From assembly GCA_001792535.1 (NCBI GenBank), contig MGGS01000004.1, positions 1-34,419 of the forward strand: 34,419 nucleotides of DNA, given 5' to 3'. Position 1 is the stretch's first letter; the number at the start of each line of letters is the position of its first letter. The notes beneath the pieces were generated by a model. The model saw only the letters and a list, made by a program, of their open reading frames with translations, made no database searches and was not told the origin of the DNA. The DNA comes from Candidatus Woesebacteria bacterium RIFCSPHIGHO2_02_FULL_42_20 (GTDB lineage: Bacteria; Patescibacteriota; Microgenomatia; UBA8517). The position numbers and the translations under genes were made by a program. This document shows, in pieces, positions 1 through 34,419 of this stretch.

Positions 1-1
1 A

Positions 2-97
2 ACTCCGCAGCAAAGAATTGAAGACTGGATACTTGCAAACAGGACACAATCAACCCTGCCCGATGTCAACGAAACCCTGATACTGTACACTACTTGA
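2..97 (+). CDS. 3' end of an unidentified gene (truncated by window edge)
   Basis: The frame beginning at base 2 is open for 31 codons and ends at TGA 95-97. It reads as a plausible protein tail (QQRIEDWILANRT...). The start lies outside the window. I do not recognise the family. The stop overlaps the TTGACA that serves as the candidate -35 box of the following toxin-antitoxin operon, a tight packing seen elsewhere in the window. It could also be a chance open frame, since only 96 bases are visible. Confidence 0.35.
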   Translation, partial: TPQQRIEDWILANRTQSTLPDVNETLILYTT

Positions 98-132
98 CAC
101 AAATGATCGCTACTGTAATAATATTTATTACA
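94..132 (+). promoter_or_regulatory. Promoter and palindromic operator of the first toxin-antitoxin operon
   Basis: TTGACA lies at 94-99 and a -10-like TAATAT at 119-124 (spacing 19; TAATAA at 116-121 gives 16). A perfect 8-bp inverted repeat, TGTAATAA/TTATTACA with a 3-nt spacer, covers 114-132 and ends directly before the ATG at 133. Ribbon-helix-helix antitoxins usually repress their own operon by binding such palindromes. The expected transcription start falls almost at the start codon, so the message may be leaderless. Confidence 0.6.
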
Positions 133-378
133 ATGAGCGTAAATACACCTACACAGAACCGCCAGATTATAACAATCTCGCTTCCTTTTTTTATGCTTCA
201 AAAGCTTACCAGAATTTCCAAAAAGGAAAGGAAAACGAGAAGCCAAGTAATCAGAGATATGATCGAGAAATACGAAACTGACAGCATCTGGGAAGAAATT
301 TACAAATGGGGATCGGATACAGCGGCCGAGTTCAACATCAAAAGCGAAGAAGATATCCTCAAAATTTTAAATGACTGA
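133..378 (+). CDS. Ribbon-helix-helix (CopG-like) antitoxin
   Basis: This is an 81-residue antitoxin-like protein. A short beta strand (QIITISLP) is followed by two helices containing RKTRSQVIRDMIEKY, the classic ribbon-helix-helix pattern of DNA-binding antitoxins. The C-terminal half (WEEIYKW... to the end) is the probable toxin-binding tail. The ORF track starts at a TTG (94), but that TTG is part of the likely -35 box. The ATG at 133 follows the operator palindrome directly, so I chose it. The gene overlaps the downstream PIN gene by 8 nt, which indicates translational coupling. Predicted role: neutralise the PIN nuclease and repress the operon. Family call from sequence pattern; target unknown. 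Confidence 0.8.
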   Translation: MSVNTPTQNRQIITISLPFFMLQKLTRISKKERKTRSQVIRDMIEKYETDSIWEEIYKWGSDTAAEFNIKSEEDILKILND

Positions 379-784
379 CCGCCCGAAAGTAGTCCTTGAT
401 ACAAACATATATTTATCAACAATTTTATTCGGAGGAAATCCAAGAAAAATCATCAGCCTAGCAAAAAGCAAAAAAATAGAAGTTTTTATATCTCCGAAAA
501 TTCTGTTGGAAATATCAGATAAGCTCTACGGCAAGTTTAGGTGGAACGAGGAACAAATAAAACAGGTCATAAGGGCGATCGGAAAAATTTCTAGCGTTGT
601 AAGGCCAAAAGTGAAATTGTCTGTCGTCAAATCCGACCCAACAGATGACAAAATCATCGAGTGCGCAATGGAATCAGAAGCGAATTTCATTATTACAGGT
701 GATAAACATCTATTAGATATCAAAAAATACAAAAAGATTAAAATATTAACCCCGGAAAGGTTTTTGAATAAAGTGAAATTTTGA
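371..784 (+). CDS. PIN-domain ribonuclease toxin (PIN_3/COG1569-like)
   Basis: The protein has 137 residues and the PIN fold acidic residues: VVLDTNIYLS near the N-terminus, a Glu in LLEISDKL, DPTDDKIIECA in the middle, and ITGDKHLL near the C-terminus. PIN toxins are Mg-dependent RNases that cut tRNA, rRNA or mRNA when freed from the antitoxin. The gene overlaps the ribbon-helix-helix antitoxin and shares its promoter. It ends one base before the convergent mutM stop codon. The pattern fits the PIN_3 subgroup better than classical VapC, but the RNA target cannot be read from the sequence. Confidence 0.85.
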   Translation: MTDRPKVVLDTNIYLSTILFGGNPRKIISLAKSKKIEVFISPKILLEISDKLYGKFRWNEEQIKQVIRAIGKISSVVRPKVKLSVVKSDPTDDKIIECAMESEANFIITGDKHLLDIKKYKKIKILTPERFLNKVKF

Positions 785-785
785 A

Positions 786-1658
786 TCAGACTTGGCAATT
801 AGGGCAAACATACGTACCGCGGCCGGAGAGGAAATACTTGGTAAATTTTACACCTATCTGTCGGCAGGCAGGTCGCGGACATAGCGTGCCTTCTTTTCCA
901 TAAGCCAATGTGTAATTTTGGTAACTCCCTTCTTGACCGTCGGGAGTCACAAAAGCTAACTCACTCGCACCTCCGTACTTTACCCCCTCTTTCAAAACTT
1001 GGTGTATTGCACCATATAACTTCTTTATTTCCTCGTTTCCTAATTTCTTACTTTCTTTTTTAGGGTTTATTCCTGCCAACCAGAGCGCGTCGTTAGCATA
1101 AATATTGCCTACCCCACCCATTTTGGACTGATCCATTAACACCACTTTGACAGCTCTTTTTGTTTTTGCCAAAACTCCCTGAAAATACTCATAAGTAAAA
1201 GGTTTACCCTGAGCGGAGCCGAAAGGCTCCGGGCCAAGCTTGCCTACAAAACCAGACGTTTCCACCTCGGCAGTTTTGATGACTTTTATCCAGCCAAACC
1301 GCCGCACGTCGTTATAGTACAAAAAGCCGCCATGATCTAGCTTAAAAATTACGTGAGTGTGCTTGCCTGGAACTCCACCCGTCACTTTTTGGGATATGGT
1401 TGAAACTTTAGGTAAATTCGGGCCTCGATAAATGAGTTGTCCAGTCAGCTTTATATGAATTACGATCGAGTATCCACTCGAAAGATCAATCGCTAGTACT
1501 TTTGCAAAACGGCGAATACTTTTGATTTTAGCGTTTAGAACTTTATCTTTCTCTAGTTCGTATTTCGGATTTCGGATTTCGATATTAATTATTTTATGTC
1601 CCACCAGATATTTCTGGAGCTGTAACTTAATACTTTCTACTTCTGGCAATTCCGGCAT
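786..1658 (-). CDS. mutM: Formamidopyrimidine-DNA glycosylase (Fpg/MutM)
   Basis: This base-excision-repair bifunctional glycosylase/AP lyase removes oxidised purines. I start it at the internal ATG (1658), giving MPELPEVES, because Pro2 and Glu3 are the catalytic residues; the track's 12-residue extension would bury them. The product is 290 residues. The helix-two-turn-helix region contains MDQSKMGGVGNIYANDALW. The C-terminal zinc finger ends in GRGTYVCPNCQ. Two oddities sit in this gene. A palindromic repeat encodes PACRQIG inside the zinc finger, so the first cysteine pair is C-x4-C instead of C-x2-C. A second repeat encodes a short loop (PFGSAQGKPF). An AATAAT hexamer lies 7 nt before the start codon, with little room for a leader. 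Confidence 0.95.
   Translation of the reverse strand: MPELPEVESIKLQLQKYLVGHKIINIEIRNPKYELEKDKVLNAKIKSIRRFAKVLAIDLSSGYSIVIHIKLTGQLIYRGPNLPKVSTISQKVTGGVPGKHTHVIFKLDHGGFLYYNDVRRFGWIKVIKTAEVETSGFVGKLGPEPFGSAQGKPFTYEYFQGVLAKTKRAVKVVLMDQSKMGGVGNIYANDALWLAGINPKKESKKLGNEEIKKLYGAIHQVLKEGVKYGGASELAFVTPDGQEGSYQNYTLAYGKEGTLCPRPACRQIGVKFTKYFLSGRGTYVCPNCQV
852..872 (-). repeat. In-frame palindromic repeat, family A, in mutM zinc finger
   Basis: The coding strand reads CCTGCCTGCCGACAGATAGG plus one more T. It is an imperfect palindrome and matches the repeat at 3731-3751 in 20 of 21 positions, in the opposite orientation relative to the gene. Here it encodes PACRQIG and supplies the second zinc-finger cysteine. 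Confidence 0.75.
1207..1233 (-). repeat. In-frame palindromic repeat, family B variant, in mutM
   Basis: The plus strand carries CCCTGAGCGGAGCCGAAAGG followed by CTCCGGG. It contains a GGAGCC/GGCTCC hairpin and shares the CCTGAGC core and the following GCCGAA with the repeat at 4118-4140. It encodes PFGSAQGK in a MutM loop, a peptide that looks foreign to the family. Confidence 0.6.
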
Positions 1659-1720
1659 ACATCCGATTATTGCAGATTTGGACACTGATTTCACTGGTTT
1701 AAAGACTAATTGCTAAAAGA

Positions 1721-1749
1721 TTGACAAATAGAAATAACTGATATAAACT
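1721..1749 (+). promoter_or_regulatory. Sigma-70-type promoter for the small membrane protein at 1760
   Basis: TTGACA (1721-1726), a 17-bp spacer and TAAACT (1744-1749) form a good promoter. The -10 box ends 10 nt before the ATG at 1760, leaving a predicted leader of only a few bases. Confidence 0.6.
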
Positions 1750-1759
1750 ATAGGCTACT

Positions 1760-2095
1760 ATGAATAGAGATAGTTTGATCCTAAAACTTAGTATTATATT
1801 GACAACAGCAGGAATCTTTGCTCTTGGAAGAGCACATGATCTTTCTTTAGACCAACGAATAGAAGCTTTCGGTAACCTTGAGAGAGCTGCTAACGTACTA
1901 CATCTGACAGACATACCAGGTTTAACAGACAATATCGAGAGTCAAAGAGTTCGCTTACAGGACGAAGTAAATAGAAGCAGGCTAATAATGACTGGGGTTG
2001 AGGGTGCAGCGTACTTGATAGTCGCCGGATCAGCTTTGGAACCTCTAGGTCGCAGGATGATAAAACGTTTTAGAAAAGGTGCCGAGAGAGATTAG
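1760..2095 (+). CDS. Small predicted membrane protein of unknown function
   Basis: The 111-residue product has a hydrophobic N-terminal segment (LILKLSIILTTAGIFAL) and a second one near residues 77-95 (GVEGAAYLIVAGSALEPLG). Both flank a polar helical middle, and a basic tail follows (RRMIKRFRKGAERD). I do not recognise a family. The gene is divergent from mutM and convergent with the glycosyltransferase, sharing a 4-base TTAG in which both stop codons overlap. A clear TTGACA/TAAACT promoter directly upstream supports it as a real gene despite the lack of family evidence. Confidence 0.6.
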   Translation: MNRDSLILKLSIILTTAGIFALGRAHDLSLDQRIEAFGNLERAANVLHLTDIPGLTDNIESQRVRLQDEVNRSRLIMTGVEGAAYLIVAGSALEPLGRRMIKRFRKGAERD

Positions 2096-3192
2096 ATTTT
2101 AGTTGAGATAAAATCTTTTATCTCCTTTTCAAACCTCTCCTTTGAAAATTTTTGGGCTTGAGTAACACAGTCAGACGATTTGATTTCCAAAGTGTCAAAC
2201 TGTTTTATTGCGCGAGTAAGACTTTTAACTGATAATTCATTAAAAAATACACCTGTCTTTTTGTCGACCACCGTCTCCTTTACCCCCCCTGATTTATAGG
2301 CAATTACTGGAGTTCCTGATGCCATGACTTCGACCGGAGTAATGCCGAAATCTTCTGATTCTGAACAAGATATATATGCTTTTGCTTGTCCCATCGATTC
2401 CCGCTTTTTTTCTTCCGCTATTTCTCCCAAAAACTCCACAGTTGGCCCTGCAAAACTTTTTAGTTCTTTTTTATACCCTGCAAAACTTTTGCCAAAGACT
2501 TTTAGTGGCAAATTCAGTTTTGTGCAAGCAGCAACGGCCAAGTCAAAGCGTTTGTTTCTCGCCAAACGTCCCCCGGTAAGGTAATAGTTACCCTTCTTTG
2601 TTGTATGTTCTTTGTTGTATGTTCTGACATCAACCGGTGGGTAAATTACTTGCGAGTCGCGGCCATAAAACCTCTTAATACGATAGGCAACCTCTTTTGA
2701 GTTGGCAATATAATAGTCAACATTTTTTGAGGCCAAGAAATCCAGCTTTCTACCAAGGACTATGAACAATGAACCAATTACTTTCAGTATTCCCCTATTC
2801 CAGTTTCTCGCAGTCTTGTATCCGTAAATATAGCGCGGCGGGGTATGGCAGTAACAGATCAACTTGGCACGGCCTTTATTTACAAAATTTGGGAAATATG
2901 CACCTGTTGCCGAGGTAATCACGACGTCATATCCGTCAAAATTCATGAGCTTAAAAATCAAGGGCGAAATCATAGTAATCGGACCGATAAGTTTTTGTTT
3001 AAATGGCAAAAATTGCAACTTTGAAGGCCTTATGTCAGCATCGTTAAATTTGCCACGATTTGGACCGAGATACTCAGGCAGATAAACAGTAGTATAAATA
3101 GGCGCCTGGGGAAACATTTCATGAAGTGTCCCTAAGACTCCCTCTGCCCCGCCGTATTCTTTTAAATAATCATGTACTAAAGCTACTCTCAT
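2092..3192 (-). CDS. GT4-family glycosyltransferase
   Basis: The 366-residue cytoplasmic or membrane-associated enzyme probably transfers a sugar from a nucleotide donor during envelope glycan synthesis. The N-terminal Rossmann domain begins MRVALVHDYLKEYGGAE, with the glycine-rich acceptor-side loop. The C-terminal domain holds the GT4 signature SEDFGITPVEVMASGTPVIA with the paired acidic residues (E-x7-E) that contact the donor nucleotide sugar. A PPVDV stretch near residue 185 is also typical. The start codon overlaps the stop of the exonuclease gene by 4 nt (ATGA), so the two are translationally coupled. Donor and acceptor cannot be told from the sequence. Mannosyl- or glucosyltransferase are the usual assignments in this group. 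Confidence 0.88.
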   Translation of the reverse strand: MRVALVHDYLKEYGGAEGVLGTLHEMFPQAPIYTTVYLPEYLGPNRGKFNDADIRPSKLQFLPFKQKLIGPITMISPLIFKLMNFDGYDVVITSATGAYFPNFVNKGRAKLICYCHTPPRYIYGYKTARNWNRGILKVIGSLFIVLGRKLDFLASKNVDYYIANSKEVAYRIKRFYGRDSQVIYPPVDVRTYNKEHTTKKGNYYLTGGRLARNKRFDLAVAACTKLNLPLKVFGKSFAGYKKELKSFAGPTVEFLGEIAEEKKRESMGQAKAYISCSESEDFGITPVEVMASGTPVIAYKSGGVKETVVDKKTGVFFNELSVKSLTRAIKQFDTLEIKSSDCVTQAQKFSKERFEKEIKDFISTKI

Positions 3193-4145
3193 ATCAGCTC
3201 CATCTGTTTTTCTTTTTTAAACCTTTCCCCCACTTCCTTGGCTCTTCGAGTCAATGTCATAAAGCCAAATTCAGCAAACGTTTCCAGCACATTCTGGCCA
3301 TCCAGTTGCCAGCGGGACATTTCGTCAGCACTAAATTCTATCGGAACGTTCCTAACAATTCTGGCAAGCTTCAAAGACAACTCACCACTTTTTCTTCCAT
3401 TGATAAGTTTTTTTCTCACGGATTCTTTGACATCATCCAGATATTTGTAAATGTTCTCGAATCTTTTGTATTTAGCAAGAAGTCTCTCAGCAGTCCTGGG
3501 GCCAATTCCGGGAACTCCAGGATAATTATCGGACTGGTCCCCCACCAAAGCTTTATAGTCAACAATCCTCTCCGGAGTGACACCCATTTTTTCAACCACT
3601 CCACTTCTGTCGTAAACTTTGCCTTCCGACAAACCCTTCGTAGGCAAATAAACACCGACTCTTTCATCGACAAGCTGTAAAATGTCACGGTCACCGGTAA
3701 CGATGACTACGTCAGTAATTAGTGATTTGCCCTGCCTGCCGACAGGTAGGTGATGACTAGTGATTTGTAAAGAGATTGTACCAATGATATCGTCGGCTTC
3801 AAAACCGGCCTTGGAATAAACCGGGATTTTCATCGCTTCAAAGACTGCCTGTGCTTTTTCAAACTGCGAGCTTAATTCTCGGTCCATTTCCGGCCGATGA
3901 GCTTGGTAGGCTTTAAACTCCTTGTGTCTGAATGTCGGCTCTTTGCGGTCAAAAGCAACGGCGATGTGGGTAGGTTTAAAGTCAGTAATAATTTTGAGAA
4001 GCATTGAAACAAGGCCGTAAACAGCGTTAATAGGCTCTCCGCCTCGCGTGGTCAAGGGAGGAAGAGCGTGATACGCCCGATGCATTATGGCATTGCCGTC
4101 AATAAGAACTAACTTTACTTGTCCTGAGCTTGCCGAAGGGTCCAT
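3189..4145 (-). CDS. Stand-alone 5'-3' exonuclease (PolA N-terminal/FEN-like)
   Basis: This 318-residue protein corresponds to the 5' nuclease domain of DNA polymerase I without any polymerase domain. Visible motifs are LVLIDGNAIMHRAYHAL at the N-terminus, FDRKEPTFRH, GFEADDIIGT, the acidic IVTGDRDILQLV, and the helix-hairpin-helix GDQSDNYPGVPGIG. It should remove RNA primers and flaps in replication and repair. Two palindromic repeats disturb it. One forms the very N-terminus (MDPSASSGQ), and one widens the loop between ADDIIGT and the IVTGD strand (HHLPVGRQGK). The gene sits 14 nt downstream of ftsH and overlaps the glycosyltransferase start. If the N-terminal repeat is a recent addition, it may have brought its own start codon. 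Confidence 0.92.
   Translation of the reverse strand: MDPSASSGQVKLVLIDGNAIMHRAYHALPPLTTRGGEPINAVYGLVSMLLKIITDFKPTHIAVAFDRKEPTFRHKEFKAYQAHRPEMDRELSSQFEKAQAVFEAMKIPVYSKAGFEADDIIGTISLQITSHHLPVGRQGKSLITDVVIVTGDRDILQLVDERVGVYLPTKGLSEGKVYDRSGVVEKMGVTPERIVDYKALVGDQSDNYPGVPGIGPRTAERLLAKYKRFENIYKYLDDVKESVRKKLINGRKSGELSLKLARIVRNVPIEFSADEMSRWQLDGQNVLETFAEFGFMTLTRRAKEVGERFKKEKQMELI
3720..3767 (-). repeat. In-frame palindromic repeat, family A, flanked by a 10-bp direct repeat
   Basis: The core, CCTGCCTGCCGACAGGTAGG at 3731-3750, pairs with itself over 8 of 10 positions. It is flanked by identical TAGTGATTTG copies at 3720-3729 and 3758-3767. The 38-bp spacing of the direct repeats is not a multiple of three, so a single clean target-duplicating insertion would not by itself have kept the frame. 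Confidence 0.7.
4118..4140 (-). repeat. Palindromic repeat, family B, at the exonuclease start
   Basis: The plus strand reads CTTGTCCTGAGCTTGCCGAA then GGG. It matches the nrdJ copy at 15210-15236 in the core CTTG-CCTGAGC...GAA. It encodes PSASSGQ directly after the initiator Met. Confidence 0.65.
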
Positions 4146-4159
4146 GAAGATATTGTAGA

Positions 4160-6043
4160 CTATTTAAAAGATTCTCCGTTTTCTTTTTTGCCGACAATTT
4201 TTTCAAACTCTTCCCTGTCCAAAGTCTCCTTCTCCATTAGCCTTTCGACGACCTTGTCCATCAGTTTTTTATGCTTTTTAACCAAAACAGCCGCTTTCCT
4301 GTAGCCGAAATCAATCAGCTTTTTAACCTCGTTGTCCACTTTTTCTTGAGTACTCGGCGCCAGATTCGCTCCTTCATACCACTCCATGGCCCCCATGTCA
4401 CTAATCTCCGACTGCGGGCCAAAGTTAATAGGGCCAAGCTCGCTCATACCAAATTCAATTACCATGGCGCGGGCCAGACGGGTTGCCTGGACAATGTCGT
4501 TTGACGCACCCGATGTCATTTCATCGAATATCTCCTTTTCGGCAGCGCGGCCGCCAAGCATTGCGGCAATCTGATCCATCAATCGTGACTTAGTCTCATG
4601 AGTCCTGTCTGCCGCGGGCGGAATCAATGTATGCCCCAAGCTCATACCGCGTGCCACAATGGATATTCTGTGAACCGGATCCATTTTTGGCAAAAAGTGA
4701 GTAACGATCGCGTGGCCTGCTTCGTGGTAAGCAGTAATTTTGCGGTCTTCCTCGCTTTGAAGTCTCTTTTTGGCAGGCCCAAGCTTCACTTTAGTCGCAG
4801 CCTCTTCGATATCTTCCATATTCACTTCTTTTTTATTGTTGCGGGCGGCATAAATTGCAGCCTCATTAAGCATGTTCTCGAGGTCTGCCCCGGAGAAGCC
4901 CACTGTCCTGTCTGCCACCCGATCCCAGTTGACCGATTCCACAAACTTTTTATTTTTAGAGTGAATTTTAAGTATCGCAAGGCGTCCCTCTTTGTCCGGC
5001 ATATCAAGAGTAATTCTCCTGTCAAACCGGCCGGGCCGAAGAAGCGCCGGATCCAAGAGATCTCCTCTGTTTGTGGCAGCGACAACGATCACATTGTCGT
5101 TGGGTGTAAACCCGTCCATCTCGACCAATATCTGATTTAGGGTTTGCTCCCGCTCGTCGTGTCCACCGACAAAACCCCTCCCCCTTTGCCGCCCAATTGC
5201 GTCAATTTCGTCGATAAAAATTATCGCCGGTGCCTGGGCTTTGGCTTGAGCAAATAAATCTCGCACACGGGAGGCTCCCACTCCAACCAACATTTCCATA
5301 AATTCCGATCCCGCCATTGAAAAAAACGGCACCCCTGTCTCTCCCGCAACGGCTTTAGCCAAAAGCGTTTTGCCCACTCCGGAAGGACCGAACAACAACA
5401 CACCCTTGGGAGTACGAGCCCCAACGGCCCTGTACTTTGCGGGGTTTTTCAGAAAATCGACAATTTCCTCAAGCTCCTTTTTGGCCTCGTCGACGCCCGC
5501 AACGTCTGCAAAGGTTATGTCTTGCTTACCTTTGGCAAATAATCTCGCACGGGACTTGCCAAACGAAAAAATGTCCTGGACACCTCTGTTTTGGCTTCGC
5601 AAGATGAGCAAAAAGAGCCCGGCCATAAGGAGAATAGGGAGTACCAGCCCAATCACTTCGCCAAAAATCTTACCCAGTGACTGATCTGAAATCACGTAAT
5701 TGACTTGTGTAGGATCAATTCCTGACCTGTCGAGTAATTCAGAAAAACTGATGCTTGGCTCTTTGGTGGAATGCTTCGTCTCACCATCATTATATGTCAC
5801 AATGAGTTTTTGATCTTGGACTACGACTTCTTCAACCTTTTTACTCTTGATATCGGTCAGCAGTTGTGAAAGCTCGACCTGGCTTGAGTCAATCTGAAAC
5901 TGCAGGATCGAAATCAAAAAGGGTGCGAAAAACAAAAATAAGAGAAAAACGATTATTATTTTCCAGAGATTAATCTTAAGCTTAATCTCTACCCCCTTTT
6001 TCTTTTTCTTATTATCGATATTTGGTGAAATATTTGGAAACAT
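4160..6043 (-). CDS. ftsH: ATP-dependent zinc metalloprotease FtsH
   Basis: The 627-residue membrane-bound AAA+ protease degrades misfolded membrane proteins and short-lived regulators. Two transmembrane segments (about residues 27-48 and 128-148) flank a small extracytoplasmic domain. The AAA module follows, with Walker A GPSGVGKT (near residue 220; usually GPPGTGKT), Walker B IIFIDEID, and the second region of homology ending RPGRFDRR. The protease domain carries the zinc motif HEAGH. The length and order are normal for the family. A TATAAT hexamer at 6054-6059 (minus strand) lies 10 nt before the start codon. The exonuclease gene follows after 14 nt and is probably co-transcribed. Confidence 0.98.
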
Positions 6044-6053
6044 AACGGAATAA

Positions 6054-6059
6054 ATTATA
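6054..6059 (-). promoter_or_regulatory. Candidate -10 box for ftsH
   Basis: A perfect TATAAT on the minus strand lies 10 nt upstream of the ftsH ATG. No convincing -35 box was found. The predicted leader is only a few bases. Confidence 0.45.
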
Positions 6060-6075
6060 GCAGCTAACCAACTAA

Positions 6076-6453
6076 CTATCTAACTTTCGTTCCATTTGGC
6101 ACTTTTTCTTGTAAATCGAATAAGATTGGTTTAATTTCATCTTCGGGAACTGCTTGTCCGCCAGCTTGCGTAGCTTGCGGCGTGGCCATTAGCATCATAA
6201 CCTCGCTAGGCTCTTTTTCCGGTCCTATTTTCTTGGGTTCAAGATTGACGACAAACGGAAATTGTTTATTAATTAACTCTCCCGGCTTGTAAAACTTCAT
6301 TATCCCAGAAAACCCTTGTTTAATGCCAACTTCTTCTCCCAGATCGACTTTCAATCTAATAACCCAATGGCTCCACTCAGGAACTTCTGTCTCGACCACA
6401 GTGCCAATTCTAATGTCTAATTTTTGAAAGTCGTCAATTGAAATTTCATCCAT
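6076..6453 (-). CDS. tRNA-binding OB-fold protein (CsaA / MetRS C-terminal domain-like)
   Basis: The 125-residue protein begins with the EMAP-II-like pattern FQKLDIRIGTVVE and ends with the family's EKVPNGTKVR. This fold binds the outer corner of tRNA, either as a free-standing factor (CsaA, Trbp111) or appended to methionyl-tRNA synthetase. It lies 1 nt downstream of trpS, so the two are co-transcribed and the product may assist tRNA handling. The loop between MMLMA and the final strand is lengthened by a GC-rich repeat encoding TPQATQAGGQA. Whether it has chaperone activity or only binds tRNA cannot be judged. Confidence 0.85.
   Translation of the reverse strand: MDEISIDDFQKLDIRIGTVVETEVPEWSHWVIRLKVDLGEEVGIKQGFSGIMKFYKPGELINKQFPFVVNLEPKKIGPEKEPSEVMMLMATPQATQAGGQAVPEDEIKPILFDLQEKVPNGTKVR
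6152..6182 (-). repeat. GC-rich in-frame repeat in the tRNA-binding gene
   Basis: The plus strand reads GCTTGTCCGCCAGCTTGCGT and continues AGCTTGCGGCG. It contains repeated GCTTGCG units and complementary CCGC/GCGG ends. It resembles the other in-frame repeats in composition and in coding for a Gly/Ala/Gln-rich loop, but it is a different sequence family. Confidence 0.5.
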
Positions 6454-6454
6454 A

Positions 6455-7450
6455 CTACTTAAGCCCCATCTTTTCTTTTACTTCCTCGAGTGTTAGTTGA
6501 GCAATTTTTCGTGCTTTCTCGGCTCCGTCTATTAATACTTTATCAACATGCTCTGGTTTTGCCTCGAGCACTCTTCTTTTTTCTTGAATTGGCACAAGTT
6601 CATTGTAAATACGCTCCGCTAAACTGTTTTTAATTGTGTCGTATCGGATTCTTCCACTTTTATAAGGTTTTTCGAATAGTTCTTCAAAATCATCAGGAAA
6701 ATATAATTTATAAAATACATAAAGACTCCTCACCCCACCTATTTCGGGAATACTCCCCCTTTGTGTTCCACTATCTGTAGGAACTTTGGCAAGTTTTCGT
6801 TTAATTTCCTCTAAAGAATCAGTTAAATTAATATAGCTTCCTTCAACAGACTTACTCATCTTACCCTCTCCAGTTAAGGACGGGACATAGTGGCCTTCGG
6901 TTTTCATTTGTTGCGGTTCAGGAAAATCAGTCCCGTACTTTTCATTCATCTTCTTTGCAATTTCGCGCGCGATTTCAAGGTGCGGAAGCTGATCATCCCC
7001 AACAGGTAACGCCTGGGTTTTATAAAGAAGAATATCTGAAGCCATAAGAACAGGATAATAAAGCAAAGCCAAAGTATTATTCTCAGGGTACTGTTTCACT
7101 TTCTCTTTATAGGTTGGGAGATGGCTTAAGCGGGCAATCGAAACCACTGTAGAAAAAAGGTATGCTAATTCAACGTGTTCTCTAACCAGTGATTGTACAA
7201 AGACCGAAGCCTTTTCTGGATTTAGTCCTGCAGCTAAATAATCCAAAACGACTTCGCGAACATTTCTTCGCAGGCTTTCGGGGTCATAGGGTGTAGTCAT
7301 AGCGTGGAGATCAGCTACCATAAAGAAAGGTTCATATTCCTTACTTTCTTGCAAACCAATCATTCCCTTCACCATTCCAAGATAATTTCCAAGGTGTAAT
7401 CTCCCAGTCGCTCTAATACCAGATAAAACCCGCTTTTTACTATTAGCCAT
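6455..7450 (-). CDS. trpS: Tryptophanyl-tRNA synthetase
   Basis: The 331-residue class I aminoacyl-tRNA synthetase charges tRNA-Trp. The first signature is a HIGH-like HLGNYLG in RATGRLHLGNYLG. GDDQLPHLEIAREIA forms part of the tryptophan/ATP pocket region, and the second signature is GKMSKS. The length is typical. A TAAGAT hexamer lies 6 nt before the ATG on the minus strand and may be its -10 box, which would make the mRNA leaderless. It appears to lead a run of minus-strand genes (tRNA-binding protein, ftsH, exonuclease, glycosyltransferase), although ftsH has its own candidate -10. Confidence 0.97.
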   Translation of the reverse strand: MANSKKRVLSGIRATGRLHLGNYLGMVKGMIGLQESKEYEPFFMVADLHAMTTPYDPESLRRNVREVVLDYLAAGLNPEKASVFVQSLVREHVELAYLFSTVVSIARLSHLPTYKEKVKQYPENNTLALLYYPVLMASDILLYKTQALPVGDDQLPHLEIAREIAKKMNEKYGTDFPEPQQMKTEGHYVPSLTGEGKMSKSVEGSYINLTDSLEEIKRKLAKVPTDSGTQRGSIPEIGGVRSLYVFYKLYFPDDFEELFEKPYKSGRIRYDTIKNSLAERIYNELVPIQEKRRVLEAKPEHVDKVLIDGAEKARKIAQLTLEEVKEKMGLK

Positions 7451-7497
7451 ACGGCAATCTTAGCTTAAATGAAGAAAAAAGGGAAGTTAATTCTCAG

Positions 7498-7570
7498 TGC
7501 CAGCGAGAGGGATCGAACCTCTGACCTATCGCTTATGAAACGATCGCTACTACCACTGAGCTACGCTGGC
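7498..7570 (-). tRNA. tRNA with anticodon CAT (elongator Met-like)
   Basis: The reverse complement folds as a full cloverleaf. It has acceptor stem GCCAGCG/CGCTGGC, anticodon stem ATCGT/GCGAT with loop TTCATAA (anticodon CAT), and T arm AGAGG-TTCGATC-CCTCT. The discriminator is A and no CCA is encoded. The first acceptor pair is G-C and the anticodon stem lacks three consecutive G-C pairs, so it is not an initiator tRNA. It could be elongator tRNA-Met or, less likely, a lysidine-modified tRNA-Ile. Confidence 0.93.
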
Positions 7571-7638
7571 CCACCCGCTATTTTACCCGACTTGCCCTAC
7601 GGATTCAATTCAACTATAATAGTATACGTTCTTTTACA

Positions 7639-7708
7639 TGCGGGGTAGTGTACGGCTGCACGGAAGGCTCATAATCTTCCAGGCTGGGTCCAACTCCCAG
7701 CCCCGCAA
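7639..7708 (+). tRNA. tRNA with anticodon CAT, short and with an unusual T loop
   Basis: The sequence folds with acceptor stem TGCGGGG/CCCCGCA, a small D arm (GTGT/GCAC, six-base loop) and anticodon stem GAAGG/TCTTC around loop CTCATAA. The T stem is CTGGG/CCCAG. Total length is 70 nt and no CCA is encoded. The T loop is TCCAACT, lacking the normal TTC start that provides pseudouridine 55. Initiator marks (1-72 mismatch of the C-A type, three G-C pairs in the anticodon stem) are absent. It is divergent from the other CAT tRNA, 68 nt away. Confidence 0.8.
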
Positions 7709-7712
7709 CACA

Positions 7713-8114
7713 TTAGAAAAACAAATCCAGCCACTCCCGCCAATTGGGTTCGGGAAGCTCGTCCTTCTCCTCTTCTCTCTTTGGTGGAGCGAGTTTGCGC
7801 AAGACTTCCTCGTCGGGCAAGACCACTACAATCTCCCCCTCCCTGGCTAACCCCAGCTTGTTTCTACTCTCGCGCTCTATATATTCCTGACTTTGGACCT
7901 CCTCTAACCTTTCGCGAAGTTCCTGGTTGACTTTTTCCAATTCGCTAACTTTACTTGAAGCCTCATCTATACGATCACCGGACCTATAAAAGTCCAGGGC
8001 GTTTCTGATTAAGGAAATTGAAAACACAACACCCACTGCAAAGGAAATAAACCTAACCACCCTTCTAGCCTTAGATTCTCGGGTATTTTCTTCCCTCAAA
8101 ATTACTCTTTTCAT
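7713..8114 (-). CDS. FtsB/DivIC-like septum protein
   Basis: The 133-residue protein has a short basic cytoplasmic N-terminus and one transmembrane helix (about residues 22-38, FISFAVGVVFSISLI). A predicted coiled coil follows (EASSKVSELEKVNQELRERLEEV), then a motif like YIERESRNKLGLAREGE that matches the end of the coiled-coil domain in FtsB/DivIC proteins. These are bitopic divisome proteins that link FtsL/FtsQ to septal wall synthesis. The acidic, Pro-rich tail ends WREWLDLFF. It lies between a tRNA and the recombinase, with no other division genes nearby. Confidence 0.8.
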   Translation of the reverse strand: MKRVILREENTRESKARRVVRFISFAVGVVFSISLIRNALDFYRSGDRIDEASSKVSELEKVNQELRERLEEVQSQEYIERESRNKLGLAREGEIVVVLPDEEVLRKLAPPKREEEKDELPEPNWREWLDLFF

Positions 8115-8184
8115 AGCTTTAAAAACCCGAAGATAACCTATAATGTTGACGTGTTAAAATTTTGTGATATCATTACCTTGCGGG

Positions 8185-8213
8185 TTGTAAATTAACTATA
8201 AACCCCATATAAA
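8185..8213 (+). promoter_or_regulatory. Promoter upstream of the Xer-like recombinase
   Basis: TTGTAA (8185-8190), 17 bp, then TATAAA (8208-8213) places transcription near 8220, just before ATG 8228. A second possible promoter, TTGACG at 8146-8151 with TATCAT at 8168-8173, lies further upstream. Confidence 0.5.
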
Positions 8214-8227
8214 ATAATTAAAAGCAT

Positions 8228-9094
8228 ATGACTGAAACCACAATAAGAAAGCTCATACCGGAATTTTTAGCTGACCTTGAAACTAAAAAGCGGTCTCCTT
8301 CAACCGTGATTGCCTACCGTGCAGATTTGCAGCAACTTGAAAAGTACTTGGAAACAAAAAACATCGCCTCGATTGCCCAAATTGCCTCCGGTGACCTCGC
8401 CACGTTCCGCGACTGGCTACTCGAAAAGAAATACACTCCAAAGTCAGCTTCCAGAAAATTAAACGCCTTAAAAACCTTTTTTAGGTGGGCTATCTCCGCT
8501 AATCACTTGACAAGCGACCCTTCCAAAGACGTCAGCCACCCCAAGATTGACCCTTCAAAACCAAAGTTTCTCTCCCCGCTTGAATACCGGGCGCTGCGGG
8601 ACATTGCGCGGGACGACCCGAGAATTTCTTCGATCATCGAAGTAATCCTGCAAACTGGTTTGCGAATTTCTGAAGTTGCCAATCTTAAAGTTGAACACGT
8701 ACAAGAAGAAGAAGTCCACATTGAAGCTTACGCCACTCAAGCGGAGCGAAAAGTGCCTTTGAACAAAGCAGCAAAACAAGCCTTGGACGCCTACATTAAA
8801 AACCATAGACCCGAAGCCGGTTCTCCACACGTATTTGTTAGCAAAAACGGCAAGCCACTGGCTACAAGAAATATCAGAGCGGCAATTGACAGGTTTTTCC
8901 AAAAAGCCGAAATCGCAGGCTATTCCGTCAACGACCTCCGGACAACATTCATAGTAGAAAATCTCAAAAGGGATGTTGACCTTGTACTTCTTTCTCAAGT
9001 CGCCGGCCACAAAAGATTGTCTACAACCGAGCGCTATTTGGAATTAGCCGGCGTCATAAGCCACGGCAAAAAACAAAAGCTCGAAGAACTTTAA
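8228..9094 (+). CDS. Tyrosine recombinase, XerC/XerD-like
   Basis: The 288-residue protein has an N-terminal SAM-like core-binding domain (residues about 1-90, with TVIAYRADLQQLEKYL) and a C-terminal catalytic domain. Catalytic residues seen are Arg in LQTGLRISEVANL, a Lys in the following beta-hairpin, Arg in NDLRTTF, His in VAGHKRLSTT and the Tyr nucleophile in TERYLEL. The usual HxLRH box reads NDLRT, so the first histidine of the tetrad has become Asn. Size and completeness suggest a chromosomal resolvase acting on dif, but an integrase role is not excluded. No att or dif site was identified. Its stop is one base from the convergent unknown gene. Confidence 0.9.
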   Translation: MTETTIRKLIPEFLADLETKKRSPSTVIAYRADLQQLEKYLETKNIASIAQIASGDLATFRDWLLEKKYTPKSASRKLNALKTFFRWAISANHLTSDPSKDVSHPKIDPSKPKFLSPLEYRALRDIARDDPRISSIIEVILQTGLRISEVANLKVEHVQEEEVHIEAYATQAERKVPLNKAAKQALDAYIKNHRPEAGSPHVFVSKNGKPLATRNIRAAIDRFFQKAEIAGYSVNDLRTTFIVENLKRDVDLVLLSQVAGHKRLSTTERYLELAGVISHGKKQKLEEL

Positions 9095-9095
9095 A

Positions 9096-9605
9096 CTATA
9101 CACTACCCCCAAAAGTTTTCTTCCGTTCAATTCTTCGCACAGCAGCTGCTATAGAAAACGGAGCTATGGCTACCTCATGTAGACTTTTATCCTGAGTTTT
9201 TCCGGGCACCCATTCACCTTCTACTAAAGTGGCTGCTCGACCGATAACTCCTTGAATATAAGCTGGCACATTTGCCATTCTCCAGCCCAAAGCTTCATCC
9301 GGTACGACCTGACCACTATCTTTCAATAATCCGATCACTTTATCAAAATGTTCTATTTCTTTCCTGTACCCAGGTTGTTTCTCGAACGGTATCTCGTCGC
9401 CTAATTTAAGTGCTGCATAAAATCCAGTCTCATGAGTTTGCAAAGACGCCCTTGTGTCATGAGTTCCAATTTGAAGGTCCGATACTGAGGCTGAGGTATC
9501 ATCAGGCGGTGGCAACGGACCTGGCCGGTTGGTTGGTTCCCACTGGGCACCCACACCTCTTAATTGGTTAAACATTTCTTCAAGGCCATCTACATGATCA
9601 GACAT
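9096..9605 (-). CDS. Hypothetical protein directly behind tRNA-Ile
   Basis: I do not recognise this 169-residue soluble protein. The N-terminal part is acidic and Pro-rich (RPGPLPPPDDT). The rest looks helical with a conserved-looking core (GLLKDSGQVVPDEALGWRMA, YIQGVIGRAATL). The track's start lies inside the tRNA gene, so I start at the next ATG (MSDHVDG), three bases after the tRNA discriminator position. RNase processing of the tRNA 3' end would then release an mRNA starting almost at the AUG. No signal peptide or membrane segment is evident. Confidence 0.65.
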   Translation of the reverse strand: MSDHVDGLEEMFNQLRGVGAQWEPTNRPGPLPPPDDTSASVSDLQIGTHDTRASLQTHETGFYAALKLGDEIPFEKQPGYRKEIEHFDKVIGLLKDSGQVVPDEALGWRMANVPAYIQGVIGRAATLVEGEWVPGKTQDKSLHEVAIAPFSIAAAVRRIERKKTFGGSV

Positions 9606-9608
9606 AAG

Positions 9609-9680
9609 TGCGCCCGCTTGGGATCGAACCAAGCACCTGTTGTTTATAAGACAACCGCTCTACCGATGAGCTACGGGCGC
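9609..9680 (-). tRNA. tRNA-Ile, anticodon TAT
   Basis: The reverse complement folds perfectly. It has acceptor GCGCCCG/CGGGCGC, D arm GCTC-ATCGGTA-GAGC, anticodon arm GTTGT-CTTATAA-ACAAC and T arm CTTGG-TTCGATC-CCAAG. The anticodon is TAT, which reads the AUA isoleucine codon. The discriminator is A and no CCA is encoded. Most bacteria read AUA with a CAU tRNA modified to lysidine by TilS, so a genuine UAU tRNA is unusual. Confidence 0.95.
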
Positions 9681-9698
9681 CAACCAAACGTTATTATA

Positions 9699-12017
9699 TC
9701 AGAGCCTTGCCCTGCGGGCTATTTCGGCCTCGACCAAACGCATGTCCCGACCGTAGCGAAGTCTGCTCATCTCCTGAATGATTTTCTCCAGCTTTTTATT
9801 CCTGTTTTTGATTTTGTCCATAATATCGCTTGACAAGGCCATCGAAAACGGAGGCACAGGTTCATTCCCAACAATAGTCTTCATATAAACGTGGTACTTC
9901 TCGATATTGAGCAAATCGTCTTCGTTAAATACGGGCGTGAATTCATGAGACAAGTAATTCGCGTCAGTCACTCCGACTCTATAAGTGATTATCGACCCGA
10001 CGTTGCCGAAAATAGCATTTTTGACTTCTTCTTCGATCTGACCAATAAACTGATTGGCCACACAGAGATTGAGCCTATATTTTCTGGCTTCAGAAAGGAT
10101 CTGGGCAAAGTCGGGTGTGGCAAAATTTTGGAACTCGTCGACGTATAGATAAAAGTCGCGGCGCGCCTCTTCCGGAATGTCGCTCCTACTCATCGCCGCC
10201 ATCAAAATCCTCGGGACAAGAATTAAGCCCAAAAAACTGCTGTTCTCTTCCCCGAGCTCACCTTTGGAAAGGTTGATGAGCAATATTTTTCCCGTATCCA
10301 TGACCTCGCGGAAAGAAAACGAGGACTGGGATTGACCAATAATGTTTCTGATCATTTTATTGGTAACGAAGCGACCGAATTTGCTGGTAATGTAGTCGAG
10401 GACCTCTGACTTATGAAAGTCAGCCGTTTGAGCTATTTGATCCGTCCAGTATCTTCTGATGATAGGGTCCTGGACTTTAGGCAATAGCTCTTGGACGTAG
10501 CGAGGGTCAGTCAGGATGCGCATTACTTCGATAAACGTCGACCCTTCCTCATACATGACGGTAAGCATGGCGTTACGGACCGCATGTTCAAACCTGGGGC
10601 CCACAATACCGGTTTTATACGGGTCAAACAGTTTATACATCATGTTAATCACCGTCGTTGTCACAAAATGCTTCTGATCCTCTGTTTTGGCTTCCAGCAA
10701 ATTTAAGCCCATCGGCCGCTCAGAGTCACTGGGGCGAAAATAAATAACGTCTTCTGCGCGCTCCGGCGGCACCATGCCAAGCAGCTCCTCAACCGCGTCC
10801 CCGTGCGGATCAATAAAGCACAAGCCCTTGCCCATCTCAATATCCTGCAAAATGAGACTTTGCAGAAACTTTGACTTACCGGTACCGGTTTTCCCGATAA
10901 TATACATGTGCCTTTGACGGTCGGCGTCGGAAATATAAACCGGCCGTTTAATCCCTCTATAAGTTGAAAGTCCTAAATAAAGCCCTTCGTCGGGAATTTC
11001 GGCCGGAGCGGGAGCACTTTTGGCATTGAGCCAATAAATGTGCGGCGTGGTTATCTGCTTATTGGGAAAATGAAAGATGGTCGCCAGCTCCTCGGAATTC
11101 AAGACCGAAATTCTATTCCCAAACAAATGAAACATCGGGTGGTAGCGATATAAAAAGTCGTTGACAAATGCCCCCTTATTTTTAACTTTGCGGCTACCGA
11201 AGCCGTTTGTATCCGAGCTGAATTGCTCAAAAGTACTTTTGATATTCGTCAGGTGAAGCTCGGACTGTGTTTGTGTTTGGGCTACGACAACTATCCTAAC
11301 AATCGCCTCAAATCCCGGTTTACTTACTTTGTTTTCCACGGCCTCCAAGGTCTTTGCGCCGACCGAAAAACTGGCTTTATTGGGATCCGACTCACTTTTT
11401 TTAGTAGAGGAAATAAAGCCTCGGCCTGATTTTTGCCAACTGGAATCCGCAGGAGAAATAACAACCTGAATCGCGGCCGCTTCATCTTCTCCCATCTTTG
11501 CCAACGCCGAAGTCAAAGACGACAACGGGTCAACAGGCAAATCTCTAAAAACTTTAATCGGATAGAAGTTGTCCTTTTTCAGTTGCAAACTCGCATAACT
11601 GACGTGGCCTTCTTCTTTGAAGATATTATACTCTTCCACTTCAACAATCTCGGCATCCGGATATGCTCCGTGAATCTGTTTTTCGATCAAATCCCTGTAT
11701 TTATTTGGTGTCCAGACATAAAACCGGATGTCTTCGTTTTTGGCAACGACCTCGAAAGAAATTCCCGGTTGGAACGAAAACCTTTGTTTCCATCCACCTT
11801 TTTTAATCGAATAGAGAGACGCAAATAGCTGGTCCATGGCGTCAATTTTTATCTCATTGTTGCGGGGAACGCGGACTAATAGAAGCGCTGAGTCAATCGA
11901 CGTTTCCTCCCTCCCGCGCCATCTGAAAAACGTAAAGCCAATAAAGGCGAGGACAACAAGCCCAAAAAATACAAGCGTCGCTGCAACTAATATAATAAAA
12001 GCGGTTTCCAGATTCAT
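9699..12017 (-). CDS. Membrane-anchored TraG/VirD4-like (type IV coupling) ATPase
   Basis: The 772-residue protein has one N-terminal transmembrane helix (about residues 6-30), a soluble N-terminal domain and a C-terminal P-loop ATPase. Walker A is IIGKTGTGKSKFLQ and is followed by CFIDPHGDAVEELL. The Walker B-like strand is DFYLYVDEFQNF. The motif SEARKYRLNLCVANQF is typical of DNA-pumping VirD4/TraG/TraM-recognition ATPases. No relaxase or other type IV secretion gene is nearby. Such proteins are common chromosomal genes in CPR genomes and have been proposed to take part in DNA transport or type IV pilus-like machines; this role is inference. It overlaps the Pro/Gln-rich gene upstream by 4 nt. 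Confidence 0.85.
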   Translation of the reverse strand: MNLETAFIILVAATLVFFGLVVLAFIGFTFFRWRGREETSIDSALLLVRVPRNNEIKIDAMDQLFASLYSIKKGGWKQRFSFQPGISFEVVAKNEDIRFYVWTPNKYRDLIEKQIHGAYPDAEIVEVEEYNIFKEEGHVSYASLQLKKDNFYPIKVFRDLPVDPLSSLTSALAKMGEDEAAAIQVVISPADSSWQKSGRGFISSTKKSESDPNKASFSVGAKTLEAVENKVSKPGFEAIVRIVVVAQTQTQSELHLTNIKSTFEQFSSDTNGFGSRKVKNKGAFVNDFLYRYHPMFHLFGNRISVLNSEELATIFHFPNKQITTPHIYWLNAKSAPAPAEIPDEGLYLGLSTYRGIKRPVYISDADRQRHMYIIGKTGTGKSKFLQSLILQDIEMGKGLCFIDPHGDAVEELLGMVPPERAEDVIYFRPSDSERPMGLNLLEAKTEDQKHFVTTTVINMMYKLFDPYKTGIVGPRFEHAVRNAMLTVMYEEGSTFIEVMRILTDPRYVQELLPKVQDPIIRRYWTDQIAQTADFHKSEVLDYITSKFGRFVTNKMIRNIIGQSQSSFSFREVMDTGKILLINLSKGELGEENSSFLGLILVPRILMAAMSRSDIPEEARRDFYLYVDEFQNFATPDFAQILSEARKYRLNLCVANQFIGQIEEEVKNAIFGNVGSIITYRVGVTDANYLSHEFTPVFNEDDLLNIEKYHVYMKTIVGNEPVPPFSMALSSDIMDKIKNRNKKLEKIIQEMSRLRYGRDMRLVEAEIARRARL

Positions 12018-12376
12018 TGTTTATTGCTTGTCCCTATTATAATTCTCTTTCCTAAGTAGATTGCCTTTTTAGCCATTCTTAACCAGAAATTTGCAAACCA
12101 GGTCAAAGGATTTTCAATCGGTCCCTTGGCTTCCTCCTCCAAGGTTTTCTCATCTTGCGGAATTGCAAATACGGGCGTGTCGTCGGCTGGCTGAGTGTAA
12201 GTTGTGTCATCTGAGGGTTGCTGTTGCTGTGGTTGGGGTTGCGCCCCTTGAGAAGGCTGCTCGGAAACCACCGGTTGTTCCACAGAAGCTTCGGCTTGAG
12301 ACTCTGCCGGTTTGATAACCTCCTGTTGCCCACTCTCTACTGGTTTGGTATCTTCCTTAACCTCTGGTGTCGCCAT
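12014..12376 (-). CDS. Pro/Gln/Glu-rich low-complexity protein coupled to the TraG-like ATPase
   Basis: The 120-residue protein has a disordered acidic N-terminal two thirds (VESGQQEVIKPAESQAE, QPQPQQQQPSDD) and a hydrophobic/basic C-terminal segment (PLTWFANFWLRMAKKAIYL) that may be an amphipathic membrane-associated helix. Its stop overlaps the ATPase start by 4 nt, so it is made in a fixed ratio to the ATPase and is probably a partner or regulator of it. A TAGAAT hexamer lies 9 nt upstream of its ATG. No family recognised. Confidence 0.7.
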   Translation of the reverse strand: MATPEVKEDTKPVESGQQEVIKPAESQAEASVEQPVVSEQPSQGAQPQPQQQQPSDDTTYTQPADDTPVFAIPQDEKTLEEEAKGPIENPLTWFANFWLRMAKKAIYLGKRIIIGTSNKQ

Positions 12377-12402
12377 ACCAACATAATTCTACCACCAAAA
12401 GC

Positions 12403-12948
12403 TCACTTTTTTACAGGAGTCCAAGGCTCATCTTTAACACCAACCTTAAAATTCGCTTCTCTTGCGGCCACAAAAAGATAATCACTAAGCCTGTTTAAGT
12501 ATTTCAGAACACCCGAAGATATCGGCATAAATCTGGACAACCTGACCACTTCCCTTTCAGTTCTCCTGGAAACACTTCTTGCTACGTGGAGGTTAGCAGC
12601 CACCAGGCTTCCCCCGGGAAGAACAAAATTGGCCAAAGGCGGCAAACTTCCCTCGATCCTATCTATTTCGCGTTCAAGTTTTTTAGTTTTAACAGAAGAA
12701 AACTTTAACTTGGAACCAGCTAATATTGAACCGATTCGAAGCAAATTTGACTGAATTTCTTTTACTTTTATTTTGGTTTCGGGATCCTCCAATAAAGCCG
12801 TTACCAACCCCAAATGGCTATTGAGCTCATCGACGCTGCCGATCGCGGTAATCCTTGCGGAATCCTTGGCTACTGGGCTATCTTGTTTGTTTTGGGGATC
12901 ATACAAACTCGTCTTACCCTTATCCCCCCGTCTTGTATAGATAACCAT
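12403..12948 (-). CDS. pduO: Cob(I)alamin adenosyltransferase, PduO type
   Basis: The 181-residue trimeric enzyme transfers the adenosyl group of ATP to reduced cobalamin, making adenosylcobalamin. The ATP-binding N-terminus TRRGDKGKTSL, the AIGSVDELNSHLGL helix, FVLPGGSLVAANLHVAR, the RRTER box and YLNRLSDYLFVAAR are all diagnostic. It sits 13 nt downstream of the vapC gene and close to the B12-dependent ribonucleotide reductase (13780-16242), its obvious client. No cobalamin biosynthesis or transport gene is present in the window, suggesting salvage of external B12. Confidence 0.95.
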   Translation of the reverse strand: MVIYTRRGDKGKTSLYDPQNKQDSPVAKDSARITAIGSVDELNSHLGLVTALLEDPETKIKVKEIQSNLLRIGSILAGSKLKFSSVKTKKLEREIDRIEGSLPPLANFVLPGGSLVAANLHVARSVSRRTEREVVRLSRFMPISSGVLKYLNRLSDYLFVAAREANFKVGVKDEPWTPVKK

Positions 12949-12961
12949 ATTCCAACTCTAC

Positions 12962-13336
12962 TTAGTAAACTACGACACCCGGGATTTTGGAGAAGTGTTT
13001 TTTGTTGATGGTCAGAACAGTTCCGCCCAAAGAAAATGCTGTGGCGGCAATTATGCAATCTGCAGCTTCGATATCTTTTGTCTGATCTCTATAAATTTCA
13101 GCGGCTCTTTTGGCAATATCCCAGCTAAGATCTACTTGTTGGAAATATTTTTTGAAATTATTAATTTTCTTTTCAACATTACTTCGTCTTGAACTTGAAC
13201 CCAAGAAGAGTTCAAACACAACTATCGTAGGCAAGAAAAGTTTAGAGTCAGAATCTACACTTTCAAAAAACTCGTCCCACTTTTTTCCTCCTCTAAGCTT
13301 GTCAATAAGTATCGAGGTGTCTATTATAATGTTCAT
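12962..13336 (-). CDS. vapC: VapC-like PIN-domain toxin
   Basis: The 124-residue PIN ribonuclease has IIIDTSILIDKL with the first catalytic Asp, VFELFLG with the conserved Glu, and DIEAADCIIAATA with the central acidic pair. The C-terminal position usually occupied by an Asp reads TINKKHF, as in many VapC proteins. It overlaps the Phd-like antitoxin through TAATG and is followed 13 nt later by pduO. The toxin target is unknown. The module separates the reductase gene from its cofactor enzyme. Confidence 0.9.
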   Translation of the reverse strand: MNIIIDTSILIDKLRGGKKWDEFFESVDSDSKLFLPTIVVFELFLGSSSRRSNVEKKINNFKKYFQQVDLSWDIAKRAAEIYRDQTKDIEAADCIIAATAFSLGGTVLTINKKHFSKIPGVVVY

Positions 13337-13602
13337 TAATACCTGCTTGCCCTAGCTAGCCAAGTTTTAGATTTCCTACCCCTTAACGGGCTTTTACTCA
13401 AGTCATAATCCTTTAAAATCCCATGAGCGGCATCCATTGCTATTTTAAGCCCTTTCCAATCTACTTTTGTTTTTCTCGGCACTATGGCAGCAACAAGCTT
13501 CCTGTCTTTTTCAACCAAAACTTGATCGCCCAAAGCGACTTTCTCCAAAAGCTCAAAAAAGTTATTTCTGGCGTGAGTTGCTGACACTCTAATTGTCTGC
13601 AT
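13336..13602 (-). CDS. Phd/YefM-family antitoxin
   Basis: The 88-residue protein begins with the Phd/YefM pattern MQTIRVSATHARNNFFELLEKVALGDQVLVEKD, the DNA-binding fold of this antitoxin family. The C-terminal tail (KDYDLSKSPLRGRKSKTWLARASRY) would wrap the toxin. Its stop and the toxin start share one base (TAATG). A consensus promoter lies 6 nt upstream of the start codon, with an ATGTACAT palindrome in the spacer that may be the operator. Confidence 0.88.
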   Translation of the reverse strand: MQTIRVSATHARNNFFELLEKVALGDQVLVEKDRKLVAAIVPRKTKVDWKGLKIAMDAAHGILKDYDLSKSPLRGRKSKTWLARASRY

Positions 13603-13608
13603 ACACCT

Positions 13609-13637
13609 AATTTATACGGATATGTACATCTTGTCAA
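13609..13637 (-). promoter_or_regulatory. Promoter of the Phd/VapC operon
   Basis: On the minus strand TTGACA, a 17-bp spacer and TAAATT lie just before the ATG at 13602, with 6 nt between the -10 box and ATG. The spacer contains the perfect palindrome ATGTACAT (13622-13629). An AGGTG next to the ATG could act as a weak ribosome-binding site if transcription starts early enough. Confidence 0.6.
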
Positions 13638-13659
13638 TAGAAGCCCTGAGAAAATAGCC

Positions 13660-13747
13660 GATGGAACCGACACGAGGTCAGAACGACCCCGATGCGAAAT
13701 CGGGGGCTCTGCTAGGCAGAACTGTTCGCCTTCGGGCCAGTTCCATC
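13660..13747. other. 88-nt highly structured element between nrdJ and the toxin-antitoxin pair
   Basis: The outer arms GATGGAAC and GTTCCATC are perfect complements (8 bp). Inside lie hairpins CCCCGAT-GCGAA-ATCGGGG and CTGC-TAG-GCAG, and a GAACTG/CAGTTC stem capped by GCC-TTCG-GGC. The UUCG tetraloop forms on the plus strand. There is no U-tract, so it is not a standard terminator. It may be a structured RNA, an attenuator or 3' stabiliser of the nrdJ message, or a palindromic mobile repeat. The inner GAAC and GTTC segments could also pair alternatively. Confidence 0.6.
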
Positions 13748-13779
13748 TTCGCGGTATTTAGGAAAAATAAACACCATAT

Positions 13780-16242
13780 TTAACACTCCGAATAACCACA
13801 ACCATAACATTTTTTGCAACCTTCCTCAAAAACCAGTGAACCCTCTCCACAGCTGGGACAAAAGTCCTTGTGTTTAAACAAAGCCGGCTGATTATTTTGT
13901 GGGTGACCATTGGAGCTACCTGATAAAGTTAACTGTAACAACGCTTCTGTCGCTTTTTGCTGTGCAATCTCATCTTTTTGCACTGCATAGCCGGATAGCC
14001 CAAAGTGCATACTAATCGCCTTGGCTACCGCATCAGGAAGAGAGCGAACACGATTATGTCCAAAACCTACGGAGTTACCCCCGCCAATTCCCCGGAGTTG
14101 GTCGACTAGCTCACGGGCCCGCTCCAAAGCTGGTAAATGATTTCCGAATCGCAGTGTAGTCGAAATCACTCTGCCCAATGCTTCCGCCATAGCCGCCACT
14201 TCGCTTCCCGCCTTACCAATGGCAATAAATACTTCCAAAGGGTTGCCGTCAGCGTCGTGATTAACAGTGATAAAAGCATTCCCTATCGGAGTCGCAAGTT
14301 TATACGTCGCGCCATCAACTCTGACGGGACGGGGTTTGATTACCGGCACATCCACCACCCCGTTGCCATTTGTCTTGGCAAGATCTGCTTTTTTATCATC
14401 CTTTACTCCGAGGTTCAAGACCTGGTCACCTCTGCAGCCGTCACGAAAAACAGTAATTCCCTGGCAATCAGTATTCCAGGCAAACATATAAGCCTTTTGT
14501 ATGTCTTCTACAGTGGCCTCGTGAGGAAGGTTTATTGTTTTGCTAACGGCGTTGTCCGTGTACTTTTGGAAAGCGGCCTGTGTCTTTACATGCCAATCGG
14601 GGTGAATTTCGTGAGCGGTACCAAAAACCCGTTTGACATCCTCCGGTACCCCCTCTACGTCACGCACGGTTCCGCGCTCGGCAACCTTTTTCATCAGCTC
14701 CTCGCTATAGAATCCACGTCCCTTGGCCACCTCTTCAAAAAGCGGATTGATAAAATTCAAAGTCCTGTTTTCACTTTTGACAATATGCTGATATGCAATC
14801 GCGAAAAGCGGCTCTATTCCACCCGACGCGTCGGCAAGTATTCCGATCGAACCGGTCGGCGCGATCGTCGTTACCGTAGAGTTTCTGATTTTCTTTCCCT
14901 TTGCATAAATGCTTTTGGCCCACAAAGGAAAAGCTCCCCGTTCCTCGGCAAGCTGCTGGGAAGCCTTGTGGCCCTCCTTATTTACAAACCCCATAACCTC
15001 CTCAGCCAAGCTAAGCGCTTCTTCGCTGTCGTAGGAAATTCCGAGTCTAATCAACATATCCGCCCAGCCGCCCACTCCAAGGCCAATTCTTCTGATACTG
15101 CTTACCGTTTCCCTGATTTGCGGAAGCGGAAAGGGATTCATTTCGATGACACCATCCAAGAGCCTGACTGATAGATGAACAGTTTTTCTAAGCTTCTCCC
15201 AATCCACCCCTGCTTGCCCTGAGCCAGTCGAACGGGTTACAAAATACTTCAAAAAAATACTTCCAAGATTGCAGGCATCAAACGGATAAAGTGGTTGCTC
15301 ACCACAAGGGTTAGTACTCTCAATTTCCCAGCCCTTGCCGCGAATCGGGTTTGCGCTGCCTTTATTAATTCTGTCAATAAAAATTAGACCCGGGTCCCCT
15401 GTGCGCCAAGCACCTTGTGCGATTTCATCCCAGACTTTCTTACTGGAAAGTTTACCGACAACTTTTTTAGTATGCGGAGCTATCAGTTCATATTCCTCAT
15501 CCTTTTCCAGAGCTCCCATAAAGCGGTCCGTAACAGCCACGGAAATATTAAAGTTTGTTATCCCTCCATCCTCTTTGCAATGAATGAACTCCATTATGTC
15601 GGGATGGTCAACCCGCAAAATTCCCATATTTGCCCCCCTTCGCATGCCACCCTGTTTTATCTGCTGTGTTGCCTCATTGTAAACTTTTAGAAAAGATACC
15701 GGGCCGGAAGCTACACCCATTGTAGACTTTACCGTTGAGCCTTTTGGTCTAAGTCTGCTAAACGAAAAACCCGTACCTCCACCGCTTTGATGCACCACCG
15801 CTTGATATTTGACCCCGTCAAAGATGCCTTCCAGCGAGTCTTCGACTGGCAGGACATAGCAAGCACTATATTGCAGCTTATTTCCTTTACCCGCATTCAT
15901 CAAGGTCGGGGAGTTGGGAAGAAACTCTCTGGTATTCATTAGCAGATAATATTTTTTCGCCAATTCAATAACTTGAGGGCGATTTTTGCCGAATTTAACT
16001 TCTGATCTGGCAATTTCCCAAGAAACTCTCCAACACATCTCCCGAACGGTCTCAATCGAATTCCCGCTATCGTCTTTGAGAAAATACCGTTCCCCAAGCA
16101 CCCGGACGGCCTGCTGGGACCACTCATTATCGGGTAGGTCGGCAGGAACCATAGGCCGCTTTCCGGCAAGCTTCTCCACCCGGCCTGTCATTTCGTCATA
16201 GGACAGCTTGTCCCAATCTATTTTTGCTTTGATTTTAGCCAT
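13780..16242 (-). CDS. nrdJ: Adenosylcobalamin-dependent (class II) ribonucleotide reductase
   Basis: The 820-residue enzyme makes deoxyribonucleotides using an adenosylcobalamin-derived radical and needs no oxygen. Motifs include FLPNSPTLMNAG, the cysteine in QYSACYVLP, QSGGGTGFSFSRLRP, the active-site STNPCGEQPL with the radical Cys and Glu, and TIAPTGSIG. A C-terminal TSCPD-like region is followed by a Cys-rich tail (CPSCGEGSLVFEEGCKKCYGCG). No ATP-cone precedes the catalytic core. A palindromic repeat encodes RSTGSGQAG between FLKYFV and VDWEKL. nrdR overlaps its start by 25 nt, and pduO lies downstream past the toxin-antitoxin pair. Together these form a B12-dependent dNTP supply unit. 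Confidence 0.97.
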   Translation of the reverse strand: MAKIKAKIDWDKLSYDEMTGRVEKLAGKRPMVPADLPDNEWSQQAVRVLGERYFLKDDSGNSIETVREMCWRVSWEIARSEVKFGKNRPQVIELAKKYYLLMNTREFLPNSPTLMNAGKGNKLQYSACYVLPVEDSLEGIFDGVKYQAVVHQSGGGTGFSFSRLRPKGSTVKSTMGVASGPVSFLKVYNEATQQIKQGGMRRGANMGILRVDHPDIMEFIHCKEDGGITNFNISVAVTDRFMGALEKDEEYELIAPHTKKVVGKLSSKKVWDEIAQGAWRTGDPGLIFIDRINKGSANPIRGKGWEIESTNPCGEQPLYPFDACNLGSIFLKYFVTRSTGSGQAGVDWEKLRKTVHLSVRLLDGVIEMNPFPLPQIRETVSSIRRIGLGVGGWADMLIRLGISYDSEEALSLAEEVMGFVNKEGHKASQQLAEERGAFPLWAKSIYAKGKKIRNSTVTTIAPTGSIGILADASGGIEPLFAIAYQHIVKSENRTLNFINPLFEEVAKGRGFYSEELMKKVAERGTVRDVEGVPEDVKRVFGTAHEIHPDWHVKTQAAFQKYTDNAVSKTINLPHEATVEDIQKAYMFAWNTDCQGITVFRDGCRGDQVLNLGVKDDKKADLAKTNGNGVVDVPVIKPRPVRVDGATYKLATPIGNAFITVNHDADGNPLEVFIAIGKAGSEVAAMAEALGRVISTTLRFGNHLPALERARELVDQLRGIGGGNSVGFGHNRVRSLPDAVAKAISMHFGLSGYAVQKDEIAQQKATEALLQLTLSGSSNGHPQNNQPALFKHKDFCPSCGEGSLVFEEGCKKCYGCGYSEC
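15210..15236 (-). repeat. In-frame palindromic repeat, family B, in nrdJ
   Basis: The plus strand reads CTGCTTGCCCTGAGCCAGTC and continues GAACGGG. It shares CTTG-CCTGAGC...GAA-GGG with the exonuclease copy. It encodes RSTGSGQAG at a surface-loop position of the reductase. Confidence 0.65.
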
Positions 16243-16673
16243 ATTACTTTTTCAAAATCACCCAAATCACTAAACTCAAGATATACGCTTGCAAAGCGCA
16301 GCCACGCAACTTTGTCAATTTTTTTGAGCCTTCTTAGAACAGCGCTGCCAATCAGCTTCGACTGCACTTCTTGACTCTCCCTTTTAAAAACTTCGCGCTC
16401 TACCTGTTCCGCCAAATCGTCAACCAACTTTAAACCGACCGGTCGCTTCTCTATCGAGCGCATCACCCCCCGTTTTATCTTTTCCCTGTCAAAAGGCTCC
16501 CTGGTTCCGTCTTTTTTGATCACCCAAACACTGTTTCCCCGAACCCGCTCTAATGTCGTAAACCTCTTGGTGCACTTCAAACATTCTCTTCTGCGCCTTA
16601 TCGCCTTGCCATCCTCTACCACCCTTGATTCAAGAACCTGCGTCTTTTTAGTGTCACAAAAAGGACATTTCAT
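16218..16673 (-). CDS. nrdR: Transcriptional repressor NrdR
   Basis: The 151-residue protein has an N-terminal zinc ribbon (MKCPFCDTKKTQVLESR...RRRECLKCTKRFTT) and an ATP-cone domain (VIKKDGTREPFDREKIKRG...). NrdR senses ATP/dATP and represses ribonucleotide reductase genes by binding tandem NrdR boxes. The gene overlaps nrdJ by 25 nt and should be co-transcribed, so it would regulate its own operon. The upstream promoter region contains two AGTGTT half-sites but no clear full NrdR box. Confidence 0.97.
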   Translation of the reverse strand: MKCPFCDTKKTQVLESRVVEDGKAIRRRRECLKCTKRFTTLERVRGNSVWVIKKDGTREPFDREKIKRGVMRSIEKRPVGLKLVDDLAEQVEREVFKRESQEVQSKLIGSAVLRRLKKIDKVAWLRFASVYLEFSDLGDFEKVIWLKSKQK

Positions 16674-16713
16674 GTATGAAAACCACTAATACTAAGGATG
16701 GTGGCAACACTGA

Positions 16714-16742
16714 TAATTAAACACTACATCTGTACCTGTCAA
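16714..16742 (-). promoter_or_regulatory. Promoter of the nrdR-nrdJ operon
   Basis: On the minus strand TTGACA (16737-16742), a 17-bp spacer and TAATTA (16714-16719) form a consensus-like promoter, giving a leader of about 34 nt before ATG 16673. AGTGTT occurs in the spacer and again just after the -10 box. These could be half-sites for NrdR, although the canonical ACACWATATATWGTGT box is not present. Confidence 0.6.
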
Positions 16743-16888
16743 CTGGTAAGAAATAGTACAAAGGGCGTCATTTAATGCCTAACCCAAGCTCGACAAAAAT
16801 TGAGTCTTTGTTTTTACCGCAAACGGCGGCCGGAAATTACAAAAACGAAGTCACGGAAACGATCATTAAATTTGTCTTATATTTAACC

Positions 16889-17521
16889 TTAGGGCTTGAA
16901 GTCGTCTACTTTGACCCCAATATCACTCAAAAGATTTCTCGTGTCCTCAAAAACTTTTTTAGGTAAATCCAGAATTTTTGTCAGGATTGGTCTTGCATCT
17001 TCAGGTGCAGTAGTTAAGTGCTTTTCTAAATCATATATGTGAAACGCGCTTGCTTTGTGAAGTTTGAGGAGCAATTCACTTGTTTCCCTACCTTCCAACC
17101 TGGCTACAGCCTCATTTGAAAACGCTTCCCCTAAATACTTCTCAGATTTTTGAAAAGTTAACACCGACTCTTCAAATTTTCCTTCTGAAAACAATTTACA
17201 ACCTACGGATAGCCTTTTATCTGCCATTTCCAGTATACTTTGAGCCTTCTTGACAGGATCAGTTATACCTTCAAGTTTTACTTTGTCTGCGGCAGCAACG
17301 GCATACCATAAAGGATTACCAGGCATAATATCCCCCGGGTCAGGCAATTGGTAGTCTATTAAGATGTCTTTTGAAGCTGTATTTTCTGTTTTTGTTTCTG
17401 GTGGCTCGAGCGAGGGTGGGTTAAATTGATATGAAGGAGAAGAAGCCTTAACGATTGAAACAAAAAGAATCCCAAAAGAGGCAACTAGACCCGCGAAAAC
17501 GCCGACTCCGCGTTTAAACAT
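16889..17521 (-). CDS. DUF5667-like membrane-anchored protein
   Basis: The 210-residue product has one N-terminal transmembrane/signal segment (VGVFAGLVASFGILFVSIV), a Pro-rich linker and a helical extracytoplasmic domain. The domain begins GDIMPGNPLWYAVAAADKV and continues ILEMADKRLSVGCKLF. This matches the DUF5667 pattern (PGSPLY...AERRL) that is frequent in CPR and other bacteria with unknown function. I start at the ATG 7 codons into the track ORF because an AAAGGA ribosome-binding site lies directly upstream of it. Upstream 17522-17770 contains no convincing gene. Confidence 0.75.
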   Translation of the reverse strand: MFKRGVGVFAGLVASFGILFVSIVKASSPSYQFNPPSLEPPETKTENTASKDILIDYQLPDPGDIMPGNPLWYAVAAADKVKLEGITDPVKKAQSILEMADKRLSVGCKLFSEGKFEESVLTFQKSEKYLGEAFSNEAVARLEGRETSELLLKLHKASAFHIYDLEKHLTTAPEDARPILTKILDLPKKVFEDTRNLLSDIGVKVDDFKP

Positions 17522-17693
17522 AGGGTCCTTTGATACTACCACAACGACCTATCGATTAGCAAATTTATGAAGTACTGACGAAGCGAGAGTTTGATAAGGA
17601 GTTTCTTTTCCTCTTTGATAAATCAACCCTATATGAAGCTTTCTGGGAAGACCAAGATTGTTGAAGGCCTCAAAAAAGATTCCAGCTTCTAGC

Positions 17694-17726
17694 CTACCTG
17701 AACAAAATGATCGGCCGTTGCCAGAA
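17694..17726 (-). pseudogene. Possible remnant of a CPBP-protease 3' end
   Basis: On the minus strand the frame reads FWQRPIILFR then stop. The intact CPBP gene at 19303-19950 ends LWQWPIILFR then stop. The DNA matches in 23 of 25 bases (17701-17725 against 19310-19334). Nothing else of the protease is visible upstream, so this is a short relic or a local copied fragment within an otherwise gene-free 249-nt gap. Confidence 0.4.
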
Positions 17727-17770
17727 TTTCTGTATTTACTGAAATAAAATTTTATTTTAATCTTCTTTTT

Positions 17771-18121
17771 ATGAAACCTACTTTGGTTAAAAAGGGAGAG
17801 ACGTGGATAAAGAGGAAGAAAGATAAAGTTGTTTGGGAATATAACAAAGGACAATTCGATAAAGTTGATATTGCCAAAACGAAAGTAATCGGTAGATATC
17901 CAGAAGCAGGCTGGGCAGCAAATAAAGTATCTACCATGCTTTACTATCTTCTTTCAGGTTCAGCAATTTTAACTCTTGAGGCTGGAGAGAAATTTAGGAT
18001 GAAATCTGACAATGTCTTCATTTTGCCACCAAACACTTGGTACTCAATAGATGGTAAATTTGAAGCCCTTATGGTTTGCTCCCCCGTCTGGACATCTGAT
18101 CAATCAATAAAGAAAGACTAA
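17771..18121 (+). CDS. Small cupin-fold protein
   Basis: The 116-residue single-domain protein has the cupin beta-barrel pattern. YYLLSGSAILTLEAGEKFRMKSDNVFILPPNTWYSIDG matches the strand-glycine-strand spacing and the PPNTWH-like turn of cupins. Metal-binding histidines of motif 1 are not evident, so catalysis is uncertain and a small-molecule-binding or sugar-related role is equally possible. Its TAA stop overlaps the stop of the convergent NUDIX gene in a 4-base CTAA. Confidence 0.75.
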   Translation: MKPTLVKKGETWIKRKKDKVVWEYNKGQFDKVDIAKTKVIGRYPEAGWAANKVSTMLYYLLSGSAILTLEAGEKFRMKSDNVFILPPNTWYSIDGKFEALMVCSPVWTSDQSIKKD

Positions 18122-18642
18122 TTAAGGATTTTAAGAAATTTCAATGTTGAAATTGCTCTCTCTGTTAATCTCAAATCACCATTCTTAATTGCTTTATTAA
18201 TGCTTTCTGGTGTAAAGAAATTTCCTCCCGAAGTCTCCACTGGATCAAGTTTAAATGGTCCTTCAGACTCGGCCTTAAACACCTCGATCATTTCCGTTTC
18301 GTTTTTGTCCCTAAAAATATATCTACCAACAAATTTAGGTTTAATATTTACACCAAGTTCTTCTATAATTTCTTTTATTGAAGCTTCCCTTGGTGTTAAA
18401 CCGAAAGTTACATGGCCGGATGCCGAAGTAACGTACCAGCCTGGAGCACTGTCTTTAGTTAAACTTCTCCTTTGCAAAAAAATTTCTCCTTCATTATTTT
18501 CTATAATTACATGCACCGCCTGATGAATTTTTGTCGGATCGGAATGACACTCTCTCCTTGTAGCTCTTCCTATAACTTTGTCATTTTTGTCGACTAAAAC
18601 AAAGAGTTCTTCTTGATCATCCGTTGTTTTGATTTTTGTCAT
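18118..18642 (-). CDS. NUDIX hydrolase (IPP isomerase/YfcD-like)
   Basis: The 174-residue protein reads LFVLVDKNDKVIGRATRRECHSDPTKIHQAVHVIIENNEGEIFLQRRS, the layout of the YfcD/isopentenyl-diphosphate isomerase-like NUDIX group. The Nudix box is GHVTFGLTPREASIKEIIEELGV. The metal-binding Glu residues of the REx2EE helix are kept, although the first Glu is Leu and the Arg is Lys. It probably hydrolyses a nucleoside diphosphate-linked compound; the substrate is unknown. An extended -10 (TGATATTGT) lies 9 nt before its ATG. Confidence 0.85.
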   Translation of the reverse strand: MTKIKTTDDQEELFVLVDKNDKVIGRATRRECHSDPTKIHQAVHVIIENNEGEIFLQRRSLTKDSAPGWYVTSASGHVTFGLTPREASIKEIIEELGVNIKPKFVGRYIFRDKNETEMIEVFKAESEGPFKLDPVETSGGNFFTPESINKAIKNGDLRLTERAISTLKFLKILN

Positions 18643-18677
18643 TCTACCTAAACAATATCACAAACCAGAGTGGATCT

Positions 18678-19031
18678 TTATTCGAGATTTGTCTGAAATT
18701 TTTTAAGATCCAAAATAAATTTGCAGCCCTTTAAAAACTCAATTCCAACTAAACTATCCGTACTTTTAGTAAAAAATAATGTTATGTTTTTCACAATTTT
18801 TTTATACCTTATCTTGACTTTGTAAATTGAAAAAACCGTATCAGAACCATCGGCAAGCTCGTAAACTTGATAACCAACAGGTTTTTGCTTGAAGTTAGAA
18901 AGAAATGTCTCGGGCAAAGAAAGGCCCCCAGAAAAACCGGTATCAATTAGACAATCCGCACCCATCCAAGAATTGAGATAAACTTGAATTTTTATACGGG
19001 CTCCGTTTTGAGAATCCAGATAAGGATTCAT
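18678..19031 (-). CDS. Retropepsin-like aspartic protease (clan AA)
   Basis: The 117-residue protein carries the catalytic DTG in the context ADCLIDTGFSGGLSLP, preceded by two beta strands, with LADGSDTVFSIYKVKIRYKKI and LVGIEFLKGCKFILDL following. The size fits a single-domain retropepsin that would act as a homodimer. No signal peptide is visible, so it is probably cytoplasmic. It overlaps the small upstream gene by 4 nt, forming a two-gene cassette. Substrate and role are unknown. A second retropepsin-like gene of different sequence is at 29784. Confidence 0.82.
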   Translation of the reverse strand: MNPYLDSQNGARIKIQVYLNSWMGADCLIDTGFSGGLSLPETFLSNFKQKPVGYQVYELADGSDTVFSIYKVKIRYKKIVKNITLFFTKSTDSLVGIEFLKGCKFILDLKKFQTNLE

Positions 19032-19261
19032 TTCAAAATACCCGCAAATCTTCCCACCTGAGTTAAAAAAAACTGTTTTCGGGGAAAGTGTTTTTTTGCT
19101 TTATCAATCGCCTCAATTGGACTTTTACCAACGTAAAACTTACCGGAATTAACTTCAATAGTAACGTATTCACCCGCTTTATACTTTTTCTCAAGCTTGG
19201 GTTTAATTTTATAAAAAATGTCCTTACCTTTTTCTATAATTAACTTTTGCTGGTTTAACAT
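19028..19261 (-). CDS. Small DUF5678-like partner of the retropepsin
   Basis: The 77-residue basic protein reads EKKYKAGEYVTIEVNSGKFYVGKSPIEAIDKAKKHFPRKQFFLTQVG. This resembles the DUF5678 family, in which a short beta-hairpin with a Gly turn is followed by a helix (EAIEKAK). Proteins of this type are commonly found directly before retropepsin-like genes. Here the overlap with the protease gene is 4 nt, so the two are coupled. I infer a partner, substrate or inhibitor of the protease; a toxin-antitoxin-like logic is possible but unproven. Confidence 0.65.
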   Translation of the reverse strand: MLNQQKLIIEKGKDIFYKIKPKLEKKYKAGEYVTIEVNSGKFYVGKSPIEAIDKAKKHFPRKQFFLTQVGRFAGILK

Positions 19262-19302
19262 CTTAATAAGAGAATACTAAATTTTAGGCTGAGTTTCAAG
19301 GC

Positions 19303-19950
19303 TTATCTAAACAAAATAATCGGCCATTGCCAGAGGACGTGAAGAAAAATTGACGAGGTAACGTTTTTTGTCCTGGCAAAAACCCAAGCCGAGCCTATAC
19401 CAAACAAAGTAACCAAAAAAAGATAAACCAGCGAAGAAAAAAGATCAAACTTCCAAACAAAGACGGTAACCGGCACGTGGATCACCGCCCAAATAATGCT
19501 GGTTACAAGATTTGCCGCCCACTCACGACCCGTGGCAAACCAGACACGGTTAAACAAAAATCCCCGGAAAGAAACTTCTTCTGAAACCGCAGTAGCGAAA
19601 GTGATGACAAAAGAAATAAGAAGTGGCTTGCCGCCGATGAAGGAACCAAAATCAAACTTACTATACTTCAGATAGTTAATTATCATTGCCTCCAAAACAA
19701 ATAAAGTTCCGAGTGTTAACGCAAAGTAAATTGCCGGAAACAAATTCTTTAAAGTTATGCCGACAGAAGCAAGACCCGACCTTTCCCTCCAGAGCAAGAA
19801 AAATGTTGGCACAAGCCAGATAACAGGTTTTACAAAAAACTCTTCGACCTCTTCGGGAAGCTGAAAAAGCAGTCTGTAAAAACCCCAGACAACAAGAAGA
19901 AACGAAGCCAAAACGGCAGAATTTTTTATTGCTACTTCCTTACTGGGCAT
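19303..19950 (-). CDS. CPBP-family intramembrane glutamic endopeptidase
   Basis: The 215-residue multi-pass membrane protein (about six to eight hydrophobic segments) carries the CPBP/ABI motifs: EEVSFRGFLFNRVW with the catalytic EE and Arg, a second motif SIIWAVIHVPV with His, and TSSIFLHVLWQW with the third conserved His. The family includes Rce1-like prenyl-protein proteases and bacterial immunity or maturation proteins. No linked substrate peptide was found. A TATAAT lies 18 nt upstream of the start codon. Its last codons recur as a fragment at 17694-17726. Confidence 0.88.
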   Translation of the reverse strand: MPSKEVAIKNSAVLASFLLVVWGFYRLLFQLPEEVEEFFVKPVIWLVPTFFLLWRERSGLASVGITLKNLFPAIYFALTLGTLFVLEAMIINYLKYSKFDFGSFIGGKPLLISFVITFATAVSEEVSFRGFLFNRVWFATGREWAANLVTSIIWAVIHVPVTVFVWKFDLFSSLVYLFLVTLFGIGSAWVFARTKNVTSSIFLHVLWQWPIILFR

Positions 19951-19995
19951 TTTTAGAAATTACCTATTATTATAGTAATATCTTGCTCCTAATAT

Positions 19996-20490
19996 CTATA
20001 CCAATCCCACCTTACAACCCTCAAAAGCACTGTCGATCGCATTAACAATTTTGTCAAATCTATCCTCGGCTTCGGCTAAACCAATCGCATTGCGCTCACC
20101 CGGAAACCAGTGAAAGATTAAATTGCGACTTTGCTTCCAGGTATCCCAAAGTTGATCAGCCAACTCCTTTCCGTGACAAAAATTTACCAGCTTGTCATAT
20201 ACACCCTCCTTTTCCCTTATCCCCTCTTCCAGAGACGGATTTAAAGCCCTGCCTATTCTAAACCTTTTGCCAAAATATTCATCCTCGCCGATAAACCCCA
20301 AGTCATAGAACAACTTTTTAAGAAAGCCTTCATACGCTTTGGCCGCAGGAAATACCATGAATGCATAATCGTGATACTTGTCTTTCCACTCCGGCACGCG
20401 AGTCAAAAGCTTCATAGATTGGTTAAGCAACTCCTGCAGGTCTTCTTCCAAATAGCTCCACCAAGGTTTAGTTTTTATATCCATCTTCAT
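19996..20490 (-). CDS. Helical protein of unknown function (weak RnlA-like resemblance)
   Basis: This is a 164-residue soluble, mostly helical protein. Notable stretches are YAFMVFPAAKAYEGFLKKLFYDLGFI, GKELADQLWDTWKQSRNLIFHWFPG and a C-terminal helix. The AYEGFLKKL and RNxxFHW pattern vaguely recalls the C-terminal domain of RnlA (RNase LS) toxins, but I would not assign that. I start at the ATG at 20490 (MKMDIKTK), preceded by AAAAGG. The longer track ORF overlaps the divergent penicillin-binding gene and its promoter. It shares an overlapping bidirectional -10 region with that gene. Confidence 0.65.
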   Translation of the reverse strand: MKMDIKTKPWWSYLEEDLQELLNQSMKLLTRVPEWKDKYHDYAFMVFPAAKAYEGFLKKLFYDLGFIGEDEYFGKRFRIGRALNPSLEEGIREKEGVYDKLVNFCHGKELADQLWDTWKQSRNLIFHWFPGERNAIGLAEAEDRFDKIVNAIDSAFEGCKVGLV

Positions 20491-20499
20491 GCCTTTTAG

Positions 20500-20507
20500 A
20501 GTATAAT
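20500..20507. promoter_or_regulatory. Overlapping divergent -10 elements
   Basis: AGTATAAT gives TATAAT on the plus strand (7 nt before the PBP ATG at 20515) and TATACT on the minus strand (9 nt before the ATG at 20490). The two hexamers share four bases. Both predicted transcripts would begin at or near their start codons. No good -35 box was seen on either strand. Confidence 0.55.
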
Positions 20508-20514
20508 CGACCTC

Positions 20515-22692
20515 ATGAAAAAGAAAAAGTACAAGCGTTTCAAGAAACTTAGCCGTAAACAAAAAATATTTCTGATTTTATTGGCTGGTTTTATTTTAAT
20601 CTGCATGTATCTGTTTTACGACATTCCTTCGCCATTTAATTTAAATTCCGATCAGATATCCGTTTCTACCAAACTAATGGACCGAAACGGCAAACTTTTT
20701 TACGAGATTTATACCGACGAGAGAAGAACGCCGATAGAACTAACCGACTTACCACCTTATGTAATCGAGGCCACACTTGCGATTGAAGACAAAGATTTTT
20801 ACAACCATCACGGCTTTTCTGTTTCTGGAATAACAAGAGCGTTTTATAATACACTATTCCGTGGAAAGCTCCAAGGGGGCTCTACCCTGACACAACAGTT
20901 TGTCAAAAACGCGCTTTTGACACAAGAGAGGACGATACGCAGAAAGGCCCAAGAATTTGTCCTGACGATTGCTGTCGAACTTGTTTACTCCAAAGATCAA
21001 ATACTAGAGATGTATTTAAATCAGATTCCTTATGGCTCGACTGCATACGGAATACAAGCCGCATCCGAGCTTTATTTCGGCAAAAATGCCGAGGACTTAA
21101 GCGTTGGGGAAGCAGCTCTTCTCGCCGGCCTACCCGCGGCGCCTACTCGTTTTTCTCCATTTGGTGCAAATCCTCAATCTGCCAAAGTAAGGCAAGAACT
21201 TGTCCTTGCACAAATGAGAGAGGAAGGATTTATTGACAAGACTGAAGAAACTTTTATTAATAACGAAAAACTAAACTATGCCGACATCGAAGCTCCCGCA
21301 GCCGCGCATTTCTCGCTTTGGGTAAAGGAATTGCTTGTCAATAAATACGGCGAAAAACTGGTCGAGAAAGGCGGGCTTCGGGTGACAACAACGCTTGATA
21401 TCGACCTACAGGAATTTGCCCAAGAAACCGCGCGGGGGGAAATTGACGACTTGGCCAACTTTAATGTCAAAAACGCAGCCGTCCTGGTCACTAAACCCGA
21501 AACGGGAGAAATACTGGCCATGGTCGGGTCAAAAGATTGGAACGCCGAGGACGAGGACGGAAGGGTAAACATCATTTTCGCCAAACGCCAACCGGGGTCA
21601 TCAATCAAACCGATTAACTATGCTCTGGCAATTAAAGACGGCAAAATCACACCGTCGACCGCGATAACAGACGTCCCTACTTGTTTTTCTGTCACAGGCC
21701 AAGCTCTATATTGTCCCGGAAATTATGACGGATCATTTCACGGACTAACACAAGTCCGCTTTGCCTTGGGTAACTCATACAATGTACCTGCAGTCAAAGT
21801 CTTGGCTTTAAACGGGATTGAAAACTTTATCGGCTTTGCCCGGGACATGGGTATCACAACTTTTGAAGACCCCGCCAAATACGGCCTATCCCTGACTCTT
21901 GGCGGCGGTGAGGTACGGCCATACGACATGGCTGTTGCATTCGCTGTTTTTGCAAACTCGGGCGTCAGGCAAAATCTCAACCCGATTCTAAAAGTCGAAG
22001 ACTGGAAAGGAAAAGTTTATGAGGAGTTCGACGTGAGTAAGGTGGAGGGTATAAGAGTCCTTTCACCTGACGTCACTTTTCTAATTTCTCACATTCTCCA
22101 CGATAACAACGCCAGAAGCGACGCTTTCGGCGCCGGGTCACTGCTTAATGTCCGCGGACACGGAGAGGTTTCGGTCAAAACAGGAACGACCAATGATAGG
22201 AGGGACAATTGGACAATTGGCTACACCAAAGACGCACTCGCGGTTGTCTGGGTAGGAAATAACGATAACACGCCAATGAAAGGCAGTGTCTCCGGAGTTT
22301 CGGGTGCTTCCCCAATCTGGAACGCGGTAATGAGCGAAGCGCTCGAAAAATATGAACCGGAAGAAAACCACCCCTGGCCAAAGGCGCCAGATACCATCAT
22401 CGGAAGAAGTGTCTGTTGGACGACAGGTTTGCTTTCCCCGGGCTCCGGGACCTGCCCCGAACGTTTTGAATACTTTCTACAAAACTATTTGCCCGATGCC
22501 GATTCCGGTATACGGCAAGACATTCCTGTTGACAAAACCACTCACACGGTCGCAAGGCCGGATACCCCGCCTGAAAACATCGAAATTCAAAACCACCCAG
22601 TCTACTATGACCCTTTAAAGACAATCTATTGCCTTGATTGCGCAATCCCGACCCAGTCAATTACCATCCGCTATCCACTTGGTGAAAATTAG
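20515..22692 (+). CDS. Class A penicillin-binding protein (transglycosylase/transpeptidase)
   Basis: The 725-residue bifunctional peptidoglycan synthase has a basic cytoplasmic N-terminus and one transmembrane helix (about residues 17-36). The GT51 transglycosylase domain has EDKDFYNHHGF and GGSTLTQQFVKN. The transpeptidase domain shows the SxxK nucleophile at S362 (GSSIK), the GNSYN box and KTGTTND at K555. A Cys-containing C-terminal extension follows (CWTTGLLSPGSGTCPERF). The enzyme polymerises and crosslinks the wall at the outer membrane face. Its 3' end overlaps the convergent serine hydrolase gene by 36 nt. Confidence 0.96.
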   Translation: MKKKKYKRFKKLSRKQKIFLILLAGFILICMYLFYDIPSPFNLNSDQISVSTKLMDRNGKLFYEIYTDERRTPIELTDLPPYVIEATLAIEDKDFYNHHGFSVSGITRAFYNTLFRGKLQGGSTLTQQFVKNALLTQERTIRRKAQEFVLTIAVELVYSKDQILEMYLNQIPYGSTAYGIQAASELYFGKNAEDLSVGEAALLAGLPAAPTRFSPFGANPQSAKVRQELVLAQMREEGFIDKTEETFINNEKLNYADIEAPAAAHFSLWVKELLVNKYGEKLVEKGGLRVTTTLDIDLQEFAQETARGEIDDLANFNVKNAAVLVTKPETGEILAMVGSKDWNAEDEDGRVNIIFAKRQPGSSIKPINYALAIKDGKITPSTAITDVPTCFSVTGQALYCPGNYDGSFHGLTQVRFALGNSYNVPAVKVLALNGIENFIGFARDMGITTFEDPAKYGLSLTLGGGEVRPYDMAVAFAVFANSGVRQNLNPILKVEDWKGKVYEEFDVSKVEGIRVLSPDVTFLISHILHDNNARSDAFGAGSLLNVRGHGEVSVKTGTTNDRRDNWTIGYTKDALAVVWVGNNDNTPMKGSVSGVSGASPIWNAVMSEALEKYEPEENHPWPKAPDTIIGRSVCWTTGLLSPGSGTCPERFEYFLQNYLPDADSGIRQDIPVDKTTHTVARPDTPPENIEIQNHPVYYDPLKTIYCLDCAIPTQSITIRYPLGEN

Positions 22693-23757
22693 GCTAATTA
22701 TTTTGGGCAGCGCCTCCTCGACTTCCTTGTCCACTATCCCACCGGATAAAATAACTAAAACAAAAGGCTTTTCAGCAAAAATTATTCCGGCATCATTGAT
22801 TACATGGACTTCACGGCCGTATTTGTGAGCAACCTCTACGCCTTTTTCGACACCCCGGGGCAAAAAGTCTTCATAAATTGTGTCAGTCAGATCCTCTAAA
22901 ATCTTGTCTCTCGAGACTTTTGAAACTAACTGGATATCCCAAAGTCTTTGAAAAAACAGCCCTATATCCTTTGCTGAAGTAGTATTTTTGACCAAAGAAG
23001 TATTGGCCATTCCTATCCCGTCTATAAATTCCTGAATGTTTTTATCCCCCAATATACCCCTCAATACATTGAAGGCAGTGTTGTCGGATTGTTTACCCAT
23101 CAGGAGCACCAACTCTTCATATGTAAATTCCTCCCCAACACTTCTTCCATAAAGGCTCCCCGACCCCGACACTTTATCCTCCTGCTTTAGAGTATAAATA
23201 GCTGCCAAATCGATAAGTTCCTCCTCACTTTGCTTGTACATGAGAGTCATAACCGGCAGCTTCATCAGTGAAGCCGCCTGCATCACCTCGTTTTGATTCA
23301 CACCAAAACTAAAGCCACTTCCCAAATCGACTAAATAAAAGGCATACACCCCGGAAAGGCTTTTGGTGACTTTGCTTACACCGGACACAATCTCGTCGGC
23401 TTTATCTTTAAGGGTTTGCCCGTCATCGTCTTTTTCGACAACAATCGTCTCACTAAATAGCCCGGTTATATTCGGCAAGCTTATTTGCGGAGGCTTTAAT
23501 TTTGGTAAGCCCGGAAGCTTCCAACTACGTGCAGACAAACCGCCAATTGCCGAAGCAACAACCGTAACAAGCAACACAACAAAAACGAAAACCCTCTCCT
23601 TTGCACCCCAGGGGCGAGTAGGTTCTCTCCGGTGCTTCCTATTTTCCGGTTTTAAATCTCTGAATTTTTTCTTTGCCGGGAGTCTTTCTTCTTCGTTTAC
23701 AGACTCCCCGTCTTCGTAGTCCCTATTCTTGTTTCTGTTTATAAAAGGAATCTTCAT
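22657..23757 (-). CDS. Membrane-anchored class A beta-lactamase-like serine hydrolase
   Basis: The 366-residue protein has a basic, Glu-rich cytoplasmic N-terminus, a transmembrane segment (RVFVFVVLLVTVVASAIGG), a linker and a serine hydrolase domain. The domain contains SLMK (nucleophile Ser and Lys) and SDN in KQSDNTAFNVL. The KTG box reads HKYG. It may be a peptidoglycan carboxypeptidase or an immobilised beta-lactamase, and its position next to a PBP supports a wall role. I start at the ATG at 23757, since a TAAAAT lies 7 nt upstream; the longer track ORF reads through the promoter region. Confidence 0.85.
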   Translation of the reverse strand: MKIPFINRNKNRDYEDGESVNEEERLPAKKKFRDLKPENRKHRREPTRPWGAKERVFVFVVLLVTVVASAIGGLSARSWKLPGLPKLKPPQISLPNITGLFSETIVVEKDDDGQTLKDKADEIVSGVSKVTKSLSGVYAFYLVDLGSGFSFGVNQNEVMQAASLMKLPVMTLMYKQSEEELIDLAAIYTLKQEDKVSGSGSLYGRSVGEEFTYEELVLLMGKQSDNTAFNVLRGILGDKNIQEFIDGIGMANTSLVKNTTSAKDIGLFFQRLWDIQLVSKVSRDKILEDLTDTIYEDFLPRGVEKGVEVAHKYGREVHVINDAGIIFAEKPFVLVILSGGIVDKEVEEALPKIISLIFTKWIADGN

Positions 23758-23764
23758 TAATTTT

Positions 23765-23774
23765 ATTTTACAAT
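23765..23774. promoter_or_regulatory. Second overlapping divergent -10 pair
   Basis: On the minus strand TAAAAT (23765-23770) precedes the serine hydrolase ATG by 7 nt. On the plus strand TACAAT (23769-23774) points toward the gene at 23836. No -35 boxes were convincing. Confidence 0.4.
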
Positions 23775-23835
23775 TTCTCATCCACCCCGACCAGAGGAAA
23801 CACCGGAAATAGCTCAAGAAACCCCCTTTCCAACT

Positions 23836-24303
23836 TTGGATACCGAAGCCGTAAACCTACTGAGAGCCGAGCAAGAAAAAATTGAGGGTGGTTGGGTAGT
23901 CGTAGACAGGGTTACTCTACCTGACGGAAGTTCATCCAGAGATATGGCAAGAATTTCTCCGGACGGTATCCTTACTGTCATTACCAAACAATTCACTGGC
24001 CTTGGAGGACAAGATGGCGACTACGGAACTTTAAGTAAAGTAAGCGTTTCCCCTGATGGCCAAGTTGCTCAATCAACACGCTATGTACAAGTTGAGGATC
24101 GCACTGATCCTAATCATCCTGGTTTTTATACCGAATCACTCCGGTACTTCGCAGGGGATGGAGGTAAAAAGGTTTACTTCAAGGGTGGAGAATTACCGGA
24201 ATTTATAAGGGCTGCGGCAGTTGGAACGGTGAGGCAAGAAGTTCAAAGAGTAGTAAGTAAAGTCCAAAATTGGCACAAAACCCAAACCCCGGTCGGTAAT
24301 TAA
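23836..24303 (+). CDS. Hypothetical soluble protein
   Basis: I do not recognise this 155-residue protein. It is predicted to be mostly beta-rich (GGWVVVDRVTLPDGSSSRDMARISPDGILTVI and a similar VSVSPDGQV repeat) with a C-terminal helix. No membrane segment or signal peptide is visible. The only reasonable start is TTG at 23836, since the frame is open from 23761 without an ATG before Met37. An ATT at 23773 is another possibility. After it, 24304-24519 contains nothing I can support. Confidence 0.55.
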   Translation: MDTEAVNLLRAEQEKIEGGWVVVDRVTLPDGSSSRDMARISPDGILTVITKQFTGLGGQDGDYGTLSKVSVSPDGQVAQSTRYVQVEDRTDPNHPGFYTESLRYFAGDGGKKVYFKGGELPEFIRAAAVGTVRQEVQRVVSKVQNWHKTQTPVGN

Positions 24304-24519
24304 TAACTGAAATACATTATCAAATAGACGACCTAAATCCCCGTAACTTTTTAACACTCACGCTGCTAATCCAGAAACGGAAAAAGTTAATAAGACAGAG
24401 TTTTTGAACAACGTAGCAGTGAAACAATTAAATAGTAGCAAAATTATTCGTATTTTATTAGGCGAGAAGATCAATAATTTTGAAGAAGAATACCGTTATA
24501 TTTTATTACTCAGAAGTAA

Positions 24520-25509
24520 CTATTTCTTCCTTCTTTCCCATACTTCTTCATTGACCAGATTTTGGGGTTTTTTACCGGTCAGGGCGTCAAGAATTGCATT
24601 AACTGCCAAGTTGCCATATTCCTCCCTTGCCTCGTTTGTTGCACTGGCAATATGTGGTGTAAGAATTACATTTTCCATATTAATTAGCTCCGGATTGATA
24701 TTTGGCTCGTTGTCAAAAACATCCAATCCAGCCCCACCCACCTTCCCTTCTCTGATTGCCCTAACTAAATCGCCTTCATCGATAATTGGCCCCCTGGCGG
24801 TATTGACCACTATTACACCCTTTTTCATTTTGTCAAAGGCAATTTTATTTATCATATGCCTGGTTTCATCAGTCAGAGGTACATGGACAGAAATAAAGTC
24901 ACTCTCCTGGTATAGTCTATCCAGATCCGCGTATTCCACCTCAAGCTCTTTCTCCGCCGCTTCGTCGCGTGATCTTTTGTAATACAAAACCTTCATGTTC
25001 CACCCCAGAGCCCTTCTGGCAGTCAGCCCCCCAATACGGCCCATACCAAGAATGCCCAAGGTCTTCCCGACCATGTTTACGCCCAGGAAAGTCGACGGTT
25101 CCCAACCTTTATAGGCACCTCTTCTGGTAGACTCGTCCGCTTCAACAACTCTTTTGGCCAGTGCCAACATCAAAGTCCAGGCAAACTCAGAAACGGACTC
25201 GTTAATGACTTCCGAAGGCGTATTGGTCACCAACACTCCGCGCTCGGTCGCCTCCTCAACTTTTATGTTATCGAAACCAACGGCGTAATTTGAGACTATT
25301 TTTAGCTGCGGTCCAAGAGCATCAAGAACTTCGCCGTCAATCCTGTCCGTAAGCAAGCAAAGAAGAGCGTCAAACCCTCTCGCGCTTTCTAATAATTCCT
25401 CGCTTGTCAGCGGCCTGTCAAATTCAGAAACAACAACTTCATTCCCTGAGCCCTTTAGTTTGTCCAGAGCACTTCCCGGAATTTTTCTGGTTACAAAAAT
25501 CTTTGCCAT
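24520..25509 (-). CDS. D-isomer 2-hydroxyacid dehydrogenase (glyoxylate/hydroxypyruvate reductase-like)
   Basis: The 329-residue NAD(P)-dependent enzyme has the catalytic domain halves flanking a Rossmann domain with GILGMGRIGGLTARRA. The catalytic triad is visible: Arg in VVNTARGPIIDE, Glu in LDVFDNEPNINPEL and His in LTPHIASATNEAR. The best match in type is glycerate/glyoxylate reductase (GyaR-like) or a related 2-ketoacid reductase. The exact substrate is not determined by these motifs. A TATAAG lies 5 nt before its ATG. It is a free-standing gene, divergent from the metalloprotease-like gene. Confidence 0.93.
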   Translation of the reverse strand: MAKIFVTRKIPGSALDKLKGSGNEVVVSEFDRPLTSEELLESARGFDALLCLLTDRIDGEVLDALGPQLKIVSNYAVGFDNIKVEEATERGVLVTNTPSEVINESVSEFAWTLMLALAKRVVEADESTRRGAYKGWEPSTFLGVNMVGKTLGILGMGRIGGLTARRALGWNMKVLYYKRSRDEAAEKELEVEYADLDRLYQESDFISVHVPLTDETRHMINKIAFDKMKKGVIVVNTARGPIIDEGDLVRAIREGKVGGAGLDVFDNEPNINPELINMENVILTPHIASATNEAREEYGNLAVNAILDALTGKKPQNLVNEEVWERRKK

Positions 25510-25562
25510 TTTTGCTTATATCCAGTTTAACATATAAAATACAGCCTTAATCAAGTATTTCT

Positions 25563-26657
25563 ATGGGTAAAGAAAGAGAAAGTCTCAGGCTGAAACAAAG
25601 ACGTGAAGCCGCAGAAGCAAAAGAACGGGCAAGACAAAGGCGAAAATTACTTGGTTGGGGTTTGGCAGGCGGAGTAACTCTTACATTAGGGAGTGTATTA
25701 GTCTATGTTGCAGGACAAGGACAAGCTAGACTTGACTTACCTCAAGGAAGCACTCCCGAAAAAGGTACGAGGGAGTACTTAGATTATCTTATTGAAAAAT
25801 ATAAAGACGACGGCTTTCCTCCTACAGACGAAGAATTATCGGGGTTAGCTCTTTCAACTGCAGTTAGCTTATGCAGCCAGGTATCTTGTAACCTTACCCC
25901 CCAGAGTCTTTCCGAAAAAACAATATTCTCTCGTGATACTTTAAAATTTTATGACGCCCTTAAAAAAACAGGGACACGTACCGTTGGGAATCCCCTAGGG
26001 TTTACCGATAACAAAGAAGGTGTTTCTTACATAAATTTAACTTCCGGCCAGAGAGTTTGGGAAGACCTGAGGCAAAACGACGTTCCTCCGATAAAAATGC
26101 TCATTCTAACCACATCTCACGAACAAATTCATTTAAATGCCCAGGCGGTCCCGTTCTTGGGGTATCGAAATATCACACTTGAGCACACTACACCTGAAGG
26201 ATGGCAAGTTATTTCGACAGGAACAACAGGATTCAGAGTAAACACAACTTTTCGAGATAGAGGTGAAGAAGTTACCCTCTCTTCCTTAGAAAATCTCGAT
26301 GAAGGTTATGTAGAATGGGCTAACAAAACACTCCTTGGTCAATCCGGTCTCCCTTATATAGAACAAGTAGTAATCAGGTCGGAAGGCGAGGCATTTCTTT
26401 ATCAGCAACAGACTTCTGCCCGTACTTTTGGCAGCGTCGCAGAAAGACTGGGCTTAACTCCTCAAAACACATGGGGTTTTTATAAAACATCTAATCTGGT
26501 AGGATTCACCAGCTTCCTTGGAGAACAAGCTGGGCTTCAGGGAAAAGAAGCTGAAGTCTACGGATTTCTACTAACTGGCGCTATTGACCAACTTAATCAA
26601 GACTTAGTATTTAAACTACTTGAAAATCCCGAGAGTCTGGAGCTTCGCCCATCTTAA
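25563..26657 (+). CDS. Membrane-anchored HExxH protein, putative zinc metallopeptidase
   Basis: The 364-residue protein has a strongly charged cytoplasmic N-terminus (RLKQRREAAEAKERARQRRK), one transmembrane helix (residues about 29-49) and a large outer domain. It contains TTSHEQIHLNA, a zinc-binding HExxH, and about 60 residues later DEGYVEWA, which resembles the third-ligand Glu box (xEGxAxW) of gluzincin peptidases. No known family was recognised. Its position near wall genes may hint at envelope work, but that is speculative. The TAA stop overlaps the convergent kinase stop in TTAA. Confidence 0.7.
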   Translation: MGKERESLRLKQRREAAEAKERARQRRKLLGWGLAGGVTLTLGSVLVYVAGQGQARLDLPQGSTPEKGTREYLDYLIEKYKDDGFPPTDEELSGLALSTAVSLCSQVSCNLTPQSLSEKTIFSRDTLKFYDALKKTGTRTVGNPLGFTDNKEGVSYINLTSGQRVWEDLRQNDVPPIKMLILTTSHEQIHLNAQAVPFLGYRNITLEHTTPEGWQVISTGTTGFRVNTTFRDRGEEVTLSSLENLDEGYVEWANKTLLGQSGLPYIEQVVIRSEGEAFLYQQQTSARTFGSVAERLGLTPQNTWGFYKTSNLVGFTSFLGEQAGLQGKEAEVYGFLLTGAIDQLNQDLVFKLLENPESLELRPS

Positions 26658-27649
26658 AACTCCTCCACTTTCACGCCGCTTGAAGTTGCCATCGCGAGCC
26701 ATTCATCCAACTGGTCTTGCCGAAGCAGACCCTTCTGGCCTCCGACATAACCGATAACGGACGCAGAATTGATCGTCCCCCAAACCATCGCCTCTCTCAA
26801 ATTTCTGCCTTGTATCAATGCCGCCAAAAAGCCGGACCCATAGGCGTCGCCCGCCCCCGTCCGTTCATATGCATCAACAGGCATCGTATTGGCTTTATAA
26901 AATTTCACTCCGTCGAACGCGTAAGAACCACTACCCCCGTCCGTTATTACCGGGATTTTCGGCCCAAGGCGAGAAACCGCCCTAAGTAATTCTTTCTCTT
27001 TGCCCATAGAATCACCAAAACCAGCAATTTTTTCGGCCTCTTGACGGTTAACATACAAAATATGTGTTTTCTTTAAAATAGGTTCGATTATTTCCCGCTT
27101 GGCGCGAAGTTGATAGCTTCCGGGGTTAAAAGCAACCTTGACCTCCGGATTTTTACCAAACCATTCAAGTATATGATTATAAAACGGCTGGAAAGATTCG
27201 CCCATCGAAGTCAAATAAACCCAAGGTACTTTTGGCAAACTTACCGGGAATTCATAGCTTCGTGGCGCGTGATAAACAAAAATTGTCCGCTCCCCACCGT
27301 AATTGATCACCATTGAGTAATTTGAGGTTGTGGAAGGCTGCGAAACCGTGTAGGTCATATCCACATTTTCACTTTTGAGCTTCTCGACGATTTGATTGCC
27401 AACCAAATCGTCACCGAGAGTCAACACCAATGCAGAATTTACGCCCAGCCGTTTTGTCCCAACAACATTATTCGCAGCATTGCCGCCCACAGAATAATCA
27501 ATATTTTTTACAGGAATTTTGTCACCGTACGAAAAACAAATAAGGCATTCCTTTGTGTCTATGCTGCACAAAGTCTCCGACTCACTCGGAGTTAAAAATA
27601 CATCCAGCGTTGCGTCCCCTATCGATAACAGTTCTATTTGCTCATTCAT
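26654..27649 (-). CDS. PfkB-family carbohydrate kinase
   Basis: The 331-residue ribokinase-like enzyme has the N-terminal signature GGNAANNVVGTKRLG (substrate site) and the C-terminal signature RTGAGDAYGSGFLAALI with the catalytic Asp. I start at MNEQIELLSIGDATLD (27649), because GGAG lies just upstream and it overlaps the aldolase by 8 nt. Pairing with a class I fructose-bisphosphate aldolase suggests a sugar-phosphate or sugar kinase of the glycolytic segment. PfkB members also include adenosine and ribose kinases, so the substrate is open. Confidence 0.9.
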   Translation of the reverse strand: MNEQIELLSIGDATLDVFLTPSESETLCSIDTKECLICFSYGDKIPVKNIDYSVGGNAANNVVGTKRLGVNSALVLTLGDDLVGNQIVEKLKSENVDMTYTVSQPSTTSNYSMVINYGGERTIFVYHAPRSYEFPVSLPKVPWVYLTSMGESFQPFYNHILEWFGKNPEVKVAFNPGSYQLRAKREIIEPILKKTHILYVNRQEAEKIAGFGDSMGKEKELLRAVSRLGPKIPVITDGGSGSYAFDGVKFYKANTMPVDAYERTGAGDAYGSGFLAALIQGRNLREAMVWGTINSASVIGYVGGQKGLLRQDQLDEWLAMATSSGVKVEEF

Positions 27650-28628
27650 TCTCCATCTCCTCGTTGTACCCACCTGTTCGGGCCAAACTATTCATTTTCG
27701 CTCTTTTTAACAATTCATCTTGTGCCTTTTTGGTGTTTTCGTCTTTACATTGCCAGACTTCCATTGCGGGTCCCTCCAGTGCCCTTTCAAATGAAAATGC
27801 AATTTGCCACGGGACCCCTCCAATTTCATTCATACGATTAACATGTTTGGTGGCTTCAATTGAACTGTCACCGCCAGAGAGAAAAACTATCCCCGGCACT
27901 TCGTTGGGAACAGTTGCTTTCAAGACTTCAAGAGTTTTTTGAGCTATTTCCTCATCAGATACTTTCTTTGGGCAATCTTTACCATGGTGGACAAAATTCG
28001 GCTTCAAAAGCATTCCATGAAGATTCACCCTGTGTTCCTTGAGTTCCCCAAATAGTGTTTTGAGAGTTTTTTTTGTAACTTCCTCGCTACGTACGATATC
28101 ATGTTTTCCGTCCATTAACACCTCTGGTTCGACAATTGGTACAAGTCCTATCTCCTGCGACAACGCGGTAAAACGGGCAAGACTTTCAACATTCAGTCCG
28201 ATACAAACATCGCTTGGCATATCCTTACCAATCGTTATCACTGCACGCCATTTTGTAAATTGAGCCCCTAAGCTCTTATACTCGGTCAGCCTCTCCCGAA
28301 GCCCATCTAGTCCCTCACTTATTTTTTCACCTGGAAAATTTTCTAAATCAATAGCTCCCTTATCAACCTTGACTCCACGAAGAATGCTTTTGGAAACAAG
28401 TATATTTCTTAAGATCTCGTTCTTTAGTGTTTCTTCATAAAGAATAACGCCACTTATATAGTTCTCTAAACCCTCTGTATCGAAAAGAACCTTTCTGAAC
28501 CTGGTATTAGTGGTCTCATCCGCGTCTATACCTACATCTTTAAATCTTTTGATAATCGTTTTGGGGCTGGCGTCGGCTGCCCAAATTCCCTTACCTGGAG
28601 CAACCAAAGCCTTTGCAATCTCCTCCAT
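27642..28628 (-). CDS. Class I fructose-bisphosphate aldolase
   Basis: The 328-residue Schiff-base aldolase reversibly cleaves fructose 1,6-bisphosphate. Family marks include GKGIWAADASPKTIIKRF at the N-terminus, the lysine-containing GMLLKPNFVHHG, FLSGGDSSIEATKHVNRMN and AFSFERALEGPAMEVW. The N-terminal part (TNTRFRKVLF, GVILYEETL) resembles the eukaryote-like class I type. A GGAG lies upstream of the start codon. It is coupled by an 8-nt overlap to the PfkB kinase that follows. Confidence 0.93.
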   Translation of the reverse strand: MEEIAKALVAPGKGIWAADASPKTIIKRFKDVGIDADETTNTRFRKVLFDTEGLENYISGVILYEETLKNEILRNILVSKSILRGVKVDKGAIDLENFPGEKISEGLDGLRERLTEYKSLGAQFTKWRAVITIGKDMPSDVCIGLNVESLARFTALSQEIGLVPIVEPEVLMDGKHDIVRSEEVTKKTLKTLFGELKEHRVNLHGMLLKPNFVHHGKDCPKKVSDEEIAQKTLEVLKATVPNEVPGIVFLSGGDSSIEATKHVNRMNEIGGVPWQIAFSFERALEGPAMEVWQCKDENTKKAQDELLKRAKMNSLARTGGYNEEMENE

Positions 28629-28693
28629 AAATCACTCCACTTTACCATTTACCCATCATGAGTGTAAACTCTTAATAAGAAATTATAAGCATT

Positions 28694-29044
28694 ATGTCTT
28701 TAAAGCCCTGGCTAATCGTCACTTTGATCGTTTTTTTAGGGTTTCTCACAATTCTGGCCTTGCAAAACGCCTGTCTAAAAAACCAAGTTGGGGCTCCAAC
28801 TCCTTCCACAACAACCTCTCCCTTACCAACAAAAGACTGTGTCGTGGGGGGATGCTCAGGTGAACTTTGTGTTGAAGAGGAATCCGAAGCGGTATCAATC
28901 TGCATTCTAAAGCCCGAGTACGAATGTTACAAAAATGCAACTTGCGCACGCCAGAAAAACGGCAGCTGCGGATGGACTCAAACTCCGGAGCTTACCAACT
29001 GTCTTGAGAACAGTTTAAATAAAAATTACAACCCCTACCTTTAA
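28694..29044 (+). CDS. Membrane-anchored eight-cysteine-cluster protein
   Basis: The 116-residue protein has an N-terminal membrane segment (PWLIVTLIVFLGFLTILAL), a Thr/Pro-rich spacer and a compact Cys-rich domain. The domain reads CVVGGCSGELCVEEE...CILKPEYECYKNATCARQKNGSCGWT...NCL. Eight cysteines in this spacing match the eight-cysteine-cluster domain seen in secreted proteins of several bacteria. Disulfides would form outside the membrane. It opens the plus-strand array of secreted proteins. The function is unknown. Confidence 0.75.
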   Translation: MSLKPWLIVTLIVFLGFLTILALQNACLKNQVGAPTPSTTTSPLPTKDCVVGGCSGELCVEEESEAVSICILKPEYECYKNATCARQKNGSCGWTQTPELTNCLENSLNKNYNPYL

Positions 29045-29084
29045 CCAATGAATCACCTCCATTCTACCTATGCTAATATTACTT

Positions 29085-29753
29085 ATGGAAAACAGCGATC
29101 CAGCAAACTACAGCCCTATCAAAGTCGATCCTGTGCCGGAACAACTCTCCCCGACCGAACAGAAGCTTATCGATAAACTGTTTCCAAAAGTAAAACCCGA
29201 AGTCAGACCTTTAATTTTACCCGGAACGCTGCTTGTCGTTATATCAATTCTCGCCATTGGGTTAGTTTTGATTGCAAATAAGCCACGAAAAGTCAGTCAG
29301 CAGCCAACCAGTGTCCCGATCCCCACAGCCGAACCAACACCCTCACCAATCTCAACCACGGACTGGCAAACTTATTCAAACTTTGGAATCGAAATCAAAA
29401 CTCCTCCCACTTGGTCTGATCCTGAAACCAGACTCGGTGCCACCTTTACCAGTTTGAAATTTAAGTCCACATTTGCAATAGACATTAAGGGTGAGCGTTT
29501 CGATGAAAACAGTTTTAACGATTATATCGAAAACTATTCTCAAGCGGTAAAAACCAGACCCGAAGACGTAATTATGGGAAACAAGCCAAGCAAAAAATTT
29601 GATGTAGTAACTGGCGTCGATACAGACAGAATCGAAATTTTTACCTACAGCGAAACTCCTCCTCTATTAGTAAAAATCTCTTACGACAACCTTTGGAACC
29701 CGGAAATAACTAATATCAATCAAATCCTCTCCACTTTCAGATTTACAAAATAA
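29085..29753 (+). CDS. Secreted-domain paralog 1 (TM-anchored, WQTY...NLWNPE domain)
   Basis: The 222-residue protein has a cytoplasmic Pro/Glu-rich N-terminus, one transmembrane helix (LLVVISILAIGLVLIA) and a Thr/Pro/Ser linker. The extracytoplasmic domain starts DWQTYSNFGIEIKTPPTWS and ends NLWNPEITNINQILSTFRF. The same domain frame recurs at 31725 and 32720, with a related N-terminal part at 33704, and resembles PsbP/LpqN-like secreted domains in outline. I prefer the second ATG (29085), since a TAATAT hexamer at 29074-29079 lies just before it. The track's ATG at 29070 is possible. Confidence 0.75.
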   Translation: MENSDPANYSPIKVDPVPEQLSPTEQKLIDKLFPKVKPEVRPLILPGTLLVVISILAIGLVLIANKPRKVSQQPTSVPIPTAEPTPSPISTTDWQTYSNFGIEIKTPPTWSDPETRLGATFTSLKFKSTFAIDIKGERFDENSFNDYIENYSQAVKTRPEDVIMGNKPSKKFDVVTGVDTDRIEIFTYSETPPLLVKISYDNLWNPEITNINQILSTFRFTK

Positions 29754-29768
29754 TTAGCTTAGTACACG

Positions 29769-29777
29769 TGATATAAT
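29769..29777 (+). promoter_or_regulatory. Extended -10 promoter of the second retropepsin gene
   Basis: TGATATAAT is a perfect extended -10 (TGnTATAAT). It ends 6 nt before ATG 29784, which predicts a leaderless mRNA. No -35 box is needed for this promoter type and none was seen. Confidence 0.65.
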
Positions 29778-29783
29778 GGGTTT

Positions 29784-30140
29784 ATGGGAATAACAACAAT
29801 CCCGGTAACGCTTACGGATCTAACTGAAAAGAAAAAAGTAAACGCTGATTTTCTGGTCGACACAGGCGCAAGTTATACCGTTGTACCGGCCAGATTTGCA
29901 AAAAAACTCGGGTTAAAAGTCGATAGAAAACAAAAATTCAGTCTGGCAGATGGAACTATCATGGAAAGAGGTCTAGGATTTGCTGTTGTCGAAATTGAAG
30001 GTAAAAAAGCACCGTCCACAGTTGTTATCGGAAAGGAAGGAGATTCTCCGCTTCTTGGTGCCCTGACACTAGAGAATTTAGGACTCATGGTTGACCCTTT
30101 CAGCCGAAAACTTCGCCCCATGAAGTTAATGCTGGCCTAG
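29784..30140 (+). CDS. Retropepsin-like aspartic protease 2 (clan AA)
   Basis: The 118-residue single-domain protein has FLVDTGASYTVVP, the classic DTGAS of aspartyl proteases, then LADGTIMERGLGFAVVEIEG. GALTLENLGLMVDP matches the hydrophobic-Gly flap/strand of the family. It lacks a signal peptide and is probably cytoplasmic, likely a homodimer. It sits between the secreted-domain paralogs and a toxin-antitoxin pair with its own strong promoter. Unlike the copy at 18678 it has no small partner gene. Substrate unknown. Confidence 0.85.
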   Translation: MGITTIPVTLTDLTEKKKVNADFLVDTGASYTVVPARFAKKLGLKVDRKQKFSLADGTIMERGLGFAVVEIEGKKAPSTVVIGKEGDSPLLGALTLENLGLMVDPFSRKLRPMKLMLA

Positions 30141-30214
30141 TCCAAAAACGATGTCCTGACTGTCCCGGATAGGTAGTGGGCAAAGATTGGTGTAAAAAAC
30201 AGCACAAAAGAGCC

Positions 30215-30251
30215 TTGACAGCAAACATATTGAGTGTTATGGTGTATACAC
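30215..30251 (+). promoter_or_regulatory. Promoter and palindromic operator of the third toxin-antitoxin operon
   Basis: TTGACA (30215-30220), 17 bp and TATGGT (30238-30243) precede ATG 30253. A perfect GTGTATACAC palindrome (30242-30251) lies between the -10 box and the start codon and is a probable antitoxin binding site. The expected transcription start falls within this palindrome, giving almost no leader. Confidence 0.65.
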
Positions 30252-30252
30252 T

Positions 30253-30525
30253 ATGATAAGTCAACTTACCAGAATTCAAGTTTATGTCGAACCGAAGAAT
30301 CTCGCGGTCGTAGATGAAATTGCAAAGGAAATCAAAATAAAAAGGTCTCAAATAATTAGAGATGTTGTTGCTAGTGTCGTAAACTCTTACGTAAAAACGG
30401 CCCAACTTTTAAAGATAGATAAAATAAATAATCTTAAAACATGGCTTGAACTCAAGGGAGCCGAGGAGAGTAAACTCAAGGATTTAGGTTTAAGAGTCGA
30501 TGAGATCTACAATGCAACTACCTAA
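30253..30525 (+). CDS. Ribbon-helix-helix antitoxin
   Basis: The 90-residue protein starts with a beta strand (TRIQVYVEP) followed by two helices (LAVVDEIAKEIKIKRSQIIRDVVASVV), the ribbon-helix-helix DNA-binding fold. The C-terminal region (LKTWLELKGAEESKLKDLGLRVDEIYN) probably binds the PIN toxin encoded next. The genes overlap by 26 nt. The upstream palindrome supports autoregulation. It is not closely similar to the antitoxin at 133. Confidence 0.82.
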   Translation: MISQLTRIQVYVEPKNLAVVDEIAKEIKIKRSQIIRDVVASVVNSYVKTAQLLKIDKINNLKTWLELKGAEESKLKDLGLRVDEIYNATT

Positions 30526-30943
30526 AAGAGTATTCATTGACACGAGTGCCTGGATTGACTTCACTCTCAAAGGCGAAAAGTATCATCGAGAAATTTCTGA
30601 ATATCTAATCTCAGAGGTCAAAAAAGGAAGTAAGTTTTTTACCAGTGACTACGTATTAGATGAGACGTTTACAAGATTGATTACTGGCCAGAGTTTTGCG
30701 TCTGCAAAAGTTCTCAAAAATAAAGTTAGGAAGTTAGAGAAAGAAAAACAACTTTTGGTACTCTGGACAGACGAAGTGTTTTTCAACAAGGCCTGGGAAT
30801 ATTTCGAAAAATTCTCAGAACACAAACTATCATTTACCGATGCCACAATTTATACGTTCGCGAAAGACTTAAAAATTAACGAGATTCTAACCCTGGACAG
30901 GGGGTTTGAGAAAGTGGGGTTAACTGTACAACCGAAGCTCTGA
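30500..30943 (+). CDS. PIN-domain ribonuclease toxin (VapC-like)
   Basis: The 147-residue protein has RVFIDTSAWIDF, YVLDETFTRL, FTDATIYTFAKD and a final TLDRGF, the four acidic positions of PIN nucleases. It is coupled to the ribbon-helix-helix antitoxin. An alternative start at 30512 (MQLPKRVF) would shorten the N-terminus by four residues and the overlap to 14 nt; the sequence does not decide. RNA target unknown. Confidence 0.88.
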   Translation: MRSTMQLPKRVFIDTSAWIDFTLKGEKYHREISEYLISEVKKGSKFFTSDYVLDETFTRLITGQSFASAKVLKNKVRKLEKEKQLLVLWTDEVFFNKAWEYFEKFSEHKLSFTDATIYTFAKDLKINEILTLDRGFEKVGLTVQPKL

Positions 30944-30961
30944 AATTTTAAAATAAATTTA

Positions 30962-31702
30962 GTGGATAAAAAACTAAAAGGCTTTGCCGCATTCAGTTCA
31001 CTACGGAGCAGCTCACATGCTCGTAGTTCACATGAACGTGGCTTTGCACATGTTCTGATTTTGATTGCGGTTGTTTTAGTTCTTGCAGTCGGAATCGCCG
31101 CGTCTTCGGGTGCGCTCAGACCCCTATACTCCCCCACCATAAATCCATCCCCTAGTTCTAACGATTACGACAAAAAAATAATTGAGGTTGTACTTAACAT
31201 AAAAACACAGCTCTCTGAATCTTCGTTAACCATCAACCAAAACGGAGAGGTCAAATATTGGGCTAGATACTTAAACAGGAAAATGCCAGATATAATTGAA
31301 ACAGGTACTTTTTCTGATGAACAAATGAAAAAACTGACTGAAAAAATTTTTGAAAATAATTTCTTCTCCATGCCCGAAAGGCCTTATAATCCTAAAACTG
31401 ACCCTATCGGCGGATCCTATTACTATCTGACCGTTAAATACTTTCCAGGTGACCCTTTAGAACCGATGTTCCCTTCCCAAAAGACCGTTTACTGCTACGA
31501 GTTTAATTGCGAAAAGGGCTTTCTGGAAATCAAAGATGTGATAGTTAGCTTTTGGGGAAAAGAAGTCCTGGAGGTCGAAGTTTGTAAGACAGATTCCGAT
31601 TGTCCTCAACCTGACTGCGCTGTGGGTCCGGATGAAAAACCAGTCGGTAACTGTCCCTATTACATCTGCCAGCAAGGACAATGTGTGCCAAAGTATTACT
31701 GA
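30962..31702 (+). CDS. Membrane-anchored secreted protein with Cys-rich tail
   Basis: This 246-residue protein starts at GTG (30962), with TAAAAT 7 nt upstream. A basic N-terminus and a transmembrane/signal segment (FAHVLILIAVVLVLAVGIAA) precede a domain with TINQNGEVKYWARYLN and FSDEQMKKLTEKIFENNFFSM, which resembles DUF6438-like domains. The Cys-rich tail is CKTDSDCPQPDCAVGP...CPYYICQQGQC. The N-terminal SLRSSSHARSSHE stretch comes from an insertion-like repeat flanked by 8-bp duplications. It lies 18 nt after the PIN toxin stop. Function unknown. Confidence 0.72.
   Translation: MDKKLKGFAAFSSLRSSSHARSSHERGFAHVLILIAVVLVLAVGIAASSGALRPLYSPTINPSPSSNDYDKKIIEVVLNIKTQLSESSLTINQNGEVKYWARYLNRKMPDIIETGTFSDEQMKKLTEKIFENNFFSMPERPYNPKTDPIGGSYYYLTVKYFPGDPLEPMFPSQKTVYCYEFNCEKGFLEIKDVIVSFWGKEVLEVEVCKTDSDCPQPDCAVGPDEKPVGNCPYYICQQGQCVPKYY
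30980..31047 (+). repeat. Insertion-like repeat segment flanked by 8-bp direct repeats
   Basis: GGCTTTGC occurs at 30980-30987 and again at 31040-31047, exactly 60 bp apart. The segment between contains inverted repeats (CTACGGAGC with GCTCGTAG; GTTCA with TGAAC). The 60-bp length keeps the frame and adds 20 residues before the transmembrane helix. Confidence 0.55.
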
Positions 31703-31724
31703 TCAAAGTTGTATACTAATCATA

Positions 31725-32678
31725 ATGAAAGAGGCAAGTCAACCTCCAAGCAATCAAACACCGACTGAGCAAGTCCCTAAACCGACTCCCCCACCTGCTT
31801 CGTCCCCAATCAAACCCCGGATTGTTTTAAGCGTCGTTCTGATGGTATTTTTACTCAGTTTAGTTACGTTTACCTTTGTGCGTGCTCTACGATTTAACAG
31901 TCAGGTTAAAAATCAAATTCCCTCACCTCAAACGACAAAGATCTCAACACCGACCCCAGATCCCACTGAAAACCAGGTACCGAATGGTAACCTGGAAAAC
32001 TGGAAAACATACCAAAACCAAATTGTGAATTTTCAATTCAATTACCCGGATAACTGGATAATAAATAGCAACCCTGACCAACTTTACGTGAGCGTATACA
32101 AAAGCAAACCTTATATTAATCAATTTCGAATCCAAGCTCGCGATAAAAGCACTTGGTCTACTAATTACACTCTGGATCAAATAGCTTCCGAATTAAAACA
32201 CTGGGAAATATTTTCCACTGCTTTTTGGGGAGATGCTGATCCCAAGGAAGAAAGTCAAGAAACGATAAATATTGGAAATGTTAAGGCAATCAAGTTTATT
32301 TATAAACTCAACGATCCCGGCTTGACATTCAATCATATAATGTGGATTGTTACAACTTATGGGAATTATGTTTTAACTATCAGTGCCGCAGGAGAAGACA
32401 TAGATACCTTAAAGCAAATCCTCTCCACTTTCAGGTTTTTGGACAAAAGTAATCCATGGGATAAATCAGTTTGTGGAAATAAAATATGTGAGCCGTGTGA
32501 AAATGAGTGCTGCAACTATCCGTGCAGCACCGATAATAATGGTCAAGAATATTGCCCACCCCCAGTTTGTTTGGGACGCTGTCCTCAAGATTGCCGGCCT
32601 GGGCAAGAAATAGAATGCGAAGAAGGATATATCGAAGTCTGCGAAGGTGGCTTGTGTGATTGTCTAAAGGCAAATTAA
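31725..32678 (+). CDS. Secreted-domain paralog 2 (TM-anchored, Cys-rich C-terminus)
   Basis: The 317-residue protein has a Pro/Thr/Gln-rich N-terminus, a transmembrane helix (IVLSVVLMVFLLSLVTFTF) and a Thr/Pro linker. The domain runs from NWKTYQNQIVNFQFNYPDNW to LKQILSTFRFLDK. A long Cys-rich tail follows (CGNKICEPCENECCNYPC...CDCLKAN). I start at ATG 31725, because TATACT lies 7 nt upstream and the track's earlier ATG is inside the preceding gene. The linker shares a 44-bp stretch (42 identical) with the gene at 33704. Confidence 0.8.
   Translation: MKEASQPPSNQTPTEQVPKPTPPPASSPIKPRIVLSVVLMVFLLSLVTFTFVRALRFNSQVKNQIPSPQTTKISTPTPDPTENQVPNGNLENWKTYQNQIVNFQFNYPDNWIINSNPDQLYVSVYKSKPYINQFRIQARDKSTWSTNYTLDQIASELKHWEIFSTAFWGDADPKEESQETINIGNVKAIKFIYKLNDPGLTFNHIMWIVTTYGNYVLTISAAGEDIDTLKQILSTFRFLDKSNPWDKSVCGNKICEPCENECCNYPCSTDNNGQEYCPPPVCLGRCPQDCRPGQEIECEEGYIEVCEGGLCDCLKAN
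31968..32011 (+). repeat. Conserved 44-bp linker segment shared with 33947-33990
   Basis: The two copies differ at 2 of 44 positions and both encode ENQVP(N/D)GNLENWKT. Each contains an interrupted palindrome (CCAGGTACC with GGTAACCTGG). The high DNA identity in otherwise diverged genes points to recent copying or gene conversion. Confidence 0.65.
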
Positions 32679-32682
32679 GCCC

Positions 32683-32724
32683 ATGACTAAAAACTCAAAA
32701 GGGGTTCTAAACTCAATTCATGAA
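32683..32724 (+). pseudogene. Possible relic of an earlier start (MTKNSKG)
   Basis: ATG at 32683 opens a frame reading MTKNSKGVLNSIHE before a stop at 32725. The first 20 bases match the start of the gene at 33704 (MTKNSKGSISF) in 19 of 20 positions. The gene in use now starts at 32720 in another frame. Confidence 0.4.
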
Positions 32725-33700
32725 TAATTTTATCAAGCCTACTAAAACTAAGGTTTTTATAACCATCGTTTTGTTTCTTATTGGGTTTGTCTACTCCTTC
32801 GTTCTTTCACACATCTCATTTACAGGCGACACAACCAGATATTTACTCATCGCTGATCTGCTCCTGGGACCAATCTATTTCCTGAGTAACTATCTAAAAA
32901 ACCTTATTATTCTTATTCCAATATGGCTTTTGTACGTTTACCTGTTTACTTGTTCAATTGTCTATCTTGGCCACGTTCCCCGACCCCGGCTTCGCTTTTT
33001 GCCTTTTATCCTGATTACCTTCATCTCTCTCTTGTTCGCATTTCTGAATAGTGATTTTAAAATCCCGCCTTCTTCTTCAGCCCGGCAATGGCAAACTTTC
33101 ACCGACCACGGAATTGAAATAAGAATTCCCCCTCATTGGTCTAAGCCAAAAATTACCAAAGCAACCGCACTTTCAACCACTATGGAGTTCAACGTCGGTT
33201 TGACTATTGAAACCAAACTCCAATATTTAGATGATAATAGTTTCAATATTTTAATAGACGAATACTCAAAATCTATAAATAAATCACCTGATGAGATAAA
33301 TCTAGGGCAGGTTACGGGCAAAAGATTTTTCATCCAAACCAGTGTAGACACCGATAAAATTATCATCTTTGCTAAAGGAAGAAACATCTGGGTAGTAATT
33401 TCTTATCCCAACCTCTGGAATCCGGAAATAAATACCATTGATCAAATCCTCTCCAGTTTCAGGTTTTTAGATACGTCAGACGAAAATGAAGCCAGAAGGA
33501 AAAGTTGCGAATCTGCACAAGGGTATTGGCTGGAAGAATACAACGAATGTGCATCGCCCGGAGGAAACTATTTCAAAGCTGGTTATGATGAAGAGTGTCT
33601 GAAGCTGGGAGGAAAATTTCAGGACTGTGTATCACCATGCAGACATGATCCCAACCCAAAATATTGCCCAGAGGTCTGTGTGCAAGTCTGTAAATTTTAA
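32720..33700 (+). CDS. Secreted-domain paralog 3 (multi-TM N-terminus, Cys-rich tail)
   Basis: The 326-residue protein has several N-terminal hydrophobic segments (residues about 9-30, 44-80 and 92-107), then the shared domain QWQTFTDHGIEIRIPPHWS ... NLWNPEINTIDQILSSFRF. A Cys-rich tail follows (CESAQGYWLEEYNECASPGG...CVQVCKF). The domain is closest to the paralog at 29085. TAAACT ends 6 nt before the ATG. Unlike the single-helix paralogs, this copy has a polytopic membrane anchor, as if the domain had been joined to another membrane protein. Confidence 0.8.
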   Translation: MNNFIKPTKTKVFITIVLFLIGFVYSFVLSHISFTGDTTRYLLIADLLLGPIYFLSNYLKNLIILIPIWLLYVYLFTCSIVYLGHVPRPRLRFLPFILITFISLLFAFLNSDFKIPPSSSARQWQTFTDHGIEIRIPPHWSKPKITKATALSTTMEFNVGLTIETKLQYLDDNSFNILIDEYSKSINKSPDEINLGQVTGKRFFIQTSVDTDKIIIFAKGRNIWVVISYPNLWNPEINTIDQILSSFRFLDTSDENEARRKSCESAQGYWLEEYNECASPGGNYFKAGYDEECLKLGGKFQDCVSPCRHDPNPKYCPEVCVQVCKF

Positions 33701-33703
33701 AAC

Positions 33704-34419
33704 ATGACCAAAAACTCAAAAGGCTCTATTTCTTTTTTAAAAGAAATTCAGAATGTTTGTTCTTCGAGCATTATCCATAAATTGTGGTTGGGATCTGTAA
33801 TATTCAGAGTTGCGATATTTATTTTTGGTGTTACACTGCTACTTTTTTTTCTGATTTCAATTACGATACTTAAGGGTTTCCAATCTGCCCTTCTCACGCC
33901 CCCACAAACATTTACAGCGATCCAAACTCCCACAATCAATCCTACAGAAAACCAGGTACCAGATGGTAACCTGGAAAACTGGAAAACATATACAGACTTA
34001 AAATGGAAATACCAAGTCAGTTACCCTGCAAGTTGGGAGGAACCAAGAGAAACTCATCCAGTCTCCGATTACACTGTGGGGTTCATTAGTTCTGACAGAG
34101 ACAGTAACACCTTTAAAGCCGAGACTCCTGGCGCACCCACCTACGTTCTATATATTACTGTCTACCGGAAAACAAAATCTACGCTGGAAGAAGAATCCAA
34201 ATTGAGGGGGGCAGAAGTTCCCCAATGCGCTTTGGGTGACCCGTGCCCACCCTTCCCACCAAAAGAGATAATCAAAAAATCAAACAGCCGATTCAAGGAA
34301 TACTATTCTGTCTTAACCTCGAGCAACTTAAAACATACCATCATCCCTCTACCATCCGACGACCGGTATTATGTAGATATTTGGACTTGGTACACATGGC
34401 CCGAGAACGATTCGGGTCT
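33704..34419 (+). CDS. Secreted-domain paralog 4 (3' end beyond window)
   Basis: The frame is open from ATG 33704 to the window edge, so it is absent from the ORF track. It encodes MTKNSKGSISFLKEIQ, a transmembrane helix (VAIFIFGVTLLLFFLISITI), a Thr/Pro linker and a domain starting NWKTYTDLKWKYQVSYPASW. This layout and the linker DNA are shared with the gene at 31725. TAAATT lies 7 nt upstream, overlapping the end of the previous gene. The last visible residues are WTWYTWPENDSG. Confidence 0.75.
   Translation, partial: MTKNSKGSISFLKEIQNVCSSSIIHKLWLGSVIFRVAIFIFGVTLLLFFLISITILKGFQSALLTPPQTFTAIQTPTINPTENQVPDGNLENWKTYTDLKWKYQVSYPASWEEPRETHPVSDYTVGFISSDRDSNTFKAETPGAPTYVLYITVYRKTKSTLEEESKLRGAEVPQCALGDPCPPFPPKEIIKKSNSRFKEYYSVLTSSNLKHTIIPLPSDDRYYVDIWTWYTWPENDSG
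33947..33990 (+). repeat. Second copy of the 44-bp linker segment
   Basis: Partner of 31968-32011, 42 of 44 bases identical. It lies at the same place, between the Thr/Pro linker and the extracytoplasmic domain. Confidence 0.65.

What the first reader, a model, noticed from the sequence alone, without database searches (positions are those of the whole stretch)
18678..19261. Two-gene cassette of a small DUF5678-like protein and a retropepsin
The genes overlap by 4 nt. The small basic protein has no other obvious role, and retropepsin-like enzymes in bacteria are poorly understood. A coupled small partner suggests a substrate, inhibitor or targeting subunit, perhaps a toxin-antitoxin-like or defence-like module.
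Basis: partly seen in the sequence, partly recalled or inferred. Interest (0 to 1): 0.5.

Follow-up and report, generated by a model that had tools for sequence, protein, structure and literature searches.

The report
Coupled DUF5678–retropepsin gene pair, antitoxin-like
Two overlapping genes, a tiny protein and a small HIV-protease-like enzyme, travel together across many bacteria and archaea, and the way the pair decays suggests that the tiny protein keeps a harmful protease in check, which would be a new kind of toxin–antitoxin pair.

Summary
It recurs in Patescibacteria, Methanophagales/Methanosarcinales/Syntrophoarchaeum, Bipolaricaulota, KSB1 and one viral contig. Every high-scoring cytosolic retropepsin of the two linked subfamilies (80 of 80, leaving out four membrane-anchored ones and one at a contig end) has a DUF5678-like gene directly upstream. 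The reverse does not hold: about 20 intact DUF5678 genes sit beside a retropepsin that is frameshifted, stopped, or has lost its catalytic half, and about 6 have none. In a sister archaeal retropepsin family the overlapping upstream gene carries an RHH DNA-binding domain, as antitoxins do. The two genes co-diversify (Mantel r 0.73 and 0.83). My reading is a toxin-antitoxin-like module: the retropepsin is the harmful partner and DUF5678 neutralises it (probability about 0.5). Toxicity, inhibition and substrate are untested. PADLOC already lists retropepsins as component B of two candidate defence systems, but their A models do not recognise DUF5678. I found no paper linking retropepsins to toxin-antitoxin systems.

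The parts
19028..19261 (-). DUF5678-like small basic protein, 77 aa (proposed antitoxin/inhibitor); predicted long N-terminal helix then beta-beta-alpha-beta
   Evidence: PF18929 19.7 bits; AF2 pLDDT 89.5; Pandoravirus DUF5678 top hit; pI 10.0
18678..19031 (-). Retropepsin-like clan AA aspartic protease, 117 aa, DTGF subtype (proposed harmful effector)
   Evidence: TIGR03698 40.2 bits; alignment A7; fold of relative L112 matches 5c9f and HIV protease
18933..18944 (-). Codons of catalytic motif Asp30-Thr31-Gly32-Phe33
   Evidence: sequence; Asp30, Gly32 and Phe33 invariant in A7
19028..19031 (-). 4-nt ATGA overlap (translational coupling site)
   Evidence: same overlap in 28 of 87 pairs

Best explanation
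The two genes form a toxin-antitoxin-like (addiction or conditional-effector) module. Shown: they are an overlapping, co-inherited, co-diversifying pair, and the retropepsin is not found without its upstream partner, whereas the partner is often found with a broken retropepsin. Inferred: the retropepsin homodimer is a cytosolic protease that harms the cell when free; the DUF5678 protein is made first and by translational coupling, binds the protease (probably the active-site/flap face or the dimer interface) and holds it inactive; loss or degradation of DUF5678, for example on infection or stress, would release the protease.
For: Strict one-way dependence: of 85 retropepsins scoring >=60 bits, 80 have a DUF5678-like ORF directly upstream; the exceptions are 4 membrane-anchored paralogues and 1 at a contig end. 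About 20 intact DUF5678 genes have a remnant retropepsin (frameshift, stop, or loss of the catalytic half) and 6 have none (hand-classified); with coding-length odds of 0.625 per event, 20 of 20 in one direction has probability about 1e-4 (computed for 19: 1.3e-4). Small gene first, with ATGA overlap. Co-diversification: Mantel r 0.73 (56 pairs) and 0.83 (31 pairs), none of 2000 permutations reaching it. Patchy: DUF5678 in 38 of 380 genomes; up to about 10 copies in one KSB1 genome; present on a viral contig. Sister archaeal DTGY retropepsins: 14 of 19 overlap or abut an upstream RHH-domain gene and 4 others a DUF5678-type gene. In L008 the broken retropepsin start is followed by a Phd/YefM- and RelE-like ORF pair.
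Against: No toxicity, protease or inhibition data. DUF5678 itself has no recognised DNA-binding domain. The C-terminal domain of the archaeal RHH partners looks like DUF5678 but is not significantly similar; only L249 bridges weakly. L244 has a frameshifted RHH partner beside an open retropepsin. My retropepsin models were built mostly from coupled examples, so the coupling statistic applies to those subfamilies only. Many loci are from metagenome bins, where some frameshifts may be assembly errors. The window pair lies among ordinary genes, not a defence island. PADLOC's A-component models do not hit DUF5678.
Confidence: 0.5

Rival explanations
1. Regulated protease holoenzyme: DUF5678 is an activator, chaperone or substrate-recruiting subunit that the retropepsin needs to work, in some housekeeping or stress function.
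For: Strict coupling, co-diversification and a 4-nt overlap are also expected of an obligate two-subunit enzyme. Basic pI of DUF5678 could suit substrate or nucleic-acid binding.
Against: An activator would be useless once its protease is broken, and an orphan protease would be harmless; the data show the opposite bias (about 20 broken proteases beside intact DUF5678, 0 of 80 orphan proteases). Patchy, multicopy distribution does not fit housekeeping.
Confidence: 0.22
2. DUF5678 is the cognate substrate or trans-acting propeptide: the retropepsin cleaves it, releasing a signal or switching the protease on.
For: 1:1 coupling; many DUF5678 of the larger subfamily end in a conserved hydrophobic tail (VP...PYVG) that could enter an active site.
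Against: A dedicated substrate should not outlive its protease, yet it does repeatedly. The tail is absent in the window subtype.
Confidence: 0.1
3. Anti-phage abortive-infection module: the same inhibitor-protease pair, with DUF5678 as the sensor that phage disturbs.
For: Retropepsins match the B components of PADLOC phage-defence candidates PDC-M52 (24 of 34 members) and PDC-M08; intact pair on a viral contig; patchy distribution.
Against: The A components of those candidates do not recognise DUF5678; the window retropepsin itself matches PDC-M08B only marginally (E=0.005); no defence island around the window pair. I did not survey neighbourhoods systematically.
Confidence: 0.13

Closest known systems
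PADLOC candidate systems PDC-M08 and PDC-M52 (component B)
   Same: Two-gene candidate systems whose B component is a retropepsin-like protein; 24 of 34 paired retropepsins match PDC-M52B and 19 match the best PDC-M08B model at E<=0.01.
   Different: Their A models do not recognise DUF5678 (1 of 42 members at E=0.014; none of 15 genomes at the DUF5678 loci). PADLOC records no mechanism and no held paper names them.
Type II toxin-antitoxin modules (VapBC, RelBE; three PIN-type pairs lie in this same window)
   Same: Small first gene, overlap, co-inheritance, patchy multicopy distribution, partner kept when the effector decays; RHH partner in the archaeal sister family.
   Different: The effector is an aspartic protease rather than a nuclease or kinase; DUF5678 lacks a known DNA-binding domain; toxicity is untested.
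APRc of Rickettsia conorii (PDB 5c9f) and other bacterial retropepsins (RloA, RimB)
   Same: Retropepsin fold and DTG dyad; 5c9f is the top structural match.
   Different: APRc is surface-associated (own knowledge) and the RloA proteins carry signal peptides (PMC12239564); no small cytosolic partner gene is reported in the passages read.
PF18929 DUF5678
   Same: Fold and sequence pattern; structural top hit is a Pandoravirus DUF5678 protein.
   Different: The Pfam family has no assigned function; the window member scores just below its cut-off.

Membership tests
PF18929 DUF5678 | Score above Pfam gathering cut-off (23.2 bits) | tested here: not met
   Window protein 19.7 bits, E=7.4e-4
PF18929 DUF5678 | Homology to members by profile and fold | tested here: met
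   Aligns with DUF5678 members over the core; AF2 model top hit a Pandoravirus DUF5678 protein, probability 0.99, TM 0.58, E=0.04
Clan AA retropepsin (A2-like) | D[TS]G catalytic triad and later hydrophobic-hydrophobic-Gly | tested here: met
   D30 T31 G32 F33 and LVG (G96)
Clan AA retropepsin (A2-like) | Retropepsin fold | tested here: met
   AF2 model of relative L112 (pLDDT 92) matches 5c9f at E=6e-7 and HIV-1 protease at E=3e-5; window protein not folded alone
Clan AA retropepsin (A2-like) | Active homodimer cleaving peptides | not testable with these tools
   No complex prediction or assay
TIGR03698 clan_AA_DTGF | Score above NCBIfam cut-off (57.35 bits) | tested here: not met
   40.2 bits, E=3e-10: related, not a formal member
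Type II toxin-antitoxin module | Two-gene overlapping operon, small gene first, conserved as a pair | tested here: met
Type II toxin-antitoxin module | Toxin not found without antitoxin | tested here: met
   80 of 80 cytosolic retropepsins of the linked subfamilies have the partner; one frameshifted partner, L244, in the sister RHH family
Type II toxin-antitoxin module | Antitoxin with DNA-binding domain (frequent, not universal) | tested here: not met
   No such domain in the window protein; present (RHH) in the archaeal sister family
Type II toxin-antitoxin module | Toxin inhibits growth; antitoxin neutralises by binding | not testable with these tools
   Needs expression experiments
PADLOC PDC-M08 / PDC-M52 | Component B match | tested here: inconclusive
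   Window retropepsin 14.8 bits, E=0.005; many relatives match better
PADLOC PDC-M08 / PDC-M52 | Component A match | tested here: not met
   No PDC-M08A hit at DUF5678 loci in 15 genomes; 1 of 42 DUF5678 members at E=0.014 to PDC-M08A and none to any PDC-M52A model

The most novel reading that the evidence does not exclude
DUF5678-retropepsin is the first toxin-antitoxin (or abortive-infection) family whose effector is a retropepsin: a cytosolic HIV-protease-like enzyme held inactive by a cognate protein inhibitor, with DUF5678 and RHH-containing antitoxin variants in bacteria and archaea.
Probability: 0.4. Interest if true: 0.85.

Novelty: new variant of a known kind. Interest (0 to 1): 0.6.

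Why it matters
It would give a function to DUF5678 and to a large set of uncharacterised prokaryotic retropepsins at once, add an aspartic protease to the known effector types of toxin-antitoxin modules, and offer natural protein inhibitors of retropepsins, the family of HIV protease. It makes the question of what small cytosolic retropepsins do directly testable by a simple two-plasmid experiment.

Tried and rejected
Plasmid and phage tblastn with the window proteins and with L031/L130 retropepsins: no matches. Empty-site comparison through the neighbouring Nudix gene: orthologues in the family are too distant (26-36% identity) to test synteny. PDC-M08A as a name for DUF5678: rejected. Natural DUF5678-retropepsin fusions: none found; L135/L165 is a deletion joining fragments. 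Stop-readthrough model of the in-frame pair L112: both domains confident but pTM only 0.67 and no coordinates returned, so no interface is claimed. PDB structural relatives of the DUF5678 model: none significant; sequence-profile hits to chymotrypsin inhibitor 2 (E about 0.7) treated as chance. Homology of the RHH partners' C-terminal domain to DUF5678: suggestive pattern, not significant. Viral scans with DUF5678 queries: none. Two low-scoring 'DUF5678' hits (L010, L107) and MreB-like hits (L014-L016) discarded as false.

Full report
What is there. On the minus strand the window has a 77-aa gene (19261-19028) followed by a 117-aa gene (19031-18678) overlapping by ATGA. The first is DUF5678-like: PF18929 at E=7e-4, slightly below cut-off. 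An AlphaFold model of the window protein built with 52 relatives is confident (pLDDT 89.5; one long helix, then beta-beta-alpha-beta), and its best match in the viral structure library is a Pandoravirus protein annotated DUF5678 (probability 0.99, but E=0.04). No solved structure matches. The second is a retropepsin of the DTGF kind (TIGR03698 E=3e-10, below its curated cut-off) with the catalytic DTG and the later LVG glycine intact. A relative's model matches APRc of Rickettsia (5c9f) and HIV protease.

Conservation of the pairing. In the order of the window, nearly all genuine DUF5678 hits have a D[TS]G protein starting at their 3' end. In 380 genomes of the phylum, PF18929 occurs in 38. 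By my classification of the 48 places, 45 are confident DUF5678 genes: 37 with an intact retropepsin, 4 with a broken one (L035, L048, L049, L064) and 4 with none (L039, L043, L050, L105); three low-scoring hits are doubtful. A scan of species genomes found the window's own subtype in Methanophagales, Methanosarcinales, Syntrophoarchaeum, Bipolaricaulota, KSB1, Gottesmanbacteria, Roizmanbacteria and others, again paired. An IMG/VR contig carries an intact pair (L250 2310-2504 and 2501-2941).

Reverse survey. Searches with retropepsin profiles gave 85 distinct retropepsins of at least 60 bits covering three quarters of the model. Of these, 80 have a DUF5678-like ORF directly upstream, many invisible to Pfam but found with a profile built here. 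The other five are four with an N-terminal membrane segment (L078, L079, L093, L094) and one at a contig end (L166). Retropepsins of other subfamilies, such as the tight DTGA family that includes the window's second retropepsin (29784-30140), have no such partner, so coupling is a property of subfamilies, not of all retropepsins.

Asymmetric decay. Of 121 DUF5678 genes collected, I class 92 as having an intact retropepsin, 20 a recognisable remnant, 8 none (two of these with the DUF5678 itself truncated), and 1 unclear (automatic calls corrected by hand). Remnants include frameshifts or stops (L009, L049, L064, L208, L213, L215), and loss of the catalytic half with the C-terminal half kept (L017, L048, L091, L118, L124, L125, L126, L216). 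In L008 only the first 23 residues remain before a Phd/YefM- and RelE-like ORF pair. I found no intact retropepsin of these subfamilies beside a lost DUF5678. If breaks fell in proportion to gene length (about 125 against 75 codons), 20 of 20 in the protease would have probability about 1e-4 (computes n=15 and n=19). If DUF5678 were an activator, orphan proteases should be harmless and orphan DUF5678 useless, so the opposite bias would be expected. If DUF5678 restrains a harmful protease, this bias is what one expects.

Co-evolution and organisation. Distances of the two proteins correlate strongly within each subfamily (Mantel r 0.73 for 56 pairs, 0.83 for 31; largest of 2000 permutations 0.19 and 0.26; the p-value printed there is the count, i.e. 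1 in 2001). Exactly 4 nt of overlap is the commonest spacing (28 of 87). The modules are patchy and multicopy: about ten retropepsin matches, some broken, in one KSB1 genome; six retropepsin hits in G136, at least five with DUF5678; and two different modules in the window's own genome.

A sister family with a DNA-binding partner. Archaeal DTGY retropepsins found as weak hits were searched in 375 genomes of the phylum of G437. All 19 hits have an upstream gene that overlaps or abuts: 14 encode about 102-122 aa with an N-terminal ribbon-helix-helix domain (RHH_6 above cut-off in L172/L233, weaker in others), one is the same but frameshifted (L244), and four are DUF5678-type (L239, L247, L248, L249; 17.8-26 bits with the profile built here). 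L249 appears to join an RHH-like N-terminus (by eye; Pfam gave no RHH match) to a DUF5678 domain. The C-terminal domain of the RHH group has the DUF5678 pattern but no significant profile match, so I treat that as suggestive. RHH plus a neutralising domain, followed by an overlapping effector gene, is the standard layout of antitoxin-toxin operons (established knowledge).

Comparison with the known. No held paper combines retropepsin and toxin-antitoxin, and DUF5678 occurs in only one, unrelated by its title and abstract. PADLOC-DB 2.0 contains retropepsin models as component B of two candidate phage-defence systems, PDC-M08 and PDC-M52, without a mechanism and without mention in the papers searched. 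Their A models do not see DUF5678. The retropepsin half has thus been flagged as a defence candidate, but the DUF5678 identity, the one-way dependence and the decay pattern appear new.

Mechanism and confidence. Most likely (about 0.5) the retropepsin is harmful when free and DUF5678 is its cognate inhibitor. Shown here: pairing, order, overlap, co-diversification, dependence and decay bias. Inferred: toxicity, inhibition, release. An activator or recruiting subunit (0.22), substrate/propeptide (0.10), or specifically an abortive-infection role (0.13) remain possible. Caveats: metagenome assemblies, models trained mostly on coupled loci, relatedness among loci, and one reverse case in the sister family.

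Noticed in passing
window 29784-30140 (+): A second, complete retropepsin (118 aa, LVDTGASYTV; PF13975 E=7e-12) with no small partner, about 110 nt upstream of an RHH+PIN pair; a third orphan of this DTGA family is at G000:C1:218898-219176.
   Followed up: partly
window 94-784 (+), 12962-13602 (-), 30253-30943 (+): Three PIN-type toxin-antitoxin-like pairs (RHH+PIN, Phd-like+PIN, RHH+PIN) on the same contig, identified by reading only.
   Followed up: no
window 19996-20562 (-): 188-aa protein with sub-threshold matches to HEPN_RnaseLS (E=3e-5) and the RnlA DBD, a possible RnlA-like fragment two genes upstream of the pair.
   Followed up: no
L078, L079, L093, L094: Membrane-anchored paralogues of the paired retropepsins (N-terminal hydrophobic segment) have no DUF5678 partner; they may be a separate, secreted-side branch.
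   Followed up: partly
L091 1903-2401 (also L121, L199); L125; L126: Three unrelated genomes carry deletions that cut out the DTG half of the retropepsin while keeping its start, its C-terminal half and an intact DUF5678 gene; the shortened protein might still be made.
   Followed up: partly
L091 (G203:C50): Two different DUF5678-retropepsin modules in tandem, the second with the catalytic deletion.
   Followed up: yes
L192, L197, L201, L203, L205 (genome G120): One genome with about six LVDTGFDG retropepsins whose upstream ORFs, where present, are not DUF5678; two look by eye RHH-like or Phd-like, which would be further partner types.
   Followed up: partly
L084: A paired retropepsin with an open frame but DSG changed to DSE at the active site: a likely dead protease kept with its DUF5678.
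   Followed up: no
L250 (IMGVR_UViG_3300029268_002474) 2310-2941: Intact DUF5678-retropepsin pair at the end of a predicted viral contig, a few ORFs from what look like structural genes.
   Followed up: partly
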